A DNA stretch of 64,000 bases from the NCBI GenBank assembly GCA_016288205.1, contig JAEEYO010000070.1, positions 1 to 64,000 of the forward strand. The letters run 5' to 3'. Source of the DNA: Treponema sp. (GTDB taxonomy: Bacteria; Spirochaetota; Spirochaetia; Treponematales; Treponemataceae). Positions within the stretch are counted from its first letter, which is position 1. Each line of letters starts with the position of its first letter. The notes under the pieces are model-generated. The model had not been told where the DNA came from. It did no database searches and saw nothing but the letters and a program-made list of their open reading frames with translations. A program made the translations under genes and the position numbers. Below, one piece after another: positions 1 to 64,000 of the stretch.

Positions 1-2696
1 TAAGCACAATATAAGGCATACAAACCGCTCTTAGAGTTTATTTCCAAAATATGTGTATTCTTTTTAAAAACTTCATCAGTAATTTCATTTTGTTTTATTA
101 ATTCTGGTTCAAGGATTTGCTCATTATAATCTTTATCATAGAAACACCAGCCTCCAAGACTTTTTCCTAGATGCATATTTACAACGCGCCATGGAGTAAG
201 AACCGTTTCTTTATCTGGGTTTCGGAATGTAGCAAAAATTGAACTTATACGCTCAATTCTTTCTTCAATACTAAGTTTATCTGCAGCACGAGCCATTTCT
301 CGTATTTTTACACCAGACTCACGGAACACATCTGAATCATAATATTTTTTGAACTGGCCAAAGATTTCTTTAGTTACACCTTTTGGCATGAACTCTTCCC
401 ATGAAAGGTCATCAATTAAATCTATAAAGTTATCAAGAGTAATCGCTTCTTCTGTTCCATAAAGATTTTTCTGTAAATCTGCTCCGTACATCAAAAGCGG
501 CATTCTAATAGAAATACCTCGTAAAATGGAAATAGCTGTATCGCGATTTTTCTTAATTTCTTTTTCACGGGCTAACGCTTCTTGCTGTTCTGGAGTAAGT
601 TCCTTTGGCTGTTTTTCACGGATTTCAGGTTGAGCCAAAAGTTCATACTGTTCATCTGTCAACCCCTGCGCATTTATATTGATGTCGCCAGTTTTACCCT
701 GTGCTTTTGTTGAACCGATTATTTCTTTCAGTTTAGAAAATTCTTCAAGCGCAAGTTTATCCATGTGAAGAAGTTCATCATTATAAAGATAATTGTCTTC
801 AAATCCGTTCTTAACAACCCGCTCAATATAAGCCTTTTTAAGCTGACCAAGCATTTTTTCGGTATTGTAGGTTTTCATCTGGCTGCCTTCAAAGCCAATG
901 ATTGGACAGAAGTTTAAGAAGTCATCTAAAATTTCCCGGTCATTCTGCGTTGTCTTTCCGGCCTTGCTGCTGATTTTTGCAGTTTCCGCAATTACCTTAA
1001 GCGTGCGGTCTGGAGCAAAGTCGAATACAAAGCATTCTTCTTTTTGCTTTCCTCCAATTACAGCGGGAGTTTGAACACGGAAAATTGTCTGCATGTAAGT
1101 GCTTGCGGCAGTGTTAAAGCTTCCAGACAGCATAAAGCACGCTGTCCATGGTTTTACACTTACGCCAGTAGTGAGCCGTCCGCATGAAAGCGTGATTGAA
1201 TAAGACTCCTCTGGATTTTTACCAATTGCTTTTTCTACTTTCTTTAGAGCTTCTTTTTCTTCCTCTTCTTCATCTCCATCACCTGCAACATTTGCAATTG
1301 CAAATTGGCTGAAAACAGGATGCTCCTGCAAGAGTTTGCTTAATGCTTTTGCTTCCTTTACGCCTGGAATCATCCAAAGCGAATGCCTGAAATTCTGTCT
1401 GTATTCTTCTGTTGAATAAGGATAATTTGAATCTGTATCTTCTTTAGTCAGCAAATCAAGAAACTGTTTTACGTTTGCTTCGTGTATAAAATTTCCTTCT
1501 GTATCAACTCTAAAGAACTCACGGAAGTTGAATGCAATGTCGGCATCTGCATATTCAGGATAAAGCTTTCCCAAGTTATATGTATAAATACTTAGTTTAG
1601 GCAGTACAGAATATGGGTTCGGGTCTCCCTGATGGATTTTATCCCATTCAGTTTTTGCCCGTTGTTCCATAACATAATCCCAGGTATAGATTTCATCTTC
1701 TTTAAAATCATTCATAAGATTGAATGGAGTACCAGAGAGATGAAGGACTCTCGTGTTTTCTTTGCGACATTTTGAAAGTACAGCTTTTCCAAGTTCTGTT
1801 TGCGTTCCTTCGTGAGCTTCATCAATTATGATTAAATCCCAATTTATATTGAAGATTTCTTCATTCTTAGCAAACTTACCGCCAACAAGTTCAGAACCAC
1901 GCATATCCTGAATTGATGCAAAATAAATATAACTTCCTGTGGCAGAATTGGCAAAAACTTGTTCACAATCATTTAGGCTTGCACCATAATTTTTTGAACC
2001 GTAAAGAAATTCTGGACGGTCATAGAAAATCTTTTCATAATCTTCAAACCATCCTTTATCAACGACAGGTCTATGGGTAAGAATCAACGTTCTTCGAATG
2101 TCGCATTCCTTTATAACCTGTAACGCCGTAATAGTTTTGCCAAAACGCATTTTAGCGTTCCATAACATTTGATGACTGGAATTCTTTTTACAGAATTGCC
2201 TAAGGGTTTTTGCTATGGCTTCTTTTTGTTCAGGTCTGAATATAATTGGGCTTTTATCTTTTGTGATTTCATTCGCATTCAGAGAAGTACGACCTTCTTT
2301 TGCGGCTGCTATTGCTTTCTTGACAGTCTCAAGGTCAGTGTAAAACCATTCATTTGCTTTGTGTTCTGCATCAAATATTTTTCGTTTGATTCCAGAGCGC
2401 ACAAGAATGTCGTGAACCTCATGGTCTTGGAAAACTATAAGATTTTTCCCTTTCATATAGGCTGTTGCCTCTGTATAAAGAAGTTCAAAAGTAACGCCGG
2501 CTGTCTGTGTTTGATGACGAATACGCTCTTTGGCAGCAGCATTTAATTCCTTGCAGTTTGGCTCAAAGGCAAAATAAGCCATTCCGGCATTACAAGAAGC
2601 CTCACCTACTTTTAATATTCCTTCATGGGCAGAATCGTTAATTCTATAAACATAAATCAATTTTTGCTCAAATGCCTGATTAAAAATCTGTGCCAT
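1..2696 (-). CDS. DEAD/DEAH-box helicase family protein, restriction/defence type (3' end beyond window)
   Basis: Minus frame appears open from ATG at 2696 to base 1 (absent from ORF track because no stop lies in the window). Contains HQMLWNAKMRFGKTITALQ (Walker A) and WDLIIIDEAHEGTQ (DEAH). N-terminus LIYVYRINDSAHEGILKVGEA resembles GIY-YIG/T5orf172. ATG abuts the stop of the upstream RhuM gene. Confidence 0.8.
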   Translation of the reverse strand, partial: MAQIFNQAFEQKLIYVYRINDSAHEGILKVGEASCNAGMAYFAFEPNCKELNAAAKERIRHQTQTAGVTFELLYTEATAYMKGKNLIVFQDHEVHDILVRSGIKRKIFDAEHKANEWFYTDLETVKKAIAAAKEGRTSLNANEITKDKSPIIFRPEQKEAIAKTLRQFCKKNSSHQMLWNAKMRFGKTITALQVIKECDIRRTLILTHRPVVDKGWFEDYEKIFYDRPEFLYGSKNYGASLNDCEQVFANSATGSYIYFASIQDMRGSELVGGKFAKNEEIFNINWDLIIIDEAHEGTQTELGKAVLSKCRKENTRVLHLSGTPFNLMNDFKEDEIYTWDYVMEQRAKTEWDKIHQGDPNPYSVLPKLSIYTYNLGKLYPEYADADIAFNFREFFRVDTEGNFIHEANVKQFLDLLTKEDTDSNYPYSTEEYRQNFRHSLWMIPGVKEAKALSKLLQEHPVFSQFAIANVAGDGDEEEEEKEALKKVEKAIGKNPEESYSITLSCGRLTTGVSVKPWTACFMLSGSFNTAASTYMQTIFRVQTPAVIGGKQKEECFVFDFAPDRTLKVIAETAKISSKAGKTTQNDREILDDFLNFCPIIGFEGSQMKTYNTEKMLGQLKKAYIERVVKNGFEDNYLYNDELLHMDKLALEEFSKLKEIIGSTKAQGKTGDININAQGLTDEQYELLAQPEIREKQPKELTPEQQEALAREKEIKKNRDTAISILRGISIRMPLLMYGADLQKNLYGTEEAITLDNFIDLIDDLSWEEFMPKGVTKEIFGQFKKYYDSDVFRESGVKIREMARAADKLSIEERIERISSIFATFRNPDKETVLTPWRVVNMHLGKSLGGWCFYDKDYNEQILEPELIKQNEITDEVFKKNTHILEINSKSGLYALYCA

Positions 2697-3719
2697 TTAC
2701 TTTCTCCCTGCTTTTATCTGTTTTTCTGCATTTTCCAGCATCAACATTTCAGCTTCATCTTCTTGATCAGCCTGTAGTGCTTCAAAAGCCTTTCTGCGTT
2801 TATCAAATTCAACATAAATTTCTTCAACTTTTGCTTCCATCTGTTTATGAGAGCGGCTTCCCTTATCATCAAGTAACGGAAGGTCATGATCAGCAAGAAG
2901 CTTGTCCACATTTTCTTCCCAATAGTGCATAGTCAAATCCTTCCGCATTTTTGCACGGAATTCGGCACTTTCAAGAAAAATTGTAACAATACGATTTAAT
3001 GAATCAAGTTCATCTGCTGTAAGATAATTCTTACTGGTATAAATATCTTGTTTACGGACAACTTTACCTTTCCAGCTGGTCAAGTTCATATTTGGTTTTG
3101 AACTGTTAGCACGACTTAATATAAGTTCCGCCGCAGTCTGTCTGGTAACGGCATAAATCAATTTATTCTGAGTAGCAGCAAAAAACATTTGTGTCGCCTT
3201 GTCTGATGCATCATAATCAGATGAGAGAGCAAATAAATCTCGAACCTTTTGATAGAACCGTTTCTCACTTGCCCGTATGTCGCGGATACGTTCTAAGAGT
3301 TCATCAAAATAATCGGGACGACCATCAGGATTTTTCAGTCTATCATCATCCATGACAAAGCCTTTCTGTAGAAATTCCGAGAGATTTTTATTCGCCCATT
3401 TCCTGAATTGAGTCCCACGAACACTTCGAACTCGAAATCCAACTGCCAGAACCATTGGAAGCGCATAGTATGTGACATTATATTTTTTGCCATCAGAAGC
3501 AGTTGTTAAGTAATCCTTAACAACTGAATTTTCTTCCAATTCATTATCCTGTAAAACATTAGCAATATGCATACTTATATTTGGCTTAGAGGTGTCAAAA
3601 AGTAAAGCCATCTGCTGCTGGTTCATCCAAATGACACCATCTTTGGAATAAAGCTTTACATCTGCCTTTCCGTCATCAGTATTATAAATAATAATTTCAT
3701 TTTGCTCTGACTGAATCAC
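2697..3719 (-). CDS. RhuM family protein
   Basis: 340 aa; KLYSKDGVIWMNQQQMALLFDTSKPNISMHIANVLQDNEL...YYALPMVLAVGFRVRSVRGTQFRKWAN is typical of the RhuM family. Confidence 0.85.
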   Translation of the reverse strand: MIQSEQNEIIIYNTDDGKADVKLYSKDGVIWMNQQQMALLFDTSKPNISMHIANVLQDNELEENSVVKDYLTTASDGKKYNVTYYALPMVLAVGFRVRSVRGTQFRKWANKNLSEFLQKGFVMDDDRLKNPDGRPDYFDELLERIRDIRASEKRFYQKVRDLFALSSDYDASDKATQMFFAATQNKLIYAVTRQTAAELILSRANSSKPNMNLTSWKGKVVRKQDIYTSKNYLTADELDSLNRIVTIFLESAEFRAKMRKDLTMHYWEENVDKLLADHDLPLLDDKGSRSHKQMEAKVEEIYVEFDKRRKAFEALQADQEDEAEMLMLENAEKQIKAGRK

Positions 3720-3736
3720 TTTACAGCTTCCTCCCT

Positions 3737-4714
3737 CTAAATAATATCAACAAATCGAACATTTCTATTAGTTTCCCAATCTTTTATTATGCAGTAAGTA
3801 CCATTGTGTTTTTTATTATCACCTTTCAGACATCCCTCACAGGGTTTTGAAATTACATGCCTCTCAAACAAATCTTCTTCAACAATCTCTTTATTACAGC
3901 AGGAATTTGGAATTACAAATTTCAGACCATCCATCTGCCAGATATTCCATGCAATAACTTTTGCTAAGCCAATTAAATCTTGAGTTTCAAGTTCTTCGTT
4001 AAACTTTGATTCATAATGTTCGGCAATCGTAAACAACAAGTTTTCTCTCGCTATAAAAATATTATCTCCCTGCCAGTCAAAGCCGTAAACATTTTGAACG
4101 GAACTGTAAGCCCATTTAAGCCAATCTTCGTGAGTTTCTGTATTTTCTCCGACAACACGCAATTTTCTGTCTAAAAGACCAATTCTGTTTGGAACCTCGA
4201 TATACTCACCAGTAACAGCATCGTAGCGGCTTGTAATGTATGGAGCCTCTCCACAGGTTATTTCCATTCGCCTTGAAAGAATATAATCCTGCCATGTCTT
4301 ACCTTTTTCTTCCGAGAAATTGATTTTTCCCCGCACAGTTTCCCAGGAGTGATCTTTTTCAACATTGAAAACATCTTTTCGCCCAAACCAGGCCTCATCA
4401 ACCAAATTATTCTGAAGATTGCATACCCAGCTCGGCGTAAACACTTCCGCTTTCTGCCGAACTCGCTTTTGCTGCTCCTCCTTGCTTTTTTTTGTGCGTG
4501 GCTTGATTATGTTTTCCGTTTTGGAAATCAGCTGCTCAAGTTTTATTTGTTTATCCGAAGAAAAATCCTCTCCATACTTTATATAGTTGTCCGTAGCCCA
4601 CAGAAGATTTTTCCCCGTAGTCATATCCTTCAAAAGAACAGACAATAAATCTGAATCCAATTTGAGAAGTTCATTTTCTTCCAAATCACCCCTCCACCAT
4701 GTGCAAAAACTCAT
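3737..4714 (-). CDS. Restriction endonuclease subunit M-like protein (methylase-like, no evident NPPY)
   Basis: QKAEVFTPSWVCNLQNNLVDEAWF (xVFTP), ITCGEAPYITSRYDAVTG, RIGLLDRKLRVV, VYGFDWQGDNIFIARENLL. The start overlaps the 3' end of ligA; the true start may be an internal alternative codon. Confidence 0.65.
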   Translation of the reverse strand: MSFCTWWRGDLEENELLKLDSDLLSVLLKDMTTGKNLLWATDNYIKYGEDFSSDKQIKLEQLISKTENIIKPRTKKSKEEQQKRVRQKAEVFTPSWVCNLQNNLVDEAWFGRKDVFNVEKDHSWETVRGKINFSEEKGKTWQDYILSRRMEITCGEAPYITSRYDAVTGEYIEVPNRIGLLDRKLRVVGENTETHEDWLKWAYSSVQNVYGFDWQGDNIFIARENLLFTIAEHYESKFNEELETQDLIGLAKVIAWNIWQMDGLKFVIPNSCCNKEIVEEDLFERHVISKPCEGCLKGDNKKHNGTYCIIKDWETNRNVRFVDII

Positions 4715-6635
4715 CCTCGGTGATTACCGGGATCCCCAGCTCCGCCGCCTTTTTATTTTTGGACGAACCTGATGAAGTGTCGTTGGTCACAAGATATGAA
4801 AGCCCCTTTACCACGGAGCTTTTTACGGAACCGCCTTTTTCCTTCACGAGATTCTGCGCGTCGGCTCTTTTCATCGTCCTGAGCTCGCCGGTAAAGCAGA
4901 ACGACTTTCCCTCAAGAGTGCCGCCTGCTGTCACTGTAAGAGTGATTGTTCCGTCCTTCAAAAGACTCTCCATCTCAGAGCGGTTTTCCTCAAGTCCACG
5001 CACAAGGGTCTCCGCCATCAAATCAGCAAATCCGTAGACTCCGGCAATCTCCTCACGGGAAGCGGCAAAAATTTTTTCAAGAGTATTGAATCCGCCGTCC
5101 ATGAGCTTTTCCACGATGGTTTCCCCGATTCCCTCAATGTCAAATCCCGCGATGAATTTTGAAAGCGAAAGATTTCTGTGCGACTGGATTGAGCGGTAGA
5201 CTTTTTCCGCGCCCAGGGATTTTTTCTCCATAGAAATGCTTTCCTCGTTCAGGAAAAACGGAGTCAGAGTCTCCACGTCGAGCTTATATATGGAAGAAAT
5301 TGATTTCAGGATTCCGGCGTTGAAAAGGGATGTCACAAGGGTCTCTCCCAAATCACGGATGTCCGCGACGGAAACCCATTTCAAAAGCTGGTGCAGGACC
5401 TTTTTCTTGCACTTTGGATTCGGACAGTAAAGCCGTGTACCGTCATCAATCAGGGAAGATCCGCAGGACGCGCATTTCACCGGGAACTCAACGTCGCTCG
5501 TATCTCCCTCGCCCTCAACGACACGCTCAATCTTCGGGATGATTTCACCACGCTTCACCACGACGACATGGCTTCCGATTTTTACTCCAAGCTCCCTCAT
5601 CACATTTGGATTCGCAAGGCTTGCCCTCTGCACTGTGGTTCCGTTCAAATCAACAGGATCAAAAACAGCTACGGGAGTATATGTCGCGCCGGACTCATTC
5701 CACTCAACCTTGCGAACGACAGAGACCGCTTCCTCAAGGCTGAACTTAAACGCAATCTGACGGTCGGGTCTGTCCCTGCTCGCGTCCTCGTGATCCACCA
5801 CGCGCTCCTTGATTACAAGGCCGTCAATGTCAAAGTCGAGGCTCTTACGCTCCTCCATCACCTTCGCACGGTAGCCGATCACCTCATCCGGGGAATGGGC
5901 AATGAACACATCCACGGGATTAAAACCGCAGGACTTGAGCCACTTGATTTTTCCTTCCTCATCTTCAAAAGGCTGATTTCCGTCCGTCGCCCACACATCA
6001 TAGGGAATGAAAGTCAGGTACTCGTTTCCGTTTCCGTCCTTGCGTTTCATAAGTCCGTTGGCAGCGTTACGGCAGTTTGCTTTGTCTGAAAAATGGGTTT
6101 TGTGCACATCATGGGTCATCACGACCTCGCCGCGGATTCCACCGGTAAACGCACTTGCATTTCCGTCGCACACAAGATTCGCAACTACTCCGCGGAATTT
6201 TTTCGCATTGGCAGTTATGTCATCTCCGACCGAACCGTCGCCCCTAGTCACGGCTCGCAGAAGTTTTCCGTCCGCATACTGAAGCTCAAGGCTCGCACCG
6301 TCAAGCTTAAATTCCACAAGATATTCCTGATACGAATGTTTTACCGCCCACGCAAGGAATTCCTCAGGATTCGCGGCCTTCTCCTGACTTCCCATCGGCA
6401 TGACGTGCCTGATTTTCTGAAAGTTGCCCGAATCAGCTCCGACCTTGTGCAGAATCGCGTTCCCGGGATCAAGAGATTTCAGCTCGTCCCAAAGCTTGTC
6501 AAAATCAGCGTCCGAAATCTCAGCCTCACCGTTATAATAGCTGTCCTGATACCGCTGTATGAGCGCAACCAGCTCATTCACCCTGATTTTCTTGTCGCTC
6601 TGTCTCTGAGCCTCGTCTATATCAAAAAGATCCAT
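4686..6635 (-). CDS. ligA: NAD-dependent DNA ligase LigA
   Basis: 649 aa; FKLDGASLELQY adenylation motif, TRGDGSVGDDITAN, Cys4 zinc motif CASCGSSLIDDGTRLYCPNPKC, C-terminal BRCT (GKSFCFTGEL). Confidence 0.93.
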   Translation of the reverse strand: MDLFDIDEAQRQSDKKIRVNELVALIQRYQDSYYNGEAEISDADFDKLWDELKSLDPGNAILHKVGADSGNFQKIRHVMPMGSQEKAANPEEFLAWAVKHSYQEYLVEFKLDGASLELQYADGKLLRAVTRGDGSVGDDITANAKKFRGVVANLVCDGNASAFTGGIRGEVVMTHDVHKTHFSDKANCRNAANGLMKRKDGNGNEYLTFIPYDVWATDGNQPFEDEEGKIKWLKSCGFNPVDVFIAHSPDEVIGYRAKVMEERKSLDFDIDGLVIKERVVDHEDASRDRPDRQIAFKFSLEEAVSVVRKVEWNESGATYTPVAVFDPVDLNGTTVQRASLANPNVMRELGVKIGSHVVVVKRGEIIPKIERVVEGEGDTSDVEFPVKCASCGSSLIDDGTRLYCPNPKCKKKVLHQLLKWVSVADIRDLGETLVTSLFNAGILKSISSIYKLDVETLTPFFLNEESISMEKKSLGAEKVYRSIQSHRNLSLSKFIAGFDIEGIGETIVEKLMDGGFNTLEKIFAASREEIAGVYGFADLMAETLVRGLEENRSEMESLLKDGTITLTVTAGGTLEGKSFCFTGELRTMKRADAQNLVKEKGGSVKSSVVKGLSYLVTNDTSSGSSKNKKAAELGIPVITEDEFLHMVEG

Positions 6636-6691
6636 ACTGCCACTCCAAAAAATAAGTGGCTCTATTATACAACAGTTTCAATAAAAAAAAC

Positions 6692-6764
6692 AGTGGCTAG
6701 AAGTGAGGAGTGGGTACTGAGCACTCACACAGCTTTCCACTCTCCACTTTCATCTTTCCACTGA
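6692..6764. repeat. Intergenic heptad-periodic repeat tract
   Basis: AAGTGAG GAGTGGG TACTGAG CACTCAC ... TCCACTC TCCACTT TCATCTT TCCACTG. Confidence 0.6.
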
Positions 6765-7616
6765 TTACTCGGCTTTTTCAAAAATCAGCTCGTAGATTTC
6801 GCGTCCTGCGTCAAGCCCCTTCTGCTCGAATTTCGTCCTCGGTCTCCATTCCTGATGCGGCGCAAATTTCTCATAGCGGTTCACAAGTCCCTCGGTCGCG
6901 CTGAGCTCCTCCAAGGCCTCCTCCGCGTAATCCTGGATGTCCGTCGCAAAATAGATGAATCCTCCGGGAGTCAGTTTCTGTGCAAGAAGATTTGTCCTTG
7001 GCCGTCGCATGAGCCTTCTTTTGTGATGCTTTTTCTTTGGCCAGGGATCCGGGAAAAACACATGGAAAGCCTCCACGGAAGAGTCCGGAACCATGACCTC
7101 AAGCACTTCAAGCGCGTCATGTTCTATTATATAGAGATTTGAAATTGATTTCGCCTTGATTTCACCGAGCAAGCGACCCACGCCGGGCTTATGCACCTCA
7201 AGTCCCAGATAGTTCATATCCGGGTTCTCATGCGCAATCTGTGCCGTGGCATGTCCCATTCCGAAGCCGATTTCAATCGTGACCGGATTCGTGTTTCCGA
7301 AAACATCGGTCAGATTCAGGGTCCTGTGCTCAAACGGAATGCACCACACCTGGTTCAGCTCGGAATAATTCCTTTTTTCACTGTCGGTCATACGTCCCGC
7401 GCGGATTACGAAAGTCCTTATCTCACGCCGGTAACTTTCAGAAATGCTCCCGGGGTCCTCCGAATCCTGCCCGCCGGAACCATCGTCAACTAAAAAACTG
7501 TCAGAAGAGCCAGACTCAGCCGAATCAACATCGCCCGAACTGGCATCAGATACATCAATACTATTATTGTCGTCCACGTCAAATCCTTTTGGAACCGTCC
7601 GGTTAACCTCTGTCAA
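6765..7616 (-). CDS. trmB: tRNA (guanine-N7-)-methyltransferase TrmB with acidic Ser/Asp-rich N-terminal extension
   Basis: [16 protein letters not shown]...[12 protein letters not shown]...[15 protein letters not shown] motifs. Confidence 0.92.
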
Positions 7617-8287
7617 GGCAATTTTTCTTCCGGCATCATGCAGATTACGGTCCCTTTGTTTATTCTATAGCATACACGAAATTTGTCTGCTAGTCCATAG
7701 TCATTCTTAATATCTGAGGATGATTTCCAATTTTCTTTTTTTCCGTCAAAATACATCAGATTTCCGTCAATGTCGTAGATTGCATAAATCTCCTCGGCTC
7801 CGCTCAAAATCTGGGGGTAGTCCGCAAAATGGGATGTCGCAAGCTTTTCTGGATACGCGACCCTGAAGCTGCCCTCCGTCTCCTCACCGGACGCATCCAC
7901 ATAAACGAGCCTGTAGCTTCCCTGCGGCAAGAGACTTCCCGTTGCTGGAACAAAATTCGTATATCCCGCCCAGACAACATTTTTCTGACCGGCAAATTTA
8001 CGCGGAAGATTGCAAGTCCACACAAGGGATGAGGCATCATGCACCGCACGGATTTGTGAGACACGCCTTTCATCCCCGGATGTCTCGGTAAAAACGGAGA
8101 GACGGCATGAGGGAGGATTTTCCTCGTCCTTGAATTCAAAGACCACTGTGGATGAGATGTTCAGGATTCTTGTGTCCGGAGATGAGCATGAAAAAAACAG
8201 CGTAAGAACTCCCGCAAAAAACAGGAGTCCGAAAAAAACTCGTGCGGCTGAGGATAAGGAAGTCCGAAAAGATTCAGCTCTACCCAT
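7613..8287 (-). CDS. Hypothetical lipoprotein
   Basis: Hydrophobic N-terminus followed by [10 protein letters not shown] lipobox-like motif. Confidence 0.55.
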
Positions 8288-8294
8288 GCGTCCC

Positions 8295-9497
8295 CTAGAA
8301 ATTGAATTTCAGGCTGATAACCGTAAGGTCGCTTGAGGTGAACTGATTTACCAGAGACTCGAATTTTACATTGACCTTCTTACATGCATCATCCAGATAA
8401 GAAAGATAGTAGAGTCCCAAATCAGTACCTTCCTGACCGTCGGGCATCTGTCGGTAGAAGTCAATCAGGGATCTTTTGTTCAGGTTGGCGGACATCTTGT
8501 TCTCAATGTTCTCCTTCACTTCCTGGAACTCGTCGTCCTTGTTGTAAAGGGTGATGTTCAGGCTTCCCTGCTTTCCGATTGACGTGGAGCCTCCTCCAAT
8601 CTTCCACTGAAGGAATACGACCTCGTGCTTGCGGATAAGCTCCTGTATGATTTTACCTCGGATCTCAGGATCGTAAATGAGCGTGTCGGCGTTGTCGATT
8701 CCCTGATAAAGGGATTTCGCCTCTTTGCGCATGTTGGTGTTCTCGCTGTTCAGGGCAAGCTCCATGACCATCACGGAAATGTACTCCGCAACCTTGGACT
8801 TGTCCATGTAGTTTGCAAGATACTGGCGGATTATGCTGAGAATCTGAGAAAATCCGTCGGCCTTGAAAAATTTCGTGATTATGTACCAGTTCATCAGGCT
8901 GAGACGGTTCAGGAATTTTTCCGTCATCAGCAGGTAGATATTCTTCTCTTCAGGCGTATAGTCCTTGTTTGACATGATTGATTTCCAGACCGGCTCCAAA
9001 ATTGTCTGTCTGGCGGCCTGAATCACATTGTCTTTCATTGTAAGCGTAGTACGCAGCTGTTTTTCCGGAATCCTGGTCCTTTCGTCAATCAAGTGACCGG
9101 GGTTGGAGCGGTTGTAGCGGCGAACGCAATCACACTGAATCAGGGCTGCGAAAATCTCACGGTCGAACTGCTTGTATAGTATGGAATAAACTATTACCTT
9201 GGACAAATCCATGATTTCCTGTCGTCTTGAGACAAATTCGGACATGGAAATCTCCAGTTTTGAGACATAATCTACAAGGATCATGTTCTGGAGGGACATT
9301 GGAGAAAAGTGATCCATGCTGATGCCGTACTCTTCCTGATTGTCTGCAAGACGGAAACGCAAAAGCTTCTTCTTGTGGCTTATGAAGTGGGAGGCCCCCT
9401 CCTGTGTGAGAACGACTTTCAATGGAAGATCAAGATAAAATTTTTTTCCCGCTGCGCACATAATTTTAAATATCTCCTCATGGATATTACACCACAA
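8295..9497 (-). CDS. Conserved hypothetical protein with GHKL-ATPase-like C-terminal features
   Basis: 400 aa; VMELALNSENTN (N-box-like), GTDLGLYYLSYLDDACKK (G2-like), LTVISLKFNF end strand. Confidence 0.45.
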   Translation of the reverse strand: MWCNIHEEIFKIMCAAGKKFYLDLPLKVVLTQEGASHFISHKKKLLRFRLADNQEEYGISMDHFSPMSLQNMILVDYVSKLEISMSEFVSRRQEIMDLSKVIVYSILYKQFDREIFAALIQCDCVRRYNRSNPGHLIDERTRIPEKQLRTTLTMKDNVIQAARQTILEPVWKSIMSNKDYTPEEKNIYLLMTEKFLNRLSLMNWYIITKFFKADGFSQILSIIRQYLANYMDKSKVAEYISVMVMELALNSENTNMRKEAKSLYQGIDNADTLIYDPEIRGKIIQELIRKHEVVFLQWKIGGGSTSIGKQGSLNITLYNKDDEFQEVKENIENKMSANLNKRSLIDFYRQMPDGQEGTDLGLYYLSYLDDACKKVNVKFESLVNQFTSSDLTVISLKFNF

Positions 9498-9539
9498 CCT
9501 CTTGCAATGTCAAGTCCAATATTCTAATATATATCATAT

Positions 9540-11555
9540 ATGGAAAATACTTCATTGAAAAGGCTAATTTATATATTCTCTCTCATTGCCCTGATTGGTA
9601 CCAACAAAGTATTCGCCCAAAACGAATCAGCCCAACTCCACGGTACGGAACTGTGTGAAAGCATTTACGAAATCCTTGGCGGCAGAGGATTTGCAATAGA
9701 AAAGCAAGACCTCATTCCCTCGGATTCCACAAGTTTTCCGCAGAACCTAACAATCACTATATCGGCAGGAAATGGGGATTCCGACACTAAAAAATGGTAC
9801 GATTCATCCATCAATACAATCATTTTTTCCTTCACACAGGAATTCGCATACAAGGACCTGGAGAATCTAACCACTTTCATAGACAAACTGAAGATGCTTT
9901 CCCTGCCCTACGACGCAATCATCCTCCTGACCGCGAACGATGATTTTCCCGGAGTTCCAGGATTGGAAAGAAACACCGACCTGCACCCGACCGGTTCCGT
10001 CGCCTATCTACAGTCCATCGGATATATGGATACCGCCTGTGCCATAGTCGTCTCTGAGCGAAGGGGAAACAGACAGAGGGCTCTTATAGCAGGTGGATCA
10101 AACGATGTCTCTCCTCTTTATCTGGTCCGCACAATCTACGAATGTATGATGGAAAAGGGATGGTCGCCGAATCTTCCACGACAATTTAAGCTTCTTTACA
10201 AACTCGGCCTAGCATACGGTGACGTGCGCACATCGCTTTTTTTGAAAGAAGACATCCCTGCTGCGGGACTGATTTTGGAAAACACCGCCGAGGATTTCAA
10301 TCTGCTTTCAGATATCGCCGAGGAACTTGGAAAGCTTCACATGGAAAACTGGGACCGCCACTATCAGTTCATGAACCTCTTCAACTCCCGGTACTGGATT
10401 GGAGAAGCATTTTACATAGTCCTCTTCATCCTAACGAGCCTTGTGGTCCTCCTGCTCATAATTCCCTCAACCATTCTGGCCTCCCCGCGTAGAGTAGCCA
10501 TGCGAAAGGACATTGTGAGGACATGGTACTTTTTCCCCATAATCATCGCGATTACCTTCCTGAGCCTCACTCTCTCGCAAAGGATTTTCGCCCCGACAAA
10601 GGAAAACAGCGCGCTTTTGTTCATTGCACTGAAAGTTTTTTCCACCCTGCTTCTGCTCTTCATTCTTTTCATTGTGCAGATCAGCCTGAACTTCAAGGTT
10701 TCCATAAAGGCATCCGGCTACCACATGATGTTTGTCGCAGCCCTGAACATCTTCATCTTCTCCTACATTGACATTTCGCTGCTCCCGTTTTTAATCATGG
10801 AGTTTTTGATTTTCCGTCTGACCGAAAGGATGTACCGCGCCACATCAATGATCATTATGACGGCAGTGCCTCTGGTCCCGTTCTTTTTCATTATGACGGA
10901 CATTATGCACAACACGCTCTTCCCTCAGCTGACCAGATTCGTGGATTTCACATGGAGGGGCAATCTGCTTTTCTCACTGCTTCTTTTCCCCATAGTCATG
11001 CAGATTCAGCGCATCCTGATTGCACTTGATTTGTTCGAGGTGCAGAAAAAGAGACGAAAGAGACAGTACTTCCTGTATGCCGTTATCTCTGCCATAACAC
11101 TTTCCGTGCTCCTTGCCATACTCTATGCCATCACATACTATCTCGTAAGCGACTCCACACGCATGAGGCGCATTCCATTCAACATTACTATGGAAGAAAA
11201 AGATTGTCCCGATGCCATAAGGGGATTCCTGACCGAAACTGAAATGCAGGACCTCACGCTCAGGGAACTCAGCATTGTGCCGGACAAAAACGTAATGCGT
11301 TACGACATCACCATTGAGTCCGACTCCGGGGTACCGCTTCTGGAAAGCAATTACGACTACATTCTTGAGACCGGCGAAAGAGCTCACTTCATCATCCCGG
11401 ATTATCCCACAGGGCCGCTCGACCTGGTTTACTCCTCGGACTCAAAGATAAACCTGACGATCACAGCCGACGCATACATCCAGGGTGGCCGCGAAGATGG
11501 ATGGAAAATCTACAAGTACACGCTGATTATTGAGACGCTTGACAGAGAGGAATAA
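9540..11555 (+). CDS. Hypothetical membrane protein with extracytoplasmic N-terminal domain
   Basis: 671 aa ORF with signal-like N-terminus (IFSLIALIGTNKVFAQ) and multiple TM segments. Stop overlaps dinB start (TAATG). Confidence 0.7.
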   Translation: MENTSLKRLIYIFSLIALIGTNKVFAQNESAQLHGTELCESIYEILGGRGFAIEKQDLIPSDSTSFPQNLTITISAGNGDSDTKKWYDSSINTIIFSFTQEFAYKDLENLTTFIDKLKMLSLPYDAIILLTANDDFPGVPGLERNTDLHPTGSVAYLQSIGYMDTACAIVVSERRGNRQRALIAGGSNDVSPLYLVRTIYECMMEKGWSPNLPRQFKLLYKLGLAYGDVRTSLFLKEDIPAAGLILENTAEDFNLLSDIAEELGKLHMENWDRHYQFMNLFNSRYWIGEAFYIVLFILTSLVVLLLIIPSTILASPRRVAMRKDIVRTWYFFPIIIAITFLSLTLSQRIFAPTKENSALLFIALKVFSTLLLLFILFIVQISLNFKVSIKASGYHMMFVAALNIFIFSYIDISLLPFLIMEFLIFRLTERMYRATSMIIMTAVPLVPFFFIMTDIMHNTLFPQLTRFVDFTWRGNLLFSLLLFPIVMQIQRILIALDLFEVQKKRRKRQYFLYAVISAITLSVLLAILYAITYYLVSDSTRMRRIPFNITMEEKDCPDAIRGFLTETEMQDLTLRELSIVPDKNVMRYDITIESDSGVPLLESNYDYILETGERAHFIIPDYPTGPLDLVYSSDSKINLTITADAYIQGGREDGWKIYKYTLIIETLDREE

Positions 11556-12772
11556 TGATGGCGGAAGAGACAAAAGCTGACATTCCGAAACCGATTTTTC
11601 CCAAGGTCTATCTCCACGTAGACTTGGACGCATTTTTCGCGTCGGTGGAGCAGCTGGACAATCCCGAGTACAGGGGGAAACCTGTCATTGTGGGAGGACT
11701 TCCCGGAGACAGGCGCGCGGTGGTCTCAACGGCATCCTACGAGGCCAGGAAATTCGGAGTACATTCAGCCATGCCGCTTGTCACAGCCGTAAAACTTTGT
11801 CCGAATGCAATCTATGTGCGGGGACGTTACCAACGCTATGAGGAAAAATCGCAGGAGGTCATGGGCATACTCGCGCAATATTCCCCTTCCCTCATTCAGA
11901 TTTCTGTGGACGAGGCTTTCATTGATTTGACCGGCACCGAGCGACTTTTCGGACCTGCTGAAAATGTGGCGAAAAAAATCAAGGCGGAAGTCAAGGAAAA
12001 AACCGGGCTCACCGTAAGCGTGGGAATGTCGTCGTCAATGTACATCGCGAAGATTGCGTCGGGATTCAAAAAACCGGACGGACTCACAATCGTAAGGGCG
12101 GGAGACGAGGAGCGATTCATGCTTGAGCTTCCCATGAGCAAAATCTGGGGAGTGGGAGAAAAAACTCAGGAGCGTCTTAAAGCGGCAGGATTCCGCACGA
12201 CTAGGGACATATACGAAAAATCGGAGAAGCTGCTTATGACCATGTTCGGAAACAGCATGGGAACATTTCTTTACGAGGCGGTCCGGGGAAACAACTCCAT
12301 GACATTCGGGGGAGAGCCGAAGAGTCATTCAATCAGCTCGGAAAAGACTTTCGAATATGATCTGACCGAAAGATACACGATTGACACGGAAATCATGGTG
12401 CTGATTACCGACGTGCTCTACCGCATGCACAAGGAAAACGTGCGGTCAAGAACCGTGGCCCTTAAAATCCGCTATGATGATTTTACGACCGTGAGCGTCC
12501 AGTCCACAAGCAGCCGTCCGGTGATGAACGCGGATGACATGTTCCAGAGGTGTCAGGCACTTTTCACAAAAAAATGGGAAGTAGGAAAGGGAGTAAGATT
12601 GCTCGGTGTCTCATGCGACAACGTGGAGGACAAGTCGGTTCCGGTACAGCAGGAGCTTTTTGATTTCGGTGACTCAAAGCGCGCGAAGGTGGAAGAAGCA
12701 ATCTACAAAATGGAGGATAAAAATCCCAAGCTGAAAATAGTAAAGGGCAGAGTTTTGAGAGTGGAAAGTTGA
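11555..12772 (+). CDS. dinB: DNA polymerase IV
   Basis: VYLHVDLDAFFASVEQLDNPEYRGKPVIVGG, ISVDEAFIDLTG; Y-family polymerase. Confidence 0.95.
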   Translation: MMAEETKADIPKPIFPKVYLHVDLDAFFASVEQLDNPEYRGKPVIVGGLPGDRRAVVSTASYEARKFGVHSAMPLVTAVKLCPNAIYVRGRYQRYEEKSQEVMGILAQYSPSLIQISVDEAFIDLTGTERLFGPAENVAKKIKAEVKEKTGLTVSVGMSSSMYIAKIASGFKKPDGLTIVRAGDEERFMLELPMSKIWGVGEKTQERLKAAGFRTTRDIYEKSEKLLMTMFGNSMGTFLYEAVRGNNSMTFGGEPKSHSISSEKTFEYDLTERYTIDTEIMVLITDVLYRMHKENVRSRTVALKIRYDDFTTVSVQSTSSRPVMNADDMFQRCQALFTKKWEVGKGVRLLGVSCDNVEDKSVPVQQELFDFGDSKRAKVEEAIYKMEDKNPKLKIVKGRVLRVES

Positions 12773-12827
12773 GAGTGGAAAACGGAAAGTGCTCATTCCT
12801 CACTACTCATTGCTCATTCCTCAATAC
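12756..12827. repeat. Intergenic heptad-periodic repeat tract between convergent dinB and rnhB
   Basis: GAGAGTG GAAAGTT GAGAGTG GAAAACG GAAAGTG CTCATTC CTCACTA CTCATTG CTCATTC CTCAATA. Confidence 0.75.
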
Positions 12828-13423
12828 TTGAAGCTCAACCTTTGGATTGGGGAAGGACCCTTCTCTCGGCAGATTTTTCTGTGGGCGGCAGTGGGATATC
12901 CCTTGTGGCCGGCATATCCGTACTCGGGATAGAGCTTGTCGTACTCCAGCATGAGTCTGTCCCTCGCTGTCTTTGCAATTATGCTCGCAGCCATTATGCA
13001 TGGAAATTTCGCGTCACCCTTTACCTCGCATCTGACGGGACACGGAAGCTCGGGGCATTTGTTTCCGTCCACAATCGCGCTTATTTTTTTTGCATCGAAA
13101 TCCAGCGAATGTGCCTCACACCATGCGGGAAGTTTTTTCATCATCTCATCAAACGCAAGTGACATGGCTTTCATGCTCGCGTTCAGAATGTTTATTCTGT
13201 CAATCTCGTCGTGCTCCACAAATGCAAGACCGTAGCAGGCTTTTTCCTTTATGATTTTTTCAGCGGCCTCACGTTTTTTTTCGGAAAGCTTTTTGCTGTC
13301 GTTCAAAATGTCCAGAGGAAAATCCGGGGGAAGAATCACACAGGCAGCAGAGACAGGTCCGGCAAGAGGTCCCCTTCCAGCCTCATCCAATCCGGCCTCG
13401 AAAATAAAATCTTCCGTCGACAT
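12821..13423 (-). CDS. rnhB: Ribonuclease HII
   Basis: EAGLDEAGRGPLAGPVSAACVILP, SIIAKTARDRLM. Confidence 0.95.
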   Translation of the reverse strand: MSTEDFIFEAGLDEAGRGPLAGPVSAACVILPPDFPLDILNDSKKLSEKKREAAEKIIKEKACYGLAFVEHDEIDRINILNASMKAMSLAFDEMMKKLPAWCEAHSLDFDAKKISAIVDGNKCPELPCPVRCEVKGDAKFPCIMAASIIAKTARDRLMLEYDKLYPEYGYAGHKGYPTAAHRKICREKGPSPIQRLSFKY

Positions 13424-15519
13424 CAGTAAATCTCCTCGCTGTTCTCCACATCCTTTTCAATCTGAGACGCCATATCCTTCCACACAGGCGCAGATGCCGC
13501 TCCAGTAAGTTTAGTCACGAAGCGATTTTTTTCCATGGAAACACGGCTGCCCAGAAGCTCAATGTTGCGTCCCATTCCCCCGATTATCGTGAACGAGTTT
13601 GAGAGAACGTCAAGTGCAGATGAGTCCAAAGTCATGTTGATTATGTTCGGCGCGTTTCCGGTGATGCGACAATTCTCAGCGTTTACCGATGAATCCGACG
13701 CATACAGATTTGTGGCAATCGAGTCGGACTGAACCGTGAGCCCGGTGTTTTTCAAATTCAATGTGGAGTCTGCTGCGGAAATAAGAGAAGCCTCGGACGT
13801 GAAAATTCCAATCAGCTCGCAGGATGAAAGATTCAGTGTCGCGCCTGAAATCTTCAGCATTGATTTTGACAAGGACGATTTCGCGGTCTTTTTCAAAATA
13901 CAGTTCTCGAAGCTCACGTTCGCCCCTGATGTAATCCTGATTTCCGCACCGTCTGCCATCTCCATGATATTTCCGTTGCCCACAATGGTACAGTCGGAAG
14001 AAAGCTCATATACTCCCTCCCCTATGTAAAGTCCGTCGCTCAGATAGACCTTGGAGGTTCCTCTCTCATTCACGAGGGAAGCAATCTCGGCGAAGTTCTT
14101 TAATGTGGAACCGTGATCGGAAGATGATTTTCCGGCATAAAGTCCGTCCTCATCCACCACAACATAGTAAAGGGAAAGCGTACTTCTGTTGCCGAATCTG
14201 TCCACGGCATAGGATGAGACCTTGTAATATGTCGCAAGGGAATCAACTGAACCAAGGTCAAAAGGCTCGGTGTAAAGTTTGTAAAGGCCGACATCCACAT
14301 CAGGAAGATCCGAGGCGTTCGTTGTCAAGAACCCTTCAGAAAGACGATATGGATCGCTCACGGCATAGTAGACTTTCGTATCCTTTTCCGCAGAGATTTT
14401 TATGTGCACCTTTTCCTTGGAAAAAATCACGTCGCTCGATGAAATAATCGCTGGTGTCACCGGAGGAACCCTGTCAATTTTTATGGGAACCGTAACATCA
14501 CCGATGTAAAATCCGTCGTAATAAATTCCAACAGGAAGATTCGCGTCCACCTTATCGCCAAGAACCGTCTCCAAATGCAGGCTCTGTGAGGGCATTGAAG
14601 TTACACCGGCAAAGGCAGGCACGGAATTTGCTTTTCCCATTGTATATTTCTTTCCAGAAAAAGTCGTCACCGCAAGATCAAGCTCCATGGAGCCGTCCAC
14701 GTTTTCCGATGTCCTGACACCGACAAGGGGCGGAAGAGTATATGAGAACACTGGATTGCCCGGCTTGTAGTCAATGTACTGCCAGCGGATTTCATGGGGA
14801 ACGCTTCTGTCAAGTTCCACGGACGAGTTTTTTCCTCCCCAGTATTCGTCATCAATCTGATAGATGTAATCCTTTTCGGTAAATGAAATCTTTCCGTCGC
14901 CGTCCAGCACAAAAGGTTGCGTTGTAAAGCTCGCGGAAAAATCCTTCGCCGGAGTCAGGTGTATGACAAAGTGCCATGCCATGTCGTCAAGACGCACAGT
15001 GCAGGGAACATAGCGGTCAAGCACACTGTCGATCGGAATCTCAAAATTTGTGCCTGGATAATACCGAGCCGAGTTCTCATCAAAAGAATAAAGAAGCGGA
15101 GACGGAATGGTAAAATCGGTTCCCGCCGCATACTTTCGGATGGGACAGCGTGAAATGTCCTCAATAAATTTCTCCGTGTTTTGGTCAGCGTTTACGTCGC
15201 CCGGCTTTACAGTGTAGGTAACTGTAAAGTCGCTCCTTTTTCCGTCGGAATCAACGGAGGCAATCCGCACATTTACGGTTCCGGTACGGTTTATAATAAT
15301 CGGCTCGTCATAAACAAATCCTGCCACAAGCGGATCATTTCCGTAAAGCGAATAAAAAACCTGGCTGCTTCCGTCCTTATTGATTACAAGAGCCTGAATG
15401 TTTCCCCACTCTCCCGGAGTCGGACTGATGATGTCGGCTCTGGAAAACGCAAAGGAACCGCATGTCAAAAAAAACGCGGCGACAAAAAGACAAATTAATC
15501 TGGAGAATTTCACGCTCAC
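13423..15519 (-). CDS. Secreted protein with chitobiase-like N-terminal modules and a right-handed beta-helix-like region
   Basis: Signal peptide; Ig/chitobiase-like TPGEWGNIQALVINKDGSSQVFYSLYG; repetitive beta-helix pattern (ISGATLNLSSCELIG.., DSSVNAENCRITGNAP..). Confidence 0.6.
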   Translation of the reverse strand: MSVKFSRLICLFVAAFFLTCGSFAFSRADIISPTPGEWGNIQALVINKDGSSQVFYSLYGNDPLVAGFVYDEPIIINRTGTVNVRIASVDSDGKRSDFTVTYTVKPGDVNADQNTEKFIEDISRCPIRKYAAGTDFTIPSPLLYSFDENSARYYPGTNFEIPIDSVLDRYVPCTVRLDDMAWHFVIHLTPAKDFSASFTTQPFVLDGDGKISFTEKDYIYQIDDEYWGGKNSSVELDRSVPHEIRWQYIDYKPGNPVFSYTLPPLVGVRTSENVDGSMELDLAVTTFSGKKYTMGKANSVPAFAGVTSMPSQSLHLETVLGDKVDANLPVGIYYDGFYIGDVTVPIKIDRVPPVTPAIISSSDVIFSKEKVHIKISAEKDTKVYYAVSDPYRLSEGFLTTNASDLPDVDVGLYKLYTEPFDLGSVDSLATYYKVSSYAVDRFGNRSTLSLYYVVVDEDGLYAGKSSSDHGSTLKNFAEIASLVNERGTSKVYLSDGLYIGEGVYELSSDCTIVGNGNIMEMADGAEIRITSGANVSFENCILKKTAKSSLSKSMLKISGATLNLSSCELIGIFTSEASLISAADSTLNLKNTGLTVQSDSIATNLYASDSSVNAENCRITGNAPNIINMTLDSSALDVLSNSFTIIGGMGRNIELLGSRVSMEKNRFVTKLTGAASAPVWKDMASQIEKDVENSEEIY

Positions 15520-15549
15520 CTCCTTTGAAGATCCTTAGGAATTGCTTCC

Positions 15550-16179
15550 TCAGTTTTCTTTTCCGAATGCAGCCTCAAGTCCTTCCCTAAGCTCAGGATA
15601 AGGGGCGTAAAAATTCGTCTCACGCTCCTCTTTCGTCAGTCCGACAAGTTCGTGGCTGTTGTAGTTTATCCACGGATTCGCATCAGGATCTTCTATCTCA
15701 AATTTTCGGCACCAGTAATCAGGGACAACAGGCAGAGCATCCTTGTACTTGTAGATTTTGTAATCATGCACCACGACCTTTATGCTTTCCCTCGGCACAC
15801 CCTTTTCCAGAAGGACTCCCACGAGATAGTTCAATGTACGTCCTGAGTCATAGATGTCATCCACCAGCATGATTTTGTCACCCGGCCTCAGATACTCCGG
15901 GGAATACGTCCATCCGTCCACACGAACCGCCGACTGCTGCTTCACGTCACTGTAGCTTCTTGCCACGACTGCCGCATAAAGTACCGGCTTGTGATTTTTC
16001 AGGGCGACCTTGTAGTACTCGCTGATTATGTTCGCCATGTAAGCGCCGCCACGGAGAGACGCATAAATAATGTCGGGAACAAAACCGTCCTCAAAGTAAA
16101 TTTTGTGTGCAAGCTTTATTCCGTCATTCCGCACAACATCATAAGGTAAAAACTCTTTAACCTGCATTTTATTTATCAC
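15550..16179 (-). CDS. Phosphoribosyltransferase family protein
   Basis: PRPP motif IMLVDDIYDSGRTL; SLRGGAYMANIISEYY. Confidence 0.85.
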   Translation of the reverse strand: MINKMQVKEFLPYDVVRNDGIKLAHKIYFEDGFVPDIIYASLRGGAYMANIISEYYKVALKNHKPVLYAAVVARSYSDVKQQSAVRVDGWTYSPEYLRPGDKIMLVDDIYDSGRTLNYLVGVLLEKGVPRESIKVVVHDYKIYKYKDALPVVPDYWCRKFEIEDPDANPWINYNSHELVGLTKEERETNFYAPYPELREGLEAAFGKEN

Positions 16180-16193
16180 GCCTCCTAAGACAA

Positions 16194-18752
16194 TCAGATT
16201 TTTTCCTCAATAAGGATTTTCTCTTCCTTTTCAGAATCAGAACCTATTTCCGCAACATGGGACGCACGCCGGGATTTTTTAAACGAAAGCTTCAGCTCCT
16301 TACCGTCAGAGTCAATCACGACCTGCTCCGAGTCACCGCGTTTGCCGGAAAGCAGAAGATTCGCAAGCGCATCCTCCACATCATGCTGAATAAGACGGCG
16401 CATCGGTCTTGCCCCCATTGAAGGCTCGTATCCATTTTCAATCATAAACTGTCTTGCCTTGGGTTTAAGCACAACGGAAAGTCCCTGATCAGAAATCCGT
16501 GAAGCAAGTTCCGCCACCTGCAAATCGACAATCTTTGAAAGCACGTCGCGGTCAAGGGCATGGAACACAACCACATCATCAATGCGGTTCAAAAGCTCCG
16601 GCGAAAGAATTCTCTTAAGTTCCTCCATTGCGCTCGCCTTCATCTCCTCATAAGGCAGAAGTCCCTCGGCTGCGGTTGAAAATCCAAGTCTTCCGTCCGA
16701 TGTAATTCTGTTTGATCCTGCATTGCTCGTAAAAATCACGACCGTGTTTCTGAAATTAACCGTGCGTCCCTGGCCGTCAGTCAGCTCACCTTCCTCAAGA
16801 ATCTGGAGCATGAGATTGTAGATGTTCGGATCGGCTTTTTCAATCTCGTCAAAAAGAACAACCGAATATGGATGCTCCAAAACTTTTTTCGTAAGCTTAC
16901 CGCCGTCCTCATATCCAATATATCCCGGGGAAGTACCTGTCAATCCTGTGGCAGAAGAACGCTCGCTGTACTCACTCATGTTAAAGCGAAGAAGCGCGTC
17001 CTCAGTGCCGAAGAGAAATTTCGCAAGTGATTTCGCAAGTTGAGTTTTTCCGACTCCCGTAGGTCCAAGGAAGAAGAATGATCCGACCGGTCTCTTTTGT
17101 GAGGAAACGCCCGCACGATGCCTTTTCACGGCAGAGCAGATTGCCCGTACCGCTTCCGTCTGTCCCACCACTTCCTCAGAAAGGACTTTTTCCATGTCCA
17201 AAAGTTTTTTCGCCTCGCCGTTGTCAAGCCTTTCGGCAGGGATTCCGGTCATTCCGCTTATGACGGCAAGCACATCGTCCACCGTAACATGGGTTCTGTC
17301 CGCTCCGTCCTTACCCTTGAGCGAGAGATTTATTTCATCAAGCCTGTGCCTGAGTTCCTGCACTTTATCGCGCACCATAGCGGCCCGCTCATAATCCTGA
17401 TTTTCAACGAGAGACCTTTTTTCGGCGAGCAGAGAATCTATTGTTCTTTCAATTTCATCAAGCTCAGGAGGTCTCACCTCGGAATTGATTTTTTTCGCAG
17501 CACCGGCCTCATCAAGAATGTCAAAGGCTTTGTCGGGAAGACATCTGTCGGTTATGTAGCGACGGCTGCACTTGACGATGGACTCAATGGCCTCATCCTC
17601 ATAATACACATGATGGAAAGACTCATAGCGGTACTTGAGTCCACGGAGCATCTCTATCGTATCCGCATCTGACGGCTCCTCCACCCTGATCATCTGGAAG
17701 CGACGGGTAAGCGCTGCGTCACGCTCAAGTCTGTTGCGGTATTCCTTTGTGGTGGTTGCACCGATAACCTGAATGTCACCTCTGCTCAAAGCCGGCTTCA
17801 TCATGTTGCTCGCTTCCATAGTTCCCTCAGGTCCACCGGCTCCGATTATCGTGTGAATCTCATCGATGAAAAGAATGACATCAGGATTTTCCTTCACTTC
17901 CTTGAGCATCCTCTTCATGCGCTCCTCAAACTCTCCTCGGTATTTTGTTCCCGCAATCATTCCGGACAAATCCAAAAGCAGGATTCTCTTTTTCAAAAGC
18001 TCCCTTGGAACATCTCCAGCCGCAATGTGCTGAGCAAGTCCCTCGACTACGGCAGTTTTTCCGACTCCGGGCTCACCAACAAGTACAGGATTATTTTTCG
18101 TCCTACGGCTGAGGGTCTGAATCACCCTTGCAATTTCGGCATCGCGACCGACAACAGTATCAGTCTCGTCATTTCTTGCGGCCTCGGTCAAATCACGGCA
18201 GAACTGCTGAAGAATTCCACCCTGAGTCTTGTTGCGTCTTGAAGCGGCAGAGTCAAATGAGTTGCTTGCAAAAACAGGCTCCATATTCGACGTGAGTTTT
18301 GCGGATGACGGAACCTTTTTCTCCACTTCGGCAACAAACTGACGCGCCTGATCCAAAGAAATGCGTGCCTTGATGAAAAAATTCTGAATCACGGATTTTT
18401 CTTCCCTGAGTGCGGCCAAAAGCAGATGCTCGGTTCCAATGTAATCGCAGCGAAGGATTCTAGCCTCCACCGCCGCCGCATCAAGAAGATTTCGGAGTCT
18501 GTTTGAATGAGGAATCTCGGTAAGCTCAAGCGACTGCTGTCTTGACGGCAAACTCTGCTCAATGGTAGTCTGGAGCATGAGAACGTTTATCTTCATGGCT
18601 TTAAGCGCAATGTATCCGAGTCCGTCGGCAGATTTAAGGAGCGCAAGAAGCAAATGCTCTATGTCAAGAACCTTGCTCCTGAAACTGTAAGCCTCCTCCG
18701 GCGCAAGCACAGTCAAAAGCCGCTGAACTCTAGGTGAAAGTAATAACATCAA
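16194..18752 (-). CDS. clpC: ATP-dependent Clp protease ATP-binding subunit ClpC
   Basis: 852 aa; two Clp_N repeats (DIEHLLLALLK, GTEHLLLAALRE), GEPGVGKTAVVEGLA, GPTGVGKTQLAKSLA, UVR-like middle domain, LGF loop (DGRLGFSTA). Confidence 0.95.
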   Translation of the reverse strand: MMLLLSPRVQRLLTVLAPEEAYSFRSKVLDIEHLLLALLKSADGLGYIALKAMKINVLMLQTTIEQSLPSRQQSLELTEIPHSNRLRNLLDAAAVEARILRCDYIGTEHLLLAALREEKSVIQNFFIKARISLDQARQFVAEVEKKVPSSAKLTSNMEPVFASNSFDSAASRRNKTQGGILQQFCRDLTEAARNDETDTVVGRDAEIARVIQTLSRRTKNNPVLVGEPGVGKTAVVEGLAQHIAAGDVPRELLKKRILLLDLSGMIAGTKYRGEFEERMKRMLKEVKENPDVILFIDEIHTIIGAGGPEGTMEASNMMKPALSRGDIQVIGATTTKEYRNRLERDAALTRRFQMIRVEEPSDADTIEMLRGLKYRYESFHHVYYEDEAIESIVKCSRRYITDRCLPDKAFDILDEAGAAKKINSEVRPPELDEIERTIDSLLAEKRSLVENQDYERAAMVRDKVQELRHRLDEINLSLKGKDGADRTHVTVDDVLAVISGMTGIPAERLDNGEAKKLLDMEKVLSEEVVGQTEAVRAICSAVKRHRAGVSSQKRPVGSFFFLGPTGVGKTQLAKSLAKFLFGTEDALLRFNMSEYSERSSATGLTGTSPGYIGYEDGGKLTKKVLEHPYSVVLFDEIEKADPNIYNLMLQILEEGELTDGQGRTVNFRNTVVIFTSNAGSNRITSDGRLGFSTAAEGLLPYEEMKASAMEELKRILSPELLNRIDDVVVFHALDRDVLSKIVDLQVAELASRISDQGLSVVLKPKARQFMIENGYEPSMGARPMRRLIQHDVEDALANLLLSGKRGDSEQVVIDSDGKELKLSFKKSRRASHVAEIGSDSEKEEKILIEEKI

Positions 18753-18766
18753 AAACCTCCTTATCC

Positions 18767-19882
18767 TCAGTTAATCCGCACGTCCTTAAACGCATCCTGC
18801 AGGATTAATGCCCTGAGACGCTGATTCCGTTTCACCACGTCCCGCTTTATGTCATCTTCAAAATTGAAAGCTCCGTTCCTCAGCACGTACTCCATGTGTC
18901 CGTCCTGAATTCTGTAAAGAAGCGAATGGAGCCTGGGGTCATCGGTACCGGAAAGAATTCCCATATCAAGTCCCCATTTGATTCCGCTCACTATTGAAAT
19001 GGCCTCACGCAAAGGCATAAAGAGCGACGATCGTGAAAGGGTCAGAGCCCTGTATACATAATTCTTGATTGTGGAAGGGATTGAGTCAAGACATTCCTGA
19101 CGCGAGTTCCTTTCCATTTCCTTGAGCTTGATTCCCGCTGAGGCAATTGAAGTCAGCTGGTCAATCTGTGAGCCCTCCATGCAATTCACTGTCGCAAGGT
19201 CATAATAGCAGCCGAGAGAGCTTGCAGGCCAATCCGTGCCCGAAACGAAATCGGAGCCGCCTGAACCATAGCTTGCAGAGAAAGTCAGACCGTTGGAATT
19301 GTACTCCTCCGCAATGTCCTTGATTTTTCCAAGAGCCGCGAGCGACGGAAGATGAAGCCTGAGACCAAGATGCATTCCGCTGCCGGCATCAAGCACATCC
19401 GAAGTCAAATAACCGAAATCCCTCGAAGCCGCGAACTGCATTTTTTTCTGCAATCCCGAATCCAGATTTCCCGAAAGACTCATCACAGAATCAAAATCCA
19501 GCCCCGGAGCATAAGCGCAGATTTTCAGGTGATCCCCAAGATTTACCGTACAGGATATTTTTCCGTCCATGCGCAGAACAATCCCGGTTCCCTCCGTGTT
19601 AATGGCGTCTGGAAGCATGCCCCGCTCCTGCAAGATTTTTGTTCCAAGCGGATCCAGATTGTTGATTGGCAGGGACTGGAATTCATCACCGGCTCCAAGG
19701 TCCAAAAAGGCGGAGAAAACAATGGACAGAATACGCTTGCACTCATTTTCCTGAAGCTGTGACGGAAACGGAAAGCTCGAAAGATTTCTGGACATGACAA
19801 TCCTGGAAGAGAGCACAACATCGCTGTCGTTTCCATTGTATGTGTACCAGGCTTCCCCGGTCTGCTCCTGCTTGATCTCCAT
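18767..19882 (-). CDS. mcsB: McsB-like ATP:guanido phosphotransferase family protein (predicted catalytically degenerate)
   Basis: Start reassigned to ATG at 19882, preceded by GGAGGACTAAC. DVVLSSRIVMSRNLSSFPFPSQ and RDFGYLTS...LRLHLPSLAALGKI match McsB; catalytic CPTN replaced by DVLD. Confidence 0.85.
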   Translation of the reverse strand: MEIKQEQTGEAWYTYNGNDSDVVLSSRIVMSRNLSSFPFPSQLQENECKRILSIVFSAFLDLGAGDEFQSLPINNLDPLGTKILQERGMLPDAINTEGTGIVLRMDGKISCTVNLGDHLKICAYAPGLDFDSVMSLSGNLDSGLQKKMQFAASRDFGYLTSDVLDAGSGMHLGLRLHLPSLAALGKIKDIAEEYNSNGLTFSASYGSGGSDFVSGTDWPASSLGCYYDLATVNCMEGSQIDQLTSIASAGIKLKEMERNSRQECLDSIPSTIKNYVYRALTLSRSSLFMPLREAISIVSGIKWGLDMGILSGTDDPRLHSLLYRIQDGHMEYVLRNGAFNFEDDIKRDVVKRNQRLRALILQDAFKDVRIN

Positions 19883-19883
19883 G

Positions 19884-20408
19884 TTAGTCCTCCGATTTTT
19901 CGGGTCCTGATGCAAAATTTCTATCAAGTGCCTTCAAATAATCTCGGTAAACCGCGGCCTTTTCATAATTTTCCTGTGCGACCGCCTCATCAAGCTTTGT
20001 CTTAAGCTCAACCCTGTCGTTCAAGACTGAATGTGCGTTTCCCAATCTCTCGGGAACAGAACCCGTATAGGCTCCCTGCACACCATGACGTTCCAAAAAT
20101 TTCCTTATATCAGCCTTAAAAACTGAATAACACTCAGGACATCCAGCCTTTCCGGTCCTCCTGATTTCCGCACCCGAAGTACCGCAGACGGGGCAGGTTT
20201 TCATTCCTTCCGCTTTTATGGCAGATTTTTCCACCGCGAGTTCCTTGAACAAATCCACGATGGAAGCCTCAATGCTTTTTGGGTCCGAGCTGATTCCGCG
20301 GGCCACGGCACAGTCCATGCAAATATTGATTTTGCGTCTCTGTCCGTTGGCGCTGAGCTGCTCCAAAAAAATCACCGCTTCCCTTTCATGGCAAAAATCA
20401 CAAACCAT
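19884..20408 (-). CDS. mcsA: McsA-like zinc-binding protein with UVR domain
   Basis: CxxC pairs MVCDFCHERE, CMDCA, CPVCG, CPECY; UVR motif LKTKLDEAVAQENYEKAAVYRDYLKAL. Confidence 0.9.
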   Translation of the reverse strand: MVCDFCHEREAVIFLEQLSANGQRRKINICMDCAVARGISSDPKSIEASIVDLFKELAVEKSAIKAEGMKTCPVCGTSGAEIRRTGKAGCPECYSVFKADIRKFLERHGVQGAYTGSVPERLGNAHSVLNDRVELKTKLDEAVAQENYEKAAVYRDYLKALDRNFASGPEKSED

Positions 20409-20420
20409 CTAAAACCTCAT

Positions 20421-21770
20421 TTACATCTTACGCAAAGTATCAAGCGGTTTCTCCCTGCCAGCCTTAGCAGCCGGAATGATTGAAACCACAAGCGAAAGTA
20501 CCAGAGTTCCCGCAGTAATCAACAGAAGATGCCCGAAAGGAACCGAAACCGGTATGTCCTGCAAATAATAAGCCGGATCAAGGAGTTTGACCGAACTGAA
20601 TGACTCCAGCTCCCCCCTACCTATAAGATACACGAATTTCGCACAAATGTTAACCATCTTTTCCATAATATTTATAAGTGGGTTGATATTTACCGCCGCA
20701 AGCAAACCAAGGGGAATTCCGATCAAAGTACCGCCCGCACCGGCAGCAAACCCCACGAGAATGAAGCTCATCTTGATTCCTTCCTCCGACGCTCCCATGC
20801 TCTTCAAAATGGCAATCTCACGCCGTCTCTCCATGACCACCATGACCAGCGCGGAACTGATGTTGACCGAAGCGACAAGCACAATCAGCAGCATGATTAA
20901 AAGCAGGAGGATTTTTGTGGACGCAAAGTTCTCGTACTCAGCCGCATTCAGCTCATTCCAAGTGTAGACCCTCGACTGTTCCACCGCAGGATACGAGTCC
21001 ATGCCGCGAATGTTCCGTGACACACCGGCTTTTATGCTCATAAGCGACGGAGCAAAAGGATCCTCCGTAACCAGCCCGAAGATGAACTGTGAGGATTTAA
21101 TGGAAAGAAAATCATAGCCTGTCTCAAGCGGAATAAAAACCCAGAGCGCATCCAGCTCCTGATATCCCGATGAGACTATGCCCTCCACGTTGAACTCACG
21201 CATCTTGGGAACCATCGTCTCACCAATCTTGTTGATTGAAATCAGGCTCACCTTGTCTCCCGCATGAACGCCGAGCGACTGGGCAATTTTCTCGCAAAGC
21301 ACCGCGTCCCTCTCTCCCTCAAGCGAAACCGTACCCTCCACAACTTTGAAAAGCGACGAAAAAGATTTCACATCCGAAAAAATATTTTTATGCATCGCAC
21401 GAACAGTGGCTCCCGTCCTGATTCCGTTTCCAGCGGCAAGAGCCATTCCCTGCATCTCAGGTATGACCTCAAGCACTCCGTTCACATCAGCAAGACGCTC
21501 GGAAAATGCCTCCATGTTCTCAAGCGACTCAATCTCCTCCGAATACGAGCTCACACGTACCTGCAAGTCCTGGGAGGAAAGACCTATCATGCGTCCCGTA
21601 ATTCCGTCAATCATTCCCTGGCTGATTACAAGGACAGCGACAAGTGGCACGAGACTGATTCCGATACATGCCATGGCACCGATGAGACTTCTTTTACCGT
21701 TGCTACGTTCCGCACCAGGCCTTGAGAAAAAAATGCGGGCCGCATACAGAACGCTGGATTTAAAAGTCAT
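20421..21770 (-). CDS. ABC transporter permease, LolC/E (FtsX-like) family
   Basis: 449 aa; N-terminal TM, periplasmic domain, C-terminal FtsX region (VMVVMERRREIAILKSMGASEEGI). Confidence 0.85.
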   Translation of the reverse strand: MTFKSSVLYAARIFFSRPGAERSNGKRSLIGAMACIGISLVPLVAVLVISQGMIDGITGRMIGLSSQDLQVRVSSYSEEIESLENMEAFSERLADVNGVLEVIPEMQGMALAAGNGIRTGATVRAMHKNIFSDVKSFSSLFKVVEGTVSLEGERDAVLCEKIAQSLGVHAGDKVSLISINKIGETMVPKMREFNVEGIVSSGYQELDALWVFIPLETGYDFLSIKSSQFIFGLVTEDPFAPSLMSIKAGVSRNIRGMDSYPAVEQSRVYTWNELNAAEYENFASTKILLLLIMLLIVLVASVNISSALVMVVMERRREIAILKSMGASEEGIKMSFILVGFAAGAGGTLIGIPLGLLAAVNINPLINIMEKMVNICAKFVYLIGRGELESFSSVKLLDPAYYLQDIPVSVPFGHLLLITAGTLVLSLVVSIIPAAKAGREKPLDTLRKM

Positions 21771-22483
21771 TGCTTACCTTCCTCCGTCAACGCGCCGTCC
21801 TTTATGAAAAAACGGACATTTCCTTTTTGCGCCAGATTCATGTCGTGGGTCACTAAAATCAGGGTCTTTTGATAGCGGTCTGCCATGGAAAAAAGCAGGT
21901 CCCCGATCAGCACGGCATTCGCTGGGTCAAGATTTCCCGTCGGCTCATCGGCAAGAATCAGCTCTGGATCATTCACCAAGGAGCGGGCAACGGCGACCCT
22001 CTGTCTTTCACCTCCCGAAAGCTGCGACGGAAGATGCGTCATCCTGTCCTCAAGTCCCACGTCACAAAGAAGCGAGCGGGCCTTTTCCATCGCCGTTTTT
22101 TTCGGAATGCCAGCCATATAAGCCGGGAGGAAAACATTCTCAAGCGCAGTAAAATCCTTGAGCAGATAGTGAAACTGAAACACGAGGCCGAGAAAGTGAC
22201 TTCTGTAATCCGTAAGCTCGTTCTCTTCCATTGAGCTGATAATCTTTCCGTTCACGTCCACTGTACCGGCAGTCGCAACGTCAAGTCCTCCGATTATGTT
22301 CAGCAAGGTTGATTTTCCGCTTCCACTTTTTCCGACGATGACGCACTTGCTTCCCTTGCGAACGTCCATGTCCAGATTTTTCAAAATGGTGAGTTTTTCG
22401 CTGGAAGTCTCGTAAGTTTTTTCCAGTCCCCGGACTCGCACAATCACGTCCTTGCCCGTACTGTTTTCTAAATCAGTCATCAT
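21767..22483 (-). CDS. lolD: Lipoprotein-releasing ABC transporter ATP-binding protein LolD-like
   Basis: [51 protein letters not shown]. Confidence 0.88.
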
Positions 22484-23771
22484 GAAGCACCTCCGCTACC
22501 GTTAAATGCAGTATCTGTCTGCTGGCAGACCAAGCGGCGGCCAGAGAAGAAAAAATTCCGAAGAAAAAAATCGCCATGATTTCAGAGAGAACCATGCGTG
22601 CAGGAATGTTCGCGTAGATTCTGAACATGGGATTTTCCTGGAGCGACGAAATGTTCTCAGGATTTATCGCGGCAATCAGCACATACTGGATGTAATACTG
22701 AGCCTTCGAGAGGAACATAAATACGTGGTCCATGTTCGAGCAGATGAGCAGCCCTAAAAGAAGCCCCGGAACAGCACCGACAATTCCCGTGACAAGTCCC
22801 TTCATTATGAATACCGCCTGCACGTCAGATTTTGTTCCACCCAGTGCGCTAAGGACGGCAATCTCCTCACGACGCTCGTAAACCATACGCCTCATTCCGT
22901 TGTAGATGTTCACCGCGACGACGACAAAAATCAGGAACACCAGAAGCATGAGGATATTTTTTTCAACACGCAGAGCACCGAAGAAAGTCCTGTTGTAGCT
23001 TCTCCAGCTCTCAAACTTCTGCCCCGGAAAAGCTGATTCCAGACGCGAAATCAGAACCGAGTCCTTTCCGCTGTCCTTCATCTTGATTCCCCAGACCTTT
23101 TTTGAGCCGGAGCCGAAATATTTTTGTGCCGCATCAATTCCCACAAACGAGTAAGCCGAGTTGATGTCCGCATAGTTCGAGAAAAAAATTCCCGTCACAA
23201 CGAAACGTCTGTCCTGAGAAATCATCGCAACATCGGAACTTCCGCTCAGAGCAAAAATATTTATCGTGCTGCCGACCCTCGCCCCGATTGTCCTTGCAAG
23301 GTCATTTCCCAGAACAATGCAGTCATCCTCGGAAATGTCGAATTCTCCCGAAATCATCTGCACCTCACGGGCAAACCCCTCGTCGCTCTCCATCACATGA
23401 GGATCAAGGGCACGAACCAGCGCGGCATTCTCACGTCCGTTGGATGCAATCATCAGCCCCTGCGCCTCATAAAACGGAGAGACAGTCAGCACGGATTTCT
23501 CATCCCCGCACCATTTCAAAAAAGCGTCCTCGTCCTGAACATCCGAAGCGCGCACATGATAGCTGGAGATTTCCATTATGGCATCGATGAATTCCATCTG
23601 GAATCCGTTCATCACGCTGATTACAACAATCAATGCCATTACGCCGAATCCGATTCCAAGGCTCGAAAGTGTTGAAGTGACGGCTGACCGACCGCTGCGA
23701 TCCACCTTGCTGAAACGGCTTGAGACAAAACCTATCCACCGGAATGAAGAAAAAAATTTCAACTTACTCAT
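22473..23771 (-). CDS. ABC transporter permease, LolC/E family (second copy)
   Basis: Start reassigned to MSKLKFFSSFRWIGFV; MVYERREEIAVLSALGGTKSDVQAVF. Confidence 0.82.
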   Translation of the reverse strand: MSKLKFFSSFRWIGFVSSRFSKVDRSGRSAVTSTLSSLGIGFGVMALIVVISVMNGFQMEFIDAIMEISSYHVRASDVQDEDAFLKWCGDEKSVLTVSPFYEAQGLMIASNGRENAALVRALDPHVMESDEGFAREVQMISGEFDISEDDCIVLGNDLARTIGARVGSTINIFALSGSSDVAMISQDRRFVVTGIFFSNYADINSAYSFVGIDAAQKYFGSGSKKVWGIKMKDSGKDSVLISRLESAFPGQKFESWRSYNRTFFGALRVEKNILMLLVFLIFVVVAVNIYNGMRRMVYERREEIAVLSALGGTKSDVQAVFIMKGLVTGIVGAVPGLLLGLLICSNMDHVFMFLSKAQYYIQYVLIAAINPENISSLQENPMFRIYANIPARMVLSEIMAIFFFGIFSSLAAAWSASRQILHLTVAEVLHDD

Positions 23772-24783
23772 CAAACGTTCTCCTGCTCTTTTCCTCATCC
23801 CCAAGGAAAAAAACTTCCTCAACAAGCACACCGTTCTTATATCTTGTCTGAACCCTCGCGTCTCCGTCGAAATACAGAGTCTGCTCGTAGTCAAGTTCCG
23901 TCGTGCTGTCCGTCCTCATGCGCAAAACACCGTCCTCGTAAAAATCCACGGAAGGAATCTTGGATGTCACCGAATACGTGTAGATGGATTTCTGCACACG
24001 GCTCGATCCGTCGTCAAAATAAACCGATTCCTCGTCAATCGCAATCCGTCCCTTCGCATCGTAGGTGATTGCGCTCTTGTTTTTCAAATGCCTCTTGACA
24101 TTTCCGGCGTCATCTTTTGAGACAGAATAAAAAAGCACCTGCGTCGGATTTTTTCCAGCAAAGCGAGTCTCACGGTAAGTTCCGTCCAAAAGGAATTCCT
24201 CCGTCCTGAAATTCGGAAGCTTTGATGCCCCGGAATAAGTGTAGCAGGTCCTCACTTTCATCTCGGTGGCGGCAAAAGTCTTGGCGTTCTTCCAAACCGT
24301 CCTCTCAAGAATCCGGTACAAATCATCGTACTCAGTCCTCACAATCTCATCAGCGTTTACCGAAACAGCCGTCTTTTTACCGGACACCGACTCAGGGCCC
24401 ACGAAAAATTCCTCGCCGAATTCAAAAAGACTCAGCCTTTCCTCAGATGAAGTGTAAAGCTCCTCCGCCACATTTCCAAGCCCCAGTCTCTGAGCAATGC
24501 TGGTTCCCTCGCCCTGTGGTCCGAACTCAGGATTCTCAAGCTCGTACAAAAAGCTGGACGGATCCGTCTCAACATCCTCCAAATCCGCGAAGTCCGACAA
24601 ATCCTCAAAATTACCGTCATTCAGCTCCACGGCGGAAAGCATGTCCAAAAGCTCATTGTGCGAAGAAAGCCTCTCTTCGAATGAAACGGAGTCAACCCCC
24701 ATTTTTTTCGCGAGCATATCCTGAGCCGGATCGTAAACCGGAAAGAGAAGATAAAATGCAAGTACGGCGGCGGAAATGTCCAA
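23764..24783 (-). CDS. Hypothetical protein with YwqK/MORN-like strand repeats
   Basis: 339 aa; YDAKGRIAIDEESVYFDDGSSRVQKSIYTY...FYEDGVLRMRTDST...YKNGVLVEEVFF. Confidence 0.55.
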   Translation of the reverse strand: MDISAAVLAFYLLFPVYDPAQDMLAKKMGVDSVSFEERLSSHNELLDMLSAVELNDGNFEDLSDFADLEDVETDPSSFLYELENPEFGPQGEGTSIAQRLGLGNVAEELYTSSEERLSLFEFGEEFFVGPESVSGKKTAVSVNADEIVRTEYDDLYRILERTVWKNAKTFAATEMKVRTCYTYSGASKLPNFRTEEFLLDGTYRETRFAGKNPTQVLFYSVSKDDAGNVKRHLKNKSAITYDAKGRIAIDEESVYFDDGSSRVQKSIYTYSVTSKIPSVDFYEDGVLRMRTDSTTELDYEQTLYFDGDARVQTRYKNGVLVEEVFFLGDEEKSRRTFDE

Positions 24784-24798
24784 GGCACCTACCTCCGA

Positions 24799-25680
24799 TC
24801 AAACAAGGCCAAGGAACTCATCCAGATATTTTCCCGGATCCATGGGAGCAATGTCGCCATATTTCTCTCCCGTACAGACAAAGGCAAACGGAAGTGAAAG
24901 CTCCTTCCCGATTGAGACCACACAGCCCCCCTTAGCGGTTGAGTCATATTTCGTAAGCACCACGGCATCAAGTCCCACGGCTTCATTGAACACCTCAGCC
25001 TGACGCAAAGCATTTTGTCCGGTAGTTGCGTCCACCACGAGAATCTTTTTGTAGCAGCCCTCGGAAGCCTTTGATGAAGCCACGCGGTCAATCTTCTTGA
25101 GCTCGTTCACAAGATTCTCCTTGTTGTGCAATCTTCCGGCTGTATCGGCAATCACAAGTCCACCGCCCGACGAGGCACATGCGGATGCGGCGTCAAAAAC
25201 CACGGCGGAAGGATCGCTTCCCATCTGATGACGCACCACACGGATTCCCAATCTCTCGCCATGCTCGGAAATCTGGTCAACGGCGGCGGCACGGAAAGTA
25301 TCGGACGCGGAGATAATTACCGGAGAGCCTTTTTCCTCATACCAGCGTGCCATCTTTGCGACGGTGGTTGTCTTTCCCACTCCGTTCACTCCGAGCACCA
25401 TGAAGACATTCACCTTGCCCGGCTCAACATCAAGAGACACTGACCTTGCATAAGGCTCCAGCATTTCCTTAAGAGCGGCGCTGATTTTGTCCGCACCGGA
25501 GATTTTTTCGCTCTTGCATTTTTTCTGAAGCTCATCCACAATCTGCACGGCGGACGCGGCTCCTATGTCACCCTCAATCAGGGCATCGGTCAAATCATCA
25601 AAAAATTCAGCGTCATCGGCTTTGTACAGTCCGAAAAGGGACTTGAGCCTGTCAGCAAAAGACATCTTGGCCATAATCAC
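24799..25680 (-). CDS. ftsY: Signal recognition particle receptor FtsY
   Basis: GVNGVGKTTTVAKMARWY, DTFRAAAVDQ, VIADTAGRLHNKENL, LTKYDSTAKGG. Confidence 0.94.
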   Translation of the reverse strand: MIMAKMSFADRLKSLFGLYKADDAEFFDDLTDALIEGDIGAASAVQIVDELQKKCKSEKISGADKISAALKEMLEPYARSVSLDVEPGKVNVFMVLGVNGVGKTTTVAKMARWYEEKGSPVIISASDTFRAAAVDQISEHGERLGIRVVRHQMGSDPSAVVFDAASACASSGGGLVIADTAGRLHNKENLVNELKKIDRVASSKASEGCYKKILVVDATTGQNALRQAEVFNEAVGLDAVVLTKYDSTAKGGCVVSIGKELSLPFAFVCTGEKYGDIAPMDPGKYLDEFLGLV

Positions 25681-27371
25681 TCCTTAGAATCAGACTCTTC
25701 TTCCGCGTCATCGGAAACGGCGGTCTGCTCCACCTCTATTTTTTCAATCACGTCGCGCAAGGGTTTGCTTCCCGGTTTTGCCTCCACAGGAAGAACTTTT
25801 GACGCGGTGTGAATGTAGCGCACAAGCTCAAAGATAAAAAATCCGCCCGCAAGAGCAGTCAGTCCAATGGCTCCGAGCCTCAGATAGTGCCAGCCGTAGA
25901 CCTCATCGGGCTCCACCACACCGTTAAGGTATCCGTTGTAGGCCTGATTGTAATTTCCCACGGCAAAAAATGTGAGCGGAAGAGTCAGAACAAAAGCCGT
26001 GTAGCCCCTGTATGCCCAGACTCTCCTTTTGTCAATCAGCGCGCCCAAATCAAGAGGCTCCGCTTTCACGACCAGTTCGGCTCCCTCTACCTGTAATTTT
26101 TCGGGAACATAATAGAAGGAATTTATCACTTTATCTTCGCCGCCATCACCCGGAACCGTCCTTATGACCTGCCCGATCACAGGCACACCGTCTATCGTCA
26201 CATGGGCATCATCGCTTTCCGACCCGATTGACTTTCCGTTCGCGTACAGAGTTCCGTCCCCCGGATTTTTCATGTAGAGACTGAACGTGCCGTTTTTCTG
26301 CTCGCTCATGGGAACATGGATGAAAAAACTCGGACTGTCGCGGAAAAAGCCCGTAAATGACTGCTCAACATAGCCCGGACTTTCAACCGTAAGAGTGTGC
26401 ATACCGGCTGGCACCAAAATATAGTAGCCAGAAAGCTGAGTGACCGTCCCATCCACGGAAATGCGGGCGGAAGAAGCGGCCTCCTCGGGCGTAATGTCAA
26501 AATACAACTTCACGCCGGAACTGTTCACAATCAGAGGAGAGATGAACTGCGCTATGTTCGACGCAACTTCGGTAATCCCGCCAAGACTTCCGACCTCGGT
26601 TACGCTTCCCATGCTCTTTCCACCCGGGTAGATTTTCAGCTCCACCGTAGCGGAAAAATAGTTGCCGTAAAAAGTAAGAGTCCCATAAAGCAGACCGTTG
26701 ATTTTCGCGTCAATCACGGATTTTTCAAATTCCCTGCTGTCCGTGGACAAATCCCCGGGCTCAAAAAGAAGCGATGAGTCACTCTTGTAGACCGCAACCG
26801 TCTCCTCAACCGACTCAGAGACGACCGCCGCCTCCTCCTTCGTAAAATGCGCAAGAAAAGACTCAAAAGCGTTTTTTTTCTTCTCCTCCTGAACGCTTTC
26901 CCCCATGACCTCGGCGACGGCTTTCTGTTGTTTTTTCAGGTTCTCGTCAATCTGATTTTCTATCTCTCGAATTTTTTTTTCAGACTCCTTGATTTTTTTC
27001 CTGAGCTTTCTTCCGCTGTCCTCCGTAAGCAAAATGGAGTCCCTCGTTTTTACCGCCGCAGAGAGCTGCAAAAAAAGAGACTGCCTTTCCGTCCTCAGAT
27101 TTTCCAGGGTGCGGTCAAGCATCTCCGTCCGAGGCGGCACACGGATTGATTCGGTACCGATCTGATCAAGGATGAGCTTGGGCAAAAGTTTCGCGACGCT
27201 TTGCTGGGATGAGGGCTGGGTTCCTTTTTGCGTGAACGTAAACGGTGTGGACGCAAGCACCCAATCCTCCGAAAACGCAACGGCAGAATTCACCACTGCG
27301 AAAATCAGTACAAGAAGTACAAATGCAGAGACTTTCCTGATTTTATCACGCTCGCGTCGGCCCGCTCTCAT
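25677..27371 (-). CDS. PEGA-like domain membrane protein
   Basis: 564 aa; signal sequence, coiled-coil region, PEGA-like YILVPAGMHTLTVESPGYVEQSFTGFF, C-terminal TM segments. Confidence 0.6.
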   Translation of the reverse strand: MRAGRRERDKIRKVSAFVLLVLIFAVVNSAVAFSEDWVLASTPFTFTQKGTQPSSQQSVAKLLPKLILDQIGTESIRVPPRTEMLDRTLENLRTERQSLFLQLSAAVKTRDSILLTEDSGRKLRKKIKESEKKIREIENQIDENLKKQQKAVAEVMGESVQEEKKKNAFESFLAHFTKEEAAVVSESVEETVAVYKSDSSLLFEPGDLSTDSREFEKSVIDAKINGLLYGTLTFYGNYFSATVELKIYPGGKSMGSVTEVGSLGGITEVASNIAQFISPLIVNSSGVKLYFDITPEEAASSARISVDGTVTQLSGYYILVPAGMHTLTVESPGYVEQSFTGFFRDSPSFFIHVPMSEQKNGTFSLYMKNPGDGTLYANGKSIGSESDDAHVTIDGVPVIGQVIRTVPGDGGEDKVINSFYYVPEKLQVEGAELVVKAEPLDLGALIDKRRVWAYRGYTAFVLTLPLTFFAVGNYNQAYNGYLNGVVEPDEVYGWHYLRLGAIGLTALAGGFFIFELVRYIHTASKVLPVEAKPGSKPLRDVIEKIEVEQTAVSDDAEEESDSKE

Positions 27372-27389
27372 CTCTCCAAAGCTCCCGGC

Positions 27390-28533
27390 CTAGTCTCCCA
27401 GATCGTCGTCGGAATCATCGCCATCCGCAACCGGAACACCCTTCCATTTTACGGAAAGCCATGAGTCAAGGAATCCGTCTATGTCTCCGTCCATGACACC
27501 CTGGATGTTTCCCACGGAATACTTTGTCCTGTGGTCCTTCACCATCGTGTAGGGCTGGAAAACGTAGCTGCGAATCTGGCTTCCGAAAGAGATGTCCTTT
27601 TTCTCACCGGCAAACTTCTCGTTCTCCTTCTCCTTCTGCTCCTTATAATACTCATAGAGCCTTGAGCGGAGGATGCTCATTGCGGTGGCACGGTTCATCA
27701 GCTGGCTTCTCTCGCTCTCACACTGAACTACGATTCCCGTCGGAATATGAGTAAAACGGACCGCTGATTCTGTCTTGTTGACGTGCTGTCCTCCCTTACC
27801 GCCTGCACGGAATGTATCTACGCGGAGGTCTTTCGGGTCAATGTTCACCTCAATGCTGTCGTCCAGAACCGGGAAAACATAAACCGAGGCAAAGGACGTA
27901 TGCCGTCTTGCGTTCGCGTCAAAGGGGCTGATTCTGACAAGTCTGTGCACACCGGCCTCACCCTTCGTGTAACCGTAGACGTAATCGCCCGAAATTCTCA
28001 TGTTGATTGATTTGAGTCCGCCCTCGACCTCTTCCTGGGAAAGAACCTCCATCTTGTATCCGTGACGCTCGGCCCATCTCTGGTACATACGGCTCAGCAT
28101 GAAAGTCCAGTCACAAGCCTCGGTACCGCCCGCTCCGGCATGTACGGAAAGGAAGCAGTCGTTCTTGTCAACCTCGTCGGAAAGAAGATTCAGGATGCTC
28201 TGATGCTCGTACTCGGCGTTTGCCTTTTCGTAAAGCTCCTTGAGTTCCTTTTCAACGCTCTGGTCATTTTCCTCGATTCCAAGCTCGTAAAGGGATTCCA
28301 TGTCGTTGACCTGTGCGATCAAATCCTCCCACGGCTCAATTCTTCCCTTGAGCAGCTTGATGTCGTTCATCACTTTTGTGGCTTTGTCATTGTCGTCCCA
28401 GAATCCGGGTGCGGTGGTAAGAGCCTCTTTTTCGGCTATCTTTTTGCGAATGTCGTCCGGGTCAAAGACGCCCCCATACATCCATGATATTTTCCTTCAA
28501 CTCCTCAATGGGCACACGCAAATCTTCAAGCAT
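27390..28533 (-). CDS. prfB: Peptide chain release factor 2, expressed by programmed +1 frameshift
   Basis: GGQHVNKTESAVRFTHIP. Zero-frame leader ATG at 28533 (MLEDLRVPIEELKENIMDVWGRL) ends at TGA in GGGGGCGTCTTTGAC; +1 shift gives ..RL-DPDDIRKK. Confidence 0.93.
28462..28480 (-). promoter_or_regulatory. RF2 autoregulatory +1 frameshift site (GGGGG-CGT-CTT-TGA-C)
   Basis: Canonical CTT TGA C slippery site with upstream SD-like G-rich sequence on the minus strand. Confidence 0.9.
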
Positions 28534-28607
28534 ACAAATCTCCTAATAACGGACATGACGGACACACCACCATGCCGCTGATAAAATCAAAAAAATTCTT
28601 CTATAAT

Positions 28608-28636
28608 ATTATATCAGATTTCAATTGATTTTTCAA
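28608..28636 (-). promoter_or_regulatory. Sigma70-type promoter upstream of prfB
   Basis: Minus strand TTGAAA - 17 nt - TATAAT. Confidence 0.65.
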
Positions 28637-28731
28637 CACGGCAGCGATAATTTATGTCCCAATGGGCGCGGCCCCTGGTTGAGGAGGGAAAACTTATAAT
28701 GAGCGTCCCGGAAAAACCGAATCCTCAAAAC

Positions 28732-29085
28732 TCAGCGTTTCGTGGCAGGTCTGGATGCTTGGCGAGGAGCGGCGGCACCGGTTTTTGGCTTAGCAGTGGC
28801 AGTCTTTGCTGGGCTACCGTTGAGCTGGCATCTCTTCCATTTCTTTTCCCTCAGCTCGGTGATTACGAACATGCCGTTCAGCGGGAACTGATAGATTCGG
28901 ACCACATCATAGTAATCCGTGAGCCTGTCGATGTCCTTCTTCAAATCCGAAAGCTCGTTCTCCGTGAATTTCGCATTTTCCCAGCAGGACCTCTGAATCT
29001 TCTTAAAGCCGGTGTTGGTAAGCAGACTAGCCATTGCGTTGGCAGTATCAATGCTTCCCGGGTCTACAATAACAGATACAAACAT
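28732..29085 (-). CDS. Orphan Cas2/VapD-like ferredoxin-fold protein with basic Ala/Pro/Lys-rich C-terminal tail
   Basis: Start reassigned to ATG 29085: MFVSVIVDPGSIDTANAMASLLTNTGFKKIQRSCWENAKFTENELSDLKKDIDRLTDYYDVVRIYQFPLNGMFVITEL matches the Cas2 pattern (beta1-Asp, Q-S-W/F-E, T-E-x-E-L, D-x-VRIY). Tail SPAKTATAKPKTGAAAPRQASRPATKR. Confidence 0.7.
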   Translation of the reverse strand: MFVSVIVDPGSIDTANAMASLLTNTGFKKIQRSCWENAKFTENELSDLKKDIDRLTDYYDVVRIYQFPLNGMFVITELREKKWKRCQLNGSPAKTATAKPKTGAAAPRQASRPATKR

Positions 29086-29091
29086 ACTTAT

Positions 29092-29120
29092 AGAATAGTC
29101 CATAGAATGAATATTGTCAA
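29092..29120 (-). promoter_or_regulatory. Promoter of Cas2-like gene
   Basis: TTGACA (29120..29115) - 17 nt - TATTCT (29097..29092); expected TSS about 7 nt downstream coincides with ATG at 29085. Confidence 0.6.
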
Positions 29121-29168
29121 TTCCAGATTTTACAACTTGTATGAAACGAAGCCAAGCAAATAAAATTC

Positions 29169-29197
29169 TTGACAAAATCACGCCAATGACGTATTTT
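29169..29197 (+). promoter_or_regulatory. Promoter of HTH regulator gene
   Basis: TTGACA (29169-29174) - 17 nt - TATTTT (29192-29197); expected TSS about 7 nt downstream coincides with ATG at 29204. Confidence 0.6.
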
Positions 29198-29203
29198 AAA
29201 ATA

Positions 29204-29500
29204 ATGGAAGAAAAGGAATTTGATTTCAATGAACTTATGGAAAGCATGAAGCAGGCTGTAGCAATCTCCAAAGGTGAAATGGAGCCTTCAAGAACATTCG
29301 TCTTTTCACCCATCAATGTTAGAGAAGTAAGAAAAAAAACAAATAAAAATCAAGAGGAATTCGCAAATATGATAGGTGTAAAAGTCGGAACACTTCGTAA
29401 TTGGGAACAAGGAAGAAGAAAACCTGCAGGAGCCGCCCTCACACTTCTTAAAATCGTAGCCGCAAATCCCAAATATGTGGAACAAATTTTGCAAATCTAG
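29204..29500 (+). CDS. XRE/HigA (NadS-type) helix-turn-helix regulator, antitoxin-like
   Basis: MEEKEFDFNELMESMKQAVAISKGEMEPSRTFVFSPINVREVRKKTNKNQEEFANMIGVKVGTLRNWEQGRRKPAGAALTLLKIVAANP. Confidence 0.85.
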   Translation: MEEKEFDFNELMESMKQAVAISKGEMEPSRTFVFSPINVREVRKKTNKNQEEFANMIGVKVGTLRNWEQGRRKPAGAALTLLKIVAANPKYVEQILQI

Positions 29501-29656
29501 GGAAACACTGCATAATTTGTCTACTTACAGCTCACCCAATCTTCCAGCCAAGCATCCCCTTTCCGCCGCTAGAGAACACCACGCCGATTTTATGCATTGT
29601 CTTTCCGCTAACCACAAATCTCTCCGCAGCGGGCTTCAAAATCCTGAATGCCAAGT

Positions 29657-31477
29657 TTACCAGAAACAGCGTCTGAACTTTGACCACCACAGCGAAGGAA
29701 CTGAAAGCACATTTTCTTTGGTGGACATGAGCGGGGAAAAGAAATCCGGAGTTCTGTGAACCCTCAATCCGTCAAGCTTTCTGTCAACCAAATCCGGGCG
29801 GTATAAAGTGCCGTAAAGAGTACCGAGTCTGTAAACGCAGGTTCCGTCGCTCAGATGGATGAATTTCTCAATTCCTCCGCCATTGCCTTTCACATAGCCC
29901 TCCTGGGTATACACGGCATAATCACCGCAATCATCCGCGTCAAGGACCGCAAGTTGTCGTCCCGATGAAACCTCAAAGCACTCAATCTTGCCGCTCAGAT
30001 AGGAGACAAAAAGATTCCTGCCGTCCCCGCTGAAAAATGCCGAGTCAATCTGTCCGATCGGGAAGCTTCTCAAAATCTTCCGCTGGTTGAAATCAAAGAC
30101 AAAGCATCTCTCCTCGGTAAAGACTGCCATGGTGCGGCTGTCTCCTGAAAAACAAGCGAAGATAACATCACTCAAAAAAAAATACGGCTTAAAATCTTCC
30201 GTAGAATAAATCTGCACGCCGTTTTTTCCATAATCATGCGACAAAAACCATTTTCCGTCCGGGCTGAATTCGGTAAACGGTCTTTCAAAGGAAATGTCCA
30301 CGGCATAGCTTTCTCCGCTCGAAAGATCCTCGATGACATTCGCGTATTCAGTGGCATAAACCAAAAAACGTCCGTCGCAGCTCATGTTAATTCTGTTGCA
30401 ATAGCCGCTGAGCCCCTGCACATAATTTCTCTCCCCGGATTCCATGTCAAGCACAAAAAGCGAACATTCGGAGGGATTAAGACAGGCAAGTTTTTTCCCG
30501 TCAGAACTTGAGGCAAGCAAAAATCCCTCACCCTCGCCCAGAGTAAGCAGGGAAGTGATTTCTAGGCTGTCCAAGTCATATCTCACGAGCGAGCTTGTGT
30601 TCTCCGCCTCATCATATTCCGAAAGATAAATTCCTCCATCGAAAAAAGCGGGGCTGGAAACATTGCGATCCAAAATCTTCCTGTTGAATTCAAGTGGATT
30701 CAAGTCCGATGAAAAAATCTGGGGCATGCTGTTTTCGAAAAAATAGGCGTTGTAAATTGCAATCAGGTCACGGCCGGGAATGTGGGTGGGTTTTATTGCG
30801 ATTGAATAATTTTCTATGGGGGCAATCTCCTTCAAAAACGAGTCGCCTTCGTTAAATTCGTTAATGCGGAAAACCTCAACGCGTGATCCGAAATTCAGCG
30901 CAAGTAATTTTCCGTCCTGAGAAAAAGCAGCGTTCTTCATGTAATAACCCTCCCGGCTGAAGATTACGTGCAGGTCATCAAGATCAATCATGGTGATTTT
31001 ATCCGACCTCGCATAAAGGAGCCGCTTGCCGTCATGGGAGAATTTCACGTAAAGCAAATATTCATTCAATGGTACAGATTTTTCAAGCTCCCCTGTGACT
31101 GTGGAATAAATCGAAATTCCGTCTTTGCGTCCTCCGAAAACAACGGCGACATGAAGACCGTCAGGAGAAATGTCATAGCTGTGAACTCTCTTTCCGAAAG
31201 AAAATTTACTCTCAAATTTTTTTTCTTCACCGGCAGAAACCGAAGGTGCGACACTAGCTTTGGGAAAAACACTTACAAGCAGCCCGGTCTCAACATCCCA
31301 GAGTCTTGAGTCAGACGTGGAGCCGGTCAGAATAAATTTTCCGTCGGGTGAAAACTCTACTGACTCAGAATCTCCGTTGTGCCATTCCTGGGCAAGAACC
31401 ACGGGCTTGGCACGCTCATCCGCCATACATGGAATGAATGCAAATAACATAAGTACAAGAGCGGCAAATCTTTTCAC
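29657..31477 (-). CDS. WD40-like beta-propeller secreted protein
   Basis: Repeated VEFSPDGKFILTGSTSDSRLWDVETG, VKFSHDGKRLLYARSDKITMIDLDD, etc.; signal peptide after likely GTG start at 31477. Confidence 0.8.
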   Translation of the reverse strand: MKRFAALVLMLFAFIPCMADERAKPVVLAQEWHNGDSESVEFSPDGKFILTGSTSDSRLWDVETGLLVSVFPKASVAPSVSAGEEKKFESKFSFGKRVHSYDISPDGLHVAVVFGGRKDGISIYSTVTGELEKSVPLNEYLLYVKFSHDGKRLLYARSDKITMIDLDDLHVIFSREGYYMKNAAFSQDGKLLALNFGSRVEVFRINEFNEGDSFLKEIAPIENYSIAIKPTHIPGRDLIAIYNAYFFENSMPQIFSSDLNPLEFNRKILDRNVSSPAFFDGGIYLSEYDEAENTSSLVRYDLDSLEITSLLTLGEGEGFLLASSSDGKKLACLNPSECSLFVLDMESGERNYVQGLSGYCNRINMSCDGRFLVYATEYANVIEDLSSGESYAVDISFERPFTEFSPDGKWFLSHDYGKNGVQIYSTEDFKPYFFLSDVIFACFSGDSRTMAVFTEERCFVFDFNQRKILRSFPIGQIDSAFFSGDGRNLFVSYLSGKIECFEVSSGRQLAVLDADDCGDYAVYTQEGYVKGNGGGIEKFIHLSDGTCVYRLGTLYGTLYRPDLVDRKLDGLRVHRTPDFFSPLMSTKENVLSVPSLWWSKFRRCFW

Positions 31478-32481
31478 TTTTCTTTCTCCTTCCCAACCAT
31501 CCGGGCAATCAAATCCGCACCCCATGAATCCACGAGCATACGGGCGGCTTTTTTACGCAGGGAGTCGGGCAAACGCATCTGTTGTCTGAGGTTGCTCGCG
31601 GCGAAACGAATCATCAGGTCGCTGTAACAGGCACTCACGGCTTCCCCACCGGATGCAAGGGGATGATTTTTCATGTCGGCGAACACGGCCGTAAAAACTG
31701 AGGACGACGAGCAGATTTTTTTCCACTCCTCAAGATTTTCAATCGCTTCCGAGCTAAAAGTAAATCCGTTTTCGGTATGGCAGCGGCAGACGGGGATGGA
31801 AATCTCTGTAAAGGAGCGGCACTCCCTGAGGATAAAATAGAGCCACATGTAGTTTTCACCCACGAAACATTCTGCACGGGGCATTTTTCCCAACGCGGAC
31901 AAAAGCGGCTTGCTTCTGAAAAGTTTTCCCTCAAGACAAAGACTGTGTTTTTTTTCAGCAAGATAGGCAGAAATCAGCTCGTCACCGGATTCGAAACTAA
32001 GGCTCTCACGGCAGGATTTTTCTATATAATCGTAGGCTTCGGGGAAAGCTGCGAGGGTCGCCGGATTTTTATCTTCCACGACAATTTTTCCCTGCACAAT
32101 GTCCGGCAGCTTGGATGGCATGGAGCGGATTTTTTCAAACATGATCTGGCAGGAGTCGCTTTCATAAAAAGTGTCGTCGGCATCAAGAAAGGTCACGTAC
32201 TCACCGGCGGATTCTTCCACGGCAAATTTTCTCGCGTCGGAGGGACCGTTATGTCCGTCACCGTCAATGTAAAAAAGCGAGGGTGCGTGATGGAGCGAAT
32301 TGTCGGCATGGAGTTTTTCAACCAGATTTCGGACGCAAGTAATTTCGGAGGGAGCGTCGTTATCATCGTACACAAGAATCTCAACACCCTCAAGCGTCTG
32401 CTCAAGGGCTGATTTTATGGCTCGCTCAAGGATTTTCGGAGGAGTCATGTACGTGGGAATTATTATGGAAAGATTCTTCAT
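31474..32481 (-). CDS. Glycosyltransferase family 2 protein
   Basis: LSIIIPTYMTPPKILERAIKSALEQTLEGVEILVYDDNDAPSE...YVTFLDADDTFY. Confidence 0.9.
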   Translation of the reverse strand: MKNLSIIIPTYMTPPKILERAIKSALEQTLEGVEILVYDDNDAPSEITCVRNLVEKLHADNSLHHAPSLFYIDGDGHNGPSDARKFAVEESAGEYVTFLDADDTFYESDSCQIMFEKIRSMPSKLPDIVQGKIVVEDKNPATLAAFPEAYDYIEKSCRESLSFESGDELISAYLAEKKHSLCLEGKLFRSKPLLSALGKMPRAECFVGENYMWLYFILRECRSFTEISIPVCRCHTENGFTFSSEAIENLEEWKKICSSSSVFTAVFADMKNHPLASGGEAVSACYSDLMIRFAASNLRQQMRLPDSLRKKAARMLVDSWGADLIARMVGKEKEK

Positions 32482-32492
32482 CGCTTGCCGGA

Positions 32493-33410
32493 CTAACCGC
32501 GCGGTGCGGATGCAGGGTCAATCGGGACGGTCTTTTCGTATACAATCAGCGAAATCTGGCTCGTTCCCTTGATGCTGTCGGTTCCAGCGGTTCCAACTGA
32601 GTCGCCGAACACAACGTAATCGCCCTTCTTCACCTTGATGCTGCCGAGTCCTGCGTAAACGTACATCGTGCCGGATTTTGACACAACCAAAACGACCTGT
32701 CCGTAGCCCCGGTAATTTCCAGTGAACATGACGGTTCCTTCCTGAATGACAGTCACAGCCTCGTTTTTTTGAGCCGAAAGCTGCACGCCTCCGACCTTGC
32801 CCGCCATGTACGTCACCTCAGGATTTTTTACCGGCCATTGCAATGAGGAATCACCTTTTTTCGTGCTGTAGAAACGCGGATCGTTTGAGTTGAGCGACGG
32901 AAGGGACGCAAGTTCCTTTTCAGATTCCGTGAGTGGGATTTTGATTTCCTGTCCCACATGAAGAGTGTCCTGATCAAGTCCGTTGTAATTTTTTATCTGG
33001 CTTACCGAAAGTCCGTGATTCAGTGCAAGTCTGTAGAGTGTGTCGCCCGACTTAACCGAATAGACCTCGTATTTTTTTTCTGTGAATGTGGCGGAAACCT
33101 GCTGCGTTGAAAAATCATCCTGAGGGCTGCTTTCCGTGTAGTAAAGTTCAGGAATCACAAGCTTCTGTCCTACTTTTATATAGGAAGATTTGTCCATGCC
33201 GTTCGCATTGCAAAGCATATCGACACTTACGCCGAAACGCCTTCCGAGCGAATACAGGGTATCTCCCTTTTCCACTACATAGGAGCTTCCGCCGTTCTGA
33301 GAGGCAGCGGACTGAGGGGCTGAATATAGGAGGGGTGCCATCAATCCACCGAATAAAACGGCCGCTACGAGTACTTTAGAAAATCTGTTTGCGAAAATGG
33401 ACTTTTTCAT
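32493..33410 (-). CDS. LysM-domain protein with degenerate M23/LytM domain
   Basis: Two LysM motifs (YVVEKGDTLYSLGRRFGVSVDMLCNANGM; YSVKSGDTLYRLALNHGLSVSQIKNYNGL) and C-terminal M23 fold lacking HxH. Start reassigned to MKKSIFANRF. Confidence 0.85.
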   Translation of the reverse strand: MKKSIFANRFSKVLVAAVLFGGLMAPLLYSAPQSAASQNGGSSYVVEKGDTLYSLGRRFGVSVDMLCNANGMDKSSYIKVGQKLVIPELYYTESSPQDDFSTQQVSATFTEKKYEVYSVKSGDTLYRLALNHGLSVSQIKNYNGLDQDTLHVGQEIKIPLTESEKELASLPSLNSNDPRFYSTKKGDSSLQWPVKNPEVTYMAGKVGGVQLSAQKNEAVTVIQEGTVMFTGNYRGYGQVVLVVSKSGTMYVYAGLGSIKVKKGDYVVFGDSVGTAGTDSIKGTSQISLIVYEKTVPIDPASAPRG

Positions 33411-33472
33411 ACTCTCTGAATATCGGTAAAAATCGCCGCTTTGATAATATTTTAGGACGCGGAAAAATAAAA

Positions 33473-33508
33473 AAAACTCCAAAAAGTCCACGAACCTCTT
33501 GGAGTTTT
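33473..33508. terminator. Inverted repeat, terminator-like
   Basis: AAAACTCCAA ... TTGGAGTTTT flanked by A/T runs between two genes. Confidence 0.5.
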
Positions 33509-33525
33509 AAATTAATCATAAATCA

Positions 33526-34743
33526 TCAGTTACAGGAGCACACCACACGGAGACCGCCGTATGCGCTGCGATAAGCCCTTACTCGTGCTCTACCACGGTA
33601 GCTTATGGCACAATCGTTACTTGAAGCACTTCCACCCCAGCATCCACCGCGTCTGACACATTTGACCCCGGATTCAACGCCGAGAGCTCCGGTTGAATTG
33701 GTTATTTCACCTTCCCAGTCATAGCAGATCTCAGCGACGTTTCCGCTCATGTCATACAGGCCAAGCACATTCGGCTGTTTTTGTTTTACTTCATGCGTCT
33801 TTCCCGCACCACACCAGCCAACATCAGCTATATTATTGCTTCCGCTGTATGTCGTCTGCTCCTCATGGAATCCAAGGTCCCCGCCGCGTGCCATGTACTC
33901 CCATTCCGCTTCTGTCGGGAGCCGGTAGCCGTTTGCGCTCGTGTCATAATGGATTCCAGTATCCGGGTCGTCCAGGACAGCTGAATTTCCTGTTTTAGAG
34001 GCATCATCCTCATCTTTACAAAGCCCGCTATAGTAAAACTTACCTTCATTATTCACAGCTACTTTGGAGCCTTCCACCTCTGCCCACCTGGCCACATCGT
34101 ACACATTTTCTCCGTCTATAACCATGTAATACGCCGGGTCAAGTCCTTCCGCCACGCTTCTGAGGTTGCAGTAGATTATGGATTCATACCAGTTAATGAA
34201 ATATGCAGGATAATTGTCTCCCATACCCTTTCCATCGGTAGGCTTTTTGTCTCCACCTTTTTCAGCACCGTAGTAGGTCATGTACTGGGCCCACTCAGCC
34301 TGAGTAACCTCATGGTCGCACATGATAATGGAGCCTATGGTAATGTTACGTCCCTCAACGAAAAGAGGAGAATCTGTAACAAGCTCTTCAATTGTGGTTT
34401 CCTCGCTCCTTACGCCGCCTGTAAACATCAACCATCTTGCGTAAAGGATTGTTTCCGAGGTGATTGGTGTATTGAAATTAAATTTCGCCGTGCAATCTGG
34501 ATCCGCATACCAACCGAAGAACTGATACTCTTCCTTGGTGGGATTCGCCGGGACCGTCGCCTTCGTTCCGCTTGCGACACTCTGATCCTCAATGTCGCTT
34601 CCCCCGTTGGTATTAAACGACACCGTATAATAAACCGTGGGAGAAAAATCTTCCGAGGATGAGTAATAAGAAACACGACATCCCATGAAGAATGCCATGA
34701 CGCAAAATCCAAAAGCTGCAAGACCCCAAAATTTCTTGCCCAT
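33526..34743 (-). CDS. SUMF1/FGE-sulfatase-domain lipoprotein with InlB-type B-repeat
   Basis: Lipobox FFMGCRV; YYTVSFNTNGGSDIEDQSVASGTKATVPANPTKEEYQFFGWYADPDCTAKF; YRLPTEAEWEYMARGG, GLYDMSGNVAEICYDW. Confidence 0.9.
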   Translation of the reverse strand: MGKKFWGLAAFGFCVMAFFMGCRVSYYSSSEDFSPTVYYTVSFNTNGGSDIEDQSVASGTKATVPANPTKEEYQFFGWYADPDCTAKFNFNTPITSETILYARWLMFTGGVRSEETTIEELVTDSPLFVEGRNITIGSIIMCDHEVTQAEWAQYMTYYGAEKGGDKKPTDGKGMGDNYPAYFINWYESIIYCNLRSVAEGLDPAYYMVIDGENVYDVARWAEVEGSKVAVNNEGKFYYSGLCKDEDDASKTGNSAVLDDPDTGIHYDTSANGYRLPTEAEWEYMARGGDLGFHEEQTTYSGSNNIADVGWCGAGKTHEVKQKQPNVLGLYDMSGNVAEICYDWEGEITNSTGALGVESGVKCVRRGGCWGGSASSNDCAISYRGRARVRAYRSAYGGLRVVCSCN

Positions 34744-34902
34744 ACGATCCTCCTGTTTTCATCAAACAAAAGCCCCACTTTCCGATTGCCCCAGCAACCA
34801 ATCCCCACTCTTTAGTTATCCCAAAAATTGAATTTTTTTAAGTTCCCTTTATTATATCTAACAAACAAACTTTGTCAAGGTTTCAATCCCGGACAAATAA
34901 AA

Positions 34903-34952
34903 ACACCGCCGAATCATGAAAAAAAACAATTTCCGACGGTGTTTAAATAAAA
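34903..34952 (-). terminator. Terminator-like hairpin downstream of the ugpC/msmX-like gene
   Basis: Inverted repeat AAACACCGTCGGAA...TTCGGCGGTGTTTTTA on the minus strand. Confidence 0.6.
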
Positions 34953-35036
34953 AATTGGCCAATTAGGCAATCGAACCGACATGAAGCCGTCCGTGCCTAA
35001 TTGATTCTATTGGCTGCCTCTAAAGCTTTCCGGAGC

Positions 35037-36284
35037 TTATTTTCCGGCTTTTGCAGCTTCTTTGGCCAGCTTTTTAGCTTCTTTAGGGTCAATAGAGGTG
35101 TCAAATGTCACCTTGTCATAACCCACGGCACCTGTAATTGCATTTACCAGCCAAGGTGCGTCAATCTTCTCGCAGATGTTCAGCTCGGCATCAAGATCCT
35201 CTGAGTTCTTTACGAAGAACTTGCAGCGTGACATATCCGGCTTGAAGTTTACAGTCTCACCCAGCTTGAATGACTCCTTTGTTGAAGCCTGAACACGGGC
35301 GATAATCTGCTGATTCTTTGTTGCCAGGAAGAGGTGGGTTTCAGCTCCCAACGGCTCTTTGTTGACAACCTTCATCTGCATGTTGTTCTCAGCGGCCTCA
35401 CTTGCCTGATATGAGAGATCCTCAGGACGTACACCGAAGTATATTTCCTTTCCCACATAAGCTTTAAGTGCTTCCTGCTGCTCTGCTGTCGGGACGAGAG
35501 AGAATGTGCCTTCATCGACAACAATCTTGTCTCCTTCCTTCTTAACAGTTACTGTCATGAAGTTCATTGGCGGTGAACCGATGAATCCAGCGACGAATTT
35601 GTTGATCGGATGGTTGTACAGATAGAGTGGTTCTCCAATCTGCTGTACGTGTCCGTCTTTCATAACGACAATCTTTGTACCCATTGTCATAGCTTCGATC
35701 TGGTCGTGGGTAACATAAATCATCGTGGCCTGAAGTCTCTGGTGCAACGCGGCGATTTCACCACGCATAGTCACACGGAGCTTTGCGTCAAGGTTTGAAA
35801 GAGGTTCGTCAAAAAGGAAGACTTTCGGTTCGCGAACGATTGCACGTCCAACAGCAACACGCTGTCTCTGTCCACCAGAAAGAGCCTTCGGTTTGCGATC
35901 CAAATACTGTGTCAAACCAAGGATGTTTGCAGCCTCATCGACACGACGCTTGATTTCGCTCTTGTCCATCTTGCGGATTTTAAGACCGAAAGCCATGTTG
36001 TCGTACACTGTCATGTGAGGATACAGAGCATAGTTCTGGAATACCATTGCGATGTTTCTGTCCTTCGGCGGGACATCATTCATCAGTTCTCCGTCGATGT
36101 ACAGCTCACCTTCGGAAATGTCTTCCAGACCAGCAACCATGCGGAGAGTCGTGGACTTACCGCATCCAGAAGGACCTACGAATACGCAGAATTCCTTGTC
36201 TTCAATAGTGATATTGGCGTTCTGAACGGCGCGAACTCCACCGTCATAAATCTTACCAATACCCTTCAGTTCTACCTTTGCCAA
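35037..36284 (-). CDS. Sugar ABC transporter ATP-binding protein (UgpC/MsmX/MalK family)
   Basis: [67 protein letters not shown]-terminal TOBE-type region. Confidence 0.93.
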
Positions 36285-36496
36285 AGTTGGCCTCCCAAGG
36301 GGTTATATTATGCTTTAATTATACAGGCACTTTTCCCGCTTGTCAAATGAAATTTTGAGAAATTCACGGAATTTTTTGAAATTCTTTCATATTGTGAATG
36401 AAGCCCCTTTTTTTTCCGATATTTAAAATAATCTCTAAAAACCAGTTTTCCATGGCTTTTTAGGGGGTCCTTAACTTGAATTCAAAGGAGGTCGGT

Positions 36497-37837
36497 ATGA
36501 AACTTAAAATGAAGACTAGAATCCTCGCGGGAATTTTTATTGCGGCGGCGGCATTTTCATACGCAGAGAACGCACAGGATGACGAGAGTCTTACAGTCAC
36601 AAGCTCCGACATATTTATAGAAAGAAACAGCGGAAGGTCAATCGGAACTTCCACCGACGGATTCAATCTCTACGTGCGAAAAAAACCCGGAATTGAGTCG
36701 GTCATGCTCACGGAGACAACAAGAGACCCGGACGGAAAGGAGGACAATTTCGCCTATCGCTCGGAGACGTACAACTCGCTCAACGGTGACGAAATTCGCG
36801 TGTTGCAGGGAAAAAAGCTCACGTCAAAGGACGCACAGTTCAGCCTGATCTCATCCACCGTGGGATATCACCCGCGCCTGGGAGAGTGCTTTTTGATTTA
36901 CATCCCCAAACGGATTGTCTACGGCTATCCATGGACGAGAAACGGAGCCATCACAATCTCCAAGGGCACATTCGTAAACATCCGCACGTTCAACAAAAAA
37001 TACGGCGACTATTCCGGCAAATGGAAGGACAATCCCTTCATGTTCGACTTCACATCACCGGCTGTAAAGAACGACGCGAAATCTGACCCGCCCGCGCCGG
37101 AAAAAAACGTTACGTCGGTAAAAACAGAAGTGACGACCACCACAACGACCACAGTCACCGAAACAACCGTGGAAGAAAATGTGGAGGATGAGGAAGAAGA
37201 AATTGAGGAAGTAGTTCCGAGCGACGAATACAACACGACCGCGACAGAGACATTCGGCAACATTGCGAAAAAAGCAAAAGGAAAATCCGTAATCTCAAAG
37301 GGGCCGACAACATTGCCGGAAGATTTGCGCAAGCTCCTCGGACAGATTAAAATCAAGGCGGACGTTGACGTTGTGTTTGCTATCGACACGACGGGCAGCA
37401 TGAGGGACGACCTTCTTTCGCTCAAGACAAGGTGGATTCCGAGCCTCATAAATCAGGCAAAAGAATTCGGCAGCCTCAGGGTGGGTCTTGTCTTCTACAG
37501 GGATTTTTTGGATGACTACAACTACAAGGGACTCCCGGTAAAAATCTTTGACTTCACCGAAAACATAGATGAAGTAAGCGAGCACTTGAATTCAATCACA
37601 ATCCGGGGCAACGAAGGCGGAGATGTTCCCGAGGCAGTTTACGAAGCACTCTACGCATCGCTCACATATTTTGAGTGGAGACCGAATGCCGACAAAAACA
37701 TCATCCTGATTGGAGACGCCGAGCCGCACCCCTACCCCAAGGGAACCAAAAAGATTTCCGAAGCTGATGTGATGTCACTTGCAAATGAAAAGAATGTAAA
37801 AATCAACACAATCATCGTGCCAAACACCATTGAGTAA
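36497..37837 (+). CDS. Secreted von Willebrand factor A-domain protein
   Basis: VDVVFAIDTTGSMRDDL (MIDAS) ...; T/V/E-rich linker; SD AAAGGAGG upstream of ATG at 36497. Confidence 0.85.
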   Translation: MKLKMKTRILAGIFIAAAAFSYAENAQDDESLTVTSSDIFIERNSGRSIGTSTDGFNLYVRKKPGIESVMLTETTRDPDGKEDNFAYRSETYNSLNGDEIRVLQGKKLTSKDAQFSLISSTVGYHPRLGECFLIYIPKRIVYGYPWTRNGAITISKGTFVNIRTFNKKYGDYSGKWKDNPFMFDFTSPAVKNDAKSDPPAPEKNVTSVKTEVTTTTTTTVTETTVEENVEDEEEEIEEVVPSDEYNTTATETFGNIAKKAKGKSVISKGPTTLPEDLRKLLGQIKIKADVDVVFAIDTTGSMRDDLLSLKTRWIPSLINQAKEFGSLRVGLVFYRDFLDDYNYKGLPVKIFDFTENIDEVSEHLNSITIRGNEGGDVPEAVYEALYASLTYFEWRPNADKNIILIGDAEPHPYPKGTKKISEADVMSLANEKNVKINTIIVPNTIE

Positions 37838-37884
37838 GTGGAAAGTGGAGAGTGGAGAGTGGAAAGTTGAAAGCTGGGGATTAC
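37836..37884. repeat. Intergenic heptad-periodic repeat tract between convergent genes
   Basis: AAGTGGA AAGTGGA GAGTGGA GAGTGGA AAGTTGA AAGCTGG. Confidence 0.75.
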
Positions 37885-38804
37885 TTTTTCTGATTGCTGA
37901 TTATGATTCCGGCAAGGACGAAGGTAATTCCCACGACCACGCTCCATGTCATTTTTTCATTGAACCACAGGATTCCATTTAAAGTCGCGACAACAGGTTC
38001 CACCGACGCAATGATGGATGCCTGTCCGTTCTCTACAGATTTTAATCCGAGCGTGTAAGTAATGTAAGGAACCACGGTAGAGACAATCACGAAGACAAGC
38101 GCAAGGCCCATGCTTTCCCAGGACCCCGACACGACACGGGCCACATTCAAGGGACGTGCAAAAAACAAAGTTGCAAGCGACGCAAAGACAAAGGTGTAAA
38201 AGCTGATTGTGTAAGACTCATACCCACGCTCAAGCGCAAATCGACTGAAGATTGAATAAAGCGCGTAACCGAGTCCTGCCCCAAGCCCTATTATAATAGA
38301 AGAAAAATCCAAGCGACCAGACGCACCGCTGAAAACTCCCGTCACAAAAATAAGACCGACAAATGAAAGCACAAGCGCAATCCCCTTTCTGATTGTGAGA
38401 CGCTCCTTAAAGCAGAACGCTGAAATAACCATCACAAAAGCGGGGGCGGTATAAAGAAGAATTGCAGCGACCGAAAGAGACGTAATCGTAATCTCCTTGA
38501 AATAACACAGATTGAAAAACACAATGCTCAAAAGTCCTGTCCCGACAAAGCACCACAAATCCCTGAGCTTGATTTTAAAAAGATTTTTGTCCTTGATGAA
38601 AATCAGGATGAGCATAAAAACGGAAGTAAGCAAGGCACGGAGAAAAACAATATCCCACGAAGTCAGCCCCATTTCGTTGAGCGGTCTCACAAAAAGACCC
38701 ATGCAGCCCCAGAGAATTCCCGCAATCAAAATGAGCAGTCTGCCCACAAAAAAAGATTTCCGTTCCATGCCACGCTCCCAAATCAATGTCCGATATACTA
38801 GCAC
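37881..38804 (-). CDS. EamA/DMT family transporter
   Basis: About 10 TM segments, two EamA repeats (LIAGILWGCMGLFVRPL; IIIGLGAGLGYALYSIFSRFAL; SIVASVEPVVATLNGILWFNEKMT). Confidence 0.88.
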   Translation of the reverse strand: MLVYRTLIWERGMERKSFFVGRLLILIAGILWGCMGLFVRPLNEMGLTSWDIVFLRALLTSVFMLILIFIKDKNLFKIKLRDLWCFVGTGLLSIVFFNLCYFKEITITSLSVAAILLYTAPAFVMVISAFCFKERLTIRKGIALVLSFVGLIFVTGVFSGASGRLDFSSIIIGLGAGLGYALYSIFSRFALERGYESYTISFYTFVFASLATLFFARPLNVARVVSGSWESMGLALVFVIVSTVVPYITYTLGLKSVENGQASIIASVEPVVATLNGILWFNEKMTWSVVVGITFVLAGIIISNQKK

Positions 38805-38971
38805 AAAATGATTTTAATTTCCAGCGACCAAAGATTTCATACACGGAAATATGCCGATTACTGTTTCCTGCGCCGCAAATCTCCCCCCGATTCAAGTTTT
38901 GAGGAAAATGTGCCGAAATACCTACCGATAGGAAAAAAGCGTTTTCTTGCCATTTTTTCCAAGGAGATTGT

Positions 38972-39839
38972 ATGTCAGCCCCCCCCCCTCTTATTTATAC
39001 AGCCGTATAGTAAATTTTTCCGAAGATTCTTCTCTTTCGGACTGATTTTTTTTCTCTCTGCCCTAATCCTTCCTACTTCCATTTTTGCACAGACATCCTC
39101 AAAAAACAATGACGGCGATATAGCAGGAATTCTTAGCCGCGGTGAGCTCAGGGTCGCCATAACAGCGGTGGACCAGCCTCCGTTTTATTTTGTTGACAGG
39201 AGCGGAAACCTTGCCGGCTATGACATCGACATTGCCACAAAGATGGCCGATGAGCTTGGCGTAAAGCTTGTAATTACAAGGGACGCGCCATCATTCAATG
39301 ACCTTGTTACTTTGGTCTCATCGGGAAAAGCAGATCTCGCGGTATCAAAACTCAGCAAGACTCTTACAAGATCCAAGACCGTAAAATTTTCGACCCCGTA
39401 CATGACTTTCAGACAGGGACTTTTGTTCAACCGACTCCAGCTTGCGAAGGTTGCCAGTGAAAGCGAGGTCAAAAACTATGTGAGAAATTACACCGGTACA
39501 ATCGGCGTGATTGCCAACTCGTCCTACGCAAATTATGCGAAAATCAATTTTCCCCATGCCGTCATAAAGGAATACAAGACATGGGAGGAAGCTGTTGAGG
39601 CCCTTGTGAACGGCGAAGTGCTTTCCGTTTACCGCGATGAGCTGGAAATAAAAAAAGTTTTGTCCTCGGTTCCTCAGAGCGCGCTTTCGTTCAAGCCCAT
39701 GTATTTCAAAGACCTTACGGATCCAATTGCCATTGCGGTCAAGAGCGAGAATACCCAGCTTCTTTACTGGGTCAACTTTTTCCTTGAAAGCCAGAAGAAA
39801 ATGACTGCCGAAGAAATTCTTTCGACCTATACATACTAA
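38972..39839 (+). CDS. Amino-acid-type periplasmic solute-binding protein, reading frame interrupted by C10 tract near the start
   Basis: SD AAGGAG then ATG at 38972, C10 at 38979-38988. As given, ATG reads MSAPPPLIYTAV* (TAG 39008-39010). The downstream frame encodes a signal peptide and SBP_bac_3 domain (GELRVAITAVDQPPFYFVDRSGNLAGYDIDIATKMADELGVKL). Confidence 0.75.
38979..38988. repeat. Homopolymeric C10 tract (candidate phase-variation site)
   Basis: Ten consecutive C immediately after SD/ATG; the longest C/G run noticed in the window. Confidence 0.8.
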
Positions 39840-39851
39840 GGAGAGTGTTAG

Positions 39852-42800
39852 ATGTTCGGAAAAATATTGAAAAATCCCTTAACAATTTTTGTTGCGGTTG
39901 CGTTGGGAATTCTGTTGGGCATCTATGAAAAGCAGCTTTCACTGTCACTTGGGGTAATAGGAGACGCTTACCTGAATCTCTTCCAGATGACAGTAATTCC
40001 GATTCTCGTTACATCAATCGTGGCAAGCCTTGCCCAGCTCATAAAGGACAAGAACGCACGCCGCCATATAATCAAAATCATTTTCGTATTTCTGATTATG
40101 CTTACGGTGACATCCGTGTTCGGAACTTTCGCCGGAATAATCGGAAAGCCGGGAGAAAATCTTGGTGAGTCCACTACGGAGGTTTTGGACAGCATAATCA
40201 AAAAATCAACGGACACTTCTCAGGATGAAATGTCGCTCTACGATGCCTCGGAGGATGTCTCGCAGGAAAAATCTTCAATTGCGAATTTCTTCCTCAACAT
40301 AATTCCGTCAAACATTTTCAATTCCTTCAGTTCCGGCTCCATACTGCAGCTTGTTTTTTTCAGTATATTATTTGGAATAGCAATAGGCTTCTTGAAGGAT
40401 GAGTCATCGACAAGGCTCATAAACGGTGCGGTATCGCTGAAAGAGTCATTCCAGAAGCTGATTAACTGGACTATGTACGGTCTGCCCTTTGGCCTCGTTT
40501 TTCTTATGGCAAAACAGATTGCGCAGGTCGGAGTTGAAATACTACTTGCAATGGTGAAATTCATTGTCGTGTTCTACGGTGCAGGACTTGCAGCAATAAT
40601 TATCTGTACGCTGATAATCTGGATAAAGTCGGGAATAAAAAATCCTCTGACCGTTTTCAAGAAAGTCGCAAACCCAATCATAATCTCTTTTGCAACACGG
40701 AACAGTTTCGCAGCCCTTCCCTCATCGGTCGCCGCATTGAAGAGCCTCAACTACGACACCAACACGGTAGACCTTGTGTTCCCGCTTGGACTTACAGTTC
40801 TCAGGTTCGGAAACATAATGTACTTTGCGGTTGCCTCCTGTTTCATTTCTCAGATTTATAACACAACGCTCACGGCTCCTGTAATCGGACTGATTATCGC
40901 CGGCTCCGTTCTTGCAGGAACCGCCACGGCTGGTGCGTCCGGGCTTCTTACCCTGCCGATGATTTCACTGATTCTTGATCCAATCGGTCTTCCTGTTGAA
41001 TCCATACTTGTCGTGTTCATGGCAATTGACTCCCTTATCGACCCGATGAGGACACTCCTTATTGTCTATGTGAACGTCGCGACCACGGCACTTGTTTCGT
41101 CAAAAGATAAAAAGAAAAACCAAGATGACGTGACGCTTTCCGATGTTGATTTCGAATCAATAGATACAGAATCTAATGATGAAATTGAGATAGAACCAGA
41201 GAAGATTGTGGTGGTGGATGTTGAAGACAAGCATGAAATTCCCGAAGAAAGTCTGTCTACCGCAAAGGCCGTTTCTGTACGAGGGGATGCAAATGTTTCC
41301 GCCGTGAATAAAAAATCAGAGCTGGTTATCCCGAACCATACGACCGGCACACAAAGCAAGGATGTCCGCACCCACAAGGATGGAATGAAAGTAAAAATCC
41401 GTGACGCTCTCATTGTGGTAAACACATTGCTCATTGTCGCAACCGCAGCGGTCATAATCTGGGTAAGCTCACACGGAACGAAGGACTCCGTTTATTCGGT
41501 ATCGAACAATCTTGTCACGGAAATCCTCCAGTCCATCGACACAAAGCTTGAGGCATATTATACGCCGGCATCACAGGAAATCCACAGCATAATGCATCAC
41601 TACTGGAACGAGGACACATACCATTTCCAGAGCGACGACGAGATTGCCCTTGACTATTTTATGGAGATTCTTGAAACCCACAAGGAATTCGCTATGGTCT
41701 ACTTCGGGGACACAAAGGGAAACCTTATAATGGGACGGAGAATGCCGGACGGTTCACTCACGCGGCGTTACATAACAAGGGTTGACGACACGGTTTACAC
41801 AAGATACGTGCATGAAAACAGAATCTACAACGCGACTTTCCCGAACACAACGGAGAGCGCGTCAACAGGATACGACCCAAGGACGAGGGGCTGGTACAAA
41901 AAGGCTGTCTCACAGAAACGCACTGTCTGGACAAATGTCTACATATTTGCGACCGACAACATGCCCGGATTCTCATGCGCCTCTCCAATCTATGATGACG
42001 ACGGAAATCTTTTGGGAGTCGCCTGCATAGACATAGGCATAAGAGACCTGTCGCTTTATCTTGGAAAAATCTCCACACCCGCGAACTCTCGCCTTTTCAT
42101 CTACGACCAGGACAACCAGATTATTGCAAAACCGCTTTCGGAAACAGATTCCATAGATACACTTCTGAACGTTCATCCAGAGGCGGACGGCACCAGCACT
42201 TACACGATGAAAAACGTCGACGACAACTCCGACCCCATAATATCCGGCGCATTCAGATTCTGCAAGGGAAAGGAAAACTCGAACGAAATATCGCTGTTCG
42301 AAACTGACGGCAAAAAATATTTCTGCAAGCTGGACTCAATGACAATCGACAACGAGCTTTCTCTGAACGTGGGCATGGTCATTCCCGACGAGGACATAAT
42401 GGGAATTGTCTACAAAAACAACAGGACTGTGATGATTATCTCGATTGTGGTTATTGTCATTGCGATTGTGATTTCCATACTCATCTCCTCCCTCATTTCA
42501 AAACCGATGAAAGTTCTTTCAAACGAGATGGACAACATCAGGAAACTTTCAATTGAGGAGGACAATGTTGACATTGATTCAGGCATAAAGGAAATCGACA
42601 CGATGGTTGACTCATTCCAAGGCATGAAACAGGGACTGATGAACTTCAAGAAATACGTTCCCTCAGATCTTGTGTCCATGCTGATTCGGGACAACCAGAA
42701 CGCTGAGATTGGCGGTAAAAAGCAGTGCCTCACGCTAATGTTCTCGGACATAGAGAATTTTACGGGCATTGCGGAAAGGACAAAACCGGAAGAGCTTATC

Positions 42801-43505
42801 GGGCGGCTCTACGACTATTTCTCTCTCCTCGCCCACACAATCACGGACAACAAGGGAACCATAGACAAGTACATCGGGGACTCAATCATGGCGTTCTGGG
42901 GTGCGCCTGTGGACATTGAGACGAAGACCCATGCTCGTCTTGCCTGTCGTTCCGCTCTTACGTGCCAGATGCAGGGATTCAATCTTTCCAACATTTGGTC
43001 AAGGGAAGGAAAGCCGAGGTTCCGAACAAGATTTGGAATCCATACCGGTGAGGTCGTCGTAGGAAACATGGGCTCTGACGAAAGAATCAACTACACGGTT
43101 CTTGGAGACAGCGTGAATCTCGCGAGCCGGCTTGAGGGACTGAACAAATATTATGGAACAGAAATCATAGCCAGCGGGGCAACGCATGAGCTTGTCAAGG
43201 ATGAATTCGAATTCCGTCTTCTGGATAAAATAACCGTAAAGGGCAAGGTGCTTCCAATCTTCATTTACGAGCTTCTTGCCGAGAAAGGAAAAATTGACCA
43301 GAAGATTTTGAAAACATACGAAGTATATGAGATGGGTCTCAATTATTATTTCGACGGAGACTGGGACAAATGCATCAACTACATGAGCTTCGTGATTGAA
43401 CGAATTGATGATAGTGCCGCAAAAGTAATAAAAGAGCGCGCGGAAAAATTCAAACTGAATCCACCCGCAAACTGGAGCGGAATATATGCCTTTGACAAAA
43501 AATAG
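39852..43505 (+). CDS. Fusion: DAACS (GltP/DctA-like) symporter + dCache sensor + HAMP + class III adenylate/guanylate cyclase
   Basis: 1217 aa uninterrupted ORF. Symporter region (SFATRNSFAALPSSVAAL...IDSLIDPMRTLL); second TM plus dCache (YDPRTRGWYKKAVSQKRTVWTNVY); TM + HAMP; cyclase LTLMFSDIENFTGIAERTKPEEL...GTIDKYIGDSIMAFWGAP...YTVLGDSVNLASRLEGLNK. SD TAAGGAGAG upstream. Confidence 0.93.
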   Translation: MFGKILKNPLTIFVAVALGILLGIYEKQLSLSLGVIGDAYLNLFQMTVIPILVTSIVASLAQLIKDKNARRHIIKIIFVFLIMLTVTSVFGTFAGIIGKPGENLGESTTEVLDSIIKKSTDTSQDEMSLYDASEDVSQEKSSIANFFLNIIPSNIFNSFSSGSILQLVFFSILFGIAIGFLKDESSTRLINGAVSLKESFQKLINWTMYGLPFGLVFLMAKQIAQVGVEILLAMVKFIVVFYGAGLAAIIICTLIIWIKSGIKNPLTVFKKVANPIIISFATRNSFAALPSSVAALKSLNYDTNTVDLVFPLGLTVLRFGNIMYFAVASCFISQIYNTTLTAPVIGLIIAGSVLAGTATAGASGLLTLPMISLILDPIGLPVESILVVFMAIDSLIDPMRTLLIVYVNVATTALVSSKDKKKNQDDVTLSDVDFESIDTESNDEIEIEPEKIVVVDVEDKHEIPEESLSTAKAVSVRGDANVSAVNKKSELVIPNHTTGTQSKDVRTHKDGMKVKIRDALIVVNTLLIVATAAVIIWVSSHGTKDSVYSVSNNLVTEILQSIDTKLEAYYTPASQEIHSIMHHYWNEDTYHFQSDDEIALDYFMEILETHKEFAMVYFGDTKGNLIMGRRMPDGSLTRRYITRVDDTVYTRYVHENRIYNATFPNTTESASTGYDPRTRGWYKKAVSQKRTVWTNVYIFATDNMPGFSCASPIYDDDGNLLGVACIDIGIRDLSLYLGKISTPANSRLFIYDQDNQIIAKPLSETDSIDTLLNVHPEADGTSTYTMKNVDDNSDPIISGAFRFCKGKENSNEISLFETDGKKYFCKLDSMTIDNELSLNVGMVIPDEDIMGIVYKNNRTVMIISIVVIVIAIVISILISSLISKPMKVLSNEMDNIRKLSIEEDNVDIDSGIKEIDTMVDSFQGMKQGLMNFKKYVPSDLVSMLIRDNQNAEIGGKKQCLTLMFSDIENFTGIAERTKPEELIGRLYDYFSLLAHTITDNKGTIDKYIGDSIMAFWGAPVDIETKTHARLACRSALTCQMQGFNLSNIWSREGKPRFRTRFGIHTGEVVVGNMGSDERINYTVLGDSVNLASRLEGLNKYYGTEIIASGATHELVKDEFEFRLLDKITVKGKVLPIFIYELLAEKGKIDQKILKTYEVYEMGLNYYFDGDWDKCINYMSFVIERIDDSAAKVIKERAEKFKLNPPANWSGIYAFDKK

Positions 43506-44253
43506 ACCTGCGATCGGCATAGTTGGCGGTGTTGGTCCCTATGCCGGTCTTGATTTGGAAAAGAAAGTCTTTGACAGTGTGGATGCACATTGCGACCAGG
43601 ATTATCCTGACGTGATGATGATTTCCGCACCCGCATTGATTTCCGACCGCTCATATTACATAATGCACCCGGAGACCGACAACCCCTGCACGGGAATTGA
43701 ATATGTGATTCAGAAACTCGCCGACGCCGGTGCAACACACATAGCGATTCCCTGCAACACGGCACATTCACCAATCATCATGAATCAGGTCCGCAAGTTC
43801 ATAGAGATAAACGGAATAGATGTCACTTTGCTGAACATTGTCGAAGAGACTTGGAAATGGGTGAAGGAAAAATGTTCGAGCAGGGACATTGTTCTGTATG
43901 CAACTAAGGGAACATACTGGTCTGGTGTGTACCGAAAATTCTTTGACAGCGACGGAACGACCAGAATTGTGGAACCGGACGATGAAGACAAGAGCTTGAT
44001 TTGGGATGCAATCTACAGCCGTGAATTTGGAATAAAGGCTTTCTCGAACCCGGTGAAGGATCAGGCCCTTCAAAACTTTATGACCGTTACAGAAAAAATG
44101 ATTTCACGCGGATACGACACTTTCATAATGGGGTGCACTGAAATTCCCCTTGCGATGGGACGGTTCAAACTTCCCATAACACTCATAGACCCCGCCAAGA
44201 TTCTTGCCCGCGCCCTTGTGAAAGCCGTCTGCCCTGAAAGACTGAAGGAATAA
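43486..44253 (+). CDS. Aspartate/glutamate racemase family protein
   Basis: IGIVGGVGPYAGLDLEKKV, HIAIPCNTAHSPI, TFIMGCTEIPLAMG; overlaps the end of the cyclase fusion by 20 nt. Confidence 0.92.
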   Translation: MPLTKNRPAIGIVGGVGPYAGLDLEKKVFDSVDAHCDQDYPDVMMISAPALISDRSYYIMHPETDNPCTGIEYVIQKLADAGATHIAIPCNTAHSPIIMNQVRKFIEINGIDVTLLNIVEETWKWVKEKCSSRDIVLYATKGTYWSGVYRKFFDSDGTTRIVEPDDEDKSLIWDAIYSREFGIKAFSNPVKDQALQNFMTVTEKMISRGYDTFIMGCTEIPLAMGRFKLPITLIDPAKILARALVKAVCPERLKE

Positions 44254-44357
44254 GTCTGATCAAATCAAAAGTTATTCCCACAATCACACTCCCCTCGTCC
44301 AGTGTTCGAGCATACAATAACAAGGCCGGCCTATTTTCAACAATCTGTCTCAATCTG

Positions 44358-44386
44358 TTTACAAAAGATTGAAATAAGATTATAAT
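44358..44386 (+). promoter_or_regulatory. Sigma70-type promoter upstream of M16 peptidase gene
   Basis: TTTACA - 17 nt - TATAAT. Confidence 0.65.
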
Positions 44387-44421
44387 ATTGAATAAACATT
44401 AAACAAAAAGTGAGAAAGAAA

Positions 44422-47250
44422 ATGAAAAAGTTAAACGCCTTATTTGCAGTACTGGCCTTGCTGTGTCTCCTTTCCAGCCTTGGGTGCACCACCACATCCA
44501 ATGCCGCAAGCAAAAGCAAAACATCAGTCAGCTCAATTTCAAAAATACGGCAGGGAACCTTGGACAACGGAATGTCCTTCTTTGTGCGTGAAAACGGTGA
44601 GCCAAAAAATCGCATCCAGCTTCGTCTTGTGGTAAAGGCGGGATCATGCTTGGAAGACGATGACCAAAAAGGAGTGGCACATTTCGTAGAGCACCTTTGT
44701 TTTAACGGCACCGAGAATTTCAAGAAATCTGCAATCGTGGATTATTTTGAGTCAATAGGAATGAAGTTCGGACCTGAGGTAAATGCATACACAACTTACG
44801 AGCAGACCGTTTATATGCTTGAGATTCCGGCCAACAATCCAGAAATCCTGAAGACAAGCCTCATGGTACTTCGCGACTGGGCATGTGCGGTTTCATTCGA
44901 TCAGGAAGAGATAGACAAAGAGCGCGGAATAATAATTGAAGAGTGGAGATACAGAACAAAAACTTTGAAGGGACGTTACACCGCCTTTGAGGATCCCATC
45001 TATGTAAGGGGCTCTCGTTTTGAGGAAAGGCCTGTCCTGGGTGACATGGATATCATCAAAAATATCTCCCGCAAGCGTATAATTGATTTCTATAAAAAAT
45101 GGTACAGACCGGAATTCATGTCCGTAATTGTCATTGGAGACGCAAACGCAAGTATGCTTGAGAATGCGGTCAGAGAAGTGATGGGAACAATTCCTGCTTC
45201 CAAACAAAAAATCAAGCTGCCGGAATTTACGGTACCAATTCCCAAAGAAAAAACGATAGACATTTTGCGCGACAAGGAAACTACAATCAGCGAAATCTAC
45301 ATCGTAAAGCGAAAGGAAAAGCCGCTCACTACGGAAGAAGAATATGCATGGAGTTTTTTCGAGGAAATATTCGACCAAAGATGTGCCGAAATTACCAAGA
45401 GCCTTAATGCTGAATGGATATACGCAGGAACCGGAAAGCGCTCCCAGACGAACAAAACAGAGTTTTATGTCCTGCAGGTTTGTCCGAAAGAGGGAAGATT
45501 CGAACAGGGATTCAAAATCTATCTTGAGGAGCTGGACAATTTTTTAAAATACGGACCGACCGAATCAGAAATGGAGATTGAAAGGCAGTCGCACATCCAA
45601 AAGCTGAATCAGAGTTACAAAAATGTGAACAATCATTCAAACTCTGAATTTACAAACAATCTTATAAACTATACCACATCCGGCGGAATAATATTTGCCC
45701 CAAGCGAAGAAACATATCAGAAGGAAATTAAGATTTTAAATCAGTTGAAAGCTGAGAACATCCGGCAGATGGCGATCAAAGCTTTTTCCGACCGAGGAAC
45801 AACCATGCTCCTTTTTGTCCCGGAAAAATGTCAGTTGCCGTCCGAATCAGAAATTATGGATATATGGAAGAACCATAAAACACATGTCTCCAAATCAAAA
45901 TACGAGGACAGTGAAGAAGATTCAATGCTGATGCCGAGACCTGCGAAGAAAGCCCAGATAAAAGAAACGAAAAAGCTCAAGGAGCTGGGTGCGACACAAT
46001 ACACTTTTGAAAACGGAATAAATTGCATATTCAAAAAAACTGATTTTAAAAATGATGAGATGGTTATTTACGCTTACAGCACAGGCGGATATTATCAGCT
46101 CAAGGAAGAGGAAATGCCATCCGCTTCTGTCTGTACAGGCTTTATGTGGAATTCAGGAGCCGGAGGAAAAACCAACTCACAGATTACAAAAATCTGTCAG
46201 AGCAAACGAATCAATATTACAATGGGAATCAACAACTCGACGGAATACTTTATTTCAACGGCGAACTCCGAGAATATTGAGCAAAACCTGCAGCTGATTA
46301 ATATGACTATGCGTTCTCCTGAATTTTCCGATGCTGTCTGGGCAAAAATTCTTGAAGAATACAATCGGCGGGCGGCAAGTTTCGGAACAACTGCGTCCGA
46401 AGTCTATACGGAAAAAATTACCCATGCTCTATATGGTGACAGTCTTTTCAAAAATCTTATTAACAAAAAATTTGTTTCAAAATTAAATCAAAAGGAAGCC
46501 GAGCGGATATATAAAGACCGAATCATGAATGCCGGAGATTTTACCTTTGTCATTGTCGGTGATTTTGATGAAAAGAAAATTGTTGACTTGTGCGCATATT
46601 ACATCGGTACTCTTGCGACGGGAGATAAACGCGATAAACCCAAGTGTGTGCTTTACCCCTTCCCCAAAAAAAGCGAGACCATAACCGTAAAATTTGGCGA
46701 GGATAAAATCGGCAACGTATATATGTGCTTTGGAGGCGAACTTCCCGCGTCAAAAAATATGGAGGAAAAATTTAAGGATGAAATCATCATTGAGCAGCTT
46801 GCTTCATATTTAGAAATCAAGCTCAGAGAAGTCATCCGTGAGGAAAAGGGCGGCACATACTCCATAGAGACTTCCGGATGGACGAGCGGAATTTCTGAGC
46901 GCGACTGTAAAGTTGAAATTCAGTTTCATTGCGAGCCGGAACGCCTTGAAGAACTGAGGCAGGAAGTAATAAACACAATCAAGGACTTAAAGAAAGGAAA
47001 TGTTTCTGATGAAATAATTTCAAAACTCAGGGAAAGCTATGAGCGAGACAGGGAGACATACTCACGCAACAATTATTGGTGGACGAACAGAATAATCTGC
47101 GAATATATAACAAACGAAGAACCACTGTGGTACACGACCAATTACAAGAAGATTGTCTCAGAGTGGATTTCAAAAGAAAGCATCCTTGAGGCCGCCAACA
47201 AATACCTTAACACCGACCGCGTCTTCACGGCATATCTGCGACCAGAGTGA
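44422..47250 (+). CDS. M16 family zinc metallopeptidase, lipoprotein
   Basis: LLSSLGCTTTS lipobox; HxxEH motif GVAHFVEHLCFNG; second inactive M16 half. Confidence 0.93.
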   Translation: MKKLNALFAVLALLCLLSSLGCTTTSNAASKSKTSVSSISKIRQGTLDNGMSFFVRENGEPKNRIQLRLVVKAGSCLEDDDQKGVAHFVEHLCFNGTENFKKSAIVDYFESIGMKFGPEVNAYTTYEQTVYMLEIPANNPEILKTSLMVLRDWACAVSFDQEEIDKERGIIIEEWRYRTKTLKGRYTAFEDPIYVRGSRFEERPVLGDMDIIKNISRKRIIDFYKKWYRPEFMSVIVIGDANASMLENAVREVMGTIPASKQKIKLPEFTVPIPKEKTIDILRDKETTISEIYIVKRKEKPLTTEEEYAWSFFEEIFDQRCAEITKSLNAEWIYAGTGKRSQTNKTEFYVLQVCPKEGRFEQGFKIYLEELDNFLKYGPTESEMEIERQSHIQKLNQSYKNVNNHSNSEFTNNLINYTTSGGIIFAPSEETYQKEIKILNQLKAENIRQMAIKAFSDRGTTMLLFVPEKCQLPSESEIMDIWKNHKTHVSKSKYEDSEEDSMLMPRPAKKAQIKETKKLKELGATQYTFENGINCIFKKTDFKNDEMVIYAYSTGGYYQLKEEEMPSASVCTGFMWNSGAGGKTNSQITKICQSKRINITMGINNSTEYFISTANSENIEQNLQLINMTMRSPEFSDAVWAKILEEYNRRAASFGTTASEVYTEKITHALYGDSLFKNLINKKFVSKLNQKEAERIYKDRIMNAGDFTFVIVGDFDEKKIVDLCAYYIGTLATGDKRDKPKCVLYPFPKKSETITVKFGEDKIGNVYMCFGGELPASKNMEEKFKDEIIIEQLASYLEIKLREVIREEKGGTYSIETSGWTSGISERDCKVEIQFHCEPERLEELRQEVINTIKDLKKGNVSDEIISKLRESYERDRETYSRNNYWWTNRIICEYITNEEPLWYTTNYKKIVSEWISKESILEAANKYLNTDRVFTAYLRPE

Positions 47251-47378
47251 ATTATTGAAGGGCATCTCGAAAACTGAAGTTTTTGAGGTTCCCTAAAACC
47301 GCGGTACGAATTCCCCTACCCACCTTTACAATTAAAAATCTTGTGATATAATGGAAGAAACACTTGCAGGAGGAAGCC

Positions 47379-48155
47379 ATGAAAAACAGGACATTGATTT
47401 TTACCGCCGCCTTTATTTTTCTCGCATCCCTTTCCGTCGTGGCACAAGAGCTGGGTGATAAAGTTCAAAAGAAAGTCACGGTGGACGGAAAACAGCTTTC
47501 CAAGTGGGTTAACTATGCAAGCATCCAAGAATATGATTGCAATGGAAATAAAATCCATGAAAAAACTGCCGGCGGCTATGAGTTCTGGTTTGAATATGAT
47601 TCCAATGGAAATAAAATCCATGAAAAATATTCCCCCGGCTCTACTGAATACTGGTATGAATATGACTCAAATGGAAATTTAACCCACGAAAAAGATTCCT
47701 TCGGCGATGAGTGGTGGTACGAATATGACTCCAAAGGAAATAAAATCCATGCAAAAAAATCCTCCGGCTATGAGTGGTGGTACGAATATGACTCCAAGGG
47801 AAACAAAATCTACGAAAGAAAATCCGACGTATTTGAAAATTGGCTTGAATATGATTCAAATGGAAATTTAATCCACGAAAAAGATTCCATCGGCCATGAA
47901 TACTGGTATGAATATGATTCCCATGGAAATCGAATCCATGAAAAAGATTCAGACGGCTCTGAAAAATTGTACGAATATGATCCAAAGGGAAATTTAATCC
48001 ATGTAAAGGATGGCAGCCTTGAGGTATGGGCCGAATATGACTCAAAGGGAAATGAGGTTCATCGCAAAGCCTCTTCCGGCCTTGAATATTGGTATGAATA
48101 CACCTTCCACCCCAACGGAAAAATAAAGACAAGAAAAACATACAAAACAATTTAA
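47379..48155 (+). CDS. Secreted YD/RHS-like tandem repeat protein
   Basis: About eight 20-22 aa units of EYDSNGNKIHEKDSxGxEYWY after a signal peptide. Confidence 0.85.
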   Translation: MKNRTLIFTAAFIFLASLSVVAQELGDKVQKKVTVDGKQLSKWVNYASIQEYDCNGNKIHEKTAGGYEFWFEYDSNGNKIHEKYSPGSTEYWYEYDSNGNLTHEKDSFGDEWWYEYDSKGNKIHAKKSSGYEWWYEYDSKGNKIYERKSDVFENWLEYDSNGNLIHEKDSIGHEYWYEYDSHGNRIHEKDSDGSEKLYEYDPKGNLIHVKDGSLEVWAEYDSKGNEVHRKASSGLEYWYEYTFHPNGKIKTRKTYKTI

Positions 48156-48206
48156 ACCAACAGGGGAAAAGTGTGAAAAGTTGCAAAAATCCCCTGTAGA
48201 CTGATC

Positions 48207-49988
48207 CTACAGCAATGCGAACTGGGACGAGTACAATTTGTAGTAAGGACCCAGGTGTGCCATCAGCTCGTAGTGCGCTCCATGCTCCACAATCTTTCCG
48301 TGATCAACGTAAAAAATGGTCGAGCAATTTTTGATTGTGGAAAGTCTGTGAGCGATGATGAAGCTGGTGCGTCCCTTGAGGAGCTTGTGAAGCCCCCTCT
48401 GCAAAAGGATTTCCGTCTCGGTGTCGATTGAGGAAGTCGCCTCGTCAAGAATCAGAATCTTCGGGTCGGCAAGCAATGCACGTGCGAATGAAATCAGCTG
48501 CCTTTGTCCCACGCTGAGCCTTGAGCCTCTTTCGTTAACCTCGGTGTTGTAGCCGTCCTCCATCTGCATGATAAAGTCGTGTGCACAAACAGTCTTCGCA
48601 GCCTCCATCACCTGCTCGTCGGTCGCATCCATATTTCCGTATCGGATGTTGTCCATGATTGTTCCCTTGAAGATAAAACTGTCCTGCATCATCACGCCCA
48701 TCTGTGTGCGGAGCGATTTTATGGTCACGTCCTGAAGGTCATGCCCGTCCACCAAAATCTGTCCGCTGTCGGGATTATAGAACCTGCTCAAAAGATTTAC
48801 GATGGTGGATTTTCCCGCGCCCGTAGGACCAACAATGGCGACGCTCTCTCCCGGCTCAATCGTGAAGTTGATTTTGTCCAGGATTTTCACTCCCTCGTCG
48901 TAGCTGAAATCCACGTCCTTGTACTCAACCTTTCCAGTAATTTTCGGAAGCTCTGACGCACCCTCGTTGTCATGAATCAGAACAGGCTCGTCAATCGTCT
49001 CGAAGATTCTCTCCACGTAGGAAACGGCGGTAAGCAGACTGTTGATGAAATCAGCGAGCGTCGTAATGGGCTGCCAGAAACGGCTGATGTACGCGGTGAA
49101 TGCAATCAGGGTACCAATGGTCACTCCGCTGAATCCGGTCTGAATCCAGTGTATGCCCAAAATCCATGCGGCTCCCATTGTCGCCGTGGAAATAATCTGG
49201 ACGAAGGGACCCATAAGGAAAGATACCGTCACAGCCTTGAGCCATGCCTTGCGGTACGCGGACGAAAGATTGTTAAAAATCTTGATGTTCTCTTCCTCGC
49301 GCACAAAAGACTGAGTGACACGGATTCCGTTTATGCTTTCAGAAATGTATGCGTTCAGGTTCGACTGCTTGTTGCTCTGCATCCTCCACGCTTTTCTCTG
49401 TCTTTTTTTAAGCATGAAAACATAGGCGATAAAAACCGGAAGACCACAAAGCACCACAAGTGTAAGCGGCACATTGATTGTGAACATGAAGATGATTATA
49501 AAAATCAGCGAGCACAAATCTGTGACGGTGTTCACAAGTCCGTTGCTCAAAACATCGGAAAGATTGTTCACGTAATTCACGATTCGCACCTGAATCTTTC
49601 CGTGCGGCCTTGAGTCAAAAAATGAGAACGGCAGTTTCAGGATGTGCGAAAAAAGATCCGAGCGCAAATCATGAACGATGCCCTGTCCGATTTTCGTCAT
49701 TATGCTGATTTTTAGTTTCAGAGCAAATGCTGTAAACAAAGAGATTCCCAAGGTACATCCTGCGAGAATCAGAATGGTTTTAAAATCCTTGTTCGGTATG
49801 GCCTTGTCCATCACGATTTTCAAAAAATACGGATAAAGCATTCCCAACGCCGCGGTAATGAGCATCAGGAAGATTACTCCGACCATCGCCTTTGAGTGAG
49901 GCTTGACATATTTTCCGAGTCTCTTGAGCTGACCGAAATCGTAGCTGTCCTCGTAAGTCTCGTCTATATCGTATCTGTTTCTTGCCAT
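48207..49988 (-). CDS. ABC transporter, permease-ATPase fusion (MsbA/exporter type)
   Basis: VGPTGAGKSTIVNLLSRFYNPDSG; LSVGQRQLISFARALLADPKILILDEATSSIDTETE. Start reassigned to MARNRYDIDE. Confidence 0.92.
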   Translation of the reverse strand: MARNRYDIDETYEDSYDFGQLKRLGKYVKPHSKAMVGVIFLMLITAALGMLYPYFLKIVMDKAIPNKDFKTILILAGCTLGISLFTAFALKLKISIMTKIGQGIVHDLRSDLFSHILKLPFSFFDSRPHGKIQVRIVNYVNNLSDVLSNGLVNTVTDLCSLIFIIIFMFTINVPLTLVVLCGLPVFIAYVFMLKKRQRKAWRMQSNKQSNLNAYISESINGIRVTQSFVREEENIKIFNNLSSAYRKAWLKAVTVSFLMGPFVQIISTATMGAAWILGIHWIQTGFSGVTIGTLIAFTAYISRFWQPITTLADFINSLLTAVSYVERIFETIDEPVLIHDNEGASELPKITGKVEYKDVDFSYDEGVKILDKINFTIEPGESVAIVGPTGAGKSTIVNLLSRFYNPDSGQILVDGHDLQDVTIKSLRTQMGVMMQDSFIFKGTIMDNIRYGNMDATDEQVMEAAKTVCAHDFIMQMEDGYNTEVNERGSRLSVGQRQLISFARALLADPKILILDEATSSIDTETEILLQRGLHKLLKGRTSFIIAHRLSTIKNCSTIFYVDHGKIVEHGAHYELMAHLGPYYKLYSSQFALL

Positions 49989-49989
49989 C

Positions 49990-51741
49990 TTAGTTTCCCC
50001 CGTCCGCTTCTTCATCCGCACTGAACTCACCGTACTGATGGTGATAGACCGACGCATAATATCCGCCCGCCGCAATCAGCTCCTCGTGTGTTCCCCGCTC
50101 AATGATTTTTCCCTCGTTCATTACAAGAATCTGGTCGCAATCCTTGACCGAAGAAATCCTGTAAGCAATGACGAAAAGCGTCCTGTTCTCCGCGACGGAT
50201 TTCAATGACTCCTGAATCAGTGTCTCCGTCTCCATGTCAACTGCGGATGTTGTGTCATCCAAAATGATTATCGCAGGATCCTTGAGCAAAGCACGCGCAA
50301 GGGAGATTCTCTGCTTTTGTCCACCGGAAAGACCCACGCCCCTCTCGCCGACCATCGTGTCGTAACCTTCCGGCATGGCACGAATGAATGAGTCAGCGTC
50401 CGCAAGTTTGGCAGCAGCCTCAACCTTTTCAAAAGGACAGTCAGGATTTCCATAAGCAATGTTTCCCTCAATCGTGTCGCTGAAAAGGAAAACATCCTGC
50501 ATTGCCATTCCGATGTTCTCGCGCAGATTGTACATATTCATCTCACGCACGTCGGTTCCATCAACACAGACCGAGCCGTCCGTAACATCATAAAAGCGGC
50601 ACAGAAGATTCATTATCGTAGTCTTTCCGCTTCCCGTTCCGCCGATAATTCCGACCGACTTGCCCTTCTCCGTCCTGAAGCTGATGTCGTGCAGGATTTC
50701 CTCACCGTGGGTTGAATAGGACACATTCTTGAATTCAACCTCACCCTCAATCTTCTGCTTGACCACAGGATGAGACGGAAGCTTGATGTCGGGTTCCGCA
50801 GAGAATGTCTTGTAGATTTTGTCAATGGAAGCCTTGAAGCGCATTGCATCGTTAATCAGCCAGCCAAGCATCCTGAGCGGGTTCGTGAGCATCCAGAGAT
50901 AGCCGTTCACAGTGACGAAATCTCCAATGGACATCTGCTTGGTGATTGTGAGGTAGCCTCCGTAAATCATCAGGATTACGTTGATGACGGTTCCGAGAAA
51001 TTCAAAGATTGGAACATAACGCTGCCAGATTTTCGACGCATTGATTTCGCTCTGCCGGAAAGCCTCGTTCTCTTTTTCAAAGCGATTTTTTTCAAATGCC
51101 TCTTTTGCAAATGCACGGACCACACGGTTGGCGGCAATGTGCTCCTGGACATAAGCGTTGAGACTTGAAAAACACTGACGCACTCCCGCAAACGCAGGAC
51201 CCACCGCCCTCATCTGCATGAAAACAACGAAGGCAGTAAACGGAAGGACAGCAAGGAACATGAGGGCAAGCTTTACGTTCACGAAGAAAATCATCACAAC
51301 GGCGGAAAGAAGCCAGATGCAGTTTCTGAACACATTGTAGATTACGAAAGCGACGAAGTGACGGACGGCATCCATGTCTCCGGTCTGCCGGCTCATCAAA
51401 TCTCCGGTGCGGTTATTATTATAGAAGGAAAAATCCTCATGCAGAAGTTTCCGGTAAACGGCGTCGCGCATGTCAAAAAGGACTCCCTGACTTGAACGCT
51501 CGAAAAGCATCTGCGCAAGATACTGGAATCCCTCGCGGAAAAGACAGACACCAAGCAGAACCGCCACGCACTTCCACAGGTACTCATACTTTCCCGCCAC
51601 AATGACCTGATCCACAATGAAGCCGGAGACCTTCGGATTGATTACGGCCATTGCAGAAACCACCGCGATGATAAAAAGCCCGACACACATTTTTCCGCCG
51701 TGCTTTTTCAAAAATGAAAAGAACCATTTAAATGCAGTCAT
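49990..51741 (-). CDS. ABC transporter, permease-ATPase fusion (partner of the downstream gene)
   Basis: IGGTGSGKTTIMNLLCRFYDVTDGS; LSGGQKQRISLARALLKDPAIIILDDTTSAVDMETE. Confidence 0.92.
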   Translation of the reverse strand: MTAFKWFFSFLKKHGGKMCVGLFIIAVVSAMAVINPKVSGFIVDQVIVAGKYEYLWKCVAVLLGVCLFREGFQYLAQMLFERSSQGVLFDMRDAVYRKLLHEDFSFYNNNRTGDLMSRQTGDMDAVRHFVAFVIYNVFRNCIWLLSAVVMIFFVNVKLALMFLAVLPFTAFVVFMQMRAVGPAFAGVRQCFSSLNAYVQEHIAANRVVRAFAKEAFEKNRFEKENEAFRQSEINASKIWQRYVPIFEFLGTVINVILMIYGGYLTITKQMSIGDFVTVNGYLWMLTNPLRMLGWLINDAMRFKASIDKIYKTFSAEPDIKLPSHPVVKQKIEGEVEFKNVSYSTHGEEILHDISFRTEKGKSVGIIGGTGSGKTTIMNLLCRFYDVTDGSVCVDGTDVREMNMYNLRENIGMAMQDVFLFSDTIEGNIAYGNPDCPFEKVEAAAKLADADSFIRAMPEGYDTMVGERGVGLSGGQKQRISLARALLKDPAIIILDDTTSAVDMETETLIQESLKSVAENRTLFVIAYRISSVKDCDQILVMNEGKIIERGTHEELIAAGGYYASVYHHQYGEFSADEEADGGN

Positions 51742-51873
51742 TTCTTCTCCTCTGTTCGAAATGAAGAATCGCTAAGTTCTTCCACTTATACAGCATGGCA
51801 GAGAAGAAAACAAGTCATTTTTTGCATTTAATCAACGGTTTTTTGCTATTAGCTCCGGTACTCAGATTTTGTC

Positions 51874-52821
51874 CTAAAACTCATCCTCAACAGTATCCTC
51901 GAGCTCTTCCGGGATAGCATCCTGGATTTCATCCTGAATAGAATCCTCAATTTCTTCCGAAGAATCTTCCTCATTATTCACAACAGCATTTCGCTTGTCT
52001 GAAACGACGAGTCCGTCACTAAGTCCGAGCTGTCCATTGATTATGATGCGTCCGTCTTCCATGCTTGTAACCGTATACGGATATTCACCATCGGGGATGT
52101 CACCCGGCATCAGGATTTTTCCCTCGGAGTCAATCTCAATTTCCCAGTTGCCGTCATCAATGGAAAGAACAGCATTTTCAAGGGGTAATCCGGTTTCGCT
52201 GTCAATCAAACTCATTAAGGTCGGCTTACGGGGTTCAGGCTCCGGCTCCTCGGCCGCATCTTCCGTCTCTTCGACAGTCTCCTCTTCATCCACAACGTCC
52301 GCCTCAGGTGAATCGGATTCCGAATCTAAAGATTCCTCTGGTTCATCACTTTCTGCTTCTGGCTGAGCGGATTCCAAATCATCGGCATCTGTTTCCTCAG
52401 GTACATTTGCCTCAGGTTCCACAGCCGGCGTTTCCGGAACCACGGATTTTGCGGGAGTCGATTTTTCCGGCACAGATTCCGGTATGTTGCTTTTAGCAGA
52501 GACAATCTTCTCAAACCAGATGTCATTGATTTTCTCTTTCTTTATTATGGGCAGATAGGACAACATGGTTTTGTGCAATTTCACGCTTTCAAGAGAGTCA
52601 AAATGCTCGTCCCACACGACACGGTAATATGTGGTTCCCTTCGGATCTTTGTATTCGCTGATGGTGGTCTTGATTGAGTTTGCGCGCAGTACGCTCATCC
52701 TTTTTTCGGCATTGGACTTATTCTTGAACGATCCAAGGTAAATGCACCAATCTTCGGAAAATGCAAAAAGACCGGCCAAAGCCAGCACCATGCTCAACAG
52801 GATTTTTCTAACACTTTTCAT
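51874..52821 (-). CDS. SPOR-like domain protein with acidic C-terminal region
   Basis: Signal peptide; DWCIYLGSFKNKSNAEKRMSVLRANSIKTTISEYKDPKGTTYYRVVWDEHFDSLESVKLHKTML; Glu/Asp-rich tail. Confidence 0.75.
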   Translation of the reverse strand: MKSVRKILLSMVLALAGLFAFSEDWCIYLGSFKNKSNAEKRMSVLRANSIKTTISEYKDPKGTTYYRVVWDEHFDSLESVKLHKTMLSYLPIIKKEKINDIWFEKIVSAKSNIPESVPEKSTPAKSVVPETPAVEPEANVPEETDADDLESAQPEAESDEPEESLDSESDSPEADVVDEEETVEETEDAAEEPEPEPRKPTLMSLIDSETGLPLENAVLSIDDGNWEIEIDSEGKILMPGDIPDGEYPYTVTSMEDGRIIINGQLGLSDGLVVSDKRNAVVNNEEDSSEEIEDSIQDEIQDAIPEELEDTVEDEF

Positions 52822-52989
52822 GTCAACCTCGATAAAATTATTTGAAAATGATTTTTTTAGGGATTGCCCAAATCTTCTTCTATATATAATGTATATTATA
52901 TACAAAATCGCAATCTGTCAACGAGCAATCTTTCAGCCGAGCATTCCCCTTCCGCTGGTTGAAAATCTTTCTTCCATGAGTCCCAGTCC

Positions 52990-54357
52990 TCATAATTTTC
53001 CATTTCGCACGACACGGAATCCGTTGTAATAAAGCACATAGGAAGCTCCGTCATAATTTCTGTTCGTGGCACGGCAATAAGGCAGACCATAGTCCCAGCT
53101 TCCGCCTCTCTTCACACGATACGATCCGGATTTTGCACCAGTAGGATTTGTCTGCGTCTCCGTTACAAATGAAACATATTCATACCAGTCCCAGCACCAC
53201 TCCCACACGTTGCCGCTCATGTCATAAAGCCCAAGCTCGTTCGGTGTCTTGCCCCTGACAGTATGCGTACCAAAGTCAGGATTTGAATATCCCAGATTGC
53301 AGGAATTGTCCTCATAGACAGCGACATCATCCGCCACGTCACTTCCGCTGTATGTGAATCCCTCGCTCACGTTTCCGCCCCTCGCCGCATATTCCCACTC
53401 TGCCTCGGTAGGAAGCCTGTAGCCGTTCGCGGAAAAATCACATGTCACGGTCCACTTCTCCTCATCATAAGCATAAGTGTTGTTCGGATCCTCGTTGTCC
53501 TTGTCTATTACATAGCACGGAGTAAGTCCCTCTTTTTTGCTCCTCTCATTGCAATACTCAACAGCGTCATACCAGCTGACTTTCTCCACCGGACGGAACT
53601 CCCCCTTGAAGTTGCTCGGATTCGTCTCCATCACTGACTCATATTCCTTTTGAGTAACCTCGTGGTCGCACATATAAAAATCATCCACGGTAACAGTACG
53701 CTTCTCGTAATCATACCATCCCATCTGGAACGTACCGCCCTCAACAAAAACAAATCCGTTCCCCGCTCCATTCTTTTTTACGGGAGATTTTTTTTCTTTC
53801 ACAGGATTTTTTTCCGCCGCAAGATTTTTTTCAAGCGTCGGTGTTTCTTCCGTTGGAGCAGTTCCTGCCGGATTTACATTTACAACCTCTTCCTTCGCGC
53901 TGATTTTTTCCTCATTGATTTTTTCCGGCTGCTTTTTTTCAGCTGGAGCGCTTTCCGAAGATTTTGACTCAGCCTTCGCAGTTTTTGATTCCGTGGTCTT
54001 GGCCTGTGTCGTAGATTTCGCGTCGCTTTTGGAAGAGTCTATCTTCTCAAACCAGATGTCGGTTATTTTCTCCTTCTTTATGACGGGCATCTGCATGAGC
54101 ATGTTTCTGTGCAGCTTGGCATCCTCAAGCGTAGAGAAATGGTCGTCCCAGACAAGACGGTAAAACGTTGTCCCTTTGGAATCCTTGTATTCGGTGATCG
54201 TCGTATTGATTGAGGCAGAGCGCAGAAGTTTCATCCGCCTCTCTGCGTTGGTCTTGTTCTTAAACGAGCCGAGGTAAATGCACCAGTCATCTGAAAAAGC
54301 AAAGAGACCTGCAAAAATAAAAATCAAACTGAAAACAATTTTTTTAAGACCTTTCAT
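52990..54357 (-). CDS. SPOR-like + SUMF1/FGE-sulfatase domain protein
   Basis: N-terminal half paralogous to the 51874-52821 product; C-terminal YRLPTEAEWEYAARGG, GLYDMSGNVWEWCWDWY. Start reassigned to MKGLKKIVFS. Confidence 0.85.
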   Translation of the reverse strand: MKGLKKIVFSLIFIFAGLFAFSDDWCIYLGSFKNKTNAERRMKLLRSASINTTITEYKDSKGTTFYRLVWDDHFSTLEDAKLHRNMLMQMPVIKKEKITDIWFEKIDSSKSDAKSTTQAKTTESKTAKAESKSSESAPAEKKQPEKINEEKISAKEEVVNVNPAGTAPTEETPTLEKNLAAEKNPVKEKKSPVKKNGAGNGFVFVEGGTFQMGWYDYEKRTVTVDDFYMCDHEVTQKEYESVMETNPSNFKGEFRPVEKVSWYDAVEYCNERSKKEGLTPCYVIDKDNEDPNNTYAYDEEKWTVTCDFSANGYRLPTEAEWEYAARGGNVSEGFTYSGSDVADDVAVYEDNSCNLGYSNPDFGTHTVRGKTPNELGLYDMSGNVWEWCWDWYEYVSFVTETQTNPTGAKSGSYRVKRGGSWDYGLPYCRATNRNYDGASYVLYYNGFRVVRNGKL

Positions 54358-54486
54358 GTTAACCTCGGAAAATAAAATCTCTTCTATTATATTACACGCA
54401 AAAAATCCATCTGTCAATGAATAAAAAAAAGATGCGGAATCTTCCCGCACTGGACACATAGGCTTCTTAAGTCTATAATTGATTAT

Positions 54487-55758
54487 ATGGAAAATTCTTT
54501 TGTCAGCGTCCGCATGGATGAAAATCACCCGGATTGGGAAAAGTGCATCAAAAGGGAAAACTCCCTTTACGAAAGAGGCAACGGAATCCGGTCTGAATTT
54601 GAAAGGGATTACACCCGCATTCTCCACTCAGAGTCATACAGGCGTCTCAAGTACAAGACCCAGGTATTTTTCGCGCCGCAGAACGACCACATCTGCACGA
54701 GGATTGAGCACGTGGGTCATGTGGCAAGCGTGAGCAGGACAATCGCAAGGCACCTGGGGCTGAATCAGGAGCTTACCGAGGCAATCGCGCTGGGACACGA
54801 CATTGGACACGCACCCTTCGGACACACCGGGGAAAGCATACTCAACTCACTGATGAGCCAGAAGGAGGGACAGAACGCACCCAAGAAATTCTGGCACGAG
54901 CGGAACTCACTTTTTTTCGCGGATTTCATTGACACTCTCGCGGACCCGGACGGAAACGAAAAGAACCTTGATTTGACCTATGCCGTGAGGGACGGATTTA
55001 TCTGCCACTGCGGAGAGATTGACGAGCAGGGAGTCATGCCCCGTAATGAGGCGATGGATCTTTACAACATCAAGCGGCCGGGAATCTTCAGCCCCTACAC
55101 ATGGGAAGGCTGCGTCGTAAAAATCAGCGACAAGATTGCGTTTTTGGGAAGGGACATTGAGGACGCGCACACATATCATCTTCTGGACGAGACCACATCA
55201 AGGCAGCTGCGGGAGATTGTCTCATCCACACTCGGATTCAGCGGCAAGGACGAGCAGACACCGGATGCGGCGAAAAGAAGCGGAAAGGCTGTGAACACCA
55301 CCACGCTCATAAACGACCTGATTGTGGACCTCTGCTCCAACAGCTCACCCGAAAAGGGATTCTGCTTCAGCGAAAGATACTTCAATTTTTTAAAGGAGCT
55401 TAAATCATTCTGCGCGGCGAACATCTACCGGAACTGGAGGCTCATGGAATTCTCCGAATACGCGAAAAACGTGCTCGGCTGCATCTACAGAACCCTGATG
55501 AAAACATCCGTCTATGCAAGGAACCGGACCATGCACTCATGCCTGCAATATGCCCCGGAACTCAGCGAAACATTCACGGACTGGCTCATAAAATACACCG
55601 CGTACAACAGGGACGAAAAGGAAAGGCGACGGTACCGCACGAAGGAAATCTTCGACATTGAGAGCGACAGCGGATTTGAAAAATGCGTCATTGAATACAT
55701 GAGCGGAATGACTGACCGATTCGCAATCAAGACATTCGGGGAGATAATTTCACTGTAA
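54487..55758 (+). CDS. dgt: Deoxyguanosinetriphosphate triphosphohydrolase (dGTPase)
   Basis: RIEHVGHVASVSRTIARHLGLNQELTEAIALGHDIGHAPFGHTGE (HD motif). Confidence 0.92.
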   Translation: MENSFVSVRMDENHPDWEKCIKRENSLYERGNGIRSEFERDYTRILHSESYRRLKYKTQVFFAPQNDHICTRIEHVGHVASVSRTIARHLGLNQELTEAIALGHDIGHAPFGHTGESILNSLMSQKEGQNAPKKFWHERNSLFFADFIDTLADPDGNEKNLDLTYAVRDGFICHCGEIDEQGVMPRNEAMDLYNIKRPGIFSPYTWEGCVVKISDKIAFLGRDIEDAHTYHLLDETTSRQLREIVSSTLGFSGKDEQTPDAAKRSGKAVNTTTLINDLIVDLCSNSSPEKGFCFSERYFNFLKELKSFCAANIYRNWRLMEFSEYAKNVLGCIYRTLMKTSVYARNRTMHSCLQYAPELSETFTDWLIKYTAYNRDEKERRRYRTKEIFDIESDSGFEKCVIEYMSGMTDRFAIKTFGEIISL

Positions 55759-55944
55759 TTTGCTAATATGTTTTTTCCGCTGAACGTCCTGAAGTGTGTT
55801 TTTCCACAATGCGGCGGCTCACGACAAGAGCTATGCGCTCCACTGCGTAATCTATATATTTTTCGTCATGGATTTTTACCTGCAGTTCCCTCAATCTAGG
55901 CGGCAGTTGTTTTGTACATGATGAATTTTTTGAAACCGGCATAT

Positions 55945-56337
55945 TTACTCCGAAAAAGCGTTCACTATGTGGTGCACCGGCTCCAGTCCCGGAACATCGA
56001 TTGCAAGGACATCAAATCTAATTATCCTGCAATTATATTGTCGATATTTTTCAAGGTAACATTTAGCGGTTTTGATTATCTTTTGCCTCTTGTTCTGATT
56101 CAGCACGTGGGCAAGCATCTCCGGGTCTCCATGCGGAAGATATTTGACCTCGCAGAACACAAGCACGTCGTCCTTTTCCGCGATTATGTCAATCTCCCCG
56201 CCTCTGGTACGGAAATTTCTTTCTATTATATGGTATCCGAGATTCTGTAGAAACTCCGAGGCCCTGTCCTCACCTTTTTTTCCTTTTGCGCTTGTGCTGG
56301 GAAAGTGATTGAGAGCCTGCGTCTGATCATGCGTCAT
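55945..56337 (-). CDS. YraN family protein (UPF0102, endonuclease-like)
   Basis: GEDRASEFLQNLGYHIIERNFRTRGGEIDIIAEKDDVLVFCEVKYL. Confidence 0.9.
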   Translation of the reverse strand: MTHDQTQALNHFPSTSAKGKKGEDRASEFLQNLGYHIIERNFRTRGGEIDIIAEKDDVLVFCEVKYLPHGDPEMLAHVLNQNKRQKIIKTAKCYLEKYRQYNCRIIRFDVLAIDVPGLEPVHHIVNAFSE

Positions 56338-56351
56338 TTTCGGATTATGTG

Positions 56352-56645
56352 TCAGAGTTCCTCCAGGGCACCGTCACCGTCAAGCTCCTCCACGGAATCC
56401 ACGCTGTCGAATTCCTCAAGGTCCACAATCTCCTCTTCGCTTGCGGATACCTTTGCGCTTGACTCAACCTTGTGTCCGGCAGTAACCAAAAAAGGCACTT
56501 TCCATCTTACAAGGGCGGTCACATGGTATTGCTTCGCCGGTTGACGAGCCGCGAGAAACATATTCACTCCGTCATCAAAGAAAACGGGTGCGGAAAAAAC
56601 CACGCCTTCCTTTATCTCTTCACATTTAAGCCTAGTTAATGGCAT
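56352..56645 (-). CDS. Conserved hypothetical protein
   Basis: MPLTRLKCEEIKEGVVFSAPVFFDDGVNMFLAARQPAKQYHVTALVRWKVPFL; overlaps the flhX-like stop. Confidence 0.55.
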   Translation of the reverse strand: MPLTRLKCEEIKEGVVFSAPVFFDDGVNMFLAARQPAKQYHVTALVRWKVPFLVTAGHKVESSAKVSASEEEIVDLEEFDSVDSVEELDGDGALEEL

Positions 56646-56904
56646 TTTCACCCTCCAATCTAGCGATAAATGCAAATATTCCGGCCACAGCAAACCAGGT
56701 ATCTTCGGGAATGCACTGACCAACATCCTGTACGGAGAGGACATTCTCTAATATATCGTCTTCTACAACGGGGATATTGTTCTCTTCGGCTATTTCAATC
56801 ATGCGCCGCGCCAAATTACCGCGTTCTTTCGCAGCAATTATTGGAGCAACTGCATTCTCAGGATATTTTAAAGCGACTGCCGCCAACTTTTTGATATCTG
56901 TCAT
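56632..56904 (-). CDS. Standalone FlhB C-terminal-domain protein (FlhX/EscU family)
   Basis: AAVALKYPENAVAPIIAAKERGNLARRMIEIAEENNIPVVEDDILENVLSVQDVGQCIPEDTWFAVAGIFAFIARLE; no NPTH site and no TM domain. Confidence 0.88.
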   Translation of the reverse strand: MTDIKKLAAVALKYPENAVAPIIAAKERGNLARRMIEIAEENNIPVVEDDILENVLSVQDVGQCIPEDTWFAVAGIFAFIARLEGENAIN

Positions 56905-56970
56905 ATTACCACTTTTTTTGGGGTAATCTTGAAAAAGTCATAAAAACTGATTTTCCCAAGATCCCCGCAA

Positions 56971-58077
56971 TCAGCCCTGCGTCTCGACAAAATTTGGCAT
57001 TTCGTCTGTCACGCAAAGACCATCTGAGCAAGCAGAGTCGGAATAGGTTACAGTCACAGGCTTCCCTTTGTTCATGCCGGAACCTAGGAATCCTCCAAGC
57101 CGCAATTCTTCAGATTTTACCTTTGAAGGCAAAAGCGGCGGTAATGTAAAGAACCGTACTTCCATCTCACTGCTTATATTATAGTATAACACAAAAAAAT
57201 ATTTTGTCGAGGAAATTTTACAATTTATTTGTATTTTTTCAGTCCTCCGCGAATCCAGGTCCAAAAGCATCCTGATCATGCCCCTTCCAAGCCCCGAGGG
57301 AGAGTCCCATTCGTAGGGAAGAAAAATCCAGTGCTTTCTGTCCGCCGCAACCTGATTCAGATACGTCAGCAGACCGGCTTTTTCAGGTGATTTCGTTCCA
57401 TAAATTCGGCTTAAAAAATCCTCGTCATTTCCTGATTTCTTGTCCCCGGAAGATTTTTTCCTCTCCTGCTCTCCATCCCTGCTCTGATTTTCCCCACCCT
57501 GCCGTCCGTCACCATCTCCGAGCACCAGAGCAAGAAGCTCGTTGATTTTCTCATCGCTCGGCTCAATTCCGTTCTCAATCAGGATGGCAGCCGCCTCGGA
57601 AGCAAGTTTTTCCCTGCCCGGAAAGCGGAGTCCTATGTTTCTGGCCCTTGCGACAAGATTCGAGTCCAGCCTCATGCCGCTCTGGTACATAAAAAGAAGC
57701 ACGCGGAGAGAGATGTCGTCCCTGGGAAGTCCCATGGAAAAAAGAACGTTGTTAAGAAAATCTGCGCGGGTAAGAGACTCGTTGTGCTCGGCCTGGAGCG
57801 CAGCGGCTATCCTTTCCAAAACTATGGTTCCGTCTTTTTCAATATGGACCAAAGCGTGGAAATTGTCTCCCACATGGATCGGATCCCTGCTCGCCACGGA
57901 AAACCTGATTCCACCCGCAAACACCGTATAGCGGTTCATCCCTTGCGAATAACCGGTCTTATCCAGCACACGCACGAAAATCCGGTCTCCCTCGGAAAGA
58001 TTCATCTCCGCCACGGGAGCCTGCGCTTGTACTCCGGACGCACCTTGACTTGAAAGGCTCAGTATGTAATCAGGCAT
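56971..58077 (-). CDS. Conserved hypothetical protein (possible FliK-like)
   Basis: 368 aa; N-terminal beta-rich EGDRIFVRVLDKTGYSQGMNRYTVFAGGIRFSVASRDPIHVGDNFHALV; adjacent to the FlhB-like gene. Confidence 0.4.
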   Translation of the reverse strand: MPDYILSLSSQGASGVQAQAPVAEMNLSEGDRIFVRVLDKTGYSQGMNRYTVFAGGIRFSVASRDPIHVGDNFHALVHIEKDGTIVLERIAAALQAEHNESLTRADFLNNVLFSMGLPRDDISLRVLLFMYQSGMRLDSNLVARARNIGLRFPGREKLASEAAAILIENGIEPSDEKINELLALVLGDGDGRQGGENQSRDGEQERKKSSGDKKSGNDEDFLSRIYGTKSPEKAGLLTYLNQVAADRKHWIFLPYEWDSPSGLGRGMIRMLLDLDSRRTEKIQINCKISSTKYFFVLYYNISSEMEVRFFTLPPLLPSKVKSEELRLGGFLGSGMNKGKPVTVTYSDSACSDGLCVTDEMPNFVETQG

Positions 58078-58085
58078 GGGCTCTC

Positions 58086-59207
58086 CTAGGCACGGGCGAC
58101 TGAATCGTTCTGCTGCTTTTGCTCGTTCTGCTCCATCACAAAGCGGATGAAGAAGTCCTCAAGGGTCTTTGTCGGTCCCGGAAGATGCAGTCTGTGTCTT
58201 GCGCGGGCATTGTCACGGCGGACGGTATAAAGCAGATAGAAATCCCTGTAGTCAAGGCTGATGTCGGTCTTAACCCTTTCGCCAAGGTATGCAGCCACCT
58301 CATCACGACCGATGGCTTTTACCCCCTGCTCGCGGAGGATTGAGCGGAGACGCATGATCTGCTCGTAGGAAAGTCCGAAAAGGAACTCCTCCATTGCCTG
58401 AGAAACCTCATTATCGCCCAAACGCTGCTTTATAAACTGCGCCCACTGAGCGTCCATCTGAATGCTCACCAAAAGAAGCTCGCTCGTTCCCATCATGGTA
58501 CCGAATGCGGGAGCCAAAGTACGGCGCGCTGACCATACCGACTGGAGAACCGGCGCGATGTCATAGATGTTCTGGTCGGAGCGGTGTTCCCAAAGGATGA
58601 TCAGGGAGTTGGCAAGCTGACGGCGCATGGACATGGAGAGAGTCTTGTCCTTCATCAGGTTCAAGTAAACGTCCTCCGCCATGAGGGTGAACATCATGCT
58701 GACCGCCTCATCGGAATAGCGCTTTACCTGCTTGTCGTCCATCCCGGCATAGTTTTTAGCCAGACGGGACATTGAATAGAAGGAATGTATTTTCGTAACA
58801 AGAAATCCCTTTCCGAGGATTGCCTTTGAGGGCATGTGAAGGAGCGTGTCTCCGTCCTCCTGATAAGAGATGATGCTTTCAACAAGGGCTTCCGGGGTTC
58901 TCACCGAGTTAGTCAAAATGGTGCGCTGCAAAAGAGACGGGAAGTGCGCAATGGCCGTGGCAAGTTCCCTCATGTCATTGAGTCTGTCCTCAAGAAGCTC
59001 AATCCGGTCGGGCGCATGTAACTGCAATGCCTCGCGAAGTTCCGTCACCAGCTGCTCCTGATATGGAGTGAGCACGATGATTCCCATGTTCTCGTTCGCA
59101 ATGTCATTCTCAATCTTTTCCTTGTCAAAAAAAGACTCGATGCTGACGGGGATATATTCATTTTCAATTGGAGCGGATTTTTCTCCGTCCTTAACCACTT
59201 TTTCCAT
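58086..59207 (-). CDS. Conserved hypothetical protein
   Basis: 373 aa helical protein with good coding character; no recognised motif. Confidence 0.55.
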   Translation of the reverse strand: MEKVVKDGEKSAPIENEYIPVSIESFFDKEKIENDIANENMGIIVLTPYQEQLVTELREALQLHAPDRIELLEDRLNDMRELATAIAHFPSLLQRTILTNSVRTPEALVESIISYQEDGDTLLHMPSKAILGKGFLVTKIHSFYSMSRLAKNYAGMDDKQVKRYSDEAVSMMFTLMAEDVYLNLMKDKTLSMSMRRQLANSLIILWEHRSDQNIYDIAPVLQSVWSARRTLAPAFGTMMGTSELLLVSIQMDAQWAQFIKQRLGDNEVSQAMEEFLFGLSYEQIMRLRSILREQGVKAIGRDEVAAYLGERVKTDISLDYRDFYLLYTVRRDNARARHRLHLPGPTKTLEDFFIRFVMEQNEQKQQNDSVARA

Positions 59208-59341
59208 AATTCAAATACCTTCAGTAATGCAAAGTTCATTATATCATAAATTTCATCTATTTCAAATGATTTTCCCCCTATTCGCTGAAAAAAATCGACT
59301 TTTTCCAAAAATTTTCTCCAAAATCTCTCATCTTCTAAAAA

Positions 59342-59380
59342 ACTTTCCACTTTCCACTTTCATCTCTCCACTTTCCCGAT
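59342..59380. repeat. Intergenic heptad-periodic repeat tract
   Basis: TTTCCAC TTTCCAC TTTCATC TCTCCAC TTTCCCG. Confidence 0.7.
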
Positions 59381-59472
59381 TGCGATACTTGACAAAAAAC
59401 TGTAAAGAATGCAAAATGTTCATACCGTCTTCACAAAAATGGCGGATTTGCCTGTAAAAAAGGAGATAAACA

Positions 59473-60117
59473 GTGGACGAAGACATTCTTACCATAGAAG
59501 AAGTTGCGAAATATCTCAGGGTAAGCGAAAGAACAGTTTATGACTGGGCACAGAAAGGCGAGATTCCAAGCGGAAAAATCGGGACTGTATGGCGGTTCAA
59601 GAGAACGGAGATTGAAAGGTGGGTGAACGAGAGACTCTCATCAACAAAATCAGCCCCGGCGGATATGGCAAGCCTCGTAAAAAACATACTTTCCCCGGAA
59701 AGGATTGTGTTCCTGGAGCATCAGACAAAGCATGACGCACTCGTAAAGCTCTCACAGGTCCTTGCAACGGCCCCTCAAATCAAGGACGGGAAGGAACTGG
59801 AGACGGAAATCCTGAAGCGCGAGGAACTCATGTCAACGGCAATGGGTGCCGGCATAGCAATCCCTCACGTAAGGCTCGGCTCGGTCACGGATCTGGTCAT
59901 GGCGATCGGCATTTCCAAGGTTGACATAATCGACTTCGAGTCCATCGACGGAATCCCCGTGCGTCTCCTCTTTATGATTGCGGCGGCTCACAACCAGCAC
60001 AGCTACTACCTCCAGACCCTGTCCTTTTTCAGCACAAGGCTCAGGAACTCTGATTTGAGGGATGGACTTCTGAACGCTGAATCCCCGATGGAAGCCTACA
60101 AGCTGCTGATAAAATAA
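59473..60117 (+). CDS. Excisionase/MerR-type HTH fused to PTS EIIA (PtsN-like) domain
   Basis: LTIEEVAKYLRVSERTVYDWAQKGEIPSGKIGTVWRFKRTEIERWV + EIIA-Fru domain with AGIAIPHVRLG. GTG start preceded by AGGAG. Confidence 0.9.
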   Translation: MDEDILTIEEVAKYLRVSERTVYDWAQKGEIPSGKIGTVWRFKRTEIERWVNERLSSTKSAPADMASLVKNILSPERIVFLEHQTKHDALVKLSQVLATAPQIKDGKELETEILKREELMSTAMGAGIAIPHVRLGSVTDLVMAIGISKVDIIDFESIDGIPVRLLFMIAAAHNQHSYYLQTLSFFSTRLRNSDLRDGLLNAESPMEAYKLLIK

Positions 60118-60152
60118 AACTGGAAAATCATTCAAAAAAATGCGTTTTGCTA

Positions 60153-60181
60153 TTGACATAAACGATTTAAAAATATAAAAT
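60153..60181 (+). promoter_or_regulatory. Promoter of tRNA-Lys
   Basis: TTGACA - 17 nt - TAAAAT upstream of the tRNA. Confidence 0.75.
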
Positions 60182-60222
60182 AAACATACTTCATTTATGA
60201 AGGGCTTCATTTGTGAGGTGAT

Positions 60223-60295
60223 GGGCTATTAGCTCAGTAGGTAGAGCAACGCCCTTTTAAGGCGTGGGTCTGCAGTTCGAATCTGCAATAGCTCA
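60223..60295 (+). tRNA. tRNA-Lys (TTT)
   Basis: Cloverleaf GGGCTAT...AGCTCAGTAGGTAGAGC, ACGCC-CTTTTAA-GGCGT, CTGCAGTTCGAATCTGCA(G), ATAGCTC; anticodon TTT; no encoded CCA. Confidence 0.93.
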
Positions 60296-60300
60296 TTAAG

Positions 60301-60329
60301 GCATCCGTTTTTGCGGGTGCTTTTTTTTT
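60301..60329 (+). terminator. Rho-independent terminator after tRNA-Lys
   Basis: GCATCCG TTTTTG CGGGTGC TTTTTTTTT. Confidence 0.85.
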
Positions 60330-60396
60330 GCACGAATTACAAAAAATAAAAAAATGAGACGGAATCTTCCGAATCCGTCCCATATTCAATGTGCCT

Positions 60397-62019
60397 TTAT
60401 TTCTTTATGCTGAAAACCCGGTAGTTGATCCAAGGAAATATAGCGTGCTTTTTTTCCAGATTTGTAAGCCATTCCGTGCTTACCGTATTGCTAGCAAGGG
60501 CATCGAAAACCAGTGAAAACGACGTGATGTAGTCCTTGAATTCCTGCGCGGCTCTGTCGGGTGCGCTTCCGTCCTGAATCATCATAGGCCAGTCGCTGGA
60601 TTGAGCCAAAAGCACTTCCCTGGTTCCCATGTTCAAAAGCCTTGCCTTGAGTCCGGTCTCCATCGGAAAACTCTCCGCAAGATGAACCATGCGCTCCGTC
60701 GCCTTTTTCACGTAACGGACCATCCAGTTGTTGCTTCCGTCTATCAGATTCTCCGCGTAACCTTCCCCGGCAGAAGAGCACGGATACGGATTCACCCTTT
60801 TGAGGCTGAACTGCCTGTCCAGATTGTCCCTGCAGAGAGTGAGCGTAAATCCGCCCTCCTTTCCCGCAATGCGAATCACTTCCTCAAGGAAATCAAGTCC
60901 CTCGTGCCAGTACTCGCCGAAAAGACGCGCTGAAACCTCACAGACAAGCATTGGAGCCGTCTCCCCCATGATTTTTGACGCGGCATCAAGTCTGGAATAC
61001 CTTTCATCGTAAAAAGCCCTCGCATCCTTTTTTACCTGCTCAAGAGCCTTTTCCTTGTCGTAGAAAGCCCCGTCTCCTTCCCCGCTGCCGTTCGACCAAT
61101 ATTTGTATCCTGTCTGAAGGCGGATGTTTCCCTCGCCCACAAAATCATCAAGCTCCTCAAGTGGAAGCTCATATCCCAAGTCCCTTTCCTGGCTCCTGTA
61201 AAGAGGATTGCGCAAATAACCCGAAGACGAGCCGAAATCACGCGAAGTAAAAGGATCAGCCGGAAACAGCACAAGGGAATTCTCGGTTCTGGAGGGCTCA
61301 AAAATACCGTTTCCCTCCGCAAGATTCGCGTCCTGAGAAAAAAGCAGGGACCTGGCATCAACCACAGTGTAATTTATGCCGTAGGAGCGCAAAATCTTGT
61401 CGAATCCCTTCGCCCATCCCAGCTGCGGAAGATAGAATCCGTCTCCGTTCTCTCCGAAGAAAACCCTGGACGCATGGATTCCGGTCTCAACCTGGGCGTT
61501 CACAGACTCCGGAAGGTCGGCAAAGTGCGGAAGATGAGCGAAAGTCGCAGCCGTAGAGATTATCTCAAGGTATTTTTTTGCCGCGAAAGATTTGAACACA
61601 GGAAGAAGCCTCTTGCCGTAGACTTCGGTAAACACACGGCGGGTCTCCTCCAAAGTCTCAAGCGTCCTGTTCACCTGGGAAAGCACGGCGTCATTTCCAG
61701 CGTTGCGCTCAAGCTCCTTTTTTCCGAATGCAATCCTTCGGTCAAGGAAGGTCACGAAATTCTCCTGCAGCACGGGATTCTCAAGCATCTCGCAGACAAG
61801 AGGGGTCATCACGAGGCCGAGCTTAAAGTCAACACCGTCAGACTCAAGCCTTTCCATCATCCGCAGCAGGGGAATATAGGTTTCCGTCATGGAAATGAAA
61901 ATGGAACTTGCAGCGGCTGTAAAATCCGCGTCTTCACCATCAGAATGTACGTAGGGCTGATCCGCCACTATTATAAACGCAAGTTTTTTTTCGGACACTT
62001 TTTTACTCCCCAATCTCAA
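60397..62019 (-). CDS. GH57 / DUF1957-like protein with altered catalytic motifs
   Basis: 540 aa; GFYLPQLGWAKGFDKIL and LFGEYWHEGLDFLEEVI align by eye with GH57 motifs 3 and 4; N-terminal FIIVADQPYV replaces HAHLPYV. Confidence 0.75.
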   Translation of the reverse strand: MRLGSKKVSEKKLAFIIVADQPYVHSDGEDADFTAAASSIFISMTETYIPLLRMMERLESDGVDFKLGLVMTPLVCEMLENPVLQENFVTFLDRRIAFGKKELERNAGNDAVLSQVNRTLETLEETRRVFTEVYGKRLLPVFKSFAAKKYLEIISTAATFAHLPHFADLPESVNAQVETGIHASRVFFGENGDGFYLPQLGWAKGFDKILRSYGINYTVVDARSLLFSQDANLAEGNGIFEPSRTENSLVLFPADPFTSRDFGSSSGYLRNPLYRSQERDLGYELPLEELDDFVGEGNIRLQTGYKYWSNGSGEGDGAFYDKEKALEQVKKDARAFYDERYSRLDAASKIMGETAPMLVCEVSARLFGEYWHEGLDFLEEVIRIAGKEGGFTLTLCRDNLDRQFSLKRVNPYPCSSAGEGYAENLIDGSNNWMVRYVKKATERMVHLAESFPMETGLKARLLNMGTREVLLAQSSDWPMMIQDGSAPDRAAQEFKDYITSFSLVFDALASNTVSTEWLTNLEKKHAIFPWINYRVFSIKK

Positions 62020-62678
62020 GAAAATGACTGCCTGTGATTTTTGTAATTTTTCCTGAGCAGCTCCTCCATGCCGGAAAGCTTGACAAGCTCAGACATCTCA
62101 ACTTTTTTCCCTGGCTGATATTCCACCACCGTCTCGCTTTCAGGAGGAATCTCAATGCGCCTTGTGTAGGCAAGAACCCTGGAATCCATTCCCTCTATGC
62201 TGCATTTCAGGTTGATTATCACATACTTGCGCCCGGCAGGAATCAGCACATACTGCTCCCTGTCATCCGGCGAAATCTGTATGTCAAAGGAATCCGACGG
62301 GGTCTCACCGCTCGCGGAATCAAAAAAGGCTATGTGAAGGAAAAATCCCTTGAAGTCGGGCCTTGAGGTAAGAGTCTCAAACTCCTGTATGCTGTAATCC
62401 CAAAAAACAAAGGCCCATGCGGGATTTCTTAAAATGGCGTAAATCTGTGTCTCGTTATATGTCTTGGGCAGGAAATCGGGAACGTCTATCTCCGACTCCG
62501 CCATCTGCTCTTCATCCGTCTCAGACTCAAGCTCTTGTGCCGCCTCAAGTAACTCCCCAATAACAAAGCGGCGGCTAAGGTTCTCGGGTATGTCAATGCC
62601 ATAGTCAAAGGCAAGTGAAATCAAATCCGCCGTGGAAATAGATTCCAGATATTGCCGTGACAAAATTTTCTCTTCCAT
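62016..62678 (-). CDS. DUF4912 domain protein
   Basis: TYNETQIYAILRNPAWAFVFWDYSIQEFETL...VLIPAGRKYVIINL; adjacent to the GH57 protein. Confidence 0.8.
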   Translation of the reverse strand: MEEKILSRQYLESISTADLISLAFDYGIDIPENLSRRFVIGELLEAAQELESETDEEQMAESEIDVPDFLPKTYNETQIYAILRNPAWAFVFWDYSIQEFETLTSRPDFKGFFLHIAFFDSASGETPSDSFDIQISPDDREQYVLIPAGRKYVIINLKCSIEGMDSRVLAYTRRIEIPPESETVVEYQPGKKVEMSELVKLSGMEELLRKNYKNHRQSFS

Positions 62679-62727
62679 GATTCATCAATAATCGCTAAAA
62701 TCGCCAATAATGTCAAGGGGGAGAGGA

Positions 62728-62780
62728 AATTAGAAAGTGGAAAACGGAAAGTGGAAAGATGACAGCTGATAAGGGTAATT
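62728..62780. repeat. Intergenic heptad-periodic repeat tract
   Basis: TTAGAAA GTGGAAA ACGGAAA GTGGAAA GATGACA GCTGATA. Confidence 0.65.
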
Positions 62781-62810
62781 ACCAACTGTCAAATATCCAC
62801 TAATAAGCTA

Positions 62811-63614
62811 TTAGAGCTTGGAGCCACAGTATTCACAGCATCCGCTTGGGTCGGGGGTCGTGGTCGCACCGCAGCTTGGACAAGTTACGGGACCAGATGA
62901 CGGCGCGGATTGTGGTGCTGGAGTCGGTTCCTGCTTTGGCTCGGCGGACGCTGAATTGCGCATGTTTTCTATGGCCGCCTTTATCTCGTTTCCGGTTTTC
63001 ACGCACTCATAATATGCGTTCGTATCATAGTCAGAGCTTGACCCGGTGACATTCCATCCGCTCGGCTGCATTGAGGGATTCATGGGCTGCTCACCCGTCG
63101 TGATATATCCGTCGGAAAGCTCAAAGTCCATATCATCAAAATACGGAGAGTCCACGAGAATCTTGACACGGAAACAATAGGAATACTCATAGCGCGGAGG
63201 ATTGTAGCTCACGGAATTTCCATTTGCGTCCTTCTGCTTTATCTCATTGCGAGACTCCTGAATATCAAGTTCGCACCCCTTCGCCTGGGAATAATCCAGC
63301 ACATCAGGATTCGCGCTCTGAAGATTGGTCGCACTCGTCACAAGGAATTTCTTCGCGTTCTCGTCAATCATAAACTTGGTTCGTTTGCCGAAGGTCTTCG
63401 TCGCATTAAACGCGGCCACCTGCTCCAGGTTCCTCTCACGGTACTCCAGCTGTGCCTGAATGTCGCTTTTCGTGCTGTGCCGTCTCTCGCTGAACCAGGG
63501 AGAAAGTTTCGCCGCACATTTTTTGCACATGTTTCCGTCTTCCAGTTTTCGGTTTCCCAGAAGCCCGATTTTCTCACCGCAGAAATCACAATACTTTTTG
63601 TCGAACAGTCCCAT
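62811..63614 (-). CDS. DUF4428/zinc-ribbon protein
   Basis: CDFCGEKIGLLGNRKLEDGNMCKKCAAKLSPWFSERRHST; C-terminal zinc ribbon CPSCGATTTPDPSGCCEYCGSKL. Confidence 0.8.
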   Translation of the reverse strand: MGLFDKKYCDFCGEKIGLLGNRKLEDGNMCKKCAAKLSPWFSERRHSTKSDIQAQLEYRERNLEQVAAFNATKTFGKRTKFMIDENAKKFLVTSATNLQSANPDVLDYSQAKGCELDIQESRNEIKQKDANGNSVSYNPPRYEYSYCFRVKILVDSPYFDDMDFELSDGYITTGEQPMNPSMQPSGWNVTGSSSDYDTNAYYECVKTGNEIKAAIENMRNSASAEPKQEPTPAPQSAPSSGPVTCPSCGATTTPDPSGCCEYCGSKL

Positions 63615-63714
63615 AGGGTCCTCCTTTTAAATGCTCACCATTAATTATAACACGAAACCGCGACAAATCAAGGAAAATGTTTGTGATTTTTTAACGCATT
63701 TAGTCAGCCACAAA

Positions 63715-64000
63715 TCAATGTGCCATCGCGACCTTAAACAAGCTCCCGCAGTTATCATCCACCGTGCGGCATAAATCCTCCACCGTCACACCCCTGATTC
63801 CGGCAATGAACTCATAAGTGTGCCTTATGTAAAGAGGTGTGTTCGGCTTACCCCGCATGGGAACCGGAGCAAGATACGGCGCATCGGTCTCAAGAAGAAG
63901 CCTGTCCTCCGGGATGAACCTGATTAAATCCGCCATTGCATCCATATTTCTTTTTTTCGTGTACGTCACCGCTCCACCCAAGGCGATATGCCATCCACGG
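63715..64000 (-). CDS. TatD family deoxyribonuclease (5' end outside window)
   Basis: IPEDRLLLETDAPYLAPVPMRGKPNTPLYIRHTYEFIAGIRGVTVEDL; frame open to the window edge. Confidence 0.9.
   Translation of the reverse strand, partial: RGWHIALGGAVTYTKKRNMDAMADLIRFIPEDRLLLETDAPYLAPVPMRGKPNTPLYIRHTYEFIAGIRGVTVEDLCRTVDDNCGSLFKVAMAH

Follow-up and report, generated by a model that had tools for sequence, protein, structure and literature searches.

In Bacillus, McsB tags damaged proteins with phosphate and ClpC is a protein-shredding machine; the Thr in the YwlE loop CTGNTCRSP is a mark of phosphoarginine (pArg) specificity. The McsB proteins of Bacillus, Geobacillus and Staphylococcus (6tv6, 6fh1, 8gqd, 8wtb) are the closest described relatives of the gene considered here. 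In solved complexes a zinc finger of McsA touches the McsB loop that precedes the catalytic Cys (PMC12467219). Bacterial Ser/Thr pseudokinases provide a similar concept, a conserved fold with lost catalysis, in a kinase of different fold and chemistry, and the review describing them mentions McsB only in its reference list (PMC12599244). In the open-access literature, with subscription journals largely outside the scope, no report was found on McsB in Treponema or other spirochetes, or on McsB as a pseudokinase.

The window analysed in this study is a 64,000-nucleotide stretch of a Treponema sp. genome (contig JAEEYO010000070.1). It contains an mcsA-mcsB-clpC operon (Table 1), in which the mcsB reading frame, from the ATG at 19882 to the stop at 18767, lies exactly where a preliminary description of this DNA had placed it. 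The product has in common with the above McsBs its length, the full-length two-domain fold, the gene order and an equivalent of R341. Unlike them, it lacks C167, E121, E212, four of the six assayed arginines and the R337/D338 pair, it scores under the NCBIfam equivalog cut-offs, and no CtsR accompanies it in the genomes searched. Upstream of mcsA, two permease-like genes flank a gene for an ABC ATPase (20421-23894, reverse strand), a set that is LolCDE-like by resemblance only. No CIRCE element was found within the window.

Table 1. Coordinates of the mcsA-mcsB-clpC locus and of the diagnostic codons of mcsB (residue equivalents in B. subtilis numbering)
Feature	Position	Strand	Description	Basis
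clpC	16194..18749	(-)	Clp_N, two AAA domains, M-domain; RBS AAGGAGG just past mcsB stop	
pseudo-McsB	18767..19882	(-)	full-length McsB homologue, 371 aa, predicted kinase-dead	
mcsA	19884..20408	(-)	two zinc fingers, all eight Cys, UVR motif; stop one base from mcsB start	
lolC (permease-like)	20421..21770	(-)	putative, name by resemblance; adjoins clpC in relatives with mcsAB deleted	
codon V29	19796..19798	(-)	R31, lost	alignment
codon G116	19535..19537	(-)	catalytic E121, lost (NEEDH -> NLGDH)	alignment
codon K120	19523..19525	(-)	active-site R125	alignment
codon D162	19397..19399	(-)	catalytic C167	alignment
codon H171	19370..19372	(-)	active-site R176	alignment
codon S202	19277..19279	(-)	active-site R207	alignment
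codon S207	19262..19264	(-)	lid-loop E212, gap-free placement	alignment
degenerate pArg-receptor motif	18809..18826	(-)	RDxxRA -> N353-Q-R-L-R357-A	alignment

The window protein is the sole ATP:guanido phosphotransferase (PF00217) found by a search of its genome, matching the Pfam model at 81 bits against a cut-off of 22.4. A phmmer search of the PDB matched it to Geobacillus McsB (6fh1) with an E-value of 8.5e-33, which places the homology beyond chance. The NCBIfam McsB models were matched at 154.1 and 164.1 bits, short of their equivalog cut-offs of 500 and 385; McsA likewise matches its NCBIfam model well under the equivalog cut-off. An AlphaFold2 model built from 55 sequences reached a mean pLDDT of 89.6 and a pTM of 0.88. 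It superimposes on the McsB structure 6tv6 with a Z-score of 40.4 across 336 residues, and on B. subtilis and Geobacillus McsB with Z-scores of 39-40 over 336-340 residues at 23-24% identity, in agreement with the preliminary description of a McsB homologue with the overall fold retained. Arginine and creatine kinases (PF00217) have only the catalytic-domain fold in common with it (Z about 20-23, about 230 residues); unlike them, the window protein has a McsB-type C-terminal domain and lacks the catalytic Cys and both catalytic Glu. By this model the McsB fold has outlasted the predicted loss of catalysis.

Active-site residues were mapped on reference McsB sequences taken from PDB alignments and on multiple alignments, using B. 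subtilis numbering. The replacements first noticed by eye, namely of the catalytic Cys and N170 by Asp (D162 and D165), of R176 by His, of R125 by Lys and of a further Arg and Glu by Ser (R207 and E212), all recur in these alignments. The gap-free alignment on which they had been based fails at the lid loop, where about 11 residues are inserted; the assignment of E212 to S207, made by gap-free placement, is consequently not certain to the column. The losses of E121 and R31 had not been recognised before. The motif SSRIVMSRN, described as remaining, does retain R29 and R34 but has Val in place of R31, so that R31, R125, R176 and R207, four of the six assayed arginines, are gone. In the pArg receptor R337-D338-x-x-R341-A the first two positions are occupied by N353 and Q354, and only R341 survives, as R357; its equivalent is present in every one of the 90 sequences from the genus and the family. 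An intact catalytic Cys elsewhere would contradict the loss of catalysis, and the alignment places none of the Cys residues of the window protein (48, 111, 122, 225, 234 and 264) at the C167 position. Because a single Arg-to-Lys replacement at R29, R31, R34, R125, R176, R207 or R337 is enough to abolish the activity of B. subtilis McsB (PMC7235348), the loss of four of these arginines makes the window McsB almost certainly a dead kinase.

The distribution of nine key residues was counted in aligned homologues from the genus, family, order, class and the rest of the phylum, with ranks as in the genome collection searched. A McsB homologue was found in 76 of 98 same-genus genomes (37 of 46 among those of good quality). 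Fourteen control genomes, B. subtilis among them, yielded zero McsB matches and were excluded as positive controls. C167 is absent from all 126 sequences up to class level (genus 0/70, family 0/20, order 0/15, class 0/21). It is present in 26 of the 28 best-scoring sequences of a deeper spirochaete clade, which is itself not uniformly canonical, with R207 surviving in 9 of these 28 sequences and E212 in 8; since both residues are mostly missing there, the label "active" in this clade denotes the presence of C167 and E121 only. Elsewhere in the phylum C167 is missing in 18 of 19 sequences, and it may therefore have been lost more than once.

The Cys-to-Asp change emphasised in the preliminary description is not the conserved trait. 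At the C167 position, 80 named Treponema/Spirochaetaceae loci carry Ser (43), Asn (17), Ala (8), Ile (3) and Phe (3), with Asp, Thr, Glu, Arg, Gly and Cys occurring once each; the feature that these proteins conserve is the lack of a Cys. The single Cys, in L237, was considered as a counter-example and rejected, that protein lacking E121. The E121 position is likewise variable (V, I, K, G, T and more). Arginine retention in genus and family sequences is 72/90 for R29, 70/90 for R31, 89/90 for R34 and 53/90 for R125, and most relatives show the local pattern D-x-G-[S/T]-G-x-K in place of N-x-G-T-G-x-R. On a McsB tree calculated with the nine key columns excluded, one group comprises 86 rows, all inactive (SH-aLRT 89, under the star threshold of the tree program); the active/inactive label needs 6 changes on this tree, 3 of them forced by starred branches. 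As judged from these alignments, the predicted loss of catalysis is no local accident and spans a class-level group of spirochaetes.

The order mcsA-mcsB-clpC is found in nearly all loci with sufficient flank. Twelve genomes without McsB (10 from the same genus and 2 from the same family, each at least 90% complete) all lack McsA and all have ClpC, and McsA is present in the four McsB-bearing genomes checked (4/4). Three of the twelve (L293, L294 and L299) have empty sites, where clpC comes immediately after a lolC-like gene, with mcsA and mcsB both missing; in the other nine the absence comes from genome search alone. The ClpC tree forces at least six changes in the presence or absence of mcsAB. 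In two other lineages, from other spirochaete families, the McsA zinc fingers and pseudo-McsB are fused as one ORF (L146, 946-2517; L151, 781-2481), and a partial fusion of McsA and pseudo-McsB occurs in L134 (1210-2496). The joint absence in 12 genomes and the fusions in L146 and L151 mean that McsA and pseudo-McsB behave as a unit. Several residues of the stretch before the catalytic-Cys position are nearly invariant in the Treponema set, and the eight zinc-finger Cys of McsA are conserved save in a Treponema subset with an N-terminally short McsA.

In that subset (L086-L101) the N-terminal zinc finger is apparently missing and the second finger and the UVR motif are kept; a gap at the first McsA Cys was seen in 17 of 69 genus sequences. 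In one genome without mcsAB (G038, locus L289), clpC lies beside unrelated genes, one flank being transposase-like; this clpC is 93% identical at the DNA level to its counterpart in G020, a genome that carries mcsAB.

Taken together, these data suggest that McsA and pseudo-McsB probably form a kinase-independent adaptor or regulator of ClpC. The catalytically dead McsB would keep the McsB fold and, most likely, the complex with McsA; this complex would dock on ClpC and, needing no phosphoarginine, serve as its adaptor or allosteric regulator, coupling a signal to ClpC/ClpP activity or substrate delivery. The signal might be redox or metal state, sensed via the zinc fingers of McsA. The McsA complex in this organism and its docking on ClpC are inferred, and its effect may be that of an activator or of a restrainer. 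The likeness to MecA-type adaptors, which activate ClpC without pArg, concerns the proposed mode of action only, and no sequence relation is claimed.

The preliminary description had proposed an adaptor or allosteric partner of ClpC, which is plausible, and the operon is most simply explained by action on ClpC. Indirect support for a ClpC partner comes from the tight linkage to clpC, from the joint retention, loss and fusion with McsA and from the partial function of a C167S mutant. In B. subtilis, mcsB C167S was milder than deletion in its effect on MgsR half-life (12.3 versus 17.7 min; PMC7235348), a comparison that bears on MgsR, the turnover of which required ClpX and not ClpC. For B. subtilis McsB itself, stimulation of ClpC is reported to need the active kinase, and the way in which it activates ClpC is said not to be understood (PMC5506225). 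Either the spirochaete protein therefore works in another way, or the share of McsB action that does not need the kinase has been underestimated. The chances are evenly balanced that the same holds across the class, with McsA/McsB serving as a kinase-free ClpC regulator since an early loss of catalysis and the adaptor function being separable from arginine phosphorylation.

With a natural, ancient and conserved McsB that is predicted to be kinase-dead and is encoded next to mcsA and clpC, the separation of the adaptor role from the kinase role can be put to a direct test. In spirochaetes, the annotation of an mcsAB-clpC operon as a protein arginine kinase does not establish phosphoarginine signalling, and if a kinase-free ClpC regulator is indeed present, neither would the McsAB-ClpC operon be proof of a pArg degradation system.

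The ClpC sequence itself was also considered as an indicator of pArg use and proved uninformative. The pArg-pocket residues E32 and E106, located with a B. subtilis ClpC N-terminal domain reference that, like the YwlE query used below, was an approximate sequence, are kept in nearly all genomes with intact, dead or no McsB; being equally kept where McsAB is missing, they are no evidence for docking on ClpC. The N-terminal domain of ClpC uses these pockets for its own resting state and for MecA (PMC12583610). The M-domain residues of ClpC differ no more than slightly in McsAB-less genomes, a difference confounded by kinship.

Action elsewhere than on ClpC is unlikely, though it is the strongest of the competing explanations: the pseudokinase would regulate, together with McsA, some other target such as a transcription factor, leaving the operon as a historical relic. 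B. subtilis McsB needs no kinase activity to take CtsR off DNA (PMC5506225), and ClpC stays when McsAB is lost. Against this, the order with clpC has been preserved over deep divergence, and CtsR, the known target of this kind, was found in none of the 30 genomes searched. These included genomes with intact McsB, so that the absence of CtsR does not by itself discriminate between the two states of the kinase.

It is improbable that pseudo-McsB is a nucleotide-binding sensor, which would bind ATP or ADP without phosphotransfer and thereby gate the McsA/ClpC complex. The retention of R29, R31, R34 and often R125 in most relatives, with Lys at position 176, would suit such a protein, but the window McsB has itself lost R31, R125, R176 and R207, and the sensor reading hardly applies to it.

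Still less credible is a diverged yet active arginine kinase, catalysing through other residues such as Asp162, Asp165 or His171. The predicted fold is intact, the new pattern around the former Cys occurs in most relatives, and phosphagen kinases tolerate some Cys mutants. However, the two catalytic Glu have disappeared at the same time as the arginines, relatives carry freely varying residues at the E121 and C167 positions, the Arg-to-Lys data of B. subtilis McsB cited above speak against activity, and the YwlE-type signature CTGNTCRSP was not found in the Treponema genomes tested. The ten same-genus matches, low-molecular-weight phosphatases and including that of the window genome, read CHGNICRS(P/T) instead, and the one genome in which CTGNTCRSP was seen, G109, has a McsB of canonical type. 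The remaining matches, from deep genomes whose McsB bears the catalytic residues, read CTGNSCRSQ, which means that the phosphatase does not, as a rule, follow the kinase; the missing YwlE signature is consistent with a dead kinase and does not discriminate when taken alone.

A decaying, functionless pseudogene, for which the lost active-site residues, a split copy in G028 and the independent losses of mcsAB might be invoked, is hardly conceivable given a dN/dS equal to that of clpC, reading frames open in nearly all McsB homologues and 25 invariant columns among 35 diverse Treponemataceae-group sequences. Compared with an 84% identical copy in L202 by the Nei-Gojobori method, dN/dS was 0.077 for mcsB, 0.075 for mcsA and 0.077 for clpC; at a dS of 1.4 these values are only approximate, and the three genes nonetheless agree. 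By this estimate mcsB appears to be under purifying selection equal to that on clpC and not to be a relic. Sequence and model thus point to a kept fold, lost catalysis and a gene under selection, as in other pseudokinases. The designation pseudo-arginine-kinase, already given in the preliminary description, is strongly supported by the disappearance of both catalytic Glu, the Cys and four of six arginines, by purifying selection and by the class-wide loss. In one genome (G028, contig C4, 47791-48859) the match to pseudo-McsB is broken into two neighbouring parts, as expected if the copy is split or frameshifted.

Follow-up and report, generated by a model that had tools for sequence, protein, structure and literature searches.

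A 1217-aa protein encoded by the Treponema sp. DNA analysed here (the window, 64,000 nucleotides in all) joins a transporter of the DAACS family to a dCache sensor and a class III nucleotide cyclase, and its gene lies between genes for a periplasmic amino-acid-binding protein of family 3 (SBP3) and an Asp/Glu-type racemase (Table 1). We interpret this locus, with a probability of roughly 0.55, as an acidic-amino-acid uptake-and-sensing operon, in which a probably SBP-dependent transporter, the DAACS half (SDF in Pfam), is fused to what would be an amino-acid-gated adenylate cyclase in the manner of a one-chain DctA·DcuS. The two operon partners were absent from the first-pass annotation of this DNA, and they alter its interpretation.

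The fusion gene and its operon

The first-pass annotation had proposed the order DAACS transporter, acidic linker, transmembrane (TM) helix, dCache sensor, TM helix, HAMP and class III cyclase; Pfam profiles and hydropathy agree with this order for every part but the weak HAMP, and the linker is variable. A search for SLC5 and STAC domains using Pfam found neither in the fusion. Across spirochaetes, the same architecture was identified in 18 more intact full-length copies, from other assemblies, in Treponema/Spirochaetaceae MAGs (62–94% identity; n = 19 with the window included), and the host group of the protein is rumen Treponema. These 18 open frames establish a single real chain and exclude the missed stop or frameshift in the linker that had been raised as a concern. 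The dN/dS ratio is ~0.05 in both halves, which by this sequence-based measure are under purifying selection.

The linker differs from both halves in its dN/dS (0.2–0.5) and shows only 13% mean identity to that of the window; its length varies, and the frame is kept in every fusion. The C-terminal tail of the window protein averages 0.69 identity to the tails of the other fusions. In an AlphaFold model of the full chain, for which the 1196-aa orthologue from L039 was used, this tail is helical and the dCache domain is well ordered, but the remainder is not (mean pLDDT 51.6); the SDF half modelled alone (mean pLDDT 44) is unusable as a structural basis. The window carries an AAGG-like sequence ahead of Met512.

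Table 1. Features of the locus, in window coordinates.
Feature	Position	Strand	Basis or remark
SBP_bac_3 periplasmic amino-acid-binding protein gene, first in operon	38808..39839	+	Pfam SBP_bac_3, E 2.3e-23
Ribosome-binding site of fusion gene (AAGGAG)	39838..39843	+	read from sequence; overlaps SBP stop codon
Fusion gene	39852..43505	+	single uninterrupted ORF, 1217 aa
DAACS/SDF transporter domain, aa 1–424	39852..41123	+	Pfam SDF, PDB matches, dN/dS
TM7 motif PLGLTVLRFGN, aa 311–321	40782..40814	+	alignment to GltPh; replaces Na+-binding NMDGT
Acidic hypervariable cytoplasmic linker, aa 425–511	41124..41384	+	alignment of fusions
Met512 codon, counterpart of unfused cyclase start in L031	41385..41387	+	alignment to L031 start Met
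TM helix 1 of sensor half	41385..41471	+	hydropathy
dCache extracytoplasmic sensor	41472..42416	+	Pfam, PctA alignment, AF2 model
TM helix 2 and HAMP-like linker	42429..42626	+	hydropathy; sub-threshold HAMP matches in orthologues
Class IIIb catalytic domain, predicted adenylate cyclase	42720..43247	+	Pfam Guanylate_cyc; alignment to CyaB/CyaC
Conserved helical C-terminal tail, ~77 aa, no assigned domain	43272..43502	+	identity and model helices
Asp/Glu-type amino acid racemase gene	43486..44253	+	Pfam Asp_Glu_race; overlaps fusion gene by 20 nt

The operon order SBP3–fusion–racemase is conserved around nearly all copies. In all 23 loci with enough contig on that side, the SBP gene immediately precedes the fusion. 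In G024 the SBP gene is present but contains an in-frame stop; in the window, its true start is probably downstream of position 38808, at the signal peptide. The racemase gene follows the fusion in 19 of 20 checkable loci, and its product matches TIGR00035 above the cut-off and contains both catalytic cysteines (Cys90 and Cys217). An identity as cysteate racemase (CuyB) is not accepted at present, its score of 143 bits falling below the cut-off of 190.

Transporter, sensor and cyclase domains

The SDF profile (PF00375) matches aa 11–416 over positions 4–385 of 387 (E 2.2e-72) and is matched in 19/19 orthologues, the PDB matches of this half are aspartate/glutamate transporters, and its dN/dS is 0.04–0.07. 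Alignment to GltPh indicates that equivalents of R276, D390, D394, R397 and T398 are retained, and the acidic-substrate residues R283, D397 and R400 (GltPh R276, D394 and R397) are invariant in 23 SDF domains. The changes N310L, M311R, D312F, T314N, N401I and D405N (GltPh numbering) were found in the same alignment; they place L317, F319, I404 and N408 at the Na+-site positions N310, D312, N401 and D405, and they alter the substrate contacts T314 and N401, which counts against the uptake-and-sensing interpretation. Phylogenetically, SDFs of the fusion type form a clade apart from canonical DAACS proteins (support 100/100), and all its members, unfused ones included, carry the LRFGN-type motif, whereas NMDGT or something close to it is found in nearly all other spirochaete SDFs examined. 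With the Na+-site residues replaced, the term “symporter” used in the first-pass annotation is doubtful in the sense of Na+ symport, and the fused SDF is probably a Na+-independent transporter. The Na+-site motif is also lost in unfused SBP-linked SDFs of spirochaetes and Proteobacteria.

In the sensor half, the Pfam dCache_1 profile matches aa 661–786 (E 4.2e-16), and hydrophobic segments at aa ~523–535 and ~860–881 border the domain. The amino-acid motif described for PctA (Y121, R126, W128, Y129, Y144 and D173; PMC10104139) is complete in the alignment as Y674, R679, W681, Y682, Y697 and D727, and the AF2 fold of the domain matches those of the amino-acid chemoreceptors PctC, Mlp24 and CtaA. 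The window protein has no significant match to the HAMP profile, but 6 of the 19 orthologues have weak ones (best E 0.012), and a sub-threshold HAMP is likely present. The ligand had previously been given as an amino acid or dicarboxylate; the amino-acid motif of dCache, together with an SBP for amino acids and a racemase of Asp/Glu type, makes an acidic amino acid more likely and a dicarboxylate less so.

The cyclase domain (Pfam Guanylate_cyc, aa 957–1132, E 6.2e-24) was aligned to Pseudomonas aeruginosa CyaB (3r5g) and Spirulina CyaC (1wc1). The metal-binding Asp966 and Asp1010, Lys1006 in DKYIGD, and Asn1089 and Arg1093 are present as had been stated, and the intact catalytic set is consistent with the expected adenylate cyclase activity. 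The Asp of VLGDSVN, which had been named among the key residues, does not hold that role: Asp1086 was rejected as the purine-specificity residue, since CyaB has Arg at this position (YTIIGREVN), and the partner of Lys1006 is Thr1082 in YTVLGD. Because the specificity residue is Thr, the domain is assigned to class IIIb, and the Lys1006–Thr1082 pair predicts the adenylate type. Seven cNMP-binding domains are encoded in the genome.

Unfused relatives and a second fusion

Separate transporter and cyclase genes, which the first-pass annotation had regarded as potentially damaging to the fusion, were found once in the same family, in L031. As these two genes are adjacent and overlap by 4 nt, the arrangement is likely the pre-fusion state and is not taken as a refutation. 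At the position of Met512, ATG is present in 7/19 fusions and GTC, TTC, ATA or ATC in the other 12; the former cyclase start codon is thus gone from most fusions, and an internal start producing free cyclase was rejected as a conserved feature.

In L073, the SDF and cyclase genes are fully separate, and in L074, from a distant spirochaete, a second SDF–cyclase fusion was identified, in which the fused SDF lacks the substrate motifs and is adjoined by an intact second SDF. The dCache amino-acid motif was recognized by eye in the cyclase proteins of both. The L074 fusion probably arose independently: two fusions are judged likelier than a single ancient one, given the extreme divergence of the L074 SDF (branch 6.1) and the presence of unfused operons elsewhere among the lineages; the SDF tree cannot choose between the two histories. 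Taken together, L031, L073 and L074 show that this SDF has been paired with this type of cyclase more than once.

Three proteobacterial plasmids (Gemmobacter, Cupriavidus and Paraburkholderia) carry an SBP3–SDF–racemase operon that lacks the cyclase, non-spirochaete relatives having been searched among plasmid records. The SBP3–SDF pair occurs alone in G015, and an SBP gene is also linked to the SDF in G297, G307 and G491. No ABC permease gene was seen beside the SBP3–SDF pairs of G015 and the three proteobacterial loci.

Proposed mechanism and known systems

We infer the substrate, the hand-off by the SBP, the coupling ion and the link from transporter to cAMP as follows. Periplasmic SBP3 would capture Asp, Glu or an analogue such as cysteate, in the L- and/or D-form, and pass it to the DAACS half, which lacks the usual Na+ sites and would import it, probably with protons as the driving ion; in the cytoplasm, the enantiomers would be interconverted by the racemase. 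The dCache domain would bind the amino acid in the periplasm, and a relay through TM2 and HAMP would set the class IIIb cyclase dimer and hence cAMP. By analogy with DctA and the DcuS kinase, the transporter half may be a built-in co-regulator, the long flexible linker fitting a trimeric transporter to a dimeric cyclase. Coupling of flux to cAMP may nevertheless be absent, since DctA–DcuS co-regulation is independent of transport and the kinase activity of CbrA was unchanged by histidine (PMC7096432).

We consider it unlikely, though by no means negligible, that the SDF half only anchors or co-localises the cyclase, with dCache alone sensing, the SDF transporting independently and the fusion only setting the subunit ratio of a complex that already existed. 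Genomes holding the fusion commonly encode cyclase-domain proteins that lack an SDF, the hypervariable and probably disordered linker argues against rigid allostery, and transport and kinase activities are separable in CbrA (PMC7096432); however, SDFs of this clade are again paired with a dCache cyclase in distant spirochaetes, where a second fusion evolved, and the degenerate fused SDF kept beside an intact one in L074 suggests a non-transport role for the fused copy. That L074 arrangement, like the loss of the Na+-site residues, would also suit a non-transporting receptor that, like Ssy1 or UhpC, reports substrate occupancy to the cyclase. This is improbable for the window clade, in which the fused SDF is the sole operon transporter and retains the D394, R397 and T398 equivalents at a dN/dS of ~0.05, and the motif loss is shared by unfused SBP-linked SDFs that have no signalling domain and presumably transport.

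Family 3 SBPs normally work with ABC importers, and a binding protein can also act through a sensor domain, as in LuxP–LuxQ. SBP3 might by either route serve an ABC permease encoded elsewhere or the dCache domain instead of the transporter, to which we assign a low probability given the SBP3–SDF pairs in G015 and the proteobacterial loci, where neither a dCache cyclase nor an ABC permease gene adjoins. Although unfused relatives exist in L031 and L073, it is highly improbable that the fusion is an assembly artefact or a functionally meaningless product of neutral read-through, because of the 18 additional intact copies down to 62% identity, the low dN/dS, the absence of the internal start codon from 12/19 fusions and the second fusion elsewhere.

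The first-pass annotation knew of no characterised DAACS–cyclase fusion, and none was found in the open-access literature searched, nor was an SBP-dependent DAACS transporter. It is possible, although the odds are somewhat against the full statement, that a Na+-site-free DAACS clade in at least two phyla uses a family 3 SBP and a racemase, and that spirochaetes have, probably on two occasions, joined it in one chain to an amino-acid-gated adenylate cyclase, such that a single polypeptide reports capture, transport and occupancy as cAMP. How a transporter informs a sensor, if it does so at all, has long been asked (DctA–DcuS, CbrA, yeast transceptors), and separate partners make the question difficult to address; the uptake-and-sensing fusion would place transporter, amino-acid sensor and an easily read enzyme in one chain, with natural controls in unfused L031 and L073, the degenerate fused transporter of L074 and the cyclase-less proteobacterial transporter.

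The C-terminal half resembles the dCache_1AA receptors PctA and Mlp24 and the class IIIb cyclases CyaB and CyaC in motif, fold and catalytic residues. The dCache_1AA receptors have methyl-accepting or other outputs, and we know of no characterised one with a fused transporter. Apicomplexan P4-ATPase–guanylyl cyclases (PfGCalpha, TgGC) likewise carry a transporter-type domain N-terminal to a class III cyclase, but they are eukaryotic, with a primary-active flippase-type domain, paired cyclase domains and cGMP as product; ATPase-domain activity is reported to be essential for cGMP synthesis (PMC7858053). Before TAXI-GltS in 2025, the known cases of SBP-dependent secondary transport were the TRAP and TTT systems, and no SBP use was known for GltS-type transporters; in the TAXI-GltS system (Bordetella pertussis BP0403), an SBP is encoded with an elevator-type glutamate transporter that it is proposed to serve, and further classes would, according to its authors, test whether the elevator mechanism permits a binding protein (PMC12344293). 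That system combines a TAXI-type SBP with ESS/GltS, whereas the present locus combines SBP3 with DAACS, plus racemase and cyclase; DAACS includes the best-studied elevator, and an SBP3-linked clade within it would permit such a test. In the SLC5–STAC–histidine kinases CbrA and CrbS, a secondary transporter is also N-terminal to a signalling enzyme, and the Na+-site residues typical of its family are missing from CbrA, which probably depends on protons (PMC7096432); these proteins differ from the fusion in transporter family, STAC linker, kinase output and the lack of an extracytoplasmic dCache and of an operon SBP and racemase. In Escherichia coli DctA–DcuS, a DAACS transporter sets the responsive state of its partner sensor kinase (PMC8307970), and a DAACS transporter is similarly combined with an extracytoplasmic sensor of Cache/PAS fold and a cytoplasmic output domain. 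There, separate proteins that make contact via helix 8b of DctA respond to C4-dicarboxylates through a histidine kinase, whereas the fusion, in which no helix 8b was identified, is one chain with a cyclase output and a dCache amino-acid motif.

A single reading frame for transporter, sensor and cyclase

The fusion is read without interruption as one open frame of 1217 residues, as the first-pass annotation had described, and the domain order proposed there was recovered for the DAACS transporter (SDF), dCache and cyclase domains and for two hydrophobic helices; the HAMP domain was found only below threshold, with weak matches in 6 of 19 fusion orthologues. In the AlphaFold model of one fusion orthologue, the dCache alone is well ordered.

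Features of the fusion and related loci
Feature	Location	Remark
Fusion	window 39852-43505 (+)
SDF	aa 11-416	Pfam E 2.2e-72
Hydrophobic helices (two)	aa ~523-535 and 860-881	either side of dCache
dCache_1	aa 661-786	Pfam E 4.2e-16
Guanylate_cyc	aa 957-1132	Pfam E 6.2e-24
Cyclase C-terminal tail	window 43272-43502	~77 aa, well conserved, predicted helical, no assigned domain
Short second matches to cyclase end	G199:C336:11211-12143; G183:C120:1154-2122	76-79% identity, open frames 316-324 aa
Second SDF-dCache-cyclase fusion, distant spirochaete	L074:2772-6479 (-), with 7295-8635 (-)	degenerate transporter half beside intact SDF, SBP3 and racemase
SBP3-SDF-racemase-second divergent SDF operons	L140:3706-8390; L142:3761-8328	Cupriavidus, Paraburkholderia plasmids
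SBP3-SDF-racemase operon and second, degenerate SDF	L141:3082-7318	Gemmobacter plasmid, without cyclase
SBP3 gene 5′ of unfused SDF	L076:10545-11300 (-), genome G024	one in-frame stop

Of 275 genomes searched in the same family, approximately 25 carry the fusion, and 26 fusion loci were identified among GTDB species genomes, the sources being Treponema or other spirochaete MAGs, many from the ruminant rumen. Nineteen fusions, including that of the window, are full-length and open; the linker differs in length and is in frame in every one, so that the missed stop or frameshift considered in the first-pass annotation does not account for the joined genes. Mean identity between the window protein and the other fusions is 77% in the SDF, 83% in the cyclase and 13% in the linker, and dN/dS is 0.04-0.07, 0.02-0.06 and 0.2-0.5, respectively, the last value indicating that the linker is translated yet loosely constrained. 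The fusion is real, conserved and under functional constraint. The short second cyclase-end matches in G199 and G183, genomes that also carry the fusion, may be contig fragments or free cyclases.

Ligand, ion and catalytic sites

The residue roles in GltPh, a Na+-coupled DAACS, are established. Alignment to GltPh indicated that the window SDF keeps the substrate-related R276, D390, D394, R397 and T398 (here R283, D393, D397, R400 and T401) and that Na+-site residues are replaced (N310L, D312F, N401I and D405N), with further changes at M311R and T314N and, in a weaker ungapped alignment of TM3, at Y89F, T92M and S93L. Every spirochaete SDF in the clade of SBP-linked SDFs carries (L/G)R(F/Y)GN as its TM7 motif. 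The clade branches apart from canonical DAACS at full support, and across a sample of 395 genomes a score gap sets it off (E from 1e-180 down to 1e-57, with none in between). Nearly all other spirochaete SDFs from the profile search carry NMDGT or a close variant; proteobacterial SBP-linked SDFs also lack NMDGT and have other sequences there (SLLRVGP, TLCRVAT). Other transporter families, with CaiT and ApcT as examples, are known to have reached Na+ independence through a positive residue that takes the place of Na+. CbrA, with its Na+ residues lost, is probably proton-driven (PMC7096432).

The aligned dCache has every one of the six positions that make up the amino-acid motif in the dCache receptor PctA (PMC10104139; construct numbering counted by us), and this domain in the orthologue model matches those of the amino-acid chemoreceptors PctC, Mlp24 and CtaA. 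The cyclase residues D966, D1010, K1006, T1082, N1089 and R1093 assign it to class IIIb, and to judge from its sequence it is most probably ATP-specific. Seven cNMP-binding domains and approximately 20 places similar to the fusion, mostly cyclase-like, indicate that cAMP signalling is well represented in the genome.

Gene neighbourhood and origin

In all 23 checkable loci, the gene for an amino-acid-binding protein (SBP3) lies immediately 5′ of the fusion; an Asp/Glu-type racemase gene follows immediately 3′ in 19 of 20, the exception (L051) having <1 kb of sequence on that side. In the window, the SBP stop codon is overlapped by the ribosome-binding site of the fusion, whose end overlaps the racemase by 20 nt. 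The racemase, with both catalytic Cys, exceeds the cut-off for TIGR00035 (amino acid racemase) and resembles the cysteate racemase CuyB below cut-off. Since cyclase-free SBP3-SDF-racemase-second SDF operons exist on Gemmobacter, Cupriavidus and Paraburkholderia plasmids, SBP-SDF-racemase represents a wider system; within the sequences searched, the cyclase appears to have been added in spirochaetes, and the fusion is embedded in an apparently new SBP-linked DAACS system. The Cupriavidus and Paraburkholderia operons sit among type VI secretion-like genes (ClpV-, VgrG-, PAAR- and TssK-like, by eye), and the Gemmobacter SDF pair could possibly be heteromeric. The in-frame stop at L076 may reflect assembly error or real decay.

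Separate symporter and cyclase genes, which the first-pass annotation would have counted against the fusion if relatives lacked it, do occur in relatives, and the fusion is intact in 19 sequences. At L031 (same family, other genus), an SDF of 424 aa and a dCache-cyclase of 702 aa overlap by 4 nt and are followed by the racemase; G307, from a different part of the phylum, has SBP3, SDF, dCache-cyclase and racemase in that order, unfused, and G015 has SBP3 and SDF only. The start Met of the L031 cyclase corresponds in the alignment to Met512 in the window protein, a codon that is ATG in 7 fusions and GTC, TTC, ATA or ATC in 12 of the 19; thus, an internal start is not maintained there. G491 (locus L074) encodes a 1235-aa protein combining a degenerate SDF, lacking the TR and DPMRT motifs, with dCache and cyclase, adjoining SBP3, racemase and an intact SDF that keeps both motifs (as DPMRS for the latter). 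A second fusion is the simplest reading of this, although the long branch precludes proof.

Mechanism and known systems

The mechanism is proposed with moderate confidence. DAACS transporters form trimers and class III cyclases form dimers, a difference in symmetry that the long, flexible linker may bridge; the dominant signal could come from an occupied dCache, an occupied transporter or the two together. Functionally, E. coli DctA-DcuS is the nearest model: there a DAACS transporter co-regulates a Cache-type sensor structurally, without need for transport (PMC8307970). In the fusion, transporter and sensor form one chain and the output is a cyclase. Transporter-signalling enzyme fusions are already known in kind from SLC5 kinases and P4-ATPase cyclases.
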